A stretch of DNA of 64,000 nt from Spiribacter roseus (GTDB taxonomy: Bacteria > Pseudomonadota > Gammaproteobacteria > Nitrococcales > Nitrococcaceae). The stretch's first letter is position 1, and each line of letters begins with the position of its first letter. A model generated the notes under the pieces. It was not told the DNA's origin and searched no databases. It saw only the letters and a program-made list of their open reading frames with translations. Both the position numbers and the translations under genes were made by a program. The stretch lies in contig NZ_CP016382.1 of the NCBI RefSeq assembly GCF_002813635.1, positions 1,771,001 through 1,835,000 on the forward strand. The letters are read 5' to 3'. This document shows positions 1-64,000 of the stretch, piece after piece.

Positions 1-347
1 GCATGCGCCGGGCGGGACTGGATTACCATGAATTCGCTCGTCTGCAGGTGCACGCCGACTATGCGGCGTTTCTCGCCGCCGTGGCGCCGGCGCGGGTCTG
101 GGCGCTGACCACGGGTGGGCGGGTGCGTTTTGATCGACCGGATTACCGCCCCGATGATGCGCTGCTGTTTGGCAGTGAGACCGCGGGCCTGCCGGAGGCG
201 GTGATGGCGCGCATTCCGCCTGAGCAGCGGCTGCGCCTGCCGATGCAGCCCGGCAACCGTAGCCTCAATCTGTCCAACAGCGTGGCGGTCACGGTTTATG
301 AGGCGTGGCGACAGCAGGACTTTGCCGGCAGCGTCGCGATCGACTGA
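1..347 (+). CDS. trmL: tRNA (cytidine(34)-2'-O)-methyltransferase TrmL, 3' part
   Basis: C-terminal three quarters of a SPOUT-class methyltransferase; the 5' end lies outside the window, so the ATG at position 3 is an internal Met. TrmL 2'-O-methylates the wobble base of tRNA-Leu isoacceptors using SAM. The visible part starts with [10 protein letters not shown], closely matching the E. coli family sequence, and carries the knotted SAM-site motifs: [11 protein letters not shown] near residue 55 and the closing segment [19 protein letters not shown]. These are the conserved motifs 2 and 3 of the family. The stop lies 1 bp from the stop of convergent gpsA. Neighbourhood with gpsA and secB matches Pseudomonas. 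Function is near certain; only the N-terminus is missing. Confidence 0.93.
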
Positions 348-348
348 T

Positions 349-1356
349 TCAGGTCCCGAGGTCGTCGAACTCCGGGCCGGGGCGCCGGGCCATCAGCGCC
401 GTCGCCGCATCGATGGGGGTGCAGGTGCCCCCGACCACCGACTCGACGGCACTGCAGATGGGCAGCTCCACGCCCAGCCGTTGCGCCATCCCGCCCACTT
501 CGACGGCGGTGCGCACGCCCTCGACCACTTCGCCGATGCGCGCGGTGGCGGTGTCAATGGACTCCCCCCGCCCCAGCGCCAGGCCCATCCGGCGGTTGCG
601 CGACTGATCATCGGTACAGGTCAGCATCAGGTCGCCCAGGCCGGCGAGCCCGGTGAGGGTGCGGTCATCCGCGCCCAGCGCCGCCCCCAGCCGGCGCACT
701 TCAGCGAGTCCCCGGGTCACCAGCCCGCTGCGGGCATTGGCGCCAAAACCCAGGCCGTCGGCAATGCCGGTGGCAATGGCGAGGATATTCTTGACCGCGC
801 CGCCCAGCCCCACACCGATGCGGTCATCGCTGCGATAGACGCGGAAACGCGGGTCATGGAAGTCGTCGCAGAGGCGCTCGGTAACGGCCCGGTCGCGGCC
901 GGCCAGGACCACGGCGGTAGGCAGGCCGGCGGCCACCTCGCCGGCAAAGCTCGGCCCGGACAGTGCGGCCAGCGGCCGGTCCGGTAGGGCGGCGGCCGCC
1001 ACGTCGTGGAGCAGTCCGCCATTGGCGTTGTCGAGACCCTTGGTGGCCCACATGACCGGGATCCCGGTAGCGATGACCGGCGCGAGGGTCTGGACCGTGG
1101 CGGCAAAGGCATGACTGGGCACGGCGATCAGCACCGTGTCGGCGCCGTCCACCGCAGCGCTCAGACTGACGGTCGGCCGGATGGCCGCCGGCAGCGGATG
1201 GTCGCCCAGATGGCGCGGGTTGCGCCGGGTGTCCGCCATGGCCCGCACGGTGGCCGGATCATGCGCCCAGAGGCGGACCGCATGGCCGTTACGCGCCAGC
1301 ACGAGGGCCAGCGCCGTGCCCCACGAGCCGGCGCCCAGCACCGCGTAATCCGCCAC
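349..1356 (-). CDS. gpsA: Glycerol-3-phosphate dehydrogenase [NAD(P)+]
   Basis: Cytosolic enzyme that reduces dihydroxyacetone phosphate to sn-glycerol 3-phosphate, the backbone for phospholipid synthesis. At 335 aa it has the usual length. It opens with the Rossmann nucleotide loop GAGSWGTALA (residues 8-17), has ATKGL with Lys106, and the catalytic Lys189 in GGAVKNILA followed by the substrate-binding segment NARSGLVTRGLAE (about 207-219). Start ATG at 1356 gives MADYAVLGAGSWG, a standard N-terminus. It sits 4 bp downstream of secB on the same strand, so the two are probably cotranscribed, as in many gammaproteobacteria. Confidence 0.96.
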   Translation of the reverse strand: MADYAVLGAGSWGTALALVLARNGHAVRLWAHDPATVRAMADTRRNPRHLGDHPLPAAIRPTVSLSAAVDGADTVLIAVPSHAFAATVQTLAPVIATGIPVMWATKGLDNANGGLLHDVAAAALPDRPLAALSGPSFAGEVAAGLPTAVVLAGRDRAVTERLCDDFHDPRFRVYRSDDRIGVGLGGAVKNILAIATGIADGLGFGANARSGLVTRGLAEVRRLGAALGADDRTLTGLAGLGDLMLTCTDDQSRNRRMGLALGRGESIDTATARIGEVVEGVRTAVEVGGMAQRLGVELPICSAVESVVGGTCTPIDAATALMARRPGPEFDDLGT

Positions 1357-1360
1357 CGCG

Positions 1361-1882
1361 CTACTCCGGGGTGCCGGCTTCCTCGCCGCCGGTCTGCGCC
1401 TGGGCGTTGGCGTTCTGCTGGCGCTGGCGGGCGTAGAGCGCGTCGAAGTTGACCGGTGACAGGGTCATGGGCGGAAATCCGGCCTTACCGGTCAGATCGC
1501 TCACCGCTTCGCGGGCGTAGGCGAACAGCACCCCCGGGCAGTATGCCCCGAGCAGCTGGTCGGTGGCGTTGTCCTCGAAGCCGGTGACGGTAAACAGCCC
1601 CGCCTGGTGCACCTCGCAGAGATAGGCGGTCTTATCCTCGACCGTGGCGGTCACGGTGACCGTCAGGACCACCTCGTGCAGGCCCTCGCCGACGGAATTG
1701 CGACGCGTATTGAGCTCGACCCGCGCCTCGGGCTTCCAGGACTGGGTAAAGACCTCGGGGGCGCCGGGGGTCTCCAGCGAGCCGTCCTTGAGATAGATCT
1801 TCTGGATGGTGAACTGCTGCGGGTTGGCATTTTCGCTGGCGGCTTGGCCGTTGCCCGCGCCGGCGTTGTCTGTCTCGGCCAT
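1361..1882 (-). CDS. secB: Protein-export chaperone SecB
   Basis: Homotetrameric cytosolic chaperone that holds precursor proteins unfolded and delivers them to SecA. The SecB core runs from about residue 22 (QQFTIQKIYLKDGSLETPGA) to about 150, with the conserved YCPGVLFAYAREAVSDL and PPMTLSPVNFDALY segments. At 173 aa it is slightly longer than E. coli SecB (155 aa): there is a 20-residue Asn/Ala-rich N-terminal lead and a Gln/Asn-rich acidic tail (QRQQNANAQAQ). It lies between gpsA and a rhodanese gene; the glutaredoxin gene grxC often found beside secB is absent here. Confidence 0.95.
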   Translation of the reverse strand: MAETDNAGAGNGQAASENANPQQFTIQKIYLKDGSLETPGAPEVFTQSWKPEARVELNTRRNSVGEGLHEVVLTVTVTATVEDKTAYLCEVHQAGLFTVTGFEDNATDQLLGAYCPGVLFAYAREAVSDLTGKAGFPPMTLSPVNFDALYARQRQQNANAQAQTGGEEAGTPE

Positions 1883-1920
1883 GGTATCTCCTGGGTCCTG
1901 ATCGATGGTGAGTGGGTGGC

Positions 1921-2349
1921 TCAGCCGCGCCCCTCGGTGGGCAGGCTCGCCTCGCGCCAGGCATTGATCCCGCCGCGCAGCTGCCGGACGTCCGACCAGC
2001 CCTGGCCCTCGAGGGCCTGGATGGCCTTGAGGGTGCGCTGCCCGTTGTCGCAGTACACCACCAGCGTACGCTGCTTGAAGCGCTTGAGCCGGTCCTGGCG
2101 CTGATCGATGTAGGCCATGGGTATATTCACGGCCCCGGGCAGATGGCTGGCCTGAAAGGCGTTCTCGTTGCGGACGTCGATGAACACCGCCGCGTCCTGG
2201 TTGTAGAGCCGCGTCGCGTCGGTGGCATCGATGGCCTGACGGCTGCGCCGGTAGTTCAGATACTCGTTGGCCACCAGGGCGGCCAGCACCGCGAGCAGCG
2301 ATGCGATGAGCAGCGGATGATTGGTGCTGAATTCTATGACTCTATCCAT
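1921..2349 (-). CDS. Membrane-anchored rhodanese-like protein (YibN family)
   Basis: 142-aa single-domain rhodanese with an N-terminal membrane anchor at about residues 11-28 (HPLLIASLLAVLAALVA) and a cytoplasmic sulfurtransferase fold from about residue 40 to 138. The active-site loop is YCDNGQR with Cys100, which would carry the persulfide. The structural motifs FIDVRNENAF and HLPGAVNIPM are present. The YibN/secB/gpsA neighbourhood is conserved in gammaproteobacteria, but the physiological sulfur acceptor is not established from sequence. The gene is divergent from envC across 61 bp that contains a TATACT-like hexamer on the minus strand (2385-2390). Confidence 0.88.
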   Translation of the reverse strand: MDRVIEFSTNHPLLIASLLAVLAALVANEYLNYRRSRQAIDATDATRLYNQDAAVFIDVRNENAFQASHLPGAVNIPMAYIDQRQDRLKRFKQRTLVVYCDNGQRTLKAIQALEGQGWSDVRQLRGGINAWREASLPTEGRG

Positions 2350-2410
2350 GACCCGGCGCTGTTAGGATGCGTATTGAGCCGAATAGTATACCAGCCGAGA
2401 CGCCACGCCG

Positions 2411-3559
2411 ATGAACCGATGCCTTTTGATCGCCTGTCTGGTGCTGCCAATCGCTGCGGCGAGCGGGCAGACCGATGAACTGGCGTCGCGCGAGGCGCGG
2501 CTGGAGACGCTGCGCGAGCAGATCGGCGCCCTGCAGGACCGGCTGGCGGAGGACCGCCAGCGCGCCGGCGGTCTGGAGGCCGAACTGGGTCGCCTGGAGC
2601 GGCGCATCGGTGAAACCCGCACGACCCTGCGCGATCTCGAGGCGGGTATCCAGCGCCGCCGTGAGCGGATTCGCGAACTGGAAGCCGATATTGCGCGTCG
2701 CGCCGAGCGGACCACGGCGCATCGCCAGCAGCTCGCCGAGAGCCTGCGCGCCACCTATCGCCAGGGCCGCACGCCCGCCCTGCGGCTGTTGTTGAACGCT
2801 GGCGAACCGGCCCGCCTGCAGCGGCTGCTGGTGTATCAGGCGCGCCTTGCCGGTGCCCGGACCGAGGCGGTGCAGGCCGCGGAATCGGCGATCCGTGAAC
2901 TGCGTGATCAGCGCGCCGAGCGCGCGGATGCCCTGGCGGCCCAACAGGCCGACCGCGCCCGCCGCCAGGAGCGACTTGAGGCGCTGCAGGCCAAGCTCGA
3001 CGAGCGCGATGCCCTGCTGGCATCGACCCGCGAACGGATCCGCGAGCAGGACGAGCAGCTGGCCCACCGCCGCGACGAGGCCGAATCCCTCAACCAGCTG
3101 ATCGAGGATCTGCGCGAGCGACTCGCCGCCGCCGGGCCGGGCGCGGATGCCACGGTGGACATCGCCGAGGGGGGCCTGGTCTGGCCCCATCAGGGGCCGC
3201 TGCTGGCGCGCTACGGCAGCCAGCGCGCGGCGGATCTGGACTGGACCGGCCTGCTGATCGGCGGCGCGGCGGGTGATCCGGTGAATCCGGTGGCGGCCGG
3301 GCAGGTGGTGTTCGCCGATTGGTTGCGCGGGCTCGGATTGCTGCTCATCATTGACCATGGCAACGGGTATCTGAGTCTCTACGGACGCAACCAGGCGCTC
3401 TATGCCAACGTGGGTGACCGGGTGACAACACGCGACGTGATCGCCACCGTCGGCCGCAGTGGTGGACGGGCCGAGACGGCGCTTTATTTCGAATTGCGCG
3501 CGGCGGGCAAGCCGGTGGATCCGATGAGCTGGCTCCAGTCGCGCGACGACGACGATTGA
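2411..3559 (+). CDS. envC: Murein hydrolase activator EnvC
   Basis: Periplasmic activator of N-acetylmuramoyl-L-alanine amidases during cell separation. It has a signal peptide (residues 1-19, ending AAASG), a long coiled coil (about 22-245, rich in Glu/Arg/Leu heptads) and a C-terminal LytM/M23 domain (about 254-375). The LytM metal ligands are degenerate: the usual HxGID segment reads LDWTGLLIG and the usual HxH reads LYFEL, so it should be non-catalytic, as known for EnvC activators. At 382 aa it is near the usual length. It is followed 7 bp later by ctpA, the same pair as in Pseudomonas. Confidence 0.93.
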   Translation: MNRCLLIACLVLPIAAASGQTDELASREARLETLREQIGALQDRLAEDRQRAGGLEAELGRLERRIGETRTTLRDLEAGIQRRRERIRELEADIARRAERTTAHRQQLAESLRATYRQGRTPALRLLLNAGEPARLQRLLVYQARLAGARTEAVQAAESAIRELRDQRAERADALAAQQADRARRQERLEALQAKLDERDALLASTRERIREQDEQLAHRRDEAESLNQLIEDLRERLAAAGPGADATVDIAEGGLVWPHQGPLLARYGSQRAADLDWTGLLIGGAAGDPVNPVAAGQVVFADWLRGLGLLLIIDHGNGYLSLYGRNQALYANVGDRVTTRDVIATVGRSGGRAETALYFELRAAGKPVDPMSWLQSRDDDD

Positions 3560-3566
3560 GGATCAA

Positions 3567-4862
3567 ATGATGCGCCTATCCGGACTGCTGCAGGGCCTGA
3601 CGGCCGGGGTGCTGGTCGCCCTGCTGATCGCCAACGTCCAGACCGTCACCGCGCAGTCGTCGGCCGCGTCCGATGATGAGCTGCCGCTTGCCGAAATCCA
3701 GCGCTTCACCGAGGTCTACGAACGCATCCAGCGCGACTATGTCGAGTCGGTGGATGACGAGCGGCTGATCCGCAATGCCATCCGCGGCATGCTCTCGGGG
3801 TTGGATCCGCATTCAGCGTACCTGGACCGCGACGCCTATCAGCGCCTCCAGGAAGGCACCCGCGGCGAGTTCGGTGGCCTGGGCATCGAGGTGGGCAGCG
3901 AGGATGGCCTGATCAAGGTGATCGCCCCCATCGACGGGACGCCGGCGGACGCCGCGGACATCCGCCCGGGTGACCTGATCATGCGGGTCAATGGCGAATC
4001 GGTGAAAGGCCTGGGGCTTCAGGCGGCGGTGGAGCGCATGCGCGGCGAGCCCGGCAGCGAGGTGACGCTGGGGATTCTGCGCGATGATGCCGAGACCACC
4101 ATCGAGGTCACCCTCGAGCGCGCCGTCATCCAGGTCGACAGTGTCCGCGCCCGGGTGCTCGAGTCGAGTTTCGGCTATCTGCGCGTCAGCCAGTTCCAGT
4201 CACGCACCGGCGAGGATGTGCTCGAGGCCATCGACGGGCTGCGTGACCAGGCCGGCCCCCTCGATGGACTGGTGCTCGATCTGCGCAATAACCCCGGCGG
4301 TGTGCTCGATGCCGCGGTGGCGGTGAGCGACGCGTTCCTCAGCCAGGGCGAGATCGTCTCGACCAGTGGCCGGGTGGCGCGGTCCCGGGATGCCTTCACG
4401 GCGACCCCCAATGACGCCCTCAATGGCGCGCCGATGGTCGTGCTGGTGAATGCCGGCTCGGCCTCCGCGGCCGAGATCGTCGCCGGCGCGCTGCAGGACC
4501 ATCAGCGCGCGGTCATCATGGGCGAGGCCACCTTTGGCAAGGGCTCGGTCCAGACCATCCTGCCGCTGCGCGATGGCGCGGCGGTCAAGCTGACCACGGC
4601 CCGCTACTACACACCGGGTGGCCGTTCGATCCAGGCCGAGGGTATCCAGCCCGACGTCGAGGTGGCCAACCTCCAAGTGCGCGACGCTGAAGCCCCCGGC
4701 GGTACGCTGCGTGAGTCGGACCTGCCACGTCACCTGCTCGGCGATGGCGGCGGAGACGCCGGCGACGCGGAGGAGCCGCCGGAGTCGGCGCTGGCCACCC
4801 GCGACTATGCCCTGGCCGAGGCGCTCAATCTGCTCAAGGGACTGACCATCCTCGGTGACTAG
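3567..4862 (+). CDS. ctpA: Carboxy-terminal processing protease (S41)
   Basis: Periplasmic serine protease of the CtpA/Prc family that trims or degrades envelope proteins from the C-terminus. It has a signal or anchor segment (residues 8-29), a PDZ domain (about 95-180, with GGLGIEVG and the [13 protein letters not shown] loop) and the S41 core. The catalytic dyad is visible: Ser300 in [10 protein letters not shown] and Lys325 in FGKGSVQT. 431 aa. Start ATG at 3567 follows a GAGG ribosome site; a second ATG directly follows. It sits downstream of envC and its stop interlocks with that of convergent ubiB in a shared CTAG (4859-4862). Confidence 0.95.
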
Positions 4863-6526
4863 TCCCGCGGCCAGGCCGCGACCCAGATCACCACGCCAAG
4901 GCTGCCGATCACCCAGGTGATCAGTGGCGCCTCACCCAGCATGGTGGGGCTGCGCCCATCCAGACCGGCAACGATGAATGCCGAAACCACCAGCGCGCCG
5001 CCCACCCCGGTGGCAAAGCCGCGCCGGCCACTGTGGCGGATTTCCTGGCGCAGGGCCGTCAGCTGGTGCTGCTGCTCGACGATCTGCTCGCGGGTGCGGG
5101 TGACCTCGCCCAGCGCTTCGTCCACCCGCCGCGGCAGCGTCGGCAGGGTCTCGGCCAGGTGGGGGAGCTCCTGGCGGGCCTTTTTCAGGAACGCCGCCGG
5201 GCCGACCTGCTCGCGCATCCAGCGCTCGAGATAGGGCTTGCCGGTGTCCCACAGGTCCAGCTCGGGGTAGAGCTGGCGGCCCAGTCCTTCGATGGCCAGC
5301 AGCGTTTTCTGCAGCAGCACCAGCTGGGGCTGGATTTCCATATCGAACCGGCGCCCGGTCTGGAACAGCCGCATGAGCAGTGCGCCCAGCGAGATCTCGC
5401 CCAGCGGCCGCTCGAAGATGGGTTCGCAGACCGTGCGCATGGCACTCTCGAAGGCATCGATCCGGGTGTCCGCCGGGACCCAGCCGGATTCGACATGCAG
5501 CTCGGCCACGCGCCGGTAATCGCGATTGAAAAAGGCCATGAAGTTGTCGGCCAGATAGCGGTGATCCACCGGGTTGAGCGAGCCCATGATGCCGAAGTCC
5601 ACGGCCACATAACGGGGATTGGCGGGGTCGCGCACGTCGACGAAGACATTGCCCGGGTGCATGTCGGCGTGGAAGAAGCTGTCCCGGAACACCTGGGTGA
5701 AGAAGATTTCGGTGCCGCGCTCGGCCAGCGCCTTCATGTCGACGCCGGCGCGGTGCAGACCCTCGATATCGCTGATCTGCACGCCGTGGATGCGCTCCAT
5801 GACCATCACCCGGCGATGGGTGCCCGACCAGTGCACCTCGGGTACGTAGAGCAGGTCCGAGTCGCGGAAGTTGCGCTTGAGCTGGGTGGCGTTGGCCGCC
5901 TCGCGCATCAGGTCGAGCTCGTCGTGCAGGGTGGTGTCGAACTCGCGGATCACCTCCACCGGGCGCAGGCGGAAGCCCTCGGCCCAGTAGCGCTGGGCGA
6001 GTCGGGCAAACAGGTAGAGCACGCCCAGATCGCGGCCGATGGCCTGCTCGATGCCCGGGCGCACGACCTTGACCACCACATCCTCGCCGCCATGCAGACG
6101 GGCGGCATGGACCTGGGCGATGGAGGCCGAGGCCATGGGTTCGGTGTCGAAATGCGCGAACCAGGCATCCACCGGCTGCTGGTATTCGTCCTCGATGATC
6201 GCCCGCGCGGTCTCGCCGGGAAACGGCGGGACGCGGTCCTGCAGGCGGGCCAGCTCGGCGGCGATGTCCGGCGGCAGGAGGTCGCGCCGGGTGGAGATGA
6301 TCTGGCCGAACTTGACGAAGATCGGGCCCAGTTCCTCCAGCGCCAGGCGGATGCGCTCACCCCGCGGCCGCTGGCGGCGGGTGAACCAGGTCCAGGGCAT
6401 GAAGACCCGCAGGAAGCGGAACGGCCGGAACCAGCGGGTGGCGAACAGGACCTCATCGAGGCCGTGGCGCAGCAGGACGATGTTGATCTGCGCGAGGCGC
6501 AGCAGCAGGCGGATACGACGCGTCAT
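4859..6526 (-). CDS. ubiB: Ubiquinone biosynthesis kinase-like ATPase UbiB
   Basis: Membrane-associated ABC1/ADCK-family atypical kinase required for ubiquinone synthesis, thought to use ATPase activity to handle the hydrophobic intermediates. Visible: the KxGQ signature ([11 protein letters not shown], near residue 72), the Ala-rich loop ([13 protein letters not shown]), the kinase-like [12 protein letters not shown] and AVDFGIMG segments, and two C-terminal membrane segments ([20 protein letters not shown] and [18 protein letters not shown]). 555 aa, typical. Its start overlaps the ubiJ stop as ATGA, completing a ubiE-ubiJ-ubiB gene order standard in gammaproteobacteria. Confidence 0.96.
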
Positions 6527-7134
6527 TGCCGGCCTCCGCGGCGTTCGAGCCGCCGCAGCCGGGCCTCGAGCCGGTCCACGCCTTCGCGGATCCGGTCGAC
6601 ATCGTCGAGAAAGTGCCGGGTCTCGGCGGCGGTGGGCAGCCAGCGGCGCTCTTCGGTGGCAAGCTCGACGGCGTTGCGCAGCAGGGTGTCGGCAGTGTCG
6701 CGACCCCAGCGGCTGCCCTCGCGCAGGCCGGTGGCCATGCGGGCGGCGCCGGCCTCGCCCACCAGGCGTGCCAGCTGCGCTTCGAGGTCCACATCAAGCT
6801 CGCTGAACAGGGTGCGGACCTCCTGGATGGTGCCGATATCGCCACGGAAGGAGACCTCGCGACTGCGCTGTCCACGCGACAGGACCAGCCCGGTGAGTCC
6901 GGCCAGCGAGGCCTCCAGCACCACGTCGCAGTCGTTCATGTCGGTGGCATCGCTGATCAGCGTCACACCGGTGTCACTGAAGGTGACCCGCAGGGCCACC
7001 GCCGGATCGGTGAGGCGCAGCCCCATTTCGCGGCCGTCCAGTGGCGCCAGCCGTGCCGGCGTGCCGGGGTCGAGGGCGAGGATGCGGTTGATGCCCGTCT
7101 CCAGCGGGCCCAGCGGCAGCCACTCAGTAGACAT
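6523..7134 (-). CDS. ubiJ: Ubiquinone biosynthesis accessory factor UbiJ (SCP2 domain)
   Basis: 203-aa accessory protein with an SCP2-like lipid-binding fold (about residues 15-120) followed by a charged, probably coiled-coil tail (about 150-203: [19 protein letters not shown]). UbiJ is known to bind ubiquinone intermediates with UbiK and support the soluble Ubi complex. Sequence conservation in this family is low, so the call rests on the SCP2-like pattern ([28 protein letters not shown]), length and position between ubiE and ubiB. It overlaps ubiE by 11 bp and ubiB by 4 bp, implying translational coupling. Confidence 0.9.
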
Positions 7135-7888
7135 GGCCGTGGTGGAGCGCGACCACCCCTCCGCTCAGGTTGATGTAATCGACATCCTCGAAGCCGGCGG
7201 CCTCCATCATCATCTTCAGCGTCTCCTGGTCGGGATGCTGGCGGATCGACTCGGCCAGGTAGCGATAGCTGTCGGCATCCTGCGCCACCAGACGGCCCAT
7301 GAGCGGCAGCATGCGGAACGAGTAGAGGTCGTAGACCGGCTGCAGCGGGGTCAGATAGAGCGACGAGAACTCGAGGATGACCACCTGCCCGCCGGGTCGC
7401 AGGGCCTCGCGCATGGCCTGCAGGGCCTCGGGGATGCGGGTGACATTGCGCAGGCCGAAACCGATGCTGATGCGATCGAACTGGCGCGGCCGGAACGGCA
7501 GCTGCTCGGCGTTGGCGAGCACGTACTCGAGGTTGCCGGTGACGCCCTCGTCGAGCAGGCGGTCGCGGCCGGTTTCGAGCATGGCGGCATTGATGTCCGA
7601 GACGATCACCTCACCCTCGGGCCCCACCTGATCGGCAAGCCCCCGGGCAAGATCGCCGGTGCCGGCGGCCAGGTCCAGCACCCGCTGGCCCGGCCGGGCG
7701 TTGATCAGCCGCAGGGCCTGGCGCTTCCAGAGCCGATGCAGGCCCGCCGACATCAGATCGTTCATGACGTCGTAGCGGCTGGCCACCGAGCTGAACACCT
7801 CGCCCACGCGCCGGGCCTTTTCCGCCACCGGCACGCGCTGGTAGCCGAAGTGGGTTTCATCGTGTCGATCCGGATCGGAGCCTGTCAT
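7124..7888 (-). CDS. ubiE: Ubiquinone/menaquinone C-methyltransferase UbiE
   Basis: SAM-dependent C-methyltransferase acting on the demethoxyquinol intermediate of ubiquinone synthesis. It has the family N-terminus (THFGYQRVPVAEKARRVGEV), the SYDVMNDLMS-type segment (SRYDVMNDLMSAGLHRLWK), SAM motif I (VLDLAAGTGDLA, near residues 70-81) and the UbiE signature region (ISIGFGLRNVTR). 254 aa, normal for the family. Its start overlaps the DUF971 stop (ATGA at 7885-7888). Confidence 0.97.
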   Translation of the reverse strand: MTGSDPDRHDETHFGYQRVPVAEKARRVGEVFSSVASRYDVMNDLMSAGLHRLWKRQALRLINARPGQRVLDLAAGTGDLARGLADQVGPEGEVIVSDINAAMLETGRDRLLDEGVTGNLEYVLANAEQLPFRPRQFDRISIGFGLRNVTRIPEALQAMREALRPGGQVVILEFSSLYLTPLQPVYDLYSFRMLPLMGRLVAQDADSYRYLAESIRQHPDQETLKMMMEAAGFEDVDYINLSGGVVALHHGHVY

Positions 7889-8277
7889 GCGCTGTCTCCC
7901 GCGTCCCGCTGATAACCGGCGGCCGCCAGTGAATCGAGATAGTCCTGCCAGTAGTCGTCGGCGTTTTCGCCCAGATCATAGAGCAGGTCCCAGGAATAGA
8001 GCCCGGTGTTGTGGCCGTCATCGAAGTGGAGGCGCAGGGCGTACTGGCCGACGGGCTCGATGCGCTCGATGCCCACCGCTTCCTTGCCCACTTGCAGGAT
8101 CGCCTGCCCGGGGCCATGACCGCGCACCTCCGCGGATGGCGAGTGGACCCGCAGATACTCCGCGCTCAGATCGAAGTGGCGGCCATCATCAAAGCTCACC
8201 GCCAGGGTGCGGGACTGACGGTGCAGATGGATCTGCGTGGGCACACGGCCGGTATTGCGGCGCTCGGGGCGTTTCAT
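7885..8277 (-). CDS. DUF971 / gamma-butyrobetaine hydroxylase-like N-terminal domain protein
   Basis: 130-aa single-domain protein of the DUF971 family, the small fold that forms the N-terminal domain of gamma-butyrobetaine hydroxylase and also occurs alone. Visible family features: IHLHRQSRTLAVSFDDG at the N-terminus, LSAEYLRVHSPSAEVRGHG and the closing HNTGLYSWDLLYDLG. The standalone form has been linked in other organisms to iron-sulfur or cofactor handling, but nothing here proves a role. It lies between hslU (7 bp) and ubiE (4-bp overlap), a neighbourhood common in gammaproteobacteria. No catalytic residues are recognisable. Confidence 0.85.
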   Translation of the reverse strand: MKRPERRNTGRVPTQIHLHRQSRTLAVSFDDGRHFDLSAEYLRVHSPSAEVRGHGPGQAILQVGKEAVGIERIEPVGQYALRLHFDDGHNTGLYSWDLLYDLGENADDYWQDYLDSLAAAGYQRDAGDSA

Positions 8278-8284
8278 GGCGACC

Positions 8285-9619
8285 TCAGAGGATGTAGCGG
8301 CTCAGGTCTTCGTTGCCGGCGAGATCCGCGAGCTGGGCATCCACATAGTCGGCATCGATGCTGACCGTCTGGCCGCTGTGATCGGCGGCGCTGTAGGAGA
8401 TGGTCTCGAGCAGGCGCTCCATGATGGTGTGCAGCCGCCGGGCGCCGATGTTTTCGGTGTGGGCGTTCACCTGCCAGGCCATTCGGGCGATGCGATCAAC
8501 CCCGTCCGCCGTGAACGCCAGCTCGACCCCTTCGGTGCGCAGCAGCGCCTGGTACTGGCGGACCAGCGAGGCATCGGGATCGGTGAGGATGGCCACGAAG
8601 TCTTCCACCGCCAGCGATGACAGCTCGACACGGATCGGCAGCCGGCCCTGCAGCTCGGGAATCAGGTCCGAGGGCTTGGAGACGTGGAAGGCCCCCGAGG
8701 CGATGAACAGGATATGGTCGGTGTTCACCATGCCCGAGCGGGTCGACACGGTACTGCCCTCGATGAGGGGCAGCAGGTCGCGCTGGACCCCCTCGCGGGA
8801 GATGTCGCCGCCACCACTGCCGCCGCTCTGCTCGGTCTGCCGCGCCACCTTGTCGATCTCGTCGATGAATACGATGCCGCTCTGCTCGACGGACTCGATG
8901 GCCTTCTGCTTGATTTCTTCCTCGTTGACCAGCCGGGCGGCTTCTTCCTCGCGCAGCACCCGCCAGGCCTCGGCGATGGTCAGCCGCTGACGCTCGCTGC
9001 GCTGATTGCCCAGATTCTGGAACATGCCCTGGAGCTGGCTGGTGAGCTGCTCCATGCCCGGCGGCGCCATGATGTCCATGCCCGACTGCTGACCGCGGAC
9101 ATCGATCTCGATCTCGCGCTCGTCGAGTTCGCCCTCGCGCAGCTTCTTGCGCATCTTCTGGCGGGTGCTGTCCTGGCTGCGGTCCTCATTGTCGCTGCCC
9201 CGGGCCTGCGGCAGCAGGGCGTCGAGAATGCGTTCCTCGGCGGCGTCATCGGCACGGCTCGACTGGCGCTGCATCTCCTGCTCGCGGATCATCCGCAGCG
9301 CGTTGTCGGTCAGGTCGCGGATCACCGATTCGACGTCGCGGCCGACATACCCCACCTCGGTGAACTTCGACGCCTCGATCTTGATGAACGGGGCGTTCGC
9401 CAGCCGTGCCAGACGCCGGGCGATTTCGGTCTTACCCACCCCGGTGGGGCCGATCATGAGGATGTTCTTGGGCGTGATCTCGGGGCGCAGCGCCGGGTCC
9501 ACCTGCAGCCGCCGCCAGCGGTTGCGCAGCGCATTGGCGACCGCGCGCTTGGCGTCGCCCTGTCCGACGATGTGCTTGTCCAGCTCCTGGACGATTTCGC
9601 GGGGGGTCATCTCGCTCAT
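8285..9619 (-). CDS. hslU: HslUV protease ATPase subunit HslU
   Basis: AAA+ unfoldase of the HslUV (ClpYQ) protease. Walker A is [14 protein letters not shown] (residues 58-70), Walker B is [10 protein letters not shown], and the family N-terminus [16 protein letters not shown] is intact. The intermediate (I) domain lies between them and is charged. The C-terminal tail EDLSRYIL, which docks into HslV to activate it, is intact. 444 aa, usual length. The start codon overlaps the hslV stop by one base (TGATG), so the two subunits are translated together. Confidence 0.97.
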
Positions 9620-10167
9620 CAGGCCTTCCCGTCACCGAGGGTCTCGATGGTCAGCGTATGATTGGTGTAAATGCAGATATCCGCGGCGATGCCGAGTGCG
9701 CGTTGGACAACCGTGGCGGCGTCCAGATCCGTTTCGGCCACCAGCGCCTGGGCGGCGGCCTGGGCATAGCCCGAGCCCGAGCCGATGGCCATCAGCTCGC
9801 GCTCGGGTTCGACCACGTCGCCATTGCCGGAGATCATCAGCAGGCTTTCGGCGTCGGCCACCATGAGCAGCGCCTCGAGACGCCGCAGCGCCCGGTCCGA
9901 GCGCCAGTCCTTGGCCATTTCCACCGCCGCACGGGTGAGTCGCCCGCCATGGCGCTCGAGCTGACCCTCGAAGCGCTCGAACAGCGTGAAGGCGTCGGCC
10001 GTGCCGCCGGCGAATCCCGCCAGCACCTGATCGTGGTAGAGGCGTCGGACCTTGCGGGCATTGCCCTTCATGACCGTGTTGCCAAGGGTGACCTGGCCGT
10101 CACCGCCGACGGCGATCTGCCCGCCGCGACGGACCGCCAGGATGGTGGTGCCATCAAACTGCTGCAA
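9619..10167 (-). CDS. hslV: HslUV protease proteolytic subunit HslV
   Basis: Threonine peptidase forming the double hexamer of HslUV. The mature N-terminal Thr is Thr7 in [15 protein letters not shown] place the start at the TTG at 10167: it has GGAG (10175-10178) 7 bases upstream and gives a 6-residue propeptide of the type common in relatives. An ATG at 10212 would add 15 residues with no homology and no ribosome site. Conserved segments [19 protein letters not shown] and [17 protein letters not shown] are present. 182 aa. It lies 71 bp downstream of xerC; that gap holds a GC palindrome (10224-10235). Confidence 0.95.
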
Positions 10168-10178
10168 GACTGCTCTCC
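10167..10178 (-). promoter_or_regulatory. Ribosome binding site that sets a TTG start for hslV
   Basis: On the minus strand GGAG (10178-10175) is followed by a 7-base spacer and TTG (10167-10165). This is the only well-placed Shine-Dalgarno near the conserved HslV N-terminus and is the reason for preferring TTG over the upstream ATG. Confidence 0.7.
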
Positions 10179-10238
10179 GGAGGTTGCTGGATACCGATCG
10201 TTCGCCACGCAATGTTAACGCAGCCGGGCGCCCGGGGG

Positions 10239-11171
10239 TTATTTTCGTCGCGCCCGTGGATGGGCCCGGTCATAGACCTCGGCCAGGTGCTGGAAGTCGA
10301 GGTGGGTGTAGATCTGCGTGGTGCCGATGTCGGCGTGCCCGAGCAGCTCCTGGACGGCGCGCAGGTCGCCGCTGGACTCGAGCAGATGGGTGGCGAAGGC
10401 ATGCCGCAGCATGTGCGGATGCACCGGCCGGTCCAGGCCCTGCCGGCGCGCCCGGTCGTTGAGTCGGGTCTGAATGGCGCGGTGCGACAGCCGCCGGCCG
10501 CGGCGACTGACGAACAGCCCGATCTCTTCGGCGTCGGCCAGAGTATGGCGCACCGCCACCCAGTCGGCGATCGCCTCGCGGGCCTTGCGGCCCACCGGCA
10601 CGATCCGGGTGCGCGCGCCCTTGCCCACGACCCGCAGTTCGCGGGGCCGGGGGCCGGTATCATCGAGGTTGAGGGCCGCCACCTCAGCCAGCCGCAGGCC
10701 GGCCCCGTAGATCAGTTCGAACAGCGCCCGGTCGCGGCGTTGCAGCGGATCCGCGGCCTGCCCGGCGGCCTGATCGGCGGCGGCCGGTGGGTCGAGCAGC
10801 TGGGCGGTGGTGTCGACATCGAGGGTTGCCGGCAGGCTGCGTGCCGCCCGCGGTGCCTGGATGTCGGCCGCGGGATCGGTGTCCACGCGCCCTTCGCGCT
10901 GGAGATAACGGAACAGCCCGCGCACCGCGGAGAGCTGACGCTGCAGGGATCGTGGCGACAGGCCGCGGCGGTGGTCGCGGCTGATCCATGCCCGGACGTG
11001 ATGGCTGCGCACGGCTTCCCAGGTCTCGACGTCGGCCTGCTCGAGGTAGGTCGCCAGCCCGCTCAGGTCACGGCCATAGTGCTGACGGGTCAGGGCGGCC
11101 AGGCGGCGTTCGTCGCGCAGATGGGCCTGGAAACCTTCAATGTCCGCCCACAGCCGTGCGCCGTCGGCCAC
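10239..11171 (-). CDS. xerC: Site-specific tyrosine recombinase XerC
   Basis: Tyrosine recombinase that with XerD resolves chromosome dimers at dif. The N-terminal SAM-like core-binding domain spans residues 1-95 and the catalytic domain about 110-300. All six catalytic positions are visible: Arg160 (GAGLRLAE), Lys184 (VVGKGARTR), His253 and Arg256 ([12 protein letters not shown]), His279 ([10 protein letters not shown]) and Tyr288 (TQIYTH). 310 aa, usual length. The start is GTG with GGGGA 6 bases upstream. It follows DUF484 by 2 bp in the classic dapF-DUF484-xerC order, which favours XerC over XerD. Confidence 0.96.
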
Positions 11172-11173
11172 CG

Positions 11174-11875
11174 TCAGTCCCCGGCGCTGGCCCGGCGCAG
11201 GACCCGGGCGGCCAGCGCGCCGAGCTGACCGAGAAAAACCGTGCCCTGCTCGGCGTGATAGCGATGCGGGTCGCGACTGCCAATGGCGATGAAGCCGCGG
11301 ATGGGCGGCTCGTCCATGGGGATGACCGCCACCGAGCCGAGCCCGTCGGTCTGAGGGTCAAAGATCAGTGCCAGGTGTTCAGCATCGAGGCCGCCCAGCA
11401 CCGGCTGATTGCCGGGGAAGGCCGCCTCCAGCTGCAGCGCCCGGGCATCATCCGTGCCGATGATGGGGGCGCTGGCGGTGGCCAGGCTGTCATCGATCAG
11501 CAGGACCTGGACCACATCCGCCCTGAAGTCGTGGCGCAGTCCGTCGCGGATCGCCAGCAGCACGCCATCGAGGTCATCCGCGGCGAGCAGCTCAAGGGTG
11601 AAGCGGTGGATCTGCTCGACCAGCCGGTCGTTGTCGCGGGCCACCTGCAGCAGCTGGTCGAGGCGCTCGGCGAGGGCGTGGTTTTCTTCGCGCAGGATCG
11701 AGACCTGATATTCGATCAACGAGCGAGCGGCGCCGCTTTCGTGGGGGACGTCGAGGGCTTTGAGCACCTCGGGGTGGCGTCGCAGCAGACCCGGGTCGGC
11801 GCGCAGGTAATCGAGCACCTGTGCCTCGTCGATGGGCTGCGCCGGCATCGCTGATTCACCCGTCTGACCGCTCAT
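11174..11875 (-). CDS. DUF484 family GAF-like protein
   Basis: 233-aa protein of the DUF484 family, nearly always encoded between dapF and xerC in gammaproteobacteria. The N-terminal helical part has the typical VLDYLRADPGLLRRHPEVL segment, then a coiled coil (about 55-90) and a GAF-like domain to the end (VVQVLLIDDS, GSVAVIPMDEPPIRGFIAIG). Function is unknown; the link to xerC is positional. The start overlaps dapF as ATGA and has an AGGAG site 4 bases upstream. Confidence 0.9.
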   Translation of the reverse strand: MSGQTGESAMPAQPIDEAQVLDYLRADPGLLRRHPEVLKALDVPHESGAARSLIEYQVSILREENHALAERLDQLLQVARDNDRLVEQIHRFTLELLAADDLDGVLLAIRDGLRHDFRADVVQVLLIDDSLATASAPIIGTDDARALQLEAAFPGNQPVLGGLDAEHLALIFDPQTDGLGSVAVIPMDEPPIRGFIAIGSRDPHRYHAEQGTVFLGQLGALAARVLRRASAGD

Positions 11876-12711
11876 ATCGCTCCTGTCGTCAGTCTGCCCT
11901 CGAACACATGCTGCGCCGGCCCGGTCATCCAGACCGGGTGGCCCTCGCCGCGCCAGTGTATCACCAGCTCGCCGCCGGTCAGTGCAAGTCGGACCGTGGG
12001 GTCGAACCAGTCGTTGAGAATACCGGCCACCACCGCGGCACAGGCGCCGGTGCCGCAGGCCGGCGTCTCGCCCACGCCCCGTTCGACCACCCGCAGCTGT
12101 CCGCTGCCGCGGTCGTCGACCGCCAGAAAACCCGCGTTGACGTGGTTGGGGAAGCGCGGATGCGACACCAGCTGCGGGCCCAGGGTGGCCACCGGGGCCG
12201 TCTGGACGTCGTCAACCCGCAGCACCAAGTGGGGGTTGCCCATGGACACCGCCGCCACCGAAAGGGTCTCACCCGCGACGGCCAGCGGGTAGCGGGCCTG
12301 GCGGCCGGGGGCGTCGAACGGGATGGCGGCCGGCTCGAGGATCGGCGCCCCCATATCGACCCGAACCCGATCGGCGTCGACCGCTTCCACCCGGGTCAGG
12401 CCGGCGTCGGTCTCCAGGCACAGGGCGTCGGCGTCGTGCAGCCCCTGGTCGCGCAGAAAGCGCGCCATGCAGCGCACGCCGTTGCCGCAGTGCTCCACCT
12501 CGGTGCCGTCGGCGTTCCAGATCCGGTAGCGGAAGTCGGCATCCGGACGGCGGGCGGGCGCGGCCATCAGTACCTGGTCGCAGCCAATGCCGTAGCGCCG
12601 GTCGGCAATGCGGCGGATCCATTCCGGTGTGGGCTGGATGGACTGGCGGATGGCGTCGAACACGACAAAGTCATTGCCGAGCCCCTGCAGCTTGGAAAAG
12701 GCCAGGCTCAC
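11872..12711 (-). CDS. dapF: Diaminopimelate epimerase
   Basis: Converts LL- to meso-diaminopimelate for lysine and peptidoglycan synthesis. Both catalytic cysteines are visible: Cys75 in HCGNGVRCMARF and the second in PACGTGACAAVVAG. The start is the GTG at 12711, which overlaps the lysA stop (GTGA, 12708-12711), has GGAG 5 bases upstream and gives MSLAFSKLQGLGNDF, matching family N-termini. A GTG at 12741 would add 10 residues inside lysA. 279 aa. It functions next to lysA, the following step in the pathway. Confidence 0.96.
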   Translation of the reverse strand: MSLAFSKLQGLGNDFVVFDAIRQSIQPTPEWIRRIADRRYGIGCDQVLMAAPARRPDADFRYRIWNADGTEVEHCGNGVRCMARFLRDQGLHDADALCLETDAGLTRVEAVDADRVRVDMGAPILEPAAIPFDAPGRQARYPLAVAGETLSVAAVSMGNPHLVLRVDDVQTAPVATLGPQLVSHPRFPNHVNAGFLAVDDRGSGQLRVVERGVGETPACGTGACAAVVAGILNDWFDPTVRLALTGGELVIHWRGEGHPVWMTGPAQHVFEGRLTTGAI

Positions 12712-13949
12712 GGCGACTCCAGCAGGTGCTCGCCCTGCCACAGCGCTTCGAGGGGTTCGCGTTCGCGGATCAGGTGCGCCTGGTCGCCGTCCACCAGCAC
12801 CTCGGCCGGACGCGGCCGGGCGTTGTACTGCGAGGCCATGACGAAGCCGTAGGCGCCGGTGGCATGAATGGCCAGCAGCGTGCCCGGGCGCAGCGCCAGG
12901 GAGCGCTCGCTGCCGAGGGTGTCGGCGCTTTCGCAGACCGGCCCGACGATGTCGTAGAGGCGCGGATCGGCATCCACCGGCTCGGCGGTCTCGATGCGCT
13001 GCCAGGCGTTGTAGAGCGCCGGGCGCAGCAGGTCGGTCATCGCCGCATCGACAATCGCGAAGTCGCGGTGGCCGGGCTTGAGGTATTCCACCCGGGTCAG
13101 GAGCAGACCCGCTTCGCCCACCAGCGCCCGGCCCGGTTCCATGAGCAGTTTCTGGCGCCGCCCGGCGAGCAGCGGGCCGAGGCGCTCGGCCAGCGCGGCG
13201 GGGGTGGGCGGCGTTTCGTCCTCGTAGCGGATGCCCAGACCGCCGCCGATATCCAGATGCGCCAGCGGGATGCCGTCGGCTTCCAGCCGGTCCACCAGGG
13301 CCAGGCTGCGCGACAGGGCATCCACCAGCGGCTCGAGCTCGGTGAGCTGCGAGCCGATGTGGAAATCCATCCCGGTCACCGCAATGCCCGGCAGCGATGC
13401 GGCATGGTGATAGAGCCCCTCGGCGGCCTGGATGTCGATGCCGAACTTGTTTTCCTTGAGCCCCGTGGAGATGTAGGGATGGGTGCGGGCGTCGACATCG
13501 GGGTTGACCCGCAGCGACACCGGCGCGCGCTGCCCGCTGCGCACGGCGACCGCGTTGATCCGCTCGAGCTCGGCGGCGGATTCGATGTTGAACGCCAGAA
13601 TGCCCGCCGCCAGCGCCTGCTCGATCTCGGCCTCGGTCTTTCCTACGCCCGAGAACACCACCCGCGCGGGATCGCCGCCGGCGCGCAGGACCCGCGCCAG
13701 CTCGCCGCCCGAGACGATGTCAAAACCGCTGCCAAGCCGCGCCAGCAGCTGCAGGATCGCCAGGCTGCCGTTGGCCTTCACGGCGTAGCAGATCTGATGA
13801 TCAAAACCGGCAAAGGCCTGGTCATAGGCCCGCCAGGCCGACTCGATGGCGGCGCGTGAATAGACGTAGAGCGGCGTCCCGAAGCGCTCGGCGAGCGCCG
13901 GGGTGGGGCAGTCCTCGACGGCCAGGGTGGCGTCCGGGCGATGGATCAC
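12708..13949 (-). CDS. lysA: Diaminopimelate decarboxylase
   Basis: PLP-dependent fold-III decarboxylase making L-lysine from meso-diaminopimelate. The PLP lysine is Lys58 in YAVKANGSLAILQ; the active-site Cys is in GPVCESADTLG, and the phosphate-binding HLDIGGGLGI is present. The start GTG at 13949 overlaps the lptM stop (GTGA, 13946-13949), with GGAG 8 bases upstream, giving MIHRPDATLAVEDCPTPALA and 413 aa, the usual family size. Reading in the same frame continues upstream to 14120, but that part is only the other-frame sequence of lptM. Confidence 0.96.
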   Translation of the reverse strand: MIHRPDATLAVEDCPTPALAERFGTPLYVYSRAAIESAWRAYDQAFAGFDHQICYAVKANGSLAILQLLARLGSGFDIVSGGELARVLRAGGDPARVVFSGVGKTEAEIEQALAAGILAFNIESAAELERINAVAVRSGQRAPVSLRVNPDVDARTHPYISTGLKENKFGIDIQAAEGLYHHAASLPGIAVTGMDFHIGSQLTELEPLVDALSRSLALVDRLEADGIPLAHLDIGGGLGIRYEDETPPTPAALAERLGPLLAGRRQKLLMEPGRALVGEAGLLLTRVEYLKPGHRDFAIVDAAMTDLLRPALYNAWQRIETAEPVDADPRLYDIVGPVCESADTLGSERSLALRPGTLLAIHATGAYGFVMASQYNARPRPAEVLVDGDQAHLIREREPLEALWQGEHLLESP

Positions 13950-14089
13950 GATGCGGTCTCCGCGTCGGAGGCGGTGTCGGCCTCGGGCATGTAGAGATCG
14001 CCCTTGACCCCGCAGCCGGTGAGCAGGATTAGCGTGATCAGGGCCAGACAAGGCAGGATACGTAGCGACATGCAGACTCGGGGTTTCAT
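13946..14089 (-). CDS. lptM: Small outer-membrane lipoprotein LptM (YifL)
   Basis: 47-aa lipoprotein with a signal peptide ending in a clear lipobox (LILLTGC, lipidated Cys26) followed by the family signature GVKGDLYMPEAD. LptM is known to promote oxidative maturation of the LPS translocon LptD-LptE. An alternative start at the internal ATG 14071 gives 41 aa with Cys20; neither start has a strong ribosome site. It lies immediately upstream of lysA with a 4-bp overlap, the conserved gammaproteobacterial arrangement. Confidence 0.88.
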   Translation of the reverse strand: MKPRVCMSLRILPCLALITLILLTGCGVKGDLYMPEADTASDAETAS

Positions 14090-14099
14090 GTGGAACACC

Positions 14100-14105
14100 A
14101 GTATA
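14100..14105 (-). promoter_or_regulatory. Candidate -10 hexamer for the lptM-lysA operon
   Basis: TATACT on the minus strand, just upstream of lptM and inside the short gap to the divergent carboxylesterase gene. No good -35 is seen at 16-18 bp. If used, transcription would start near 14093, almost at the 14089 ATG, which would favour the 14071 start for lptM. Confidence 0.3.
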
Positions 14106-14119
14106 GGGGGACACAGGCA

Positions 14120-14791
14120 ATGGCGGAACAGCCGCTGGAGACCGTGGAAACAGCCGGCCCGGCGCCGGAATGCAGTGTCATCTGGCTGCACGGGCTGGGT
14201 GCCAGCGGCCATGACTTTGAGCCCATCGTCCCACAGCTGGGACTGCCGTCACCGGAGCTCGTGCGGTTCGTGTTTCCGCATGCGCCCTCCCAGCCCGTAA
14301 CGCTGAACGGCGGGCTCTCGATGCCGGCCTGGTACGACATCTACGGCCTGTCCGCGGGCACGCCGCAGGACGAGCCCGGTCTGGACGCCGCCGCCGGCTG
14401 GATCGACACCCTGATCCAGCGCGAAATCGCCCGCGGGATCCCACCCCAGCGTCTGGTGCTGGCCGGGTTCTCGCAGGGCGGTGCGCTGGCGCTGCACACC
14501 GGCCTGCGCTATGCCGAGGGCCTGGCGGGCATCATGGGGCTGTCCACCTATCTGCCGCTGGCCGATCACCTGGGTCAGGCCCGGGCCGCCGCCAACCGCG
14601 ATACCCCGATCTTTCTGGCCCACGGCCATCACGACCCGGTGCTGGCGTATCGGCTGGGCACGGATTCGCGGGACGCCCTCGAGGCGCTGGGGTATCCCGT
14701 GGAGTGGCACGACTACCCCATGGAGCACCAGGTCTGCATGGAAGAGATTGCCGACATCGGCGCCTGGCTGCGCCGGGTGCTGGCCCTCTAG
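14120..14791 (+). CDS. Alpha/beta-hydrolase carboxylesterase (phospholipase/carboxylesterase family)
   Basis: 223-aa cytosolic serine hydrolase of the acyl-protein-thioesterase-like carboxylesterase family (PF02230). The triad is readable: Ser118 in [13 protein letters not shown], Asp172 in HGHHDPVL and His203 in [11 protein letters not shown]. The oxyanion-hole segment is [15 protein letters not shown]. The natural substrate is unknown; family members hydrolyse short-chain esters and some lysophospholipids. Start ATG at 14120 follows a GGGGG/AGG purine stretch; an earlier in-frame ATG at 14090 adds non-conserved residues. The stop interlocks with convergent argH in CTAG (14788-14791). Confidence 0.92.
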
Positions 14792-16197
14792 CGGTCGCTG
14801 TCCCGGCCGAGCCGCCGGCGCGCGGCGGCCACCTGCCGGCGGACCTGCGCCGGGGCGGTCCCACCGGTGTGATCGCGGGCCGCCAGCGAGCCCTCCAGGG
14901 TCAGCACGCCAAAGACATCCTCGCCGATGGCCGTTGAAAAGCCCTGCAGTTCGGCCAGCGACAGATCCGCCAGATCGCGGCCCTCGGCCACGCCATAGGC
15001 CACTGCCCTGCCGACGATCTCGTGGGCGTCGCGAAAGGCCACGCCCTGGCGCACCAGGTAGTCGGCCAGGTCGGTGGCCGTCGCAAAGCCCTCGCGGGCC
15101 GCCGCCCGGGTGCGCCCGCGGTTGACGGTCAGCGCCGGCACCATGTCGGCAAACGCCCGCAGGCTGTCGCGCAGGGCGTCGGCGGCATCAAACAGCGGTT
15201 CCTTGTCTTCCTGGTTGTCGCGGTTGTAGGCAAGCGGCTGGCCCTTCATCAGGGTCAGCAGGGTGTGCAGGGCGCCCTGCACCCGGGCGCTCTTGCCGCG
15301 CACCAGTTCGGCCACATCGGGGTTCTTTTTCTGCGGCATGATCGAGCTGCCGGTGCAGAAGCGGTCGGGCAGATCGATGAAGCCGGTCAGCGGTGACGCC
15401 CAGATCACCAGCTCCTCGGCCATGCGCGACAGATGGGTCATGGTCAGCGCCGCCGCCGAGACGAATTCAATGGCGAAGTCGCGATCCGAGACGGCATCCA
15501 GGGAATTGCGGGTGGGTGCATCAAAGCCCAGCGCCGCACAGGTCTGGTCGCGATCGATGGGAAAGGTCGTCCCCGCGAGCGCCGCCGAGCCCAGCGGCAT
15601 TTCGTTGGCGCGCCGCCGGACGTCGTGGAGCCGTGACTCGTCGCGCACCAGCATTTCGTACCAGGCCAGCATGTGATGGCCAAAGCTCACCGGCTGGGCC
15701 ACCTGCAGATGGGTGAAGCCGGGCATGACGGTGTCCGCCTCGCGCTCGGCCAGATCCACCAGTCCCGCCTGAAAGCGCCGCAGCAGCGTGAGGTTGCCGT
15801 CGATGACCGTGCGCAGCCAGAGGCGGATGTCGGTGGCGATCTGATCGTTGCGCGAGCGCCCGGTATGCAGCCGCTTGCCCGCCTCACCGATGCGCTGGGT
15901 GAGACGCGCCTCGATGTTCATGTGGACATCCTCGAGGGCCGGATCCCAGGGGAACCCGCCGGCCTCGATCTCGGCCTCGATGGCCTGTAACCCGGCGTCG
16001 ATGGCCGCGCCGTCGTCCGCACTGATGATCCCGCAGTCCGCGAGCATTCTGGCGTGGGCGCGGGAGCCGCGGATGTCCTCGCGGTAGAGGCGTCGATCGT
16101 AGTGTTCGGAGGCGCTGAAGGCCGCCACGAAGGCGTCGGTCGCTTCGCTGAAACGACCACTCCAGAGACCCTTGGCGTCTGACTCGCTCATTGCCAT
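14788..16197 (-). CDS. argH: Argininosuccinate lyase
   Basis: Last enzyme of arginine synthesis, cleaving argininosuccinate to arginine and fumarate. It carries the fumarase/aspartase superfamily signature [16 protein letters not shown], the N-terminal [20 protein letters not shown] and [13 protein letters not shown]. The ATG at 16197 has GAGAGGA 4-5 bases upstream and gives 469 aa, matching the family; the frame stays open to 16314 but upstream residues are non-homologous. It is divergent from the LytTR regulator, as argH is from fimS-algR in Pseudomonas. Confidence 0.96.
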
Positions 16198-16219
16198 CCA
16201 TTCCTCTCGGCTGGGCGGC

Positions 16220-16228
16220 AGTATAGCA
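16220..16228 (-). promoter_or_regulatory. Extended -10 promoter element for argH
   Basis: Minus strand reads TGCTATACT, a TGn-extended -10 with a 5/6 match hexamer, placing a transcription start about 15 bases before the argH ATG. The expected -35 position is GC-rich and poor, which extended -10 promoters tolerate. Confidence 0.45.
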
Positions 16229-16340
16229 GCCGACCGGCCGCCTGCGCCGGATGCCCGGTCTGTGAACCGGTTGGCGAACGCCGCGGGCGCGGTTTTCCAT
16301 GCTCGAGCCTCCACTTGATGAGCGCCCGGGAGGAACCGAC

Positions 16341-17081
16341 ATGATGAAGATTGTGATTGCCTGCGAGCAGCCCGCCCTGCGCGAGCGTCTGGCGCGACTC
16401 GCCGCCAACCGTTCGGGCTGGCGGATTGGCGGGGTGTTCGAGACCCCGGCGGACGCCCCGCCCAGTCACCGCCTTGACCCGGTGGATGCGGTGGTGCTGG
16501 GCGTGCGCGATGCCCGGCATCTGGCCGCGGCGGTGGCGCTGGCCAATGCCACGCCGGCCCCGGCGATCCTGCTGGCCTGCGAAATGACCGACCCCATCCT
16601 CCCGCAGCTTGAGGCCAGCGGAATCGACTACGTCCTGGACAGCGTCCAGCCGGCGCGTTTCGGGGCCGCCCTCGAGGCCGCCCGTCCCCTGAGCGCCGGC
16701 CAGATCGTCCGCCTCCAGGCCCCGGGCGCCGGTGACGAGCGCCGGCATATCCTCTGCCGCCGGCGCAACGGCCTGAGCCTGATTCCGGTGGATGACGTGC
16801 GCTGCTTTGTGGCCGATCACAAGTACGTCAGCGTGCAGCACGACGCCGGTGAGGATCTGATCGAAGAGTCGCTGTGCGGTCTCGAGGCGGAATTCGGGCA
16901 ACGCTTTCTGCGGGTGCACCGCAGTGCCCTGGTGGCCCGGGACGCCCTGCGGGGGCTGGAGAAGGACGTCGAGGGTCGCACCCTCGCCCGGGTGGAGGGC
17001 AGCGACGAGACCCTGCCGGTCAGCCGGCGTCGCCTGCCCACGGTCCGGCGCTGGATGCGGGGCGCGGCGGCGCCGGGCTGA
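16341..17081 (+). CDS. AlgR-like LytTR DNA-binding regulator with degenerate receiver
   Basis: 246-aa protein with a receiver-like domain (1-115) and a LytTR DNA-binding domain (about 135-240: [47 protein letters not shown]). The LytTR half closely resembles Pseudomonas AlgR and the gene holds the same place between argH and hemC. The receiver has lost phosphorylation chemistry: the acidic pair is Glu9-Gln10, the phospho-acceptor Asp is Gly54 (VVLGVRDAR), and the conserved Lys-Pro is missing ([11 protein letters not shown]). The cognate kinase gene (algZ/fimS) is absent here. It may therefore act constitutively or sense another signal. ATG at 16341 has a strong GGGAGGAA site. Confidence 0.85.
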
Positions 17082-17111
17082 CGCTTTGCGTGGGGGCGAT
17101 CAGGCGGTATC

Positions 17112-17129
17112 GTTGCGCATTATCGCAAC
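17112..17129. repeat. Inverted repeat upstream of hemC
   Basis: Perfect 6-bp arms GTTGCG (17112-17117) and CGCAAC (17124-17129) flank CATTAT, itself -10-like. It lies in the 81-bp gap between the LytTR gene and hemC and is not followed by a T tract, so it looks more like an operator or promoter-overlapping dyad than a terminator. No protein can be assigned. Confidence 0.4.
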
Positions 17130-17162
17130 TGACCGCCCGGCTCGCCCCGGGTCCACGCATTC

Positions 17163-18086
17163 ATGTCCATCACCCATCTGCGCATCGCCACCCGTCGTAG
17201 TCCACTGGCCATCTGGCAGGCCGAGCACGTGGCTGAGCGCCTGCGGGCCCGTCATCCGGGGCTCGAGGTCGAGCTGGTCCGCCTGTCCACCCGCGGCGAC
17301 GAAATCACCGATCGGCCGCTGATGGCGGTGGGCGGCAAGGCCCTGTTCGTCAAGGCGCTCGAGGAGGGCATGCTGGCGGGCAAGGCCGACATCGCCGTGC
17401 ATTCCATGAAAGACATCCCCGCGGAGGTCCCGGATGAATTCCGGGTGCCGGTGATCCTCGCCCGTGACGACCCCTTCGACGCCTTTGTCTCGCGCCACTA
17501 CGGTGCCCTTGGTGAACTGCCCACCGGCGGCTGCGTGGGCACGGCAAGCCTGCGCCGCGAGTGTCAGATCCGCGCCCGACGCCCGGACCTGACGGTGACG
17601 TCGCTGCGCGGCAACGTCCAGACCCGGCTCGGCAAGCTCGATGCCGGCGAATTCGATGCCATCGTGCTGGCCGCCTCCGGCCTGCGGCGACTGGGCATGG
17701 CCGATCAGATCACCCGGGCGATGCCCGCCGAGGAAAGCCTGCCGGCGGTGGGTCAGGGGGCGCTGGCCATTGAGTGCCGCGCTGACGATCCCGAGGTGGA
17801 GGCGTTGATCCGCGATCTCGACGACCCGGACAGCCACGACCGGGTGGCGGCGGAGCGCGCGGTCAATGCCCGGCTGGAGGGCAGCTGCCATGTCCCGCTG
17901 GCCGCCTATGCGGTGCTGGAGGGCGACGACCTGTGGCTGCGCGCCCTGGTGGCCAGTCGCGATGGCCGCCAGGTGCTGCGTGCCGAGGGCCGCGCGTCCC
18001 GCCACGGGGCCGAGGCCCTGGGCAATACGGTTGCCGGGGACCTGCTCGCGCAGGGGGCCGGCGAGATCCTCGCCGATATTCAGTGA
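17163..18086 (+). CDS. hemC: Hydroxymethylbilane synthase (porphobilinogen deaminase)
   Basis: Polymerises four porphobilinogen units into hydroxymethylbilane in heme synthesis. The dipyrromethane-cofactor cysteine is Cys242 (EGSCHVPLAAYA) and the catalytic Asp is Asp84 (HSMKDIP), both at E. coli numbering. The N-terminus LRIATRRSPLAIWQAEHV is typical. 307 aa. It is first of the hemC-hemD-hemX-hemY run and overlaps hemD by 4 bp. Confidence 0.97.
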   Translation: MSITHLRIATRRSPLAIWQAEHVAERLRARHPGLEVELVRLSTRGDEITDRPLMAVGGKALFVKALEEGMLAGKADIAVHSMKDIPAEVPDEFRVPVILARDDPFDAFVSRHYGALGELPTGGCVGTASLRRECQIRARRPDLTVTSLRGNVQTRLGKLDAGEFDAIVLAASGLRRLGMADQITRAMPAEESLPAVGQGALAIECRADDPEVEALIRDLDDPDSHDRVAAERAVNARLEGSCHVPLAAYAVLEGDDLWLRALVASRDGRQVLRAEGRASRHGAEALGNTVAGDLLAQGAGEILADIQ

Positions 18087-18892
18087 CCACCGCAGACGCC
18101 CTGGCCGGCCGCCGGATCCTGGTGACCCGGCCCGAGGGCCAGGCCGACGGGCTGATCCACTGCCTTGAGGCCGCGGGCGCCGCGGTCCTGCACCGCCCCA
18201 CCCTGCAGATCGTTGCCCTCGCGCCGGCGCTGCCGGCCATCCCCCGTGTGGACTGGCTCGTGTTCACCAGTCCCAACGCCGTCCGGCATGGCGTCGGCCG
18301 GCTGCCGACGGAGCGGCGCGGGGACGCCCGCGTGGCCGCGGTCGGGCCGGGCACCGCCACCGCCGCGCGGCGCCAGGGGCTGGCGGTCAATGCCGCGCCC
18401 CAGTCGGGTGGTGGCGCGGATGACCTGTTGGCTGAAGCGGCGTTCGATGCCGGCGCCGGTGCCCGGGTGCTGATCATTCGTGGCGAAGGCGGACGCCGCC
18501 GTCTGCCGGAGGCGCTGCGCGAGCGCGGCGCCACGGTGGACGAGTGGGTGGTCTACCGGCGCGAGGTGCCGGACGGTGGACTGGCAATTCCCCGGGAGTG
18601 GCAGGCCCGGCCGCTTGACTGCACAATTGTGACAAGCACCAGTGGCCTGTCGGGCCTGCTCGGCATGGCGGGGTCAGGCGCGCTAGAGTGGTTGCAGAAA
18701 AGCCGGCTGGTCACCGTGAGCGAGCGCATCGCGATGGCCGCCGTCCGCGCGGGATGGGATGCCCCCGGCATCGCCGCTGGCGCGGACGATCAGGCAATTA
18801 CAAGGGCGGTGTGTGCCGCGCTGCAGAGAGAGAGCGATGAGCAAGACAGACAAGGACGCACAGAAGGCCCTCGAGACGACCCCGGGCGATGA
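18083..18892 (+). CDS. hemD: Uroporphyrinogen-III synthase
   Basis: Cyclises hydroxymethylbilane to uroporphyrinogen III. Sequence conservation in this family is weak, but RRILVTRPEGQADGL at the N-terminus, VDWLVFTSPNAVRHG, VAAVGPGTATA and VLIIRGEGGRRRLPEAL are family features. I start it at the GTG at 18083, which overlaps the hemC stop (GTGA) and gives 269 aa; the frame extends further upstream inside hemC without homology. Its 3' end overlaps hemX by 56 bp. Confidence 0.92.
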   Translation: MTTADALAGRRILVTRPEGQADGLIHCLEAAGAAVLHRPTLQIVALAPALPAIPRVDWLVFTSPNAVRHGVGRLPTERRGDARVAAVGPGTATAARRQGLAVNAAPQSGGGADDLLAEAAFDAGAGARVLIIRGEGGRRRLPEALRERGATVDEWVVYRREVPDGGLAIPREWQARPLDCTIVTSTSGLSGLLGMAGSGALEWLQKSRLVTVSERIAMAAVRAGWDAPGIAAGADDQAITRAVCAALQRESDEQDRQGRTEGPRDDPGR

Positions 18893-19982
18893 CGGCCCGG
18901 CACCGGATGATGCCTCGACGGCGGCCCCGGCCGAACCCGCGGCACCGGCGACGGGGCGCGGGCCCGGGCGGCTTGCGTTGGTCGTGGCCCTGCTGGTCGC
19001 GCTGCTCGTGGCGGCGGGCGGGGGGTATCTCATCTGGCAGATGCAGCAGCTTGCCGACGCTCAGGCCGACCTCGCCGCCCGCAGCGAACTCGAGACCCTG
19101 CGCGACGATCAGCAGACCGCCCTGGGCGAGCTCAACGGCCGCGTCACCAACCTCAACGAACAGCTCGAATCGCGCCTGCAGTCGCTGGCCCAGCTCGAAA
19201 ACCGCATGGCCGATCAGGTCAGCGCCCGCCGCGAACTGGCCGACCGGGTGGATCAGCTCTACCGCCGCATGAACTCAGAGACCGATGACTGGCGCATTGC
19301 CGAGGCCGGCTATCTGGCCCGTATGGCCGTGCATCGTGTGCGCTTCAACGGCGATATCGCGGGTGCCCTCGAGGCGCTGGAGGCCGCCGACGTCCTGCTC
19401 TCCGGCCTGGGCGGCGTGGGCATCGACCGGCGTGAGGCGATTGGCCGTGCCGTTGATCAGCTGCTGGACGTCAAGCGGATCGATCAGGTGGCCATCAACC
19501 GCGGGCTCGACCGGGTGGCGGATCAACTCGGCACGCTGCCACTGGCCGCCGGTATCCAGCGCTTCGAGACCGCCGACACCACCGCCGGGGCGCGGAGCGA
19601 TGCGCCGGCGGGGGGCTGGCAGGCACGCCTGGATCGTGCCGGCGACCGGCTCATGACGGGGCTCAGCGAGCTGGTCACCGTCAGCCGCGACCGCCAGGTC
19701 GAGCCGCTGCCCGAGCCGGAGTCCCGGTTCCTGCTGCAGCAGAACCTGCGCCTGCAGATCGAGTCGGCGCGACTGGCGGCCCTGCGGGGCGAGCCCGCCA
19801 CCTATGACAACGCCCTCAAGCGCATCGACGACTGGGTGAGCGCCTACTTTGATTCCAGCGCCGAGTCGGTGAGCGCGGTCCGCGAGCGCCTCGCGGATCT
19901 GATGGACGAGCCCGTGAAGGTTGAGCGGCCCGCCATCGGCGAGACCCTCGCCCCCGTGCTCAATGACGGTGGCCAGTCATGA
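18837..19982 (+). CDS. hemX: HemX-like membrane protein of the hem operon
   Basis: 381-aa protein with a cytoplasmic acidic Ala/Pro-rich N-terminus, one membrane segment (about 45-64, LALVVALLVALLVAAGGGY), a coiled coil (about 65-135) and a periplasmic domain of the HemX family. HemX was once annotated as a uroporphyrin-III C-methyltransferase, but no SAM motif is present; the role is unknown. ATG at 18837 follows a GAGAGAGAG purine run. It overlaps hemY by 4 bp. Confidence 0.88.
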   Translation: MSKTDKDAQKALETTPGDDGPAPDDASTAAPAEPAAPATGRGPGRLALVVALLVALLVAAGGGYLIWQMQQLADAQADLAARSELETLRDDQQTALGELNGRVTNLNEQLESRLQSLAQLENRMADQVSARRELADRVDQLYRRMNSETDDWRIAEAGYLARMAVHRVRFNGDIAGALEALEAADVLLSGLGGVGIDRREAIGRAVDQLLDVKRIDQVAINRGLDRVADQLGTLPLAAGIQRFETADTTAGARSDAPAGGWQARLDRAGDRLMTGLSELVTVSRDRQVEPLPEPESRFLLQQNLRLQIESARLAALRGEPATYDNALKRIDDWVSAYFDSSAESVSAVRERLADLMDEPVKVERPAIGETLAPVLNDGGQS

Positions 19983-21196
19983 TCCGCCGGCTCATCCTTC
20001 TGGTCCTGCTGCTGCTGGCCAGCGTGTCGGCGGCGCAGTGGTTCGCCAACGAAGGCGGCTTTCTGATGCTGCGGGTGGGTGAATGGACCATCCAGACGAG
20101 CCTGTTCGTGGCGGTGCTCGCCTTCATTGCCCTGTGGGCGGCGGTGACTCTGGCGGTGGGGCTGCTGCGGCGGACGCTCCGGGCGCCCGGTCAGGTGCGC
20201 GAGCGGCTCGCCAGCCGGCGCACGCACCGGGCCCAGCGCGAGCTGATCGATGGGCTGATCGAGCTGGCCGAAGGGCGCTATGCCCAGGCCGAGCGCCATC
20301 TCGAGGGCACCAGTGGTTTTTCGCAGCAGCCGCTCATGCACCATCTGCTGGCGGCCATCGCCGCCCAGCGCCGTGGCGAGTGGCAGCGCCGGGACGACCT
20401 GCTGGTGGCGGCCGATTCCGCCAATCCACGGGCACGGCTGGCGGTGGGCCTGCTGCAGGCCCAGCTACAGGTCGATGCCGAGCAGTGGGAACAGGCCCTG
20501 GCAACGCTGGGCTGGCTGCGCGAGAAAGCGCCTCGCAACCACCGCGTGCTCATGCTGCAGGCACGCGCCATGCGTGCGGTGGAGGACTTTGCCGGATTGA
20601 TGGATCTGCTGCCGGACCTGCGCCGTGAGCAGTCCCTGCCCAGTGCCGAGCTCACCGCCATCGAACAGCGGGCCCTGGACGAGCGGATCAATGCCCTGGG
20701 CGCCTCGGCCAATGCCGACAGCCTGGGGCGCATCTGGAAGTCGCTGCCCAAGAGCCGGCGCCGTGATCCGGTCCTGCAGGCCCGCTACGCGCGGGCGCTG
20801 ATCGACGCCGATTGCCCGGTCACCGCCGAGCGCCAGCTGCGCCGCTGGCTGCGCCAGCGCTGGGAGCCGATGCTGGTGGAAGTCTACGGCGAGCTGCCCC
20901 TGCCCGCCGAGCGGGTCTACAACCGCCTCACCGGCTGGCTCAACGAGCGCCCCGACGATCCGGCGCTGCTCTACGCGGCGGCCCGCCAGGCGGCCCGCGC
21001 GAAAGACTGGGGACCGGCCCGGCGGCACCTTGAGGCGGCCGTCGCCCGCGATGACAACCCGACCACGGCGCGGCTGCTTGCCGAGCTCTACGAGCGCCTC
21101 GGCGAGCATGACCGCGCCCGCCAGGCCTATCGCCAGGCCCTGGGCCTGGACCCGATCGGCAACAGCCTGCCGCGGATGGACGCCCCGAGCGATTAG
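19979..21196 (+). CDS. hemY: HemY-like TPR membrane protein
   Basis: 405-aa inner-membrane protein with two N-terminal membrane segments (about 4-22 and 40-63) and a TPR-rich domain behind (RYAQAERHLEGTSGFSQQPL, WEQALATLGWLREKAP, WGPARRHLEAAVARDDNPTT, HDRARQAYRQALGLDP). This is the gammaproteobacterial HemY of the hemCDXY operon, unrelated to the protoporphyrinogen oxidase of the same name; its function is unproven. Its stop interlocks with convergent qor in TTAG (21193-21196). Confidence 0.9.
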   Translation: MIRRLILLVLLLLASVSAAQWFANEGGFLMLRVGEWTIQTSLFVAVLAFIALWAAVTLAVGLLRRTLRAPGQVRERLASRRTHRAQRELIDGLIELAEGRYAQAERHLEGTSGFSQQPLMHHLLAAIAAQRRGEWQRRDDLLVAADSANPRARLAVGLLQAQLQVDAEQWEQALATLGWLREKAPRNHRVLMLQARAMRAVEDFAGLMDLLPDLRREQSLPSAELTAIEQRALDERINALGASANADSLGRIWKSLPKSRRRDPVLQARYARALIDADCPVTAERQLRRWLRQRWEPMLVEVYGELPLPAERVYNRLTGWLNERPDDPALLYAAARQAARAKDWGPARRHLEAAVARDDNPTTARLLAELYERLGEHDRARQAYRQALGLDPIGNSLPRMDAPSD

Positions 21197-22170
21197 GCCC
21201 GCAGGATGATCGAGCCGCTGCTCTGGCGCGATTCCAGGCGCTGATGGGCCGCACCCGCCTCGGCCAGCGGCCACTCGCTGTCGATGTGGATCTGCAGGTC
21301 GCCGGCGGCGACGCGGGCGAACAGGGCGTCGGCCGCCGCCTGCAGTTCGGCCGGGGTGCCGATATAGTCGAACAGCGACGGCCGGGTCAGAAACAGCGAT
21401 CCCCCCGCCGCCAGCTGGCCCACCTCGATGGCGGGCGGTGCGCCGGATGACTGGCCAAAGCTGACCAGCAATCCCCGCTTGGCGAGACAGGCCAGCGATG
21501 CCGTCAGGGTATCCGCACCCACCGAGTCATAGACCACCTGCACGCCCTCGCCGCCGGTGAGGGCCTGGACCCGTTCGCTGACCGATTCGTCGCGGTAGAG
21601 CACCGGATGGTGGCAGCCATGGGCGCGGGCCTGCTCGGCCTTCTCCGCGCTGCCCACGGTGCCGATCACGGTGGCCCCGAGGTGATGGGCCCACTGAGAG
21701 AGCAGCAGCCCGACACCGCCCGCCGCGGCGTGGATCAGGACCCGATCCCCCGGTCCCACGGCGTGGACCCGTTCGAGCAGCATGTGCGCGGTCATGCCCT
21801 TGAGCATCATGGCCGCGGCCCGCTCGCTGGTGATGGCCGCCGGCAGTGCCACCACCCGATCGGCGCTGATCACCCGTTCGCGGGCATAGGCCCCTGGCGG
21901 ACCACCGACATAGGCCACGCGCTGGCCGGGTGTCAGCGTGTCGACGCCGTCGCCCACGGCCAGCACCTCGCCAGCGGCTTCCAGCCCCGGCGTAAAGGGC
22001 ATCTGCGCGGGCCGGTAGAGCCCGGTGCGGAAGTAGACATCGATGTAGTTGACGCCGATATGGGTCTGGCGGATGTGGACCTCGCCGGGACCGGGCGTGA
22101 CAGCGGCGGTCTCGGCAAGCCGTAGCTCGTCGGGGCCGCCGAAGGATTCAATGCGGATGGCCTGATTCAT
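21193..22170 (-). CDS. qorA: NADPH:quinone oxidoreductase (zeta-crystallin/QorA family)
   Basis: 325-aa zinc-independent medium-chain reductase. The NADPH site is HAAAGGVGLLLSQWA; the N-terminus IRIESFGGPDELRL, the segment IGVNYIDVYFRTGLY and PFTPGLEAAGEVLAVG are characteristic of QorA. No structural or catalytic zinc cysteines are seen. It probably reduces quinones by one electron or small enones. Last gene of the minus-strand cluster starting at aceE, with a 4-bp overlap after maeB. Confidence 0.92.
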   Translation of the reverse strand: MNQAIRIESFGGPDELRLAETAAVTPGPGEVHIRQTHIGVNYIDVYFRTGLYRPAQMPFTPGLEAAGEVLAVGDGVDTLTPGQRVAYVGGPPGAYARERVISADRVVALPAAITSERAAAMMLKGMTAHMLLERVHAVGPGDRVLIHAAAGGVGLLLSQWAHHLGATVIGTVGSAEKAEQARAHGCHHPVLYRDESVSERVQALTGGEGVQVVYDSVGADTLTASLACLAKRGLLVSFGQSSGAPPAIEVGQLAAGGSLFLTRPSLFDYIGTPAELQAAADALFARVAAGDLQIHIDSEWPLAEAGAAHQRLESRQSSGSIILRA

Positions 22171-24458
22171 GCCGGACTCCCGTCCTTGCCGCCCTCAATA
22201 CCGGCTTCGACGCCGGCCAGGGCCGTGAGGTTGACGACGCCCCGCACCGTCACCGACGGCGTGAGGATGTGGGCTGGCTTGGCCATGCCCAGCACGATGG
22301 GACCGATCGACACGGCGTCGGTGACGGTCTTGAGCAGATTGAAGGCGATATTGGCCGCATCCAGCGTGGGCATGATCAGCAGGTTGGCCTCGCCCTCGAG
22401 CTGCGAGTTGGGAAAGATGCGCCGGCGGATTTCCTCATTGAGGGCGGCATCGCCATGCATCTCGCCCTCGACCTCCAGTGAGGGGTCGCGGAACTGGACC
22501 TGATGGAGGGCCTCGCGCATCTTGGCGGCCTCGGCATCGTCCGAGGTGCCGAAGTTGCTGTGCGAGAGCATCGCCACCTTGGGCACCATGCCGAAGCGGC
22601 GGATCTCGTCGGCGGCGAGGGTGGTCATCTCCGCGAGCTGGTCGGCGCTGGGGTGGTGATTGACGTAGGTGTCACACAGAAACAGCGTGCCCTTGGGGGT
22701 GATGATGGCGTTCATCGCCGCCAGATTGGCCACCCCTTCGCGCCGGCCGATGACCTCGGTGACATAGTCGAGCTGGCGGTGGTACTTGCCCACCGCGCCC
22801 GAGAGCATGGCGTCGGCCTCGCCCCGGTGCACCATCAGCGAGGCGATCACGGTGTTGCGCGTGCGCACGATCTGGCGGGCCCGGTCGGGGGTGACGCCGC
22901 GCCGCTCCATGAGCGAGTGATAGAGCTGCCAGTAGGCCTTGAAGCGCGGATCGTCCTCGGGGTCCACCAGCTCGAAGTCGTCATCGACGGCGAGTCGCAG
23001 GCCCAGGCGCTGGATGCGCATTTTGACCACCCGGCGGCGGCCGATGACGATGGGCTTCGCCAGACCGTCGTCCACCACCAGCTGCACCGCCTGGAGGATG
23101 CGCTCGTCCTCGCCGTCGCCGTACGCCACCCGGCGCGGGTTCTGACTGGCGCGCTCGAAGATCGGCTTCATGAGCAGGCCCGACTGGAAGACATAGTTCG
23201 ACAGCCGGCGGCGATAGGCGGCGAAATCCTCGATGGGTCGGGTGGCCACCCCGCTTTCCATGGCGGCGCGGGCCACTTCGGGGGCGATGCGCGTGATCAG
23301 GCGCGGATCGAAGGGCTTGGGGATCAGGTATTCGGGGCCGAACGACAGCGGTCTGCCGCCATACGCCGCGCGCACCACATCCGAGGATTCCATGGTGGCC
23401 AGATCCGCGATGGCGCGCACGCAGGCCTTTTTCATTTCGTCGTTGATGGTGGTCGCGCCCACGTCCAGCGCGCCGCGGAAGATGAACGGAAAGCACAGGA
23501 CGTTGTTGACCTGATTGGGGTAATCCGAGCGGCCGGTGGAGATGATGGCGTCGGGCCGGGCGTCGAGGGCGTCCTCGGGCAGAATCTCGGGGGTGGGGTT
23601 GGCCAGCGCCATGATCATGGGCTTGTCCGCCATGCGCTTGACCATCGCCGGCGTCAGCACGCCCGGGGCGGATAGCCCCAGAAAGATATCCGCGCCATCG
23701 ATGGCCTCGCCCAGGGTGCGGGCGTCGGTGTCGCTGGCGTAGACCCCCTTGCGCGCATCCATGTACTCGGTCCGGCCCTTGTAGATCACGCCCTGCCGGT
23801 CGGTGGCGATGACGTTGGCCGGGTTGAGGCCCATCGACACCAGCAGATCCAGGCAGGCCACCGCCGAGGCCCCGGCGCCGGAGGTCACCAGCTTGATGTC
23901 CTCGAAGCGCTTGCCCACCAGGCGCAGGCCGTTATAGATGGCGGCGGCGGCGGTAATGGCCGTGCCGTGCTGGTCGTCGTGGAAGACCGGGATGTTCATG
24001 CGCTCGCGCAGCTGGGCCTCGACCTCGAAGCACTCCGGCGCCTTGATGTCTTCGAGGTTGATGGCGCCGAAGGTCGGCTCGAGCCGGGCGATGGTCTCCA
24101 CCAGCTGACCGGCGTCGGTCTCGTCGATTTCGATGTCGAAGACGTCGATGCCGGCGAACTTCTTGAACAGGACGCCCTTGCCCTCCATGACCGGCTTGGA
24201 GGCGAGGGGCCCGATCGCCCCCAGCCCCAGCACCGCCGTGCCGTTGGTGATGACGCCCACCAGATTGCCGCGGGCGGTGACATTGGCGGCTTCGCGCTCG
24301 TTCTCGACAATCGCCTCGCAGGCGGCGGCCACACCCGGGCTGTAGGCCAGGGCCAGATCGCGCTGGTTGGCCAGCGGCTTGGTGGGGGAGACCGTGATTT
24401 TCCCCGGCGTCGGGTTGCGATGGTAGTCGAGCGCGTTCTGTTTAAAGTCCTCAGCCAT
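22167..24458 (-). CDS. maeB: NADP-dependent malic enzyme with phosphotransacetylase-like domain
   Basis: 763-aa hybrid malic enzyme (E. coli MaeB is 759 aa). The malic domain fills residues 1-430 ([44 protein letters not shown] for the nucleotide site) and a phosphotransacetylase-like regulatory domain fills the rest (about 440-760, [19 protein letters not shown]). It decarboxylates malate to pyruvate with NADP reduction; the C-terminal domain is known to be regulatory, sensing acetyl-CoA in E. coli, not catalytic. It follows the hydrolase gene by 18 bp and precedes qorA with a 4-bp overlap. Its product pyruvate feeds the complex encoded at the head of the same gene run. Confidence 0.96.
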
Positions 24459-24476
24459 GGCGGTCTCTCTGCGTGG

Positions 24477-25268
24477 TCAGGGGTGGGGTTGGGTCACGAA
24501 ATCGTTCAGCTCATCGGTGAAGCGCTGCGGCGCCTCGGCATGCAGCCAGTGGCCGACGCCGGGATAGCTCACCACGTCGGCGTCCGGAAAATGGCGGGCG
24601 ATCGCGGCGCGCCCGGCGCCATCGACATAGTCGGACGCCCCGCCGTGGACGAAGCGCACCGGCCGCTCCGTCAGGGTGCCCAGGCCTTCCGGCCAGCCCT
24701 GGATGACCGGCAGTTGCTCGGCCAGCGTGGCGAGCGGAATGCGCCACACCCACTGCGCGCCCCGACGCTGCAGGTTGGTGAGCAGAAACTGCCGGATCAT
24801 TGGGTGACTGACCTCGGTGGCCAGCTGCGCATCCACCGCGCCGCGATCCGGCGCCGCCGCCAGATCGATGGCCTGCATCGCACGGATCAGCCCGCCGTGC
24901 TCGGCTTCATGGTCGTAGGCCATGGGGGCGATATCCACCACCATCAGGCGGCGCAGCCGGTCCGGCCGGGTCAGGGCCAGCGCCATCGCCACCTTGCCGC
25001 CCATGCTGTGGCCCATGATGTCGGCCTGTTCAATGCCTCGTGCCTCCAGCAGGGCGACGACGTCGGCGGCCATGGCGCGATAATCCATGCCCGGGCAATG
25101 CGGGGACTGGCCGTGGTTGCGCAGATCGGGGCGCAGCACCCGATGGCCCGCCTCGAAGGATCGGGCGATGCCGCGCCAGTTGTTACCCGAGCCGTACAGG
25201 CCGTGGAGCATGACCAGTGCCGGGCCGTCACCCCCTTCGGCACAGTGCAGTTCCACCGCATCCGTCAT
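24477..25268 (-). CDS. Alpha/beta-hydrolase (YbfF-like esterase)
   Basis: 263-aa alpha/beta-hydrolase resembling the YbfF acyl-ester hydrolases. N-terminal oxyanion segment is [18 protein letters not shown]; nucleophile elbow GHSMGGKVA with Ser88; [15 protein letters not shown] resembles the YbfF cap region; the likely catalytic His is in [13 protein letters not shown]. Substrate unknown. Start ATG at 25268 overlaps the gdhB stop (ATGA) and the gene sits between gdhB and maeB on the same strand, suggesting coexpression with central carbon genes. Confidence 0.88.
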
Positions 25269-28200
25269 TGCAGGCGCTCCTGGGCATTCGAGGCGACATG
25301 CCGCAGTGCCTGCAGCGCGACGCCGAACATGGCGCTGTCGGGCTGGGCGCTGGCCCGGATCTGATCGGTGATCTGGCGTAGATAGTCGACCCGGTTGCCC
25401 TCGCCGGCGAGTCCGTCCTCCACCCGGCTGGCCGCCGTGCCGTCACCGGTGTGCCGGAGGATGGCTTCGGTGACCCGGCGGTGTTCCTCGTGGAGCGACT
25501 CCATGAGTCCGATCCGGTAGCGCGCCTGCCAGTCGTCCTCGGGCTGGAACCGGTCAATGGCCGCCTGCAGGTCACTGAGCGCCAGATGGTCGCTGGCCTG
25601 GAAATGCACGCGGGCCGCCTCGGTCAGTTCGGTGTCGGCGACGCAGGCCGCGGCATGGATATCGAGCGCGGGATAGAGCCGCGGCAGACGGCTCAGGCGC
25701 TCGGCCAGGGGTGCCGGGACGCCGGCCTCGACATGCCGGTCGCGTGCCGCGGCCAGCTGCCCGGCGGCGGTTTCGGTCAGCAGTGTCGGCAGGGCCTCGT
25801 CGAGGCGGGCGACCGCCTGCTGCATCGGCGCCATACCGGCCCCGGCGTCACTGCCGCCGCCGCCCGGATGACGGAGCAGCCAGCGCGTGGCCTGCTCCTG
25901 CAGGGCGCGGATGCTGTGCAGTGCGGACTGCTGATGCTGGATGGCCACCGCGTCACCCAGTCCGTTCACTTCGTGCCACAGCCCGCGCAGACCGTAGATG
26001 TCACGGGCCGCCAGATAGGCCCGCACCGCCTCGGCGGTATCGGCGCCGGTCGCTTCGGTCATGCGCATCAAAAACGTCGCCCCCATGCGGTTGAGCACAT
26101 GATTGGCGAGGTGGGTGGCGATGATCTCGCGGCGCAGGGGGTGCTGGTCGATGCGTGTCGCAAAGCGCTCGCGCAGGGGCGCGGGAAAGTACCCCACCAG
26201 CTCGTGGAGGTTTTCCTCGCCCTGCACCAGCGGCGAGTCGAGCAGCTCCTCGAAGCTGCGGATCTTGGTGTACGACAGCAGTATCGCCAGCTCGGGACGG
26301 GTCAGTCCGCGCCCCTGGCGGGCCCGCTCGGCGAGGCCCTCATCATCCGGTAGCTGCTCCACCGCCCGGTCCAGCCGGCCCTCGCGCTCGAGCCGGCGCA
26401 TGCAGCGATCCTGCTCCGCCAGCCGGGCCGCCGCCCGATCCTGCATCAGGCTGATGGCCTGGGTCTGGCGGTCGTTATTGGCCAGCACATGCCCGGCGAC
26501 GGCATCGGTCATTTCGACCAGCAGCTGGTTGCGCTGCTTGACGGTGAGATCGCCATCATCGACGCCGCCGTTCATGAGGATCTTGATGTTGACCTCGTGA
26601 TCGGAGCAGTCCACGCCACCGGAGTTGTCGATGGCGTCGTTGTTGATCCGCCCGCCGGCCAGGGCGAACGCGACCCGGCCCAGGGGCGTCACTCCCAGGT
26701 TGCCGCCTTCGCCGATCACCTGGCAGCGCAGATCTTCGGCATCCGCCCGCAGGGCATCATTGGCCTTGTCGCCCACCTCGGCATGACTTTCGGCACGGGC
26801 CTTGACGTAGGTGCCGATCCCGCCGTTCCAGAGCAGATCCACCGGTGCGCGCAGGATGGCGGCGATCAGGTCGGTGGGCGTCAGGCGCTGCTGCTCGACG
26901 CCGAGGGCCCGGCGGGCCGGTTCCGGCAGGGTGATGGACTTGGCGCTGCGCGGCCAGACGCCGCCACCTTCGGAGATCAGCGCGGTGTCATAATCCGCCC
27001 AGCTGGAGGGGCCAAGGCCGAACAGCCGCTCCCGCTCGGCGTAACTGCGCTCGGGGTCCGGGTCGGGGTCAATGAATACATGGCGGTGATCGAAGGCGGC
27101 GATCAGCCGGGTGGTCCGTGACTGCAGCATGCCGTTGCCGAACACATCCCCCGACATGTCGCCGACGCCGACAACGCTGAACGGCTCGATCTGGATGTTG
27201 CGGCCGGCTTCGCGGAAATGCCGCTGGACCGCCACCCAGGCGCCGCGGGCGGTGATGCCCATGGCCTTGTGGTCGTAACCGGTGGAGCCACCCGAGGCGA
27301 AGGCGTCATGCAGCCAGAAGCCGTACTCGTCGGCGATGGCGTTGGCGTCATCCGAGAAAGTCGCGGTGCCCTTGTCGGCGGCCACCACCAGATAGGGGTC
27401 GTCATCGTCGTGGCGGACCACCTGTGCCGGCGGCTGGACGACGTCATCGACGATATTGTCGGTCACATCCAGCAGCGCGCGGATGAACAGCCGGTAGCAG
27501 GCGAGCACCTCGTCGCGCTGGGCCTGACGCTCACGGGGCAGGCGCTTGCAGACAAAACCGCCCTTGGCGCCCACCGGGACGATGAGGGCGTTCTTGACCA
27601 TCTGGGCTTTCATCAGGCCGAGGATTTCGGTGCGGTAGTCCTCGCGCCGCTCCGACCAGCGCAGTCCGCCCCGGGCCACCTTGCCGCCGCGCAGGTGCAC
27701 GCCCTCGACCCGGGGTGAGCTGACGAAGATCTCGAACGCCGGGACCGGCTTGGGAACACCGGGGATCCGCTCGGGCCGCAGCTTGAGGGCCAGGCTGGGA
27801 TGCGGCCGGCCCTGGGCGTCGCGCCGGAAGAAGCTGGTCCGCAGCGTCGCCAGCATGGCATCGCGCAGGCGCCTCAGGATGCGGTCATCATCCAGGCTCT
27901 GCACCGCCTCGAGCTGCGCATCCAGCTCGTCGGCCAGGCGGCCGGCGCGCCCGGCGTCGGCGTGATCCGGGTCGAACCGCGCCCTGAACAGCTTGATCAG
28001 GCCGCTGGCGATGGCCGGATGATCGGCAAGGGTGGACTCCATATAGGGCTGGCTGTAGGCCATCCCTGCCTGGCGCAGGTACTGGGCGTAGGCCCGCAGG
28101 ATACAAATCTCCCGCCAGGTCAGGCCGGCCAGCAGGATCAGCCGGTTGAAGCCGTCGTCATCGGTTTCGCGTCGCCAGATGGCGGCGAACCCGGACTGGA

Positions 28201-30100
28201 AGGCGTCGCGCAGCCGGCCCGTATCAAGGTCAAGTTCGGGATCGTGACTCAGGCCGAAGTCATGGATCCAGCACGGCCCGGCTCCCTCCGGACGAATGCC
28301 GTAGGGGCGCTCGTCGATCACCCGCACGCCCATGTTCTCGAGCACCGGCAGCACATCGGACAGGCTCATGGGTTGGCCGGCGTGATAGAGCTTCAGCCGC
28401 AGGCTGCCCACCGGTGCCTCGAGCGGGCGGTACAGGCTGATCACCAGGCCGTCGCCGGCCTCCAGGGTCTCGAGGCGTTCGATGTCCTGGGTGGCGGTGC
28501 CAGGCGGCGTGTCCTCGCGATAGGCGGCGCTGAACGCGTCGCGATAGCGGTGATGGAGCTGCGTGCCGCGGGCCTCGCCGCAGTGCTCGAGCAGCGTCTG
28601 TGCCAGATCGTCCGACCAGGACCGGGTGGTGGCCGCCAGACGTGCCTCGAGGGCGTCGGTGTCCACGGTCTGGGCCTCGGTGCCGCGGAAGTGGATGATG
28701 AAGTGGATGCGGGCAAGCACCGCCTCGGAGAGCTGCACGGTGAACTCGGAGTGTGCCCCGTCGAACGCCTCCATGAGGATCTGCTGCATGCGCTGCCGCG
28801 TCGCCGTGTCATAGCGGTCCCGTGGGGCATAGACCAGGCACGAGACGAACCGCCCGAAGCGGTCGTGACGCGTGAACAGGCGCACCCGCTGGCGCTCCTG
28901 CAGCTGCAGGATGCCCAGGGCCGTCTCATAGAGCGTCTGCGAATCGATCTCGAAGAGCTCGTCGCGGGGATAGGTCTCGAGGATGTGCACCAGGGCCTTG
29001 CCGGCATGGCTGTTGGCGCGCAGGCCGGCGCGCTCGAGCACCGCCGCCACCTTGCGCCGCAGCAGCGGGATGTTGCGCGGATTGCGGCTGTAGGCGCCCG
29101 AGGTGTAGAGCCCCAGAAAGCGGTGTTCGCCGATCACCTCGCCCCGGGTGTTGAAGCGCTTGATGCCGATGGTGTCCATGTAGCCATGGCGATGGACGGT
29201 GGCGCGGTGGCTGGATTTGGTCAGGATCAGCGGGTCGGGGTCGCTGGCCTGCTCGCGCATCGCCGGCGGTAGCGCCTCGAAGCTGCTCGACAGCCGTTCG
29301 GCGTTGCGGGCGGGCCGCAGCAGCCCCAGTCCGGTGTCCTGAACCGCCTCCAGCCGCAGGCTGTCGTTGCCGCGCCTGAGGTCGTAGCGGCGGTAGCCGA
29401 GAAACGTGAAATGGTCATCGAGCATCCATTCCAGAAAGGCATCGATCTCGGCGGGGTAGTCGTCGTCGGCGGCCGGTGCGCGGCGCTTGAGTGACCGACG
29501 CGCCTGCTCGGCCTGGTGGCGCATGGCCTGCCAGTCGGCCACCGCCACCTCGACATCGCGCAGGGTGTCCCGCACCGCCGCCTCAAGGGCGTCCAGCGGC
29601 GCATCACCGGCCTGGCGATCCACCTCGATATGGATCCAGGCCTCGGGCTCGCCGTCACTGCTGGAGCGGTCGCTCACCGCGGCAACGTGGCCACCGGCGT
29701 CGCGCGCGACCTCGAGCACCGGATGGCTGATCAGGTGGATCATCAGACCCTGCTCGTTCATCGCCATGGACAGTGAGTCCACGAGGAAGGGCTGATCGTC
29801 GGCGACGATCTGGACCACGCTGTGGGTGGACTCCCAGCCATCCTGTTCCGGGTCGGGGTTGTAGACGCGGAGCGCCACCTCGCCGCGGGGCCGCTGATAG
29901 CCCAGCCGCCAGTGCGACAGCGCCAGACCGTAGAGGCTGCCCGGCGCCCGCGCGGTCAGGTCTTCGGTGGCCATGCTGGCGTAGTAGCAGTCGATGAAGC
30001 GGTGGATGATCGCCTGATCCGCCTCGGACCAGCGCTGATCCGCCAGCTGCTCCAGCGCGTCCAGCTGGCGCTGGCGTGTCTTGTCGGCCGCGTGGTTCAT
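25265..30100 (-). CDS. gdhB: NAD-specific glutamate dehydrogenase, large (180-kDa) type
   Basis: 1611-aa catabolic glutamate dehydrogenase of the bacterial L_180 class, which deaminates glutamate to 2-oxoglutarate using NAD. The catalytic core lies in the middle (roughly residues 760-1250): RGGKVARGGLRWSERREDYR, LMKAQMVKNALIVPVGAKGG with the conserved lysines, and GVGDMSGDVFGNGML. Long N-terminal (ACT-like, regulatory) and C-terminal regions flank it, as in the family. I start it at the ATG at 30100, which overlaps the upstream stop as ATGA; a GTG 12 bp earlier is possible. It supplies 2-oxoglutarate to the TCA cycle and lies in one run with the pyruvate dehydrogenase genes. Confidence 0.96.
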   Translation of the reverse strand: MNHAADKTRQRQLDALEQLADQRWSEADQAIIHRFIDCYYASMATEDLTARAPGSLYGLALSHWRLGYQRPRGEVALRVYNPDPEQDGWESTHSVVQIVADDQPFLVDSLSMAMNEQGLMIHLISHPVLEVARDAGGHVAAVSDRSSSDGEPEAWIHIEVDRQAGDAPLDALEAAVRDTLRDVEVAVADWQAMRHQAEQARRSLKRRAPAADDDYPAEIDAFLEWMLDDHFTFLGYRRYDLRRGNDSLRLEAVQDTGLGLLRPARNAERLSSSFEALPPAMREQASDPDPLILTKSSHRATVHRHGYMDTIGIKRFNTRGEVIGEHRFLGLYTSGAYSRNPRNIPLLRRKVAAVLERAGLRANSHAGKALVHILETYPRDELFEIDSQTLYETALGILQLQERQRVRLFTRHDRFGRFVSCLVYAPRDRYDTATRQRMQQILMEAFDGAHSEFTVQLSEAVLARIHFIIHFRGTEAQTVDTDALEARLAATTRSWSDDLAQTLLEHCGEARGTQLHHRYRDAFSAAYREDTPPGTATQDIERLETLEAGDGLVISLYRPLEAPVGSLRLKLYHAGQPMSLSDVLPVLENMGVRVIDERPYGIRPEGAGPCWIHDFGLSHDPELDLDTGRLRDAFQSGFAAIWRRETDDDGFNRLILLAGLTWREICILRAYAQYLRQAGMAYSQPYMESTLADHPAIASGLIKLFRARFDPDHADAGRAGRLADELDAQLEAVQSLDDDRILRRLRDAMLATLRTSFFRRDAQGRPHPSLALKLRPERIPGVPKPVPAFEIFVSSPRVEGVHLRGGKVARGGLRWSERREDYRTEILGLMKAQMVKNALIVPVGAKGGFVCKRLPRERQAQRDEVLACYRLFIRALLDVTDNIVDDVVQPPAQVVRHDDDDPYLVVAADKGTATFSDDANAIADEYGFWLHDAFASGGSTGYDHKAMGITARGAWVAVQRHFREAGRNIQIEPFSVVGVGDMSGDVFGNGMLQSRTTRLIAAFDHRHVFIDPDPDPERSYAERERLFGLGPSSWADYDTALISEGGGVWPRSAKSITLPEPARRALGVEQQRLTPTDLIAAILRAPVDLLWNGGIGTYVKARAESHAEVGDKANDALRADAEDLRCQVIGEGGNLGVTPLGRVAFALAGGRINNDAIDNSGGVDCSDHEVNIKILMNGGVDDGDLTVKQRNQLLVEMTDAVAGHVLANNDRQTQAISLMQDRAAARLAEQDRCMRRLEREGRLDRAVEQLPDDEGLAERARQGRGLTRPELAILLSYTKIRSFEELLDSPLVQGEENLHELVGYFPAPLRERFATRIDQHPLRREIIATHLANHVLNRMGATFLMRMTEATGADTAEAVRAYLAARDIYGLRGLWHEVNGLGDAVAIQHQQSALHSIRALQEQATRWLLRHPGGGGSDAGAGMAPMQQAVARLDEALPTLLTETAAGQLAAARDRHVEAGVPAPLAERLSRLPRLYPALDIHAAACVADTELTEAARVHFQASDHLALSDLQAAIDRFQPEDDWQARYRIGLMESLHEEHRRVTEAILRHTGDGTAASRVEDGLAGEGNRVDYLRQITDQIRASAQPDSAMFGVALQALRHVASNAQERLQ

Positions 30101-31110
30101 CGGCTTGCGCACTCCTCCAGTCGCAGGGCAACTCCCGCCATGTTGTAACCTACGCCCGAACCCACCAGTGTGACCAGATCTCCCGGCCCGGTCAGGCCGT
30201 TTTCGATGAGGTGATCGAGGGCGATGGGCAGGCAGGCCGAGCCGGTGTAGCCGTAGCGGTCCATCAGCGCGGGCGCCCGCTGGGGCGGGATGTCCAGGGT
30301 CTGGCAGGCTTCGCGGATGCTGGCCGCGTTGATCTGGGTGAAGATCGCCTGATCGATGGCGGATGGCGTGAACCCACCCTGCCGGGCGAGCCGGCGCATC
30401 ACCAGCGGCCAGCCCTCGGCGTTGATGGCCGGGGGATAGCGGCGATGGACCTGTACCCGGGTGCGCCCGGCGGCCACCGCGTCATGGCTGGCCGGCTCGG
30501 CGGTGCCCCCGGCGGCGATGTCCCAGTGATCGGCATAGCGGCCGTCCGCGTGGAAGGCGCTGGTGATGATGCCGTCGTCGTCGGTGGGCGCGAGCAGAGC
30601 CGCGCCGGCGCCGTCGCCATAGAAGAACACCATCGGATCGGCGGGATCGGCGAGGCGCTGCATCATATAGGCGCCGATCACCAGGATGCGCCGCAGTGCC
30701 GGGTTGGTGGCCATCAGGCCGGTGGCGGTGGCCAGTGCCGTGGGGAACGAGGCGCAGGCGCAGCCGATATCGAGGGTGCCGGCCGGGTGGGCACCCAGCT
30801 TGGCCTGAACGATCACGCTGGTGGCCGGGGTGATGCGATCGGGGGTGTCGGTGCCGAGGATGATCAGGTCCAGCTCGTCAGCCCGCCAGCCGGCCCGCAC
30901 CAGGGCCTGCTGTGCCGCGGCCACGGCAAGGTCCGAAGTAACCTGCCCGGGCGCCGCCCGGTAGCGCTGGCGGATGCCCGAGCTGGCCTCGAAGCGCTCG
31001 ACGCTGTCGGCCTGGCCGGTTGCGGCCAGTTCGGCCCGCAGCTCGTCGTTGCTCACAAGGCGCTCGGGAAGGTAGCGCCCGGTGGCAACGACGGCGGCGG
31101 ACCGGTTCAT
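30097..31110 (-). CDS. Ketoacyl-ACP synthase III-like thiolase-fold protein lacking the usual His and Asn
   Basis: 337-aa KASIII (FabH) family protein. The nucleophile is present: Cys119 in DIGCACASFPTAL aligns with E. coli Cys112. The other two FabH catalytic residues are not: the His of PHQAN aligns with Thr258 (AIFTQINAAS), and the Asn of YGNTSAA aligns with Tyr288 (RYGYTGSAC). It probably forms an acyl-enzyme but cannot decarboxylate malonyl-ACP in the standard way; an acyltransferase or another condensing role is possible. No other fatty-acid genes are nearby. It is 6 bp behind lpd and overlaps gdhB by 4 bp, an unexpected position. The family call is secure, the reaction is not. Confidence 0.85.
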   Translation of the reverse strand: MNRSAAVVATGRYLPERLVSNDELRAELAATGQADSVERFEASSGIRQRYRAAPGQVTSDLAVAAAQQALVRAGWRADELDLIILGTDTPDRITPATSVIVQAKLGAHPAGTLDIGCACASFPTALATATGLMATNPALRRILVIGAYMMQRLADPADPMVFFYGDGAGAALLAPTDDDGIITSAFHADGRYADHWDIAAGGTAEPASHDAVAAGRTRVQVHRRYPPAINAEGWPLVMRRLARQGGFTPSAIDQAIFTQINAASIREACQTLDIPPQRAPALMDRYGYTGSACLPIALDHLIENGLTGPGDLVTLVGSGVGYNMAGVALRLEECASR

Positions 31111-31116
31111 CGCGGG

Positions 31117-32928
31117 TCAGCGTTTCTTTTTGGGTATGTACAGATCCGTCAGTGTGCCGGCGGCCGCCTCGGCGGCCATGCCCACCGTCTCGGAGATGGT
31201 CGGGTGCGGGTGGATGGTCAGCCCGATGTCGTGCATGTCGGCGCCCATCTCGATGGCGAGGCCCACTTCGGCGATCAGATCACCGGCGTTGGGCCCGACG
31301 ATGCCGGCGCCCACCACGCGCTCGGTGTCGCGCTCGAAGATGAGCTTGGTGATGCCTTCGTCCCGGCCCAGCGACAGTGACCGGCCATTGGCGGCCCAGG
31401 GGAAGCTGCCCACCTCGACATCCATGCCCTCGGCCTTGGCCTGCTCCTGGGTGACGCCCACCCAGGCGACCTCGGGGTCGGTATAGGCCACCGACGGGAT
31501 GACCCGGGCGTCAAAGGCGCTTTTCTCGCCCGCGGCGACCTCGGCGGCCACCTTGCCCTCGTGAACCGCCTTGTGGGCGAGCATCGGCTGACCGATCAGA
31601 TCGCCGATGGCGAAGATGTGATCGACCCGGGTGCGCATCTGGTCGTCTGCCGGGATGCAGCCGTTGTCCATCAGCTCGAGGCTGGTGGCCTCGAGGTTGA
31701 GCCGGTCGGTGTTGGGCCGCCGCCCCACCGAGACCAGCACCCGGTCGAAACGGTCCTCGGCCGGTGCCTTGCCGCCCTCGAACTCGACGCTGACGCCGTC
31801 ATCGTCGGGCCTGAGCGCCGTCACCTTCGTATTGAGGAAGATGTTCGCGTAGCGCTTGTCGATGATCTTGCGGAACGGCTTGACGATGTCCGGATCGGCC
31901 CCCGCCATCAGGCGGTCGGCCAGCTCGACTACGGTGATTTCGCTGCCGAGGGCATGATAGACCGAGGCCATTTCCAGGCCGATGATGCCGCCACCGACGA
32001 CGAGCATGCGCTTGGGCACCTCCTCGAGCTTGAGGGCATCGGTGGAGTCCATGACCCGCGGATGGTCCAGGTCAAAGCCCGGTGGCGCGATAGGCCGCGA
32101 TCCCGCGGCGATGATCACGTTGCGATAGCTGATCGAGCGCTCACCATCGGCGGTGTCGACCTTGACGTGATGGTCATCGATGAACTGTGCCGGCCCGTGG
32201 ACGGTTTCGACATTCCGCTGCTTGGCGAGCCCGACCAGACCGCCGGTGAGCTTGCCGACGACGCTCGACTTCCAGGATTCGAGCTTTTTCAGATCGATCT
32301 TCGGCTCGCCGAACTCGATGCCGTTGTCGGCAAAGAACGCCGCATCGTCGATGACCTTGGCGGCATGCAGCAGCGCTTTTGACGGGATGCAGCCCACGTT
32401 CAGGCAGACGCCGCCCAGGCTTGGATAACGCTCGACCATAATGGTCTTCAGCCCCAGGTCCGCGGCCCGGAAGGCGGCGCTGTAGCCGCCCGGCCCGGCG
32501 CCCACCACCAGCACGTCACAGTCCGGCGAATCGGGCGCGGCCTGATTGGCGGCGGTTGCTGCAGGGGCGGCGGCCGGTGCCGGCTCGGAGGCGGCGGCGG
32601 GTGTTTCGCTGGCGGTCTCGGCCGGAGCGGCTGCGCCGCTGTCGGCGCCGCCACCGGCATCATCCGCCTCAGCGCCGGCAGCACCGTCGGCGGGCACCGC
32701 CATGGCGATCACATCGCCCTCGGCGACCTTATCGCCGACACTGACCGTCACCGACTCGATCCGCCCGTCGAAGGGCGCTGGCACCTCCATGGTGGCCTTG
32801 TCGCTCTCGAGGGTGATGAGCGAGCTCTCGGCCTCCACGGTATCGCCCGGGCCGACCAGCACCTCGATGATCTCGACCGCGTCGAAGTCGCCGATATCCG
32901 GGACGCGGACTTCCTTGGCTTGTGACAT
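31117..32928 (-). CDS. lpd: Dihydrolipoyl dehydrogenase (E3) with N-terminal lipoyl domain
   Basis: 603-aa flavoenzyme reoxidising dihydrolipoamide of the pyruvate dehydrogenase complex. A lipoyl domain comes first (lipoylated Lys44 in [10 protein letters not shown]), then an Ala/Pro linker (about 75-135), then the E3 body: FAD site [13 protein letters not shown], redox disulfide [16 protein letters not shown] site [12 protein letters not shown], and the C-terminal HPHPTISE with the catalytic His. Lipoyl-E3 fusions are known in several bacteria. Its lipoyl domain is very like that of AceF. Last of aceE-aceF-lpd, 20 bp behind aceF, with AAGGA before the ATG. Confidence 0.96.
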
Positions 32929-32948
32929 GAATCGCGATCCTTTCAGGT

Positions 32949-34319
32949 TTACAGGATGAGGCGGCGCAGATCGCCGAGCACACCCGTCAGATAAGTGGTG
33001 AAGCGGGCGGCCGCAGCGCCGTCGATGACCCGATGGTCATAGGAAAGGCTCAGCGGCAGCATCAGCCGGGGGACGAACTGGCTGCCGTCCCAGACCGGCT
33101 TGGTGGCGGTCTTGGACACGCCGAGGATCGCCACCTCGGGGGCATTGACGATGGGCGTGAACGCCGTGCCGCCCAGGCCGCCCAGGCTCGAGACGCTGAA
33201 CGTACCGCCCTGCATGTCGCCGGCGCCAAGCTTGCCGTCACGCGCCTTGGCCGAGAGCTCGGCGAGATCCGCGGCGATCGCGTAGATGCCCTTCTGGTCG
33301 GCGTCCTTGATCACCGGCACCACCAGGCCCTGGGGGGTATCCACCGCCACGCCGATGTTGATGTAGTGCTTGCGGATCAGCGCGGCGCCATCGCTGCGCA
33401 GCGAGCTGTTGAAGTCGGGAAACGCCTGCAGGGCCCGGGCCGAGGCCTTGACCATGAAGGCCAGCGGCGTGAGCTTGACGCCGGCCTGCTCGGCGGCCGC
33501 CTTTTCCGCCTTGCGGAAGGCGTCGAGCTCGGTGATGTCGGCCTCGTCGAACTGGGTGACATGCGGGATGTTGAGCCAGCTGCGATGCAGATGCGGGCCC
33601 GAGAGCCGCTTGATGCGGGGCAGGTCGACTTCCTCGACTTCGCCGAACTTGCTGAAGTCGACCGCCGGGATGGGCGGGATGCCGGCACCCTCGGCGGCCG
33701 GTGCCGCAGCTGCGGGAGCCGCCGCTGCGCCGCCTTCCAGCGCCGATTTCACGTAGGCCTGCACGTCTTCGCGGTTGATCCGGCCCTTGCGGCCGCTGCC
33801 GGTGACCTGATCCAGCGGCACGCCCAGCTCGCGGGCGAAGCGCCGCACCGACGGTCCGGCGTGGGCCAGACGCTGGGTCTCGGCGCTGAGCGCGGGCCCG
33901 TCGGCCTGCTTCGTCGGCGCCTCGGCGGGTGCGGGCTGCTCCGCCGGGGCGGATGGCTCAGCAGGGGCCTCGGCGGCGGGTGCCGGGGCCGGTTCCGGTG
34001 CCGCGGCGGCGGGCTCGGCCGCCGGGGCCTCAGCGGCGGCGGCCGTATCGTCCCCGGCAGCGTCGCCGGCGCCGTCACCACTGACCTCAACCTTGGCAAC
34101 CGGCGTGCCCTCGGCCACCTTGTCGCCGGGCTGGATCAGCATCTCGGTGACGGTGCCGTCCACCGGACAGGGGACTTCCATGGTCGCCTTGTCGCTTTCC
34201 AGGGTGATGATCGAGTCTTCGGCAGCGACGCTGTCGCCCGGGCCGACCAGCACCTCGATGACGTCCACCGCATCGAAGTCGCCGATGTCGGGGACGGTGA
34301 TTTCCTTGACCTCTGCCAC
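32949..34319 (-). CDS. aceF: Dihydrolipoyllysine acetyltransferase (pyruvate dehydrogenase E2)
   Basis: 456-aa E2 core of the pyruvate dehydrogenase complex. It has a single lipoyl domain (1-75, Lys44 in [10 protein letters not shown]), an Ala/Pro/Glu linker (about 80-150), a peripheral subunit-binding domain (about 155-190, [20 protein letters not shown]) and the acetyltransferase domain with the catalytic [16 protein letters not shown]. coli AceF has three lipoyl domains; here there is one, with a second copy carried by Lpd. The start is GTG with a strong AGGAGGA site. It lies 29 bp behind aceE. Confidence 0.96.
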
Positions 34320-34348
34320 GCAAATTCCTCCTGCGCCGTGATTCGCCG

Positions 34349-37030
34349 CTAGACCGTGACCGGGTTAGGGGCGTCGGTGTCGATGTTGTAGTGGGCGATC
34401 GCCTTGCTGACGGTTTCGGCACTGATCGTGCCTTCGTCGGCCAGCGCCTTGAGGGCCGCCACCGTGACGTAATAGCGATCCACCTCGAAGAAGCGGCGCA
34501 GGTTCTCGCGCGTGTCCGAGCGGCCGTAACCGTCGGTGCCCAGCACCACATAATGGCGGTCGATGTAGGGCCGGATCTGATCGGCGAACGCGCGCATGTA
34601 GTCGGTGGAGGCGATCGCCGGCCCCGCATGATCGGCCAGGCACTGCTGTACATAGGGCATGCGCGGCGTGTCCTCGGGGTGCAGCATGTTGTGGCGCTCG
34701 CAGTCGATGCCGTCGCGACGCAGCTCGGTGAACGACGGGCAGCTCCAGATGTCGCTGTCGACGCCCCAGTCCTGCTTGAGCAGGTCGGCGGCGGCGATGA
34801 CCTCCATGAGGATGCTGCCCGAGCCCAGCAGCTGGACCTGCTGCTTGCCCCCGGCGCCCTTCTGGAACAGGTACATGCCCCGGGTGATGCCGTCCTCGGC
34901 GCCCTCCGGCATGGCCGGCTGGTGATAGTTCTCGTTCATCATGGTGATGTAGTAGAAGACCGACTCCTGCTCCTGATACATCCGCTTCATGCCGTCCTGG
35001 ATGATCACGGCCATCTCGTAGGCGAAGGTCGGATCGAATGAGCGGCAGTTGGGCAGGGCCGCGGTCATCAGATGGCTGTGGCCGTCCTCGTGCTGCAGGC
35101 CTTCGCCGTTGAGCGTGGTGCGCCCGGCGGTGCCGCCCATGAGAAAGCCCTTGGCCTGCATGTCGCCGGCCGCCCACCACAGATCGCCGACCCGCTGGTA
35201 GCCGAACATGGAGTAATAGGCAAAGAACGGGATCATCTCGACGCCGTGATTGGCGTAGGCGGTGGCGGCGGCAATCCAGCTCGACATGGCGCCGGCCTCG
35301 TTGATGCCCTCCTGGAGGATCTGACCTTTCTGATCCTCGCGGTAGTACATCAGCTGATCGGCATCCTGCGGCTCGTAGAGCTGACCCTGCGGGGCGTAGA
35401 TGCCCAGCTGGCGGAACAGGCCCTCCATGCCGAAGGTGCGGGCCTCGTCGGGGACGATCGGTACCAGACGCGAGGCCAGGCCCTTGTCGCGAGCGATGAT
35501 CGACAGCGCCCGGACGAACGCCATGGTGGTCGACATCTCACGCTCGCCGCTGTCCTTGAGCAGCACCTGGAACGCCGAGAGGTCGGGCACCTCCACCGGC
35601 TCGGCGGTAATGCGCCGCTCCGGCAGGTAGCCGCCCAGCGCCTCGCGCCGCTCGTGCAGGTACTTGATCTCGGGTGAGTCCTCGGCGGGCTTGTAAAACG
35701 GCGCGTCGGCGACTTTCTCGTCGGGCACCGGGATGTGGAAGCGGTCGCGGAACTCCTTGAGGGCGTTCTCGGCCATTTTCTTCTGCTGATGGGTGATGTT
35801 CTGGCCTTCGCCGGCCTCGCCCATGCCATAGCCCTTGACCGTCTTCGCCAGGATGACCGTGGGCTGGCCCTCATGCTCGGTGGCGGCGCGATAGGCGTTG
35901 TAGACCTTGGCCGAGTCATGGCCGCCGCGCTTGAGCTGCCAGATGTCCTCGTCGGACATGTTCGCGACCATGGCCTTGAGGTCGGGGTATTTGCCAAAGA
36001 AATGCTCGCGGGTATAGGCGCCGCCCTTGGCCTTGAAGTTCTGGTACTCGCCGTCCACGGCTTCGTCCATGCGCCGGCGTAGCAGCCCCTGGGAGTCCTT
36101 CGCGAGGAGCGGATCCCAGGCCGAACCCCAGAGCACTTTGAGGACGTTCCAGCCGGCGCCGCGGAACTCGCCCTCGAGCTCCTGAATGATCTTGCCATTG
36201 CCGCGCACCGGCCCGTCCAGGCGCTGGAGGTTGCAGTTGACCACGAAAATCAGGTTGTCGAGCCCCTCGCGGGCGGCCACACCGATGGCACCCAGGCTCT
36301 CGGGCTCGTCCATTTCGCCGTCACCGCAGAACACCCAGACCTTGCGGTCGGCCGTATCGGCGATGCCGCGGTTGTGGAGATACTTGAGGAAGCGGGCCTG
36401 ATAGACGCCCATGATCGGGCCGAGCCCCATGGACACGGTGGGCAGCTGCCAGAAATCGGGCATCAACCAGGGATGCGGATACGAGGACAGCGGCTTGCCG
36501 GTCTTGGCGAGGTCGGCGCGGAAGTTGTGCAGATCGTCGTCGTTGAGCCGGCCTTCGAGGTAGGCGCGGGCGTAGATGCCCGGCGCTGAGTGGCCCTGGA
36601 TGAACACCAGGTCACCGCCGTGATCCTCACTCGGCGCGCGCCAGAAATGGTTGAAGCCCACCTCGTAGAGCGTTGCCGACGAGGCGAACGAGGCGATGTG
36701 GCCGCCAATGCCGTCCCGATCGCGGTTGGCCTGGACCACCATCGCCATGGCGTTCCAGCGGATGATCGAGCGGATCCGCGATTCCAGCGCGCGATCCCCG
36801 GGAAAGGGCTGCTCATGCTGGGTGGGAATGGTGTTCTGGTAGGCCGTGGTCGCCTTGAAGGGCAACTGGCCGCCGCTGCGGCGGGCCTTGTCCACGAGCT
36901 GCTCGAGCAGAAACTGTGCCCGCTCCGGGCCTTCGTATTCGAGGACCGACTCAATGGCCTCGAGCCACTCCTGGGTCTCCTGCGGATCCAGGTCGTCCGG
37001 CGTCGGCATGGGCGTCATTTTTGCTGCCAT
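34349..37030 (-). CDS. aceE: Pyruvate dehydrogenase E1 component (homodimeric type)
   Basis: 893-aa thiamine-diphosphate E1 that decarboxylates pyruvate and acetylates E2. Homodimeric gammaproteobacterial type (E. coli AceE is 887 aa). The ThDP motif is [15 protein letters not shown] to [10 protein letters not shown]; the early [20 protein letters not shown] and the C-terminal [19 protein letters not shown] are characteristic. The ATG at 37030 is preceded by GAGG at 6 bases; the frame remains open to 37093 but without homology. It heads an eight-gene run extending to qorA. Confidence 0.97.
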
Positions 37031-37234
37031 CTCTGACCTCGTCATTGTTCTGTCAAGGCACAGCCTAGCGGGCGGACCGTTCGGTGGCCACACCCCTGAT
37101 CGCTGTAGGTTATTGGTGCGCTGCGGAAAAATGCAGTCCGTCGCGATCCGCCAACCTAACCCAACGGGCAGCGGTTGTCGCCCCGTGATTTATGAGCATC
37201 AGGCACAGACCGTATGACTCGGGCGGCGTGCCCG
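37031..37234 (-). other. 205-bp leader/promoter region of aceE
   Basis: The largest gene-free stretch in the window. It lies between the hemF stop and aceE and must hold the promoter of the aceE run unless transcription reads through from hemF. I find no convincing -35/-10 pair. It has a short GC hairpin just after hemF (37220-37234, arms CGGGC/GCCCG, no T tract). No coding or RNA gene is evident. Confidence 0.4.
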
Positions 37235-38616
<1,382 letters not shown>

Positions 38617-38620
38617 AGCC

Positions 38621-39643
38621 ATGACGCAGGACGTCACCGATCGGCGCGATCGACCGCTGCGGGATCTGCGGATTTCGCTGACCGATCGCTGCAATTTCCG
38701 CTGCAGCTACTGCATGCCCAAGGCCCTGTTCGGTGCCGATCACGCCTTTCTGCCGCGCCACCAGCTGCTCTCGTTCGAGGAGATCGCCCGGCTCGCCGGG
38801 GTGTTAGCGTCGCTGGGCGTGCGCAAGCTGCGCCTGACCGGGGGTGAGCCGCTGCTGCGCCGCGATCTGGAGACGCTGATCGGGCTGCTGCGCGACATTG
38901 ATGGCATTGAGGACATCAGTCTGACCACCAATGCCTCGCTGCTGACCCGCGACAAGGCCCGGGCGCTGCGGGCGGCGGGGCTGGACCGTCTGACCGTCAG
39001 CCTGGACGGCATCGATGATGCGACCTTCCGGGCCATGAATGACGTCGGATTCCCGGTGGCGAAGGTGCTGGCCGGGATCGATCACGCCGAGGCGGCCGGG
39101 CTGGGGCCGATCAAGATCAACATGGTGGTGCAGAAAGGCGTCAATGATGGCGATATTCTGCCCATGGCCGGACATTTCCGCGGCACCGCCCACATCGTGC
39201 GCTTCATTGAGTACATGGATGTCGGCAACAGCAACGGCTGGCGGCTTGATCAGGTCATCCCGTCCCGCGACGTCGTGGACCGGATCAACGCCCGCTGGCC
39301 CATCGAACCGCTGGCACCCAATTACCGTGGCGAGGTGGCCGAGCGTTATCGCTATCGGGATGGCGCCGGCGAGGTCGGTCTGATCAGTTCAGTGACCCAG
39401 CCCTTCTGCGGCACCTGCCAGCGCGCCCGGCTGTCCGCCGAGGGTCAGCTGTTCACCTGCCTGTTCGCCAGTCACGGCCATGATCTGCGCGAGCGGCTGC
39501 GCCGCGGTGACAGTGACGCCGCGCTCCACGAGGCACTGACGACGGTCTGGTCGCAACGCGATGACCGCTACTCTGAGCTTCGCACCGCCGTCGAGCAGCC
39601 CATCGACAGCCGCCGCATCGAGATGTCCTACATCGGCGGTTAG
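38621..39643 (+). CDS. moaA: GTP 3',8-cyclase MoaA
   Basis: Radical-SAM enzyme starting molybdenum cofactor synthesis from GTP. The N-terminal cluster ligands are Cys24, Cys28 and Cys31 in DRCNFRCSYCMP; the C-terminal cluster is CGTCQRARLSAEGQLFTCLF; the C-terminal Gly-Gly tail (YIGG) needed for activity is present. 340 aa. GGAG 7 bases upstream of the ATG. moaE-moaA form a two-gene unit; moaB, moaC and moaD must be elsewhere. Its stop interlocks with convergent tsaC in TTAG. Confidence 0.95.
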   Translation: MTQDVTDRRDRPLRDLRISLTDRCNFRCSYCMPKALFGADHAFLPRHQLLSFEEIARLAGVLASLGVRKLRLTGGEPLLRRDLETLIGLLRDIDGIEDISLTTNASLLTRDKARALRAAGLDRLTVSLDGIDDATFRAMNDVGFPVAKVLAGIDHAEAAGLGPIKINMVVQKGVNDGDILPMAGHFRGTAHIVRFIEYMDVGNSNGWRLDQVIPSRDVVDRINARWPIEPLAPNYRGEVAERYRYRDGAGEVGLISSVTQPFCGTCQRARLSAEGQLFTCLFASHGHDLRERLRRGDSDAALHEALTTVWSQRDDRYSELRTAVEQPIDSRRIEMSYIGG

Positions 39644-40209
39644 GCGCCCGCCCGCAGCACCCGGCCGGTGTCGGCATCGCGGATTTCCGACGGGCCGCGC
39701 TGGCCGCCCAGCGGGCCGGGCACAAACCAGTCGAGCTGCCGGCCGAAGCAGCGCTGCACCTGCCAGCCACGCCGGCAGGCGGGCCGGCCACTGCGGTTGG
39801 CACTGGTGGACACCAGCGCTGAGCCGGCCGCGCGGCAGAGGTTGATGACCGGGGGGTGGCGCGTGACCCGCACGGCAATGCTCGGGCGCCCGCCGGTCAG
39901 CAGATCGGGCAGGCCGTCGGCGGCCTGCATGACCCAGGTGACGGGACCCGGCCAGGTGGCCAGCATCGCCTCACGCACCGACTCACGGGCGGGCCATTGC
40001 ACCAGCCCCTCGAGCTGGTCGATGCCCGCCGCAATCACGATCAGGCCCTTGTCCGCGCCCCGGCCCTTGAGCCGGATCAGCCGGGCGATGGCATCGCTGT
40101 CGAGGGGATCGCAGCCCAGGCCCCAGACCCCTTCGGTGGGATAGGCGCCGACGCCGCCTGAATGGATCTGATCGCGGACCCGGCGCAGGGCCGGCGAGGG
40201 GGTGCGCAT
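39640..40209 (-). CDS. tsaC: L-threonylcarbamoyladenylate synthase (TsaC/YrdC)
   Basis: 189-aa YrdC-domain enzyme making threonylcarbamoyl-AMP for t6A37 modification of tRNAs that read ANN codons. Typical motifs: GVGAYPTEGVWGLGCDP, RLKGRGADKGLIVIA, RPSIAVRVTRHPP and ALVSTSANRSGRPAC. E. coli TsaC is 190 aa. ATG at 40209 lies one base after the topA stop, so the frame continuing to 40290 is only topA overlap. Confidence 0.94.
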   Translation of the reverse strand: MRTPSPALRRVRDQIHSGGVGAYPTEGVWGLGCDPLDSDAIARLIRLKGRGADKGLIVIAAGIDQLEGLVQWPARESVREAMLATWPGPVTWVMQAADGLPDLLTGGRPSIAVRVTRHPPVINLCRAAGSALVSTSANRSGRPACRRGWQVQRCFGRQLDWFVPGPLGGQRGPSEIRDADTGRVLRAGA

Positions 40210-40210
40210 A

Positions 40211-42619
40211 TCAGCTGCCCGAGGACTGCTTCTTGCGGCTGGTGCGACCCTTGCCGGTGCCACTGGCGGACTTCTTGCGGCCCCCGCCACGACCCTTGGG
40301 CTCGGGCGCCTCGTCGATCAATGCCTGGCACTCGTCCCGGGTCAGCGATTCGGCCTCGCGGTCCTTGGGGACCCGCGCCCGCTTGCGACCGTCGGTGATG
40401 TAGGGCCCGAAGCGGCCTTTCATGACGGTCAGTGCGCCGTCGTCAAAACTCTGGATGGTGCGCCGGGCGATGTTCTCCTTTTTCTCCTCGACCAGCTCCA
40501 GGGCGCGTTCACGGTCGATGGTGTAGGGATCATCGTCCTTTTTCAGCGACGCGAACTGATCACCAAAGCGGACATAGGGGCCGAAGCGGCCGATGTTGGC
40601 GCTCAGCGGCAGGCCATCCGGCGTCTCGCCGAGGTCGCGGGGCAGCGTGAACAGGGCCAGCGCCTCATCGAGGCCGATGGTGTCGATGCTCTGCCCGGGG
40701 CGCAGGCTGGCGAAACGCGGCTTTTCCTCGTCCTCGCGGGTGCCGATCTGGACGAAGGGTCCGTAGCGGCCGAGCCGCGCCGAGACCGGACGGCCACTCT
40801 GCGGGTCGGTGCCCAGCTCACGGGCCTTCATTACTTCGCTGCGCGAGACCTGCTGTTTTTCCTCGATGCGCTCGTGGAATGGATCCCAGAACTGGCGCAG
40901 CACCGGCACCCAGTCGGTCTCCCCCCGCGAGATCGCATCCAGCCGGTCCTCGAGACGGGCGGTGAATTCGTAATCGACGTAGCGATCGAAATGCTCGGTC
41001 AGGAACTTGGTGACCACCCGACCGGTGTCGGTGGGCTTGAAACGCCGGTTCTCCAGGGTCACGTAGTTACGCGCCTGCAGCGTGGCAATGATCGCGGCAT
41101 ACGTCGACGGCCGGCCGATGCCGTACTCCTCGAGGGTGCGCACCAGCGTGGCCTCGGAGTAGCGCGGCGGCGGCTCGGTGAAGTGCTGTTCCGGCCGCAG
41201 GCCAGTCAGCGGGATCCGCTCGCCTTCGGCAAGCGGCGGCAGGATGCGGTCGTTGGCATCGGCCCCCGGGTCGTCCGCGCCCTCCTGGTACACCGCCATG
41301 AAGCCGGGGTCGCGCACCGTCGAGCCCGTCGCCCGGAAACTCGCCACGTCGCCGGCGGCCAGATCCACCGACACCGTGTCGATGGTGGCGTGGATCATCT
41401 GGCAGGCCACGGTGCGCTTCCAGATCAGGTCATAAAGCCGGTACTGGTCGTCGCTGAGGTATCCCTTGAGCGATTCCGGCACCCGGCTGGCATCCGTCGG
41501 CCGGATGCCTTCATGCGCTTCCTGGGCGTTCTTGGCGCGGGTGCGGTACTGGTTGGGCTTGGCCGGCAGCTTGGCGGCGCCGAAGCGCTTTTCGATCACC
41601 TCGCGCAGGCTGTGGATGGCCTCCTGCGAGAGGTTGACCGAGTCGGTGCGCATGTAGGTGATCAGGCCCACCGTGCCGCTGCCGGTATCCACACCCTCGT
41701 AGAGCTGCTGGGCGATGCGCATGGTCTGCTGCGCGGAAAAGCGCAGCTTGCGCGATGCCTCCTGCTGCAGGGTGGAGGTGATGAACGGCGCGGCGGGGTT
41801 GCGCCGGCGCTGCTTTTTCTCGACCCGGGTGACGCTCAGCTCGCCCTCGCCCTCGCCCTCGCCCTCGCCCTCGCCTTTGCCGTGCTCGGCGCCGGCGGCC
41901 GCGAGGATGCGCCGCGAGGCGTCTTCGGCGGTTTCGGCATTGTTGATGGTGAACTGCTCGACCTTGCCGCCATCGAGCTGCTGCAGACGCCCGACAAATG
42001 GCGTTTCAGCCTGCACCAGATCGGCCTCGACGCTCCAGTACTCCTGGGGGACGAACGCCTCGATCTCTTTTTCGCGCTCGACGATCATGCGCAGCGCCGG
42101 CGACTGCACGCGCCCGGCGGACAGGCCGCTGGTGATCTTGCGCCAGAGCAGCGGCGAGAGGTTGAACCCGACCAGGTAGTCCAGCGCCCGGCGTGCCTGC
42201 TGGGCATCCACCAGGTGATCGGACAGCCCGCGGGGATGCTGGATGGCCTCGCGGATCGCATCGCGGGTGATTTCGTAGAAGACAACCCGGTGGACCGGTT
42301 TGTCATCGACCACGCCGCGCTCGCGCAGCAGTTCGAGCAGGTGCCAGGAAATGGCCTCGCCCTCGCGGTCGGGGTCAGTGGCCAGATAGACCGCATCGGC
42401 CTTGCGGGTGGCCTTGGCGATGGCATCGACCTGCTTGGCGTTGCGCTCCACCACGCTGTAGTGCATCGCGAAGTCCTGCGCCGGATCGACGGCACCCTCC
42501 TTGGCGATCAGGTCACGGACGTGACCGTACGACGCCATCACCTCGAAGTCCTTGCCCAGGTACTTCTTGATGGTGCCCGCCTTGGCCGGCGATTCGACGA
42601 TTACCAGTGAATGCGACAT
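40211..42619 (-). CDS. topA: DNA topoisomerase I
   Basis: 802-aa type IA topoisomerase that relaxes negative supercoils. TOPRIM N-terminus SHSLVIVESPAKAGTIKKYL with the DPDREGEA motif (82-89); catalytic Tyr322 in GLITYMRTDSVNL. The C-terminus has no Cys4 zinc ribbons like E. coli; it carries three short GRxGPxV/I repeats (GRYGPFVQIG, GRFGPYVRFG, GRFGPYITDG) and a Lys/Arg-rich tail (about 770-802). A perfect Gly-Glu repeat (249-260), encoded by a hexanucleotide tandem, sits just before the hinge region. Followed directly by tsaC. Confidence 0.96.
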   Translation of the reverse strand: MSHSLVIVESPAKAGTIKKYLGKDFEVMASYGHVRDLIAKEGAVDPAQDFAMHYSVVERNAKQVDAIAKATRKADAVYLATDPDREGEAISWHLLELLRERGVVDDKPVHRVVFYEITRDAIREAIQHPRGLSDHLVDAQQARRALDYLVGFNLSPLLWRKITSGLSAGRVQSPALRMIVEREKEIEAFVPQEYWSVEADLVQAETPFVGRLQQLDGGKVEQFTINNAETAEDASRRILAAAGAEHGKGEGEGEGEGEGELSVTRVEKKQRRRNPAAPFITSTLQQEASRKLRFSAQQTMRIAQQLYEGVDTGSGTVGLITYMRTDSVNLSQEAIHSLREVIEKRFGAAKLPAKPNQYRTRAKNAQEAHEGIRPTDASRVPESLKGYLSDDQYRLYDLIWKRTVACQMIHATIDTVSVDLAAGDVASFRATGSTVRDPGFMAVYQEGADDPGADANDRILPPLAEGERIPLTGLRPEQHFTEPPPRYSEATLVRTLEEYGIGRPSTYAAIIATLQARNYVTLENRRFKPTDTGRVVTKFLTEHFDRYVDYEFTARLEDRLDAISRGETDWVPVLRQFWDPFHERIEEKQQVSRSEVMKARELGTDPQSGRPVSARLGRYGPFVQIGTREDEEKPRFASLRPGQSIDTIGLDEALALFTLPRDLGETPDGLPLSANIGRFGPYVRFGDQFASLKKDDDPYTIDRERALELVEEKKENIARRTIQSFDDGALTVMKGRFGPYITDGRKRARVPKDREAESLTRDECQALIDEAPEPKGRGGGRKKSASGTGKGRTSRKKQSSGS
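41840..41875. repeat. Hexanucleotide tandem repeat inside topA
   Basis: Six perfect copies of CTCGCC on the plus strand (GGCGAG on the coding strand), encoding six Gly-Glu pairs of TopA residues 249-260. Units of six keep the frame, so copy-number change would lengthen or shorten the acidic linker without breaking the gene. Confidence 0.95.
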
Positions 42620-42625
42620 GAATGC

Positions 42626-43099
42626 TTAGTGTTTCGTGGGGTAGGGAGGTTCAAAAAGCAGGCTCTCCATGGAGGCGCAGGCCTCTTCCTGACCCGGTTG
42701 GCTGAACAGGACCATGAGGACCACCCACTTGAGCTCATCAAGTCCGATGGGGTCGTCGTCGAGATCCATGAGGCGATCGATGACCAGCTCGCGGCTGCCC
42801 GCCGTGAGAATCCCGGCCTGTTCGAGGAACAGCAGAAAGCCGCGGCACTCGACATCGAGTCGGGCCGCCTCGGCCGGCGTGTAGATCCGCATCGCCGCCG
42901 GTCCGTGCGCGGAAACCGGCAGATCACGGGTTTCGGCCAGCGCGTCGATCCATGCCAGTGCCTTGAAAATCTGCGGATCGGAAAAGCCCGCTTCCTGCAG
43001 GTCCGACTCGATCTGGGTCCGATTGGGGTCGAGGTCGACGGCGTCCTGAAAATAATGCTCAAACAGGTACATCAGGATCTCGAAGACGTTTTCTTTCAT
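42626..43099 (-). CDS. smg: DUF494 protein Smg
   Basis: 157-aa member of the Smg/DUF494 family, found beside dprA in gammaproteobacteria; function unknown. Family features are ENVFEILMYLFEHYFQDA at the start, QIESDLQEAGFSDPQIFKAL, WIDALAE and the later LDELKWVVLMVLFSQPGQEE. Start ATG overlaps dprA by 4 bp (ATGA 43096-43099); topA follows 6 bp later, so translation of dprA-smg-topA-tsaC may be linked. Confidence 0.92.
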   Translation of the reverse strand: MKENVFEILMYLFEHYFQDAVDLDPNRTQIESDLQEAGFSDPQIFKALAWIDALAETRDLPVSAHGPAAMRIYTPAEAARLDVECRGFLLFLEQAGILTAGSRELVIDRLMDLDDDPIGLDELKWVVLMVLFSQPGQEEACASMESLLFEPPYPTKH

Positions 43100-44229
43100 C
43101 CGCCCGCTCGATTGCTGGTTCGCATGTAATAACCGCTACTGCAGGGCGCAACGTCGCCCGAGAGTTCGAGCTTAAGGAGAATGGATGAAAGGATATCGGG
43201 CGTCAATGAAGCCCGCTGGAGCAGGGTGTCGAAGGCGATGGGGTCATGATCCATGGCTTCGAGCACCGCGATTTCGCGGGCGTCCAGGGCCGTCCAGTCG
43301 GTCGTGTCAGCCGTCGGATCGGCCGGCGGCGCGCTGGGTGCCGGCCCGTCGATGGCGTGGCCGACCTCCTCGATGACCTGCCGCGCCGATTCCACCAGCC
43401 GCGCCCCGTTGCGGATCAGCGCGTGGCAGCCCTTGACCCGCGGATTGTGGATGGAGCCGGGGATGGCCATGGCCTCGCGGCCGGCCTCGATCGCCCGGTA
43501 GGCGGTTTCCAGCGAGCCGCTGTGACGACCCGCCTCGACCACCAGCGTGCCTACCGACAGCCCGGCGATCAGGCGGTTGCGGCGCGGGAACAGGCCGCGG
43601 CTGACCGGCGTGCCGGTGGGCATTTCGGTGACCAGCGCGCCGTTGTCGGCGATCTGATCGGCCAGTGCCTCATTATCACGCGGATAGAGCCGGTCCGGGC
43701 CGGTGGCCATGACCGCCACGGTGCGCCCCTCCACCGCCAGCGCCCCCTCATGGGCCGCGCTGTCGATCCCCAGTGCCAGGCCGCTGGTGACGGTCAGGCC
43801 GGTGGCGGCCAGATAGGCGGCGAACTCCTCGGCGATGTGAATGGCGTTTTCCGAGGCATTGCGTGCGCCGACCATGGCGACCTGCGGCTCGTTCAGGGCG
43901 TCGGGATCGCCACGCAGGTAGAGCATCGGTGGTGGATCGCCGATGCGGGTCAGCAGCGTCGGGTAGCGCGCATCATCGCGGGCGATCAGATGCCGGTCCC
44001 CGGCCTCGGCCCAGCGCAGGTCGGCATCGATGCCCGGCTGCAGGCTGGCTAAGTCATGGGGCGCGCGCACGGCGGCGCGCGGCAGTCCATGCGCGGCGCG
44101 ATCCGCCTCGGAGGCGGCCCGAAAGGCCTCGGGATGGCCATAAGCCTCGATGATCAGGGTGCTGGTCCGCGGGCCGACGCCCGGCAGACGCGCCAGCCAC
44201 AGCCAGGCCTCGAGCGCGCGGTCAGCCAT
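43096..44229 (-). CDS. dprA: DNA-processing protein DprA (Smf)
   Basis: 377-aa DNA-protection protein that loads RecA on incoming single strands during transformation. The Rossmann core holds VAMVGARNASENAIHIAEEF, VTSGLALGIDSAAHEGAL and GLFPRRNRLIAGLSVGTLVVEA. The N-terminal helix-hairpin part (RLPGVGPRTSTLIIEA) and a C-terminal winged-helix-like part (about 310-377) are present. ATG at 44229 has GGAG 8 bases upstream and overlaps the preceding gene by 8 bp. No other competence gene is in the window. Confidence 0.94.
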   Translation of the reverse strand: MADRALEAWLWLARLPGVGPRTSTLIIEAYGHPEAFRAASEADRAAHGLPRAAVRAPHDLASLQPGIDADLRWAEAGDRHLIARDDARYPTLLTRIGDPPPMLYLRGDPDALNEPQVAMVGARNASENAIHIAEEFAAYLAATGLTVTSGLALGIDSAAHEGALAVEGRTVAVMATGPDRLYPRDNEALADQIADNGALVTEMPTGTPVSRGLFPRRNRLIAGLSVGTLVVEAGRHSGSLETAYRAIEAGREAMAIPGSIHNPRVKGCHALIRNGARLVESARQVIEEVGHAIDGPAPSAPPADPTADTTDWTALDAREIAVLEAMDHDPIAFDTLLQRASLTPDILSSILLKLELSGDVAPCSSGYYMRTSNRAGG

Positions 44230-44620
44230 CGGCATCGCTCCGCTCGGGATTGATGGCAAGCAGATAGTCGCCGGGGCGGATTTCGCGGCGGGCCTGCAGG
44301 ATGCGCAGCAGCGCCGGCTGCCCACGGCTGATCAGCGTCGCTTTGCCCAGGGCGATGGTGCTGCGGCCGAGGCGCTCGCCGCTGTGGCCGGTGATGGCCG
44401 GCCCCGGCCGGAGCAGATAATAATTTCGGGCTGCCCGACCGCTCAGCCCTTCGGCATAGACCCGGTCACCGGCGGCGTTCAGGCGTCGTCCCTCCTCGCC
44501 CAGCACCACCCGCGGCAGCGCTTCGCTGGATGGGAACAGGGCCGGCGGCGAGGCCGGCACCGGCAGCGCGGTGAGCAGGGCAGTGGTGGCAAGCAGGACG
44601 CGCGGACTCCACGCAGGCAT
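44222..44620 (-). CDS. Secreted protein related to the dprA-linked LysM family, without LysM
   Basis: 132-aa exported protein: signal peptide (about 1-23, cleavage after VPASP or nearby) then a domain resembling the central part of the LysM proteins that precede dprA in many gammaproteobacteria (EGRRLNAAGDRVYAEGLSG, YYLLRPGPAIT, ALLRILQARREIRPGDYLL). Those homologues are usually about 330-400 aa with an N-terminal LysM and a C-terminal extension; both are missing here. The gene is intact, with an AGGAG site 5 bases before ATG, so it looks like a reduced but translated form. Function unknown; probably periplasmic or envelope-bound. Confidence 0.72.
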   Translation of the reverse strand: MPAWSPRVLLATTALLTALPVPASPPALFPSSEALPRVVLGEEGRRLNAAGDRVYAEGLSGRAARNYYLLRPGPAITGHSGERLGRSTIALGKATLISRGQPALLRILQARREIRPGDYLLAINPERSDADG

Positions 44621-44707
44621 GATGTCTCCTTGTCGCCCCGTGTCTGACTGGTCGCAGGCGGCGGCGGTTCGCTACACTGAACGGTAGTGCTTCAAACGGA
44701 TAGTCTC

Positions 44708-45241
44708 ATGGCCATACGCGAAATCCTCCAGTACCCCGATGAAAGGCTGCGCCGCCGGGCCGCGCCGGTCGAGCGGATCGACGCCGAGGTGCATGCCCTG
44801 GTGCGCGATATGATCGAGACCATGTACGACGCCGCCGGGATTGGTCTGGCGGCCACGCAGGTCAACGTCCACCAGCGCGTTGTCGTGGTCGATGTCAGTG
44901 AAAGCGGCGACGCACCGCAGGTGTTCATCAACCCCGAGATCACCGCGCGCGGCGAGACCCGCGACAGCGTCGAAGAGGGCTGTCTGTCCATCGCCGGCTA
45001 TACCGACAACGTCGAACGGGTCGAGGCGGTGACCGTGCGCGCCCTGGGGCTGGACGGCGAGGCCTTCGAGTGTCAGGCCGAGGGCATGATGGCGCGCTGT
45101 CTGCAGCATGAGATCGACCACATCGACGGCCGGCTTTTCATCGATCACCTCTCCGAGCTCAAGCGCAAGCGCCTGCGCCGGCGGTTTGAAAAGGCCGCCC
45201 GGCAGCGCGGTGATGCGTCGGCCCGGACGGGATCGGTCTGA
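44708..45241 (+). CDS. def: Peptide deformylase
   Basis: Removes the formyl group from nascent N-terminal Met. All three class motifs are present: GIGLAATQV (45-53), EGCLSI with metal ligand Cys92, and QHEIDH with His134, Glu135 and His138. 177 aa. ATG at 44708 gives MAIREILQYPDERLR, the usual start; no strong ribosome site. A TACACT hexamer at 44673-44678 may be the -10. It is followed by fmt, its functional partner, with a 4-bp overlap if the proposed fmt start is right. Confidence 0.96.
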   Translation: MAIREILQYPDERLRRRAAPVERIDAEVHALVRDMIETMYDAAGIGLAATQVNVHQRVVVVDVSESGDAPQVFINPEITARGETRDSVEEGCLSIAGYTDNVERVEAVTVRALGLDGEAFECQAEGMMARCLQHEIDHIDGRLFIDHLSELKRKRLRRRFEKAARQRGDASARTGSV

Positions 45242-46197
45242 TCGGCGCCGGCGAAAGGACGCCGCCCCGCATTGTCTATGCGGGGACGCCCGACTTTGCG
45301 GTGCCCGCCCTCGAGGCGCTGGTGGCGGCGGGCTATCCCATCGCCGCGGTGTACACCCAGCCCGACCGGCCGGCCGGCCGCGGGCGCCGGCCGCGACCCT
45401 CAGCCGTCAAGACGGCCGCCCTCGAGCACGGTCTGAGCGTTGAGCAGCCGGAACGCCTGGACAATGCCGACGCCCGGGCCCGGCTCGCCCACCACCAGCC
45501 CGATGTCATGATCGTGGCGGCCTATGGCCTGATCCTGCCGACTTCCGTGCTGAACATCCCGACCAATGGCTGTGTGAACATCCATGCCTCGCTGCTGCCG
45601 CGCTGGCGGGGGGCGGCGCCCATCCAGCGGGCCATCGAGGCCGGCGACCCGGAAACCGGCGTCTGCCTGATGGAGATGGCGGCGGGCCTGGATACCGGGC
45701 CGGTGATCGCGGCGCGGTCGACGCCCATCACCGCGGACGACAACGCCGCGCAGTTGCATGACCGGCTGGCCGATCTGGGGGCGCAGCTGCTTCTGGAGTG
45801 CCTGGATGACTGGCTGGATGGTCGTCGACCCGCCCATCCGCAGCCGGAAGATGGCGTGACATACGCCGCCCGGATCAGCGCTGACGAGGCCTGGATCGAC
45901 TGGCAGCGCCCGGCGCTCGAGACGGCCCGCCGGGTGCGGGCGTTCAATGCCTGGCCGGTGGCCCGCTGCGCCTGGGGCGATGCCCGGCTGCGGGTCTGGC
46001 AGTCAGTGGCGCTGCCGGGCGATGGGGCGACAGCCGCGCCCGGCACCATTGTCGCCGTCGGCGCCGACGGGATCGATGTGCAGACCGGCGAGGGCCTGCT
46101 GCGGCTGCAGCGGGTGCAGGCGGCCGGTGGCCGGGCTCAGCCAGTGGCGGAATTCCTTCGGGGGCACCCAGTGCATGTCGGCGAAACCCTCCACTGA
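45238..46197 (+). CDS. fmt: Methionyl-tRNA formyltransferase, non-canonical start
   Basis: Formylates initiator Met-tRNA. Family motifs: YAGTPDFAVPALEAL at the N-terminus, VVAAYGLILP-type (VAAYGLILPTSVL), and NIHASLLPRWRGAAPIQRAI with the catalytic Asn-His and SLLP loop. The conserved YAGTPDFA begins at 45277, upstream of the first usable GTG (45301), and no ATG, GTG or TTG occurs in frame between the stop at 45211 and 45301. I place the start at CTG 45238, which overlaps the def stop as CTGA like the NTGA overlaps elsewhere here, giving 319 aa. ATT at 45271 with AAAGGA upstream is the alternative. Starting at 45301 would delete the conserved N-terminus. Confidence 0.9.
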   Translation: MIGAGERTPPRIVYAGTPDFAVPALEALVAAGYPIAAVYTQPDRPAGRGRRPRPSAVKTAALEHGLSVEQPERLDNADARARLAHHQPDVMIVAAYGLILPTSVLNIPTNGCVNIHASLLPRWRGAAPIQRAIEAGDPETGVCLMEMAAGLDTGPVIAARSTPITADDNAAQLHDRLADLGAQLLLECLDDWLDGRRPAHPQPEDGVTYAARISADEAWIDWQRPALETARRVRAFNAWPVARCAWGDARLRVWQSVALPGDGATAAPGTIVAVGADGIDVQTGEGLLRLQRVQAAGGRAQPVAEFLRGHPVHVGETLH

Positions 46198-47485
46198 TCC
46201 GCGCGGGGCCGCCGTCGAGGTCCTGCTGGCGGTGCTCGGCCGGGGGCGGTCGCTGGATCGCGCCCTGAGCGAGCACGGCCCGGGCGGCGATGATCCCCGG
46301 GATGTTGCGTTGTGCCGGGCGATCGCCTACGGGGTGCTGCGGCATCACCGCCGACTGGGTGCCATTCGGGATCACTTTCTGCGCAGCCGGCTCAAGTCGC
46401 GGGATCAGGACATGGCGCTGCTCCTTGAGGTCGGCTTTTTCCAGCTCACCGAAATGGACATGCCGGCCCACGCGGCGGTCTCGGAAACCGTCGCGGAGGC
46501 CCGGCGGCGCGGCAAGCCCTGGGCCGCGAAGCTGATCAACGCCGTCCTGCGACGTTTCCAGCGCGACAGCGCGGCCTGCCTGCAGGCGGTGGACGCCGAT
46601 CCCGGCCGCAGCGCTTCAGTGCCGGACTGGCTGCTGGCCCGCCTGCGCCGGGACTGGCCCGACGACTGGCCGGCGCTGCTGGCGGCGCAGAATACCCGGG
46701 CGCCCATGACGCTGCGGGTCAATCAGCGCCGCAGCAGCCGCGAGGCCTATCGCGGACGGCTTGCCGCCGAGGGCATCGGCGCCCGTCCCCTGGACGGCTT
46801 CGAGGATGCCCTGGTGCTCGATCACGCGGTGGCGGTCAGCGCGCTGCCGGGCTTTGCCGAGGGCGACTGCTCGGTGCAGGACGCCGTGGCCCAGTGGGCC
46901 GCGCCGTTGCTGGGGGCCGCGGATGGCGATCGGGTGCTCGATGCCTGCGCCGCACCCGGCGGCAAGGCGGCCCACGTGCTCGAGCGCGCGGCGGCATCAC
47001 TGCTGGCGGTGGACAGTGATGGCGAGCGCCTGCAGCGGGTCACCGAAACCCTCGACCGCCTTGGCCTGAGTGCCGAGGTGCGGGTGGCGGATGCCTCGGA
47101 CCCCGGCCAGTGGCCGGCGGCTGAGCGCTTCGATCGCATCCTCATTGATGCGCCCTGTTCGGGCACCGGCGTCATCCGCCGGCATCCCGACATCAAATGG
47201 CTGCGGCGCGAGGCCGACATCGCGCATCTGGCCGTGCGTCAGCGCGCGCTGCTGGACACCCTCTGGCCGCGCGTGGCGCCGGGTGGCCGCCTGGTCTACT
47301 GCACCTGCTCGGTGCTGCGCGCCGAGAATGAAGCGGTGGTCGAGGCCTTCGTCGCGGATCAGGATGATGTCACTGTGGTCCCACCGGTACTGCCGGTGGG
47401 TCGACCGGTGGGCCACGGACATCAGATCCTGACTGGCGAGGCCGGCGTCGATGGCTTCTACTATGCCTGTCTGGACAAGCGCTAA
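46175..47485 (+). CDS. rsmB: 16S rRNA (cytosine(967)-C5)-methyltransferase RsmB
   Basis: 436-aa methyltransferase with an N-terminal NusB-like RNA-binding domain (1-140) and a C-terminal SAM domain. SAM loop DACAAPGGKAAH; motif IV DAPCSGTGVIRRHPDIKW with the release cysteine; motif VI VYCTCSVLRAENE with the nucleophilic cysteine. The ATG at 46175 gives MSAKPSTDPRGAAVEVLL and overlaps fmt by 23 bp; the open frame upstream is fmt shadow. The def-fmt-rsmB order is classic for gammaproteobacteria. Confidence 0.95.
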   Translation: MSAKPSTDPRGAAVEVLLAVLGRGRSLDRALSEHGPGGDDPRDVALCRAIAYGVLRHHRRLGAIRDHFLRSRLKSRDQDMALLLEVGFFQLTEMDMPAHAAVSETVAEARRRGKPWAAKLINAVLRRFQRDSAACLQAVDADPGRSASVPDWLLARLRRDWPDDWPALLAAQNTRAPMTLRVNQRRSSREAYRGRLAAEGIGARPLDGFEDALVLDHAVAVSALPGFAEGDCSVQDAVAQWAAPLLGAADGDRVLDACAAPGGKAAHVLERAAASLLAVDSDGERLQRVTETLDRLGLSAEVRVADASDPGQWPAAERFDRILIDAPCSGTGVIRRHPDIKWLRREADIAHLAVRQRALLDTLWPRVAPGGRLVYCTCSVLRAENEAVVEAFVADQDDVTVVPPVLPVGRPVGHGHQILTGEAGVDGFYYACLDKR

Positions 47486-48038
47486 CCCCCGCATCGCCGC
47501 GCTGGCGGCGCTGCTGTGTCTGGTCGTGGCCGGCAACAGCCCCCCGGCGGCGGGCTTCAGTGTCGCCGCCCTCGAGCAGCGCTTCGACAACGGGCTGCTG
47601 GTGGTGGACGGGCGCATTGACTATTCCCTGACGGCGACGGCGACCGAGGCGCTGGAGAATGGCGTCGATCTGGTGATCAGCCAGCGGCTCAGCCTGGAGC
47701 GGCCGCGCTGGTGGTGGCGCGACGTGGAGGTAGTCAGCCAGCAGCGCCGCTACCGGCTTGCCTACCACGCCATGAGCCGTCGCTATGTGCTCAACCGCCT
47801 TGCCAGCGGTGAGAGCCGCAGCTATCGCAGCCTCGACGCGCTGCTGACGCGGCTCGGCACCATCGAGGCCTGGCCGGTGATCGGTCGCGACCGCCTCGAT
47901 GACCAGCAGACCTATCGACTGCGCTTCGAGACCGAGCTCGATGTGGAGGCGCTGCCGCGGCTGCTGCGCACGGTGGCCTGGGCCAGCGATGACTGGCAGC
48001 TGCGCAGTGAGCCGGCGACGCTTGAGGTGCGGCCATGA
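47451..48038 (+). CDS. DUF4390 domain secreted protein
   Basis: 195-aa protein with a hydrophobic N-terminal export signal (about 14-35, PRIAALAALLCLVVAGNSPP) and a DUF4390 domain behind (LLVVDGRIDYSLTATATEAL, GVDLVISQRLSLERPRWWW, YRLAYHAMSRRYVL). Role unknown; it regularly precedes NtrY-like sensor kinases, so it may help sensing at the membrane. ATG at 47451 has GAGG 9 bases upstream; ATG 47463 is an alternative. It overlaps rsmB by 35 bp and the kinase by 4 bp. Confidence 0.87.
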   Translation: MASTMPVWTSANPRIAALAALLCLVVAGNSPPAAGFSVAALEQRFDNGLLVVDGRIDYSLTATATEALENGVDLVISQRLSLERPRWWWRDVEVVSQQRRYRLAYHAMSRRYVLNRLASGESRSYRSLDALLTRLGTIEAWPVIGRDRLDDQQTYRLRFETELDVEALPRLLRTVAWASDDWQLRSEPATLEVRP

Positions 48039-50191
48039 GCGGGCTGCCGCGGCAGGCCATTGTCCGCATCCTGCTCAGCGTGCTGCTGATCCTGTCGCTG
48101 TACCTGCTCAGCGCCGCGACCGAGAACTCCTCGCGCTTCGGGCGCCTGTACCTGTGGCTGCTGCTGATCAACGGCGTGGTGCTGGTGGTCCTCTCGGGGC
48201 TGATCATCAACAACCTGCAGCGGCTGGTGCGCTCATTCCGGGCGCGGGAAACCGGCAGTCGCCTGACCCTGCGGCTGATGGCGCTGTTCGTGGTCCTGGC
48301 GGTGCTGCCCGGGCTGGTGGTCTACGGGTTTTCGATGCAGTTCCTGCAGCGCGGTGTGGACAGCTGGTTTGACGTGCGCGTCGAAAACGCCCTCGAGGAC
48401 GCACTGGCGCTTTCCCAGGCGTCGCTGGATCAGCGCATGCGTGACATGCAGCAGCGCCTTGAAGAGGCCGCCCGGGATCTGGCCGATGTCAGCTCGGACA
48501 TGGCGCCCATCACCCTGGGCGACCTGCGCGCCCGCACCGGCGCCTCGGAGCTGACACTGATCGGCGAGAACGGGCGCATCATCGCCGCCAGCAGCATGGA
48601 TACCGACAGCATCCTGCCCCACCGTCCCGAGGAGAGCATTCTCCTGCAGCTGCGCCAGGGCCGGCCCTATGTGGGGCTTGATCCCATCGAGAACGCCGGG
48701 CTGCACATCCGCGCACTGGTGCGTGCGCCGGGCCCGGACGGACCGGGCAATACGCGCATCCTGCAGGGGCTTTTCCAGGTCTCGCCGCGCATCAACGACC
48801 TGGCCGACGAGGTGGAAACCGCTTTCAGCGAGTATCGCGAGCTCGCCTATCTGCGCGGACCGCTCAAGGACAGTTTCATTCTGACGCTATCGCTGGTGCT
48901 GCTGGTTTCGCTGCTGTTCGCCGTCTGGTCGGCCTTCTATCTGGCCCGGCGACTGGTCGCGCCGGTCAGTCGTCTGGCCGAAGGCACCCGGGCGATGGCC
49001 GCCGGCGAGTACGGGACCCAGCTGCCTCCAGCGGGCAACGACGAGCTGGGCTTTCTGGTGCGCTCGTTCAATGACATGAGCCGGCGGGTGGCCGATGTCC
49101 GCGATGCCGCGCGGCAGAGCCAGGCGCTGGTCGAGTCCCAGCGCGCCTACCTCGAGACCGTGCTGGGGCGTCTGTCCTCGGGGGTGCTGGCGCTGGGTCG
49201 GGACGGCACCCTGCGCACCTATAACCAGGCGGCGGAGGACATCCTATCGGTGCCGCTGCACGAGGCCACCGGGCAGCCGCTCTCGGCGCTTGTCGAGCGC
49301 TTCCCCGACTTCAGTCCGTTCGTCGAGCAGATCGAGGCCCATCCGCACGGGGCCGAGGGCGAATGGCGGGCCGAGCTCAGCCTGGACACCCGCGAGGGGC
49401 GTCGATCGCTGATCTGCAGCGGGGCGATGCTGCCGGGCGGGGCCGAAGGCGGCGGCGAGGTGATCGTTTTTGATGACGTGACCACGCTCATCCAGGCCCA
49501 GCGCGACGCGGCCTGGGGTGAAGTCGCCCGCCGGCTGGCCCACGAGATCCGCAATCCGCTGACGCCCATCCAGCTGTCCGCCGAGCGCCTCCAGCACAAG
49601 GTGGGCAACCGCCTGAGCGGTGAGGAAGCGGCCCTGCTGCAGCGCTCCACCGACACCATCATCCATCAGGTTGAGGCCATGAAAGACATGGTCCAGGCGT
49701 TTTCCGAGTATGCGCGACCGCCGGTGCTCGAGCTCCAGCGGGTCGACCTCAACGCCCTGGTGCAGGAGGTGGCCGAACTCTATCGCGGACAGGCGGCGCA
49801 GGCCTCGATTCGCACAGATCTGGATGAGCATCTGCCCGGGCTGGAAGCCGATGCCGGCCGGCTGCGTCAGCTGCTCAACAACCTCATCCGCAATGCCCTC
49901 GAGGCCGATGATGGCGGCGCCTGCGAGATCGTGGTCTCGACCCGTCGCGGCACTGGCCGTCACGCCGGCTGTGTCGAACTGGACATCGAGGATAACGGGC
50001 CCGGGTTTGCCGACGCCATGCTCGATCAGCTCTTCGAGCCCTATGTCAGCACCAAGCCGCGGGGCTCGGGACTGGGCCTGGCGATCGTGAAAAAGATCGT
50101 CGAGGAGCACAATGGCAGCATCAGTGCCCGCAATGTCGAGGGCGGCGCACGCTTGTCAGTGCGCCTGCCGACCGGGGAGAAAGGAGAATGA
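48035..50191 (+). CDS. NtrY-like membrane sensor histidine kinase
   Basis: 718-aa kinase. Membrane segments at about 10-28, 40-62, 80-103 and 283-305 enclose a periplasmic sensor of about 180 residues; then HAMP (about 300-355), PAS (about 365-470), HisKA with phospho-acceptor His in ARRLAHEIRNPLTPIQLSAE, and HATPase (NLIRNALEADDG, DIEDNGPGFADAML, GSGLGLAIVKKIVEEH). The His and the N, G1, G2 boxes are intact, so it should be active. Signal unknown; NtrY relatives respond to nitrogen, redox or envelope cues. It overlaps the response-regulator gene by 4 bp. Confidence 0.93.
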   Translation: MSGLPRQAIVRILLSVLLILSLYLLSAATENSSRFGRLYLWLLLINGVVLVVLSGLIINNLQRLVRSFRARETGSRLTLRLMALFVVLAVLPGLVVYGFSMQFLQRGVDSWFDVRVENALEDALALSQASLDQRMRDMQQRLEEAARDLADVSSDMAPITLGDLRARTGASELTLIGENGRIIAASSMDTDSILPHRPEESILLQLRQGRPYVGLDPIENAGLHIRALVRAPGPDGPGNTRILQGLFQVSPRINDLADEVETAFSEYRELAYLRGPLKDSFILTLSLVLLVSLLFAVWSAFYLARRLVAPVSRLAEGTRAMAAGEYGTQLPPAGNDELGFLVRSFNDMSRRVADVRDAARQSQALVESQRAYLETVLGRLSSGVLALGRDGTLRTYNQAAEDILSVPLHEATGQPLSALVERFPDFSPFVEQIEAHPHGAEGEWRAELSLDTREGRRSLICSGAMLPGGAEGGGEVIVFDDVTTLIQAQRDAAWGEVARRLAHEIRNPLTPIQLSAERLQHKVGNRLSGEEAALLQRSTDTIIHQVEAMKDMVQAFSEYARPPVLELQRVDLNALVQEVAELYRGQAAQASIRTDLDEHLPGLEADAGRLRQLLNNLIRNALEADDGGACEIVVSTRRGTGRHAGCVELDIEDNGPGFADAMLDQLFEPYVSTKPRGSGLGLAIVKKIVEEHNGSISARNVEGGARLSVRLPTGEKGE

Positions 50192-51567
50192 GCAAGGCTT
50201 ATGTGCTGGTCGTCGACGACGAGCCGGACATCCGTGAGCTGGTCCGCGAGATCCTCGAGGACGAGGGCTACGCGGTGGCGACGGCGGAAAGCGCCGACCA
50301 GGCGCGCTCGCTCCTGCGGGAGCGGACGCCGCAGCTGGTGCTGCTGGACATCTGGATGCCCGGCGATGATGGGATTTCGCTGCTCAGGGAGTGGGCGCAG
50401 GGCGGTGTCTGCCCGTTCCCCGTGGTGATGATCTCGGGGCATGGCACGGTGGAAACCGCCGTTGAGGCCACCCGCCACGGGGCCATGGACTTTGTCGAAA
50501 AGCCGCTGTCCATGGGCAAGCTGCTGGCGACGGTGGAGCAGGCGCTGAACGCCCCTGATGCCGTCGCCGCCCCCGCCGGGGCGCCCGCCGCGGTGGTTGA
50601 GCCGGTGGGACGCAGCAGTGCCATGCGCGATCTGCGCGAGCAGGCCGAGCGGCTTGCCGGCACCGACAGCTGGGTGCTGATCAGTGGCGAGCCCGGCAGC
50701 GGCCGGAAATGCCTGGGGCGCTATATCCACAGCCTCAGCGAGCGCCGTGCGGGGCCGCTGGTGGAGGTGGCCGCCGGCACCATCGCCGGGCAGTCGGCGG
50801 CCCACGAGCTGTTCGGCCAGGTGCGTGGCGACCAGGTCATCCCCGGTCGCCTCGAAGCGGCGGCGGGGGGCACGTTGATCCTTGACGGGGCCGCCGACCT
50901 GGACGCCGAGGCGCAGACCCGGCTGGCCTCGGCCATTGATGCCGGCAGTTTCCAGCGGGTGGGCGGCTCGGAGCGTCTTTCGCTGGATGTGCGCATGATC
51001 GCCATCAGCCGTCGCGACCTGACCGCCGAGGCCCACGCCGGGCGCTTCCGGCCGGATCTGGCCTATGCGCTGAGTGTGATTCCGCTGACCGTCCCGCCGC
51101 TGCGCGAGCATGCCGAGGACATCCCCGAGCTGGTGGTCTTTCAGGTCGACCGGCTGGTCGAGCGGGAACAGCTCGGTTACCGTCGCTTCACGGTGGCGGC
51201 CCAGAACCGGCTGCGAAATCATCACTGGCCCGGCAATGTCCAGGAGTTGCATAACCTGGTACAGCGGCTGCTGGTGCTGGGTGACGGCATCGACATTGAG
51301 GTCGGCGAGGTCGAGGCCGCCCTCAGTGAGCGTCCGGCCGCGGCCGGTGGCGACAGCGACTGGCCGCAGGCGCTGGCGCTGCCGCTGCGCGAAGCCCGTG
51401 AGCGCTTCGAGCGCGATTACCTGCAGCGACAGCTGCAGCGCGCCGACGGCAGTGTCGCGCAGCTCGCGCGTCTGGCGGGCATGGAGCGCACGCATCTGTA
51501 TCGCAAGCTGCGCGCGCTGGGCATCGACCCGCGCGAGGGCGGCGAATCCGGCGGAGGCCGTGCATGA
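50188..51567 (+). CDS. NtrX-like response regulator with degenerate AAA+ domain
   Basis: 459-aa regulator: receiver (1-120), AAA+ module (about 140-375) and Fis-type HTH (about 415-450, [20 protein letters not shown]). The receiver is intact (Asp10, Asp11, phospho-acceptor Asp54 in LLDIWMPG, Lys105). The AAA+ part is not standard: Walker A reads GEPGSGRK with Arg173 in place of Lys, Walker B reads LILDGA with Gly234 in place of Glu, and GAFTGA is absent with a shortened loop ([14 protein letters not shown]). It therefore should not hydrolyse ATP normally or activate sigma-54; it probably regulates sigma-70 promoters by phosphorylation-dependent DNA binding, as reported for some NtrX proteins. 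It overlaps trkA by 4 bp. Confidence 0.93.
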
Positions 51568-52940
51568 AGATCATCATTCTGGGAGCCGGCCAGGTCGGCG
51601 GTACCGTGGCCGCCAACCTGACCAGCGAAGACAACGACATCACCGTGGTCGACCGCGACGGCCAGATCCTGCAGGCACTCCAGGATCGACTCGACCTGCG
51701 CACGGTCGCGGGCAACGCCACCTACCCGGCGGTACTCGAGCGCGCCGGGGTCGATGACGCCGACATGGTGATCGCGGTCACCAACTCGGACGAGGCCAAC
51801 ATGGTGGCCTGCCAGATCTGCGCTACGCTGTTCCGCACGCCCAGCAAGATCGCCCGGGTGCGAGCCGTGGAGTATCTCTCGCACCCGCAGATCTTTGCCC
51901 CCGACGCCCTGCCCATCGATGTGCTCATCAGCCCCGAGCAGCTGGTCACCCAGTACGTGCGCCGGCTGATCGAGCATCCCGGCGCGCTGCAGGTGATGGA
52001 TTTTGCCGATGGCAGGGTCCGCCTGGTGGGTGTGCGCGCCTACTACGGGGGCCCGCTGGTGGGCCAGGAACTGCGCACCCTGCGTGAACACGTCCCCGGC
52101 GTGCAGACCCGGGTGGCGGCCATCTATCGCCGCGGCAGCGCCATTATCCCCGAGGGGGAGACGGTGATCGAAGCCGGTGACGAGGTGTTCTTCGTGGCGG
52201 CCCGCAAGAACATCCGCGCGGTGATGAGCGAGCTGCGCCGGCTCGACAAGCCGGTCAAGCGCATCACCCTGGCCGGTGGCGGCAATATCGGCATGCGCCT
52301 TGCCCAGTCCCTCGAGCCCCACTACCGGGTCAAGATCATCGAGCATAATCCGCAACGCTGCCGGGCGATCGCCGATACCCTCAAAAAGACCATCGTGCTG
52401 CGTGGGGATGCCGCCGACGAGGACCTGCTGCTCGAGGAGAACATCGAGAACACCGACGTGTTCTGCGCCCTGACCAACGATGACGAGGCCAATATCCTGG
52501 CGGCCATGCTGGCCAAGCGGCGCGGCGCGCGCACGGTCATGGCGCTGATCAACCGCGCCGCCTACGTTGATTTGATCCAGTCCAGCGACGACATCGATGT
52601 GGCGATCTCGCCGCAGCAGGCGACCATTGGCAGTCTGCTAGCGCATATCCGCCGCGGTGACGTGGCCACGGTGCACAGCCTGCGCCGCGGGGCCGCCGAG
52701 GCGATCGAGGCGATCGCCCACGGCGATGCCGGCAGCTCCGAAGTGGTGGGCCGCCGCATCGATCAGATCCGCCTGCCGCGGGGCACCACCATTGGCGCCA
52801 TCGTGCGCGGCGAAGAGGTGGTCATGGCGCATCACGATACGGTGATCGAACCCGAAGACCACGTCATCCTGTTCCTCGTCGACAAGAGCCGGCTGCGAGA
52901 CGTCGAAAAGCTCTTCTCGGTGGGCGTGACCTTTCTTTAG
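51564..52940 (+). CDS. trkA: Trk potassium uptake protein TrkA
   Basis: 458-aa NAD-binding regulatory subunit that assembles beneath TrkH. It is a tandem of two RCK units: Rossmann [18 protein letters not shown] (1-20) with acidic VVDRD, TrkA_C 1, Rossmann [19 protein letters not shown] (about 234-250), TrkA_C 2 to the end. Typical length. Potassium uptake is central to osmotic balance and fits a salt-adapted organism, though TrkA is widespread. It is followed by trkH after 14 bp and preceded by the NtrX-like gene with a 4-bp overlap, so the two-component pair may control K+ uptake. Confidence 0.96.
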
Positions 52941-52954
52941 GGACCCGAGAGCTC

Positions 52955-54412
52955 ATGCATCCCGATGCCGTCCAACGCGTGCTGGGTGTCCTGCTGATGG
53001 TGTTCAGCGTGACGATGCTGCCGCCCGCCCTGGTGAGCGTGATCGCGGCCGACGGGGTGGCCGAGGCGTTTTTCCTGACCTCCGGCCTGCTGCTGGCCGT
53101 GGGCGGGCTGCTCTGGCTGCCGGTCCGCCAGTCGCGCCGCGAGCTGCGCATCCGCGACGGGTTCTTTGTGGTGGCGATGTTCTGGGTGGTGCTGGGCGCC
53201 GCCGGTTCGCTGCCACTGGCGCTCCAGACCGTGGTCCCGCTGGCCTTCGTCGACGCCCTGTTCGAGAGCGTCTCGGGGCTCACCACCACCGGCGCCACGG
53301 CGCTGACCGGGCTCGACGCCCTGCCGGTGTCCATCCTCTACTATCGCCAGCAGCTGCAGTGGCTGGGCGGCATGGGGATCATCGTGCTGGCCGTGGCCAT
53401 CCTGCCCATGCTGGGCATCGGTGGCATGCAGCTCTACCGCGCCGAGCTGCCGGGGCCGGTCAAGGATGCCAAGCTGACCCCGCGCATCGCCGAGACCGCC
53501 AAGGCGCTGTGGTACATCTATCTGGGGCTGACGGTGGCCTGCGCCCTGGCCTACTGGGCGGCCGGCATGGGGCCGTTTGATGCGGTGATGCATGCCTTCA
53601 CCACCATCGCCACCGGCGGCTTCTCGACCCACGACGCCAGCATGGGATATTTCGACAGTGCCCTGATCGAGATGATCGCGGTGGTGTTCATGATCATCTC
53701 GGCGCTCAACTACTCCCTGCATTTCATGGCCTGGCGGCGCCGCAGCACCGAGCCCTGGCGCAGCGACCCCGAGCTGGTGACCTTTCTGACCGTGCTGGCC
53801 CTGGTGACGGTGCTGGTGCTGGGCGGACTGCTGATCTATCAGGCCGCGCACAGCCTGCTGCTGGACGAGACCTGGCATCACGCCATCTTTCAGGTGGTCT
53901 CGTTCGCCACCACCACCGGGTATACCACGGCCTCGTATTATGTCTGGCCGGCCTTCCTGCCGGTGCTGCTGCTGTTCGTGGCGGTGGTCGGCGGCTGTGC
54001 CAACTCCACCTCGGGCGGTCTCAAGGTAATGCGCATCCTGCTGCTCTGGCGCCAGGGCGGGCGCGAGATCCTGCGCCTGATCCACCCCCAGGCGCAGATC
54101 CCGGTCAAGATCGGCGACCGGCCGGTCAGCGAGCGGGTCATCGACGCGGTATGGGGGTTCTTTGCCGCCTATGTCCTGCTGTTCGTCCTGCTGATGCTGC
54201 TCATGCTGGCCATGGGGCTTGATCAGATCACGGCCTTCTCGGCGGTGGCCTCGGGGCTTGCCAACCTGGGCCCGGCGCTGGGAGACGTCGCCGCCAATTT
54301 CGCTGGCGTGGGGGCGGGGCCCAAGCTGGTCATGTGTGTGGCGATGATCATGGGCCGGCTCGAGATCTTCACCCTGCTGGTGCTTTTTACGCCGGCATTC
54401 TGGCGGCGTTGA
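52955..54412 (+). CDS. trkH: Trk potassium transporter TrkH
   Basis: 485-aa polytopic K+ channel subunit with about ten membrane segments. Its four pore loops carry selectivity-filter glycines: GLTTTGATAL, TTIATGGFSTHDAS, FATTTGYTTASY and SGLANLGPALGDV. The segment QQLQWLGGMGIIVLAVAILP is characteristic. Adjacent to trkA, its regulatory partner. Start ATG at 52955 follows a GGGAC/GAG purine-rich stretch. Confidence 0.95.
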   Translation: MHPDAVQRVLGVLLMVFSVTMLPPALVSVIAADGVAEAFFLTSGLLLAVGGLLWLPVRQSRRELRIRDGFFVVAMFWVVLGAAGSLPLALQTVVPLAFVDALFESVSGLTTTGATALTGLDALPVSILYYRQQLQWLGGMGIIVLAVAILPMLGIGGMQLYRAELPGPVKDAKLTPRIAETAKALWYIYLGLTVACALAYWAAGMGPFDAVMHAFTTIATGGFSTHDASMGYFDSALIEMIAVVFMIISALNYSLHFMAWRRRSTEPWRSDPELVTFLTVLALVTVLVLGGLLIYQAAHSLLLDETWHHAIFQVVSFATTTGYTTASYYVWPAFLPVLLLFVAVVGGCANSTSGGLKVMRILLLWRQGGREILRLIHPQAQIPVKIGDRPVSERVIDAVWGFFAAYVLLFVLLMLLMLAMGLDQITAFSAVASGLANLGPALGDVAANFAGVGAGPKLVMCVAMIMGRLEIFTLLVLFTPAFWRR

Positions 54413-54437
54413 CGCCCGGCTTGGTAGCCTGCCCGGT

Positions 54438-54749
54438 ATGGATATCGAGGCACTGAAAAAGATGATCGACGGCGGGCGCGACGGGGCCATGCCGCGCCTG
54501 ACCCTGGGCGAGGCGCTGGCCCGCGAGGGTGACACGCAGGCGGCCCAGGCCCATCTGCGGCGCGCCATCGAATTCGATCCCGATTACTCGGCCGCCTGGC
54601 GGGCGCTGGGGCGGCTGCAGTTGAAGGCCGGCGAGCGTGAGGCCGCCGCCGAGACCTTCCGCAGCGGTCTGGAGGCGGCGCGCCGACGGGGCGACATGCA
54701 GATCGTCAAGGAGCTCGAGGTCCGCCTCAAACGCCTGGACGGGCAGTGA
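54438..54749 (+). CDS. Small tetratricopeptide-repeat protein
   Basis: 103-aa cytosolic protein with about two TPR units (LGEALAREGDTQAAQAHLRRAIEFDPD and AAWRALGRLQLKAGEREAAAETF, abbreviated) and a charged C-terminal helix. No catalytic motif. Function unknown; likely a protein-interaction adaptor. It overlaps dtd by 4 bp and lies 25 bp after trkH. Confidence 0.75.
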   Translation: MDIEALKKMIDGGRDGAMPRLTLGEALAREGDTQAAQAHLRRAIEFDPDYSAAWRALGRLQLKAGEREAAAETFRSGLEAARRRGDMQIVKELEVRLKRLDGQ

Positions 54750-55198
54750 TCGGCCTGCTCCAGCGCGTCGTCCGGGCCGAGGTCCGGGTCGACGACGCGA
54801 CGGTGGCGGCCATCGACGCGGGGCTGCTGGTGCTGGTGGGCGTGGAGCAGGGCGATACGCCGGCGGGTGGCGCGCGCCTCATCGAGCGGCTGCTGGCCTA
54901 TCGGGTGTTCGCGGATGCCAGCGAGCGCATGAACCGCAGCCTGACCGACACCGGTGGCGGCCTGCTGCTGGTCCCGCAGTTCACCCTGGTGGCGGATACC
55001 CGTCAGGGCACGCGGCCGGGGTTTTCCGCAGCGGCACCGCCGGCGACCGCCGCGCAGCGCTTTGATCAGCTGGTGGACGAAGCCCGTCGACGGCATCCCC
55101 GGGTGGAGGCCGGCGTGTTCGGTGCCGACATGCAGGTCAGCCTGTGCAATGACGGGCCGGTGACCTTCTGGCTGAGCGTGCCGCCCGACTCAAAGTGA
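54746..55198 (+). CDS. dtd: D-aminoacyl-tRNA deacylase
   Basis: 150-aa homodimeric editing enzyme that cleaves D-amino acids from tRNA. The two signature motifs are present: [18 protein letters not shown] and NDGPVTFWL, the latter carrying the cross-subunit Gly-cis-Pro. The E. coli enzyme also reads VPQFTL, so the Pro is normal. GTG start at 54746 overlaps the TPR stop (GTGA). 51 bp separate it from hisB. Confidence 0.95.
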
Positions 55199-55248
55199 CC
55201 GCGGCGGCGTGCTATCCTTCGCCGCATTCATTGCAAGGCGCCACACCC

Positions 55249-55842
55249 ATGAGCGAACGCAGGGCAACCATCGAGCGCGACACGCTCGAGACGCGCATCC
55301 GGGTCAGTCTTGATCTGGACGGCTCCGGAGCGGGCACACGCCGGACCGGCGTGGGCTTTTTCGACCACATGCTCGACCAGCTGGCCCGCCACGGGCTGTT
55401 CGATCTGGAGGTGAACGCGGCCGGCGATCTGCACATCGATGCCCATCACACCGTCGAGGATGTCGGCATCGCCCTGGGCCAGGCATTTGCCGCCGCCGTC
55501 GGGGAAAAGCGCGGCATCGTCCGTTATGGCCATGCCTTCTGCCCCCTCGACGAGGCACTCTCCCGCGTGGTCGTGGATTTGTCCGGCCGGCCGGGGCTGT
55601 ATTATCGGGTGACGTTCCCCGCCGCCCGGGTCGGTGATTTTGACACCGAGCTGGTGCGCGAATTCTGGCAGGGCTTCGCCAATCAGGCGGCGGTGACGCT
55701 GCACATGGACAGCCTGCAGGGGGACAACGCCCACCACGTCGCCGAGACACTGTTCAAGGCCGGCGGCCGGGCCCTGCGCATGGCCTGCAGCAGCGATCCG
55801 CGCAGCGGCAACGAGCTGCCATCGACGAAGGGCGCGCTGTGA
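55249..55842 (+). CDS. hisB: Imidazoleglycerol-phosphate dehydratase
   Basis: 197-aa monofunctional dehydratase of histidine synthesis, lacking the phosphatase domain fused in E. coli HisB. Metal-binding signatures are [48 protein letters not shown] at 55249 has AAGG 10 bases upstream. Probably the first gene of hisB-hisH-hisA-hisF-hisI-hisE; a TATCCT (55213-55218) could be its -10 but no good -35 is seen. Confidence 0.96.
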
Positions 55843-56474
55843 TCGCGATCATCGACTATGGCATGGGCAACCTGCGCTCGGTGGAGCGCGCGCTGACCCA
55901 CGTCGGCGCCGCCGAGGTGCGGGTCAGTGACGACCCCGCCGTCATCGAGGCGGCGGATCGGGTGGTGTTTCCCGGTCAGGGCGCGGTGCGTGACTGCATG
56001 AGCGCGCTGCATCGCTACGAGCTGGTGGACGTGCTGGAACGGGTCATGCGCGATCGCCCTTTTCTGGGGATCTGCATGGGCATGCAGGCACTGATGAGCC
56101 GCAGCGAGGAAAACGACGGCGTCGAGGCGCTGGGCCATTTCGCGGGCACGGTGCGGCATTTCCGGCACCTGACCGGCGCTGATCCGCAGCTCAAGATTCC
56201 GCACATGGGCTGGAACCGACTGGAGCAGATCCGGCCGCATCCGCTGTTCGCCGGCATCGACTCGGGGACGCGCTTTTATTTTGTGCACAGCTACTACGTG
56301 GAGCCCGCGGACGCATCCATCGTCCAGGGGCGCAGCGACTATGGTGGGCCGTTCGCCGCGGCGATCGGCGCCGACAATGTCTTCGCGACCCAGTTTCACC
56401 CGGAGAAAAGCCAGGCCCCCGGCCTGCGGCTGCTCGAGAACTTTCTTGCCTGGGATGGAGAACCATGCAGCTGA
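55839..56474 (+). CDS. hisH: Imidazole glycerol phosphate synthase glutaminase subunit
   Basis: 211-aa class-I glutaminase supplying ammonia to HisF. Nucleophilic Cys in [12 protein letters not shown]; His and Glu of the triad in [10 protein letters not shown]-terminus [17 protein letters not shown] is typical. GTG start overlaps the hisB stop (GTGA). It overlaps hisA by 10 bp. Confidence 0.96.
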
Positions 56475-57208
56475 TACCCGCCATTGATCTCAAGGATGGC
56501 AAGTGTGTGCGCCTGCGCCAGGGGCGCATGGTGGATGAGACGGTCTTCTCGGACGACCCGCTGGCGGTGGCCGACCGCTGGGTCGAGGCCGGCGCCCGGC
56601 GCCTGCATCTGGTGGATCTGGACGGAGCGCTCGCCGGTTTCCCCGTTAATGCCGACCTGATCGGCCGCATCGCCGAGGCCCATCCCGGTATCGAGGTGCA
56701 GGTCGGCGGCGGTCTGCGCAGCTTCGAGGTCATTCAGACCTATCTGGATGTCGGTGTGGACTACGTGATCATCGGCACCCAGGCGGTGCGCACGCCAAGT
56801 TTTGTCGACGATGCCTGCCTGGAGTTTCCCGGCCGCATCATGGTGGGCCTTGACGCCCGCGAGGGCCGCGTCGCCACCGACGGCTGGGAGAGCGTCTCGA
56901 CCCTCACCGCCAGCGATCTGGCGCGGCGTTTTGAAGACGCCGGTGTCGATTCCATCGTATTCACCGACATCGGCCGCGACGGCATGATGCGCGGCAGCAA
57001 TGTCGAGGCCACCGCCGAGCTGGCCCGCGCCATCGACATCCCGGTGATCGCCTCGGGCGGTGTCACCGGGCTGGATGATGTGCGCGAGCTCTGCCGGGTG
57101 GCCGACTCGGGGATCAGTGGCGCCATCGTGGGGCGGGCGCTCTATGAAGGCAGCATCGATCTGGCCGAGGCCCAGCGCCTGGCTGACGAGACGGTGGGCG
57201 GGCGCTGA
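56465..57208 (+). CDS. hisA: Phosphoribosylformimino-5-aminoimidazole carboxamide ribotide isomerase
   Basis: 247-aa TIM-barrel Amadori isomerase. The general base is Asp8 ([14 protein letters not shown]) and the second Asp lies in [12 protein letters not shown]. The phosphate-binding loops [11 protein letters not shown] and [11 protein letters not shown] are present. Start ATG at 56465 lies inside the 3' end of hisH, with GGAG just upstream (ATGGAGAACC). Confidence 0.96.
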
Positions 57209-57210
57209 GC

Positions 57211-57981
57211 ATGGGCGTCGCGCGCCGCATCATTCCCTGCCTTGATATCAACGCCGGCCGCGTGGTCAAGGGCGTGCAGTTCGTGGACATCCGCGACGCC
57301 GGCGATCCGGTGGAAATCGCCCGGCGCTATGACCGCGCAGGTGCCGATGAGCTGACCTTTCTGGACATCACCGCCAGCCACGAGCAGCGCGACACCCTGG
57401 TCCATACCGTCGAGGCGGTCGCCTCGGAGGTGTTCATCCCGCTGACCGTGGGGGGCGGGATCCGCTCGGTGGCGGATGTGCGCCGCATGCTCAATGCCGG
57501 GGCGGACAAGGTCTCGATCAACACCGCGGCGATCCGCGACCCCGATCTGGTGGGCGAGGCCGCGGCACGGTTCGGCTCGCAGTGCATCGTCGTGGCCGTC
57601 GATGCGAAGCGCCGGGGCGGCACCGACGGGGATCCGCGCTGGGGCGTGTTCACCCACGGCGGGCGCCAGCCGACCGAGCTCGATGCCGTCGACTGGGCCC
57701 GGCGCATGGCCGCGGCCGGCGCCGGCGAGCTGCTGGTCACCAGCATGGACCGGGATGGCACCCGGATCGGCTTTGACAATGCGCTCAACCGCGCCATCTC
57801 CGAGCAGGCCGGCGTGCCGCTGATCGCCTCCGGCGGGGTCGGCAACCTCCAGCACCTGGTGGACGGGGTCATCGAGGGGCACGCCGATGCGGTGCTGGCC
57901 GCCAGCATTTTCCATTTCGGGGAATACACCATTGCCGAGGCGAAGGCCTGCATGGCCGAGGCCGGGATCGAGGTGCGCTGA
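57211..57981 (+). CDS. hisF: Imidazole glycerol phosphate synthase cyclase subunit
   Basis: 256-aa TIM-barrel partner of HisH that closes the imidazole ring and releases AICAR. Catalytic aspartates in [15 protein letters not shown] and in [13 protein letters not shown]. The phosphate site [11 protein letters not shown] and the C-terminal [12 protein letters not shown] are conserved. It follows hisA by 2 bp and overlaps hisI by one base (TGATG). Confidence 0.97.
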
Positions 57982-58376
57982 TGGACTGGCTGGATGCGAT
58001 CGCCTGGAACGCCGACGGCCTGGTGCCGGTGATTGCCCAGGACGCCGATGACGGCCGTGTGCTGATGATGGCCTGGATGAGCCCGCAGACCCTCGAGACC
58101 ACCCGTCGCACCGGCGAGGCGGTGTACTGGTCACGCTCGCGGCAGCGGCCGTGGCACAAGGGCGAGTCCTCGGGCAACGTCCAGCGGGTGCGGGCGATTG
58201 AGCTTGACTGCGATGGCGACACCCTGCTGCTGCAGGTCGAGCAGCGCGGTGGCGTCGCCTGCCACACCGGGCGGCGGAGCTGCTTTTACCGCCGGCTCGC
58301 GGCGGACGGCTGGCGGATCACCGATACGGTGCGGCGTGATCCCGCTGACATGTATGGAGAGGGCAGCGATGAGTGA
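57981..58376 (+). CDS. hisI: Phosphoribosyl-AMP cyclohydrolase
   Basis: 131-aa monofunctional HisI that opens the purine ring of PR-AMP. Metal ligands are seen in [13 protein letters not shown] and [33 protein letters not shown] is the family signature. In enterobacteria it is fused to HisE; here hisE is a separate gene overlapping its end by 8 bp. Confidence 0.96.
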
Positions 58377-58698
58377 CGAGATTCTGCGCCGCCTGGACGC
58401 GGTGCTGGCGGCGCGGCGCGAGGCCGATCCCGAGAGTTCCTACGTGGCGGGGCTGCATGCGGGGGGCATTGATCGCATCCTTCGCAAGCTCGGCGAGGAA
58501 TGCACCGAGACGGTGGTTGCGTCAAAGAACGGCGAGCGTGACGATATCGTTTATGAAACCGCCGATCTGTGGTTCCATAGCCTTGTCATGCTCTCGCATC
58601 ATGGGCTTGATTCCGGGTCGGTGCTTGCTGAGCTTGAGCGCCGTTTCGGGCTCTCCGGCGTCGCCGAGAAGGCGGCCCGGAACAAACAGGGGCAGTAA
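58369..58698 (+). CDS. hisE: Phosphoribosyl-ATP pyrophosphatase
   Basis: 109-aa MazG-like pyrophosphohydrolase for the second step of histidine synthesis. Metal-site helices are [15 protein letters not shown] and [18 protein letters not shown] at 58369 within the hisI end; the open frame upstream is hisI shadow. Last his gene before tatA (32 bp), the order seen in Pseudomonas. Confidence 0.95.
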
Positions 58699-58730
58699 TG
58701 CCCGTTGGCACGCGCTGGAGGTAATCCGTT

Positions 58731-59015
58731 ATGGGTCCTGGTGGAATCAGTCCTTGGTCTCTTTTATTGATACTGGTCATCGTGCTGTTGCTGTTCGGCA
58801 CCAAGAAGCTGCGCAACGTCGGCACCGATCTGGGTGGTGCGCTCAAGGGGTTCAAGAGCGCCATGAGTGATGGCGAAAAAGCGGCAAAGGACGGCCAGGA
58901 CAGTCAGGAAGACCCGGAAAGCCTCGAGGAGAACGACGCCGAGAGCGACGCCACGTCCTCGACGGCCCGACGCGAGCAGGTCAAGGAAAAGGACTCGTCC
59001 GGCGGCAACGCCTGA
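58731..59015 (+). CDS. tatA: Sec-independent translocase protein TatA
   Basis: 94-aa pore-forming subunit of the twin-arginine translocon. N-terminal membrane helix (about 8-22, [16 protein letters not shown]), the [21 protein letters not shown] amphipathic helix (abbreviated) and an acidic tail. The polar residue usual in the TatA helix is replaced by a fully hydrophobic LLLILV run after Ser10. GGAGG 9 bases upstream of ATG. Start of tatA-tatB-tatC. Confidence 0.94.
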
Positions 59016-59034
59016 CCGCCGGAGGAACGCGTTC

Positions 59035-59349
59035 ATGCTGGATGTCAGCTTCTGGGAGTTGCTGATCATCGGGGCGATCGCCCTGGTGGTTGTCGGCCCC
59101 GAGCGTCTGCCCCGTCTCATGCGCACACTGGGGTTGTGGGCGGGGCGTGCGCGGGCGTCGTTCCAGTCGATCCGCGATGAGGTCGAGCGCGAGGTGAACA
59201 TCGACGGTGTCCAGCAGACACGTCGCGCCGTGGATCGCGAAGCCAGCGAGGCCAAGCGCAAGGTCACCGAGACGGTGGGTCAGGTCGACCCCACCCGCGA
59301 GTCAGACGAGTCCGCGGCCGAGAAAGACAAGGGAGATGAATCCCGGTGA
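59035..59349 (+). CDS. tatB: Sec-independent translocase protein TatB
   Basis: 104-aa TatB, which with TatC forms the receptor for twin-arginine signal peptides. The TatB signature is MLDVSFWELLIIGAIALVVV then GPERLPRLMRTLGLWAGRAR; Glu8 is in the membrane helix as expected. The rest is a charged helix and hydrophilic tail. GGAGG 9 bases upstream fixes the ATG at 59035; the frame open upstream belongs to tatA shadow. It overlaps tatC by 4 bp. Confidence 0.95.
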   Translation: MLDVSFWELLIIGAIALVVVGPERLPRLMRTLGLWAGRARASFQSIRDEVEREVNIDGVQQTRRAVDREASEAKRKVTETVGQVDPTRESDESAAEKDKGDESR

Positions 59350-60125
59350 GCGATCCGGCCAGTGACTCCAACACCGGTGATCCCGACCGCCCGCTGCTGA
59401 CCCACCTGCTCGAGCTGCGCACCCGGCTGCTGTACGCCGGTGGCTGCGTGCTGGTGCTGTTTCTGGCGGTCTACCCGTTCCGCGAGCCACTCTACAGCGC
59501 GCTCGCCGAGCCGCTGATGGCGGTGCTGCCGCCGGGCACCTCAATGATCGCCACCCAGGTGGCCACCCCGTTCCTGATCCCGCTCAAGGTCGCACTTGCC
59601 GGCGCGTTCTTCCTGAGTGTTCCGTTCCTGCTCTACCAGCTCTGGGCGTTTGTGGCGCCGGGGCTCTACCGCCACGAAAAGCGCCTGATCTGGCCGCTGG
59701 TGATCTCCAGCGTGCTGCTGTTCTATCTGGGCATGGCCTTCGCCTACTTCGTGGTCTTCCCGCTGGTGTTCCAGTTCTTTGCCTCGGCGACGCCGGATGG
59801 CGTGTCGATGATGACCGATATCGGCGAGTATCTGTCGTTCATCATGACCCTGTTCTTCGCCTTCGGGGCGTCCTTCGAGGTGCCCGTCGCCACCATCCTG
59901 CTGGTCCGCAGCGGCGCCACGACGCGCCAGGCGCTGGCGGCCAAGCGCCCGTTCGTGATCGTGGCGGCGTTCACCGTGGGCATGCTGCTGACGCCGCCGG
60001 ACATCATCTCGCAGGTGCTGCTGGCGGTCCCGGTCTGGCTGCTGTTCGAGCTGGGGATCTTTTTCTCGCGCTGGTTCGAGGCACCGGCAACGGATCGCCC
60101 GGCCGGGGAAGACGACGGGGCATGA
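59346..60125 (+). CDS. tatC: Sec-independent translocase protein TatC
   Basis: 259-aa polytopic core of the Tat receptor with six membrane segments. The N-terminal HLLELRTRLLY matches the conserved cytoplasmic region, and FALGASFE-type (FAFGASFEVPVATILL), KRPFVIVAAFTVGMLLTPPD and DIISQVLLAVPVWLLFELG are signature segments. GTG start at 59346 overlaps tatB (GTGA). It is followed by an intrinsic terminator. Confidence 0.96.
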   Translation: MSDPASDSNTGDPDRPLLTHLLELRTRLLYAGGCVLVLFLAVYPFREPLYSALAEPLMAVLPPGTSMIATQVATPFLIPLKVALAGAFFLSVPFLLYQLWAFVAPGLYRHEKRLIWPLVISSVLLFYLGMAFAYFVVFPLVFQFFASATPDGVSMMTDIGEYLSFIMTLFFAFGASFEVPVATILLVRSGATTRQALAAKRPFVIVAAFTVGMLLTPPDIISQVLLAVPVWLLFELGIFFSRWFEAPATDRPAGEDDGA

Positions 60126-60151
60126 TGCCCGGTGTCCCGCCGCGTAATTAC

Positions 60152-60171
60152 CTGACCTCGGGGTCAGTTTT
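60152..60171 (+). terminator. Intrinsic terminator after tatC
   Basis: A perfect 6-bp stem CTGACC/GGTCAG with a TCGG tetraloop (60152-60167) is followed directly by TTTT (60168-60171). It lies 27 bp after the tatC stop and should end the his-tat transcript. It is the only classic intrinsic terminator I find in the window. Confidence 0.75.
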
Positions 60172-60236
60172 GCCCACGCCCGCAGGGAGTGATGGTTTTC
60201 CGGCTCCCTTCAGGCGCCCGTAAATGCCCATTGGCG

Positions 60237-60264
60237 TTGCGTTTAAGGGGGCTGCGGGTTAACT
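60237..60264 (+). promoter_or_regulatory. Candidate sigma-70 promoter for sucA
   Basis: TTGCGT (60237-60242) and TTAACT (60259-60264) with a 16-bp spacer; each matches the consensus at four of six positions. It lies about 50 bp before the sucA ATG, after the tat terminator. Plausible but unproven. Confidence 0.35.
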
Positions 60265-60316
60265 TGCACATACGCCGGAAACAGGCTTTCCCACCGCAGA
60301 TGCCAGGTAAACTGCC

Positions 60317-63154
<2,838 letters not shown>

Positions 63155-63172
63155 AACAAGAGCGAGGAGTAG

Positions 63173-64000
63173 ATGAGCACCGAAGTCAAAGTACCGGCGC
63201 TGCCGGAATCGGTGAGCGAAGCCACCGTTGTCACCTGGCACAAGCAACCCGGCGAGGCGGTGGAGCGCGACGAGAACCTTGTCGACCTTGAGACCGATAA
63301 GGTGGTCCTCGAGGTGCCGGCCCCCGAGGACGGCGTGCTGGGCGAAATCCTCAAGCCCGAGGGCGAGACCGTCACCGCCGGTGAAGTGGTGGCGGTGCTG
63401 GGCGAGGGCACCGGAGGCGCCGCTGCTGGAGCGCCGGCGGAGGAAAAGCCCGCCGCAGCGCCCGAGCCTGCCGACGAGGCCCCCGCCGCCTCGGCCCCTG
63501 CCGCCGCGGCGGGCGAGGCCCCAGCGCTGAGCCCGGCGGTGCGCAGCCTGGTCGAGGAAAACGACCTGGATCCGCGGACGATCACGCCCACCGGGCGCAA
63601 CGGCCGGATCCTCAAAGAGGATGTCCTGCGGGCCCTTCGGGAAGGGGATTCCGGCGCGGCCGCCCCGGCGCCGGCAGCGGCGCCCGCCCCCTCCAGCGAA
63701 CCGGCGCCCGCCGCGCCAGCCGCCGCACCGGCTGCATCGACGCCGGCGCCCGCCGCCAGCCTGCCCACCGGTGACCGCGAAGAGCGCCGGGTGCCCATGA
63801 CCCGGCTGCGGCAGCGGATTGCCGAGCGCCTGGTGCAGGCCCAGCAGACCGCGGCCATGCTGACCACCTTCAACGAGGTCAACATGCAGCCGGTCATGGA
63901 TCTGCGCGCCCGCCACAAGGATGCCTTCGTCAAGACCCATGACACCAAGCTCGGTTTCATGTCGTTCTTTGTGAAGGCGGCGGTCGAGGCGCTCAAGCGC
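63173..64000 (+). CDS. sucB: Dihydrolipoyllysine succinyltransferase (2-oxoglutarate dehydrogenase E2), 5' part
   Basis: First 276 codons of the E2 of the 2-oxoglutarate dehydrogenase complex; the gene runs off the right edge. Lipoyl domain (1-75) with lipoylated Lys43 in LETDKVVLEVPA and the SucB-type start VPALPESVSEATVVTWHKQP; Ala/Pro linker; subunit-binding domain (LSPAVRSLVEENDLDPRTI); second Ala/Pro linker; start of the catalytic domain (RRVPMTRLRQRIAERLVQAQ, TTFNEVNMQPVM). ATG at 63173 has GAGG 5 bases upstream. The succinyltransferase His/Asp motif lies beyond the window. Confidence 0.95.
   Translation, partial: MSTEVKVPALPESVSEATVVTWHKQPGEAVERDENLVDLETDKVVLEVPAPEDGVLGEILKPEGETVTAGEVVAVLGEGTGGAAAGAPAEEKPAAAPEPADEAPAASAPAAAAGEAPALSPAVRSLVEENDLDPRTITPTGRNGRILKEDVLRALREGDSGAAAPAPAAAPAPSSEPAPAAPAAAPAASTPAPAASLPTGDREERRVPMTRLRQRIAERLVQAQQTAAMLTTFNEVNMQPVMDLRARHKDAFVKTHDTKLGFMSFFVKAAVEALKR

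Follow-up and report, generated by a model that had tools for sequence, protein, structure and literature searches.

Degenerate AAA+ motifs in the NtrX-like regulator of Spiribacter roseus and their distribution among its relatives

The ntrY-ntrX locus and the motifs of NtrX

The window, a 64,000-nucleotide stretch of the S. roseus genome, carries rsmB, a DUF4390 gene, ntrY, ntrX, trkA and trkH in this order on the plus strand. The rsmB gene (45947..47485; Methyltr_RsmB-F and NusB) is given as the listed open reading frame; its true start is probably further in, because this frame overlaps the preceding gene. The PlrP-like DUF4390 gene (47451..48038; PF14334) overlaps by 4 nt the gene for an NtrY-like sensor kinase (48035..50191), which contains NtrY_N, HAMP, HisKA and HATPase_c domains. 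The ntrX-like response regulator gene (50188..51567) in turn shares 4 nt with ntrY (50188-50191) and another 4 nt with trkA (51564-51567), and is followed by trkA (51564..52940; TrkA_N and TrkA_C) and trkH (52955..54412; Pfam TrkH). Upstream of ntrX, an NtrY match is found at 13 of the 14 loci of the genus, the remaining locus ending at a contig end, and the overlap with trkA is 4 nt at all 14. No sigma-70 consensus promoter was found at 49700-50260.

The first-pass annotation had proposed K+ uptake as a candidate target of the regulator from its adjacency to trkA-trkH. Among loci with at least 300 nt after ntrX, a TrkA match lies downstream in 51 of the 75 named loci (from the best 80 of 564 relatives) and in 31 of 40 loci of the class sample. 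The adjacency is thus a common arrangement and weak evidence for a K+ or trk target. At three loci with an AAA+-less or hollowed NtrX, no TrkA match was found downstream.

The regulator is a 459-aa protein composed of Response_reg (residues 6-116), Sigma54_activat (140-300), AAA_lid_14 (306-385) and HTH_8 (404-443) domains in Pfam. Its top NCBIfam model is NF051870 NtrX (408.5 bits, under the curated cut-off of 600). The REC-AAA+-Fis HTH architecture, the best similarity to NtrX and the position directly 3' of ntrY identify it as an NtrX, and it carries the NtrX-type HTH motif ERTHLYRKL...LGI, as read off our own alignments. Sequence and Pfam agree with the earlier description of an intact receiver and a Fis-type HTH. 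The receiver domain (aa 6-122; 50203..50553; Pfam Response_reg), with a mean identity of 0.815 in 78 pairwise comparisons among 13 genomes of the genus, retains the phospho-acceptor D54 (50347-50349) and K105, while the HTH (aa 398-446; 51379..51525; Pfam HTH_8) has an identity of 0.908 and zero gap columns in the genus.

The AAA+ domain is degenerate at several catalytic positions. The Walker A motif, GEPGSGRK (50686..50709), has R173 (codon 50704-50706) in place of Lys, and the Walker B motif, LILDG (50875..50889), has G234 (codon 50887-50889) in place of Glu. In the alignment, the loop 1 region (aa 208-223; 50809..50856) is devoid of GAFTGA and is about five residues shorter, with 13 residues vs 18 in NtrC of the same genome. 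All three defects had been noted in the first-pass annotation, and we found two more. In the arginine-finger region (51049..51069), R288 is kept and the second putative position is Ala294, and at the putative sensor II position (51241..51243) Gln352 replaces Arg. The region before sensor I (aa 251-268; 50938..50991), a hairpin of 18 residues, is presumably "loop 2", and the lid follows at aa 306-385 (51103..51342; Pfam AAA_lid_14). The protein therefore has neither the GAFTGA loop nor the Lys (Walker A) and Asp-Glu pair (Walker B) of a sigma-54-dependent bEBP. The AAA+ fold is retained in the predicted structure, in which the domain blocks mostly have pLDDT > 90 and the best fold match is Brucella NtrX.

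The presence of a Fis-type HTH in both NtrX and NtrC raises the idea that NtrX works mostly in mixed complexes with NtrC, or competes at NtrC-like sites. The site reported for Rhodobacter NtrX, GCA-N9-TGC, would fit this, as it was proposed by comparison with NtrC-family sites (PMC7240162). However, the C-terminal helices of NtrX and NtrC differ, and we regard this explanation as very unlikely. Within 300 nt upstream of mraZ, the Rhodobacter-type site occurred at 0 of 13 loci, with about one expected from shuffled sequences; at four of these loci, including that of the window genome, no start codon was found and the beginning of the frame was taken instead. This search thus yielded no target promoter for the window NtrX, which counts against the mode of action proposed below.

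Evolution of the AAA+ domain within the genus

Several of these changes are shared throughout the genus. Among 14 orthologues, none has the Walker A Lys (the position is R in 12 and C in two), none has GAFTGA and none has R at the second arginine-finger position; the first arginine-finger position is kept in all 14. The Walker B Glu of the Asp-Glu pair is retained in four and the sensor-II Arg in nine, so that these two losses are not genus-wide. The substitutions are hence only partly common to close relatives: the loss of the Walker A Lys and of GAFTGA is, and that of the Walker B Glu is not. Glycines G167, G170 and G172 of Walker A do not vary. In two genomes, G013 and G005, the hairpin before sensor I is reduced to 6 and 7 residues, respectively, vs 18 in the window, and both have in-frame deletions within the AAA+ core.

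The substitution rates of NtrX and NtrC were compared over 78 pairs from the same 13 genus genomes. The mean dN values of NtrX are 0.140 (REC), 0.249 (AAA+) and 0.064 (HTH), as compared to 0.116, 0.054 and 0.075 for NtrC; the AAA+ domain of NtrX thus exceeds its NtrC counterpart in dN by a factor of about 4.6, and every one of the 78 pairs has a higher AAA/REC dN ratio for NtrX than for NtrC. The AAA+ alignments contain 39 gap columns for NtrX vs 0 for NtrC; all 39 lie in the core, the lid being free of gaps. The lid of NtrX is better conserved than its core (identity 0.746 vs 0.61-0.71 for the core segments); in NtrC of these genomes, the values are 0.83 for the lid and 0.94-0.99 for the core segments. 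In the 13 pairs shown, the dN/dS of the NtrX AAA+ domain is about 0.05-0.28, reflecting ongoing purifying selection. Because this selection persists, the domain may retain some role, for example in binding nucleotide or in dimerisation.

These data bear on two simpler explanations. If ntrX were being lost from the genus by decay, substitutions and indels would accumulate as they do in the AAA+ core. However, the 14 genes contain no internal stop (one ends at a contig end), the HTH is conserved without gap columns and the overlap with trkA is kept at every locus, which makes such decay extremely unlikely. It is almost inconceivable that NtrX is a conventional, ATPase-competent sigma-54 activator disguised by a sequence error in the record, even though rpoN and further intact activators are present in the genome. 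Relatives with intact Walker and GAFTGA motifs would have been expected in that case, but the lack of the Lys and GAFTGA in all 14 orthologues speaks against an error, as do the accelerated evolution and core deletions of the domain and the family-wide absence of GAFTGA described below. With the same defects recurring in genes free of internal stops, both a sequence error and a pseudogene were ruled out.

A loss of sigma-54 could also be rejected as the cause of NtrX decay. The first-pass annotation had raised the question of whether rpoN exists in the genome; it is present there and in 23 of 23 family genomes searched, and four other activator genes of the window genome keep GAFTG and Walker A. 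NtrX therefore decayed by itself.

Distribution of motif loss across the NtrX family

The absence of GAFTGA is not special to the window NtrX, since the motif is found in 0 of 195 aligned NtrX sequences. The ATP site shows a different pattern. The Walker A Lys is kept in 29 of 29 presumed alpha-type sequences and the Asp-Glu pair in 28 of 29; these are the best 30 matches minus one, from another class of the same phylum, and, as the highest-scoring matches, they favour canonical members. In gamma-type NtrX, Lys and Asp-Glu are both kept in only 35 of 166. From the alignments, the two defects appear to be of different age: the missing GAFTGA and the shortened loop would be an old NtrX trait, and the damage to the ATP site is patchier. 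On a single FastTree tree with many long branches, the state of the Walker A Lys changed at least 13 times, with gains and losses pooled, a minimum that is indicative only.

The gamma sampling included 80 named sequences, the best 80 of the 564 relatives by similarity to the genus, some titles of which name no gammaproteobacterium, and 63 class sequences, namely the 30 best HTH matches and 40 hand-picked from lower ranks, minus seven. The motif counts leave out one alpha-type sequence spoiled by trimming (A_L151), two class sequences repeating family members (L160 and L161), four truncated at contig ends (L164, L177, L193 and L194) and L190 (G457); they retain a truncated family sequence (L048) and L065, which has one internal stop read as X. 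Of 20 further, lower-scoring NtrX-model matches elsewhere in the phylum, outside the 195, 10 carry GAFTGA or a one-letter variant in the raw sequences, two of these being second matches in genomes already sampled. We therefore do not extend the loss to every NtrX-model match, and parts of the wider family may still act through sigma-54.

In some relatives the erosion goes further. In four genomes (G192, G218, G104 and G041), the regulator directly after ntrY consists of Response_reg and HTH_8 only, the HTH_8 match of G192 being slightly under the cut-off. In G124, the regulator after ntrY is a 420-aa protein with a hollowed, shortened AAA+ domain, which PF14532 (Sigma54_activ_2, a curated short sigma-54 interaction domain) matches end to end with 148.7 bits. 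The same model matches the window NtrX with 67.9 bits, although its AAA+ domain is nearer the full-length model PF00158 (119.4 bits). The shortened forms therefore belong to an already known sequence family. Other short frames were rejected as short NtrX: a 171-aa frame in G457, the upstream stretch of which looks out of frame, and those in G546 and G469 (C61), which both reach a contig end.

Comparison with known systems and proposed mode of action

The closest solved protein is Brucella abortus NtrX (5m7n; also 5m7o and 5m7p), the best match by both sequence and fold, which is likewise a full-length REC/AAA+/HTH protein with no GAFTGA in the aligned loop. However, both the Walker A Lys and the Walker B Asp-Glu are present in it, and its structures were determined with ATP and ADP, whereas in the window NtrX the Lys, the Glu, the second arginine-finger position and the sensor-II Arg are all replaced. 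The Brucella protein reportedly has no ATPase activity. Its ATP- and ADP-bound crystals, together with the invariant Walker A glycines and a dN/dS well under 1, would be compatible with an AAA+ domain that binds a nucleotide or other ligand without hydrolysis, as an allosteric signal. We consider this unlikely for the window NtrX, given that every orthologue in the genus has lost the Lys and the second arginine finger, that the gaps all fall in the core rather than in the lid, and that four genomes have AAA+-less genes after ntrY.

Published work describes NtrX proteins without GAFTGA in Caulobacter (PMC10274813) and in a Thioalkalivibrio (PMC5744179), and NtrX without an AAA+ domain in betaproteobacteria (PMC13001219). 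For Bordetella PlrR, the last of these papers gives the same rsmB-DUF4390-sensor-regulator-trkA-trkH order, in a cluster that is reported not to be one operon, and the same 4-bp DUF4390/sensor and regulator/trkA overlaps as in the window; the sensor and regulator genes are 9 bp apart in Bordetella but overlap in the window. In vitro, phosphorylated PlrR is described there as essential (PMC13001219). The window NtrX shares the rsmB-DUF4390-ntrY-ntrX order with the PlrR type but differs from it in still having a full-length, apparently dead AAA+ domain. VpsR (7v2b) has a related AAA+ fold and functions without sigma-54; its structure title names it as c-di-GMP-binding, whereas the window NtrX shows no sign of a c-di-GMP ligand.

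The first-pass annotation had also invoked sigma-70 use by NtrX proteins lacking GAFTGA. We found a precedent for NtrC, not for NtrX: in PMC10274813, GAFTGA-less NtrC of Rhodobacter capsulatus and Caulobacter, which has a similar loop-1 deletion, is active at sigma-70 promoters, and aspartate phosphorylation is reported to be needed for activation. Caulobacter NtrC is, however, predicted there still to use ATP binding and hydrolysis.

Judged from sequence, the window NtrX very probably regulates by binding DNA in a phosphorylation-dependent way, independently of sigma-54, and carries its AAA+ domain as a vestigial scaffold. That it simply binds DNA under the control of phosphorylation is the most likely reading because the motor looks broken here and is intact, eroded, hollowed or gone in relatives, and the earlier suggestion of a catalytically dead but folded scaffold thus still appears the best one. 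NtrY would phosphorylate D54, and the phosphorylated receiver would favour dimer formation and let the Fis-type HTH bind at promoters of sigma-70-type polymerase, with activation or repression as the outcome. To judge by its motifs, the AAA+ module would neither hydrolyse ATP nor contact sigma-54, and may persist as a folded spacer joining receiver and HTH, with the lid under more constraint than the core. Across relatives, the losses may have begun with the GAFTGA loop, followed by the ATP site, then the hairpin before sensor I together with parts of the core, and the entire domain last.

We lean towards a broader view in which the NtrX family documents how an AAA+ activator was reduced, step by step and more than once, to a plain REC-HTH regulator, through the loop, the ATP site (in several gamma lineages), the hairpin and core (in the genus and G124) and the domain itself. 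The genus would then be a living mid-stage, where the focus of selection has shifted to the lid and HTH and away from the ATPase core. GAFTGA-less NtrX, AAA+-less beta NtrX and the shortened AAA+ form, as a Pfam family, are already known; among the open-licence titles and abstracts listed, we found no description of graded AAA+ decay in gamma NtrX. The finding cautions against annotating such NtrX proteins as sigma-54-dependent nitrogen regulators. In this genus, GAFTGA, the Lys of Walker A and the R of the second arginine-finger position are missing from every member, an intact NtrC in the same genomes serves as control, and AAA+-less genes follow ntrY in other genomes; this makes it testable whether the AAA+ domain is needed at all, and which part of it.

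Motifs and predicted structure of the window NtrX

The ntrX open reading frame (50188-51567, 459 aa) encodes a receiver, an AAA+ core, an AAA+ lid and a Fis-type HTH, and its locus, architecture and HTH identify the product as NtrX. The residues named in the first-pass annotation are all present as described: D54 and K105 in the receiver, R173 in the Walker A sequence GEPGSGRK and G234 in the Walker B sequence LILDG. The GAFTGA motif is absent and the loop is shortened, as had also been claimed, with 13 residues as compared to 18 in the NtrC of the same genome. Two further catalytic positions are changed, to Ala294 at the second putative arginine finger and to Gln352 at sensor II; the role names follow work on PspF. 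Judged by the motifs tested, the protein is not a sigma-54 activator.

An AlphaFold model built from 50 sequences has a mean pLDDT of 83.7, with the AAA+ blocks mostly above 90 and values of 78-86 around loop 1. Its pTM of 0.56 leaves the domain placement unsure. The Brucella NtrX structures are the best match by both sequence and fold; the full-length fit to them gives a TM of ~0.5 and an rmsd near 20, as expected from loosely placed domains. When the AAA+ of the model was compared alone with solved activator domains, the target TM reached 0.92.

Distribution of the motif losses

Orthologues occur in 14/14 genus genomes, without internal stops, one gene ending at a contig edge. In these genomes, the Walker A Lys is replaced throughout (R in 12, C in 2), the Walker B Glu position holds E in 4, G in 8 and R in 2, and GAFTGA is found in none. 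The first arginine-finger position is R in all 14 and the second in none, and the sensor-II Arg is retained in nine. Since orthologues free of internal stops share the motif losses, a sequence error is ruled out as their cause. Loss of sigma-54 is likewise ruled out as the cause of the decay, given rpoN matches in 23/23 family genomes, including a single one in the window genome. Four other activator genes of that genome keep GAFTG and Walker A. The NtrC-like activator taken as control, which lies shortly ahead of the window (G000 C1 1769477-1770847), has GAFTGA and the Walker motifs.

We aligned 195 NtrX sequences (14 from the genus, 9 from the rest of the family, 80 named sequences, the best 80 of 564, 63 from a class sample and 29 presumed alpha-type), and none carries a GAFTGA-like motif. 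The ATP site is intact in nearly all of the presumed alpha-type proteins (Lys 29, Asp 29 and Glu 28 of 29), as are both arginine-finger positions and the sensor-II Arg (29/29 each). Of the remaining 166, 35 retain both the Lys and the Asp-Glu pair, 34 show damage to both, and 97 to one of the two. By these alignments, loss of GAFTGA and damage to the ATP site are two defects with two distributions. A FastTree tree requires a minimum of 13 changes at the Walker A Lys, an indicative count. GAFTGA or a one-letter variant occurs in 10 of 20 lower-scoring NtrX-model matches, candidate NtrX by model score, which counts against a simple story of its loss.

Loop 1 reads GAFPGA, GAFTGA, GAFSGA or GAFAGA in matches L239 and L244-L250 (genomes G071, G078, G058, G086, G039, G031, G130 and G066). 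These putative NtrX could possibly represent early stages of GAFTGA loss.

Constraint on the AAA+ domain and its piecewise loss

Rates were estimated from the 13 genomes with both NtrX and NtrC complete enough (78 pairs; G008, with a partial NtrC, was excluded). The mean dN of the AAA+ was 0.249 in NtrX versus 0.054 in NtrC, whereas the two proteins were alike in the REC (0.140 and 0.116) and the HTH (0.064 and 0.075). The AAA/REC ratio was greater in NtrX for 78/78 pairs, which are non-independent. In NtrC the core is best conserved (0.94-0.99) and the lid lower (0.83); in NtrX it is the lid that is better conserved (0.746, with 0.61-0.71 for the core), and all 39 gap columns of the AAA+ fall in the core, 0 in the lid. 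In the sequences compared, constraint between core and lid is thus reversed in the genus NtrX relative to NtrC. A dN/dS of ~0.05-0.28 (13 pairs) indicates that the NtrX AAA+ is still under selection.

Within the genus, the G013 protein has deletions of 14 residues after GPLV and of 12 in the hairpin ahead of sensor I, and that of G005 has lost 13 from the loop-1 stretch and 11 from the hairpin. The hairpin region is short in 5/63 class-sample NtrX and clearly short in 1/80 named sequences (best 80 of 564). DUF4390 was detected in 5/36 genomes searched, the window genome included. One of these, G124, encodes after ntrY a 420-aa NtrX (L286 3303-4562) with the Walker A sequence GEPGVGME (Lys to Met) and both loops missing; Pfam PF14532 matches its AAA+ over the full length, so the shortened domain is a sequence family already known. 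Two others, G192 and G218, have a REC-HTH protein of 240 aa and 224 aa after ntrY, and the class search added at least two such genes (G104, G041). The only Pfam domains in these four regulators are Response_reg and HTH_8, the HTH_8 score of G192 being 20.5 against a cut-off of 22.

Other short ntrX frames among the matches listed were set aside as contig-end cuts or as the G457 gene. In the latter (L190, G457 C2:2183700-2191200), the open frame covers the C-terminal part alone and the upstream stretch appears out of frame, which looks like a frameshift or an assembly error.

The locus and the likely mode of action

Pfam confirms the identities of rsmB, DUF4390, trkA and trkH, and 4-nt overlaps join DUF4390/ntrY, ntrY/ntrX and ntrX/trkA. 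The adjacency to trkA-trkH in the first-pass annotation holds, and the ntrX/trkA overlap is kept in 14/14 genus loci. Among loci with at least 300 nt beyond ntrX, a TrkA match lies downstream in 7/8 other family, 51/75 named and 31/40 class loci, and 1, 31 and 19 of these, respectively, have it no more than 60 nt away, making the adjacency a common arrangement. No TrkA match was found downstream of ntrX in the stretches examined for G192, G218 and G124.

Synonymous codons ~77-17 before the ntrY stop (window about 49957-50137) are somewhat more alike across 8 genus genomes (0.62-0.71 versus ~0.55 elsewhere), and a second peak lies ~450 codons ahead of the stop (0.65-0.75). A sigma-70 consensus was sought in the ntrY 3' region and none was found; the conserved stretch there may be a candidate internal promoter or operator.

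GAFTGA loss in NtrX is already known, as is the beta form, from which the AAA+ is absent according to PMC13001219. In the open-licence literature searched by title and abstract, we found no description of a dead ATP site shared by the whole genus, of the switch in constraint from core to lid or of the graded series. From its sequence, the window NtrX is most likely a phosphorylation-controlled DNA binder that would retain its AAA+ as a vestigial scaffold.
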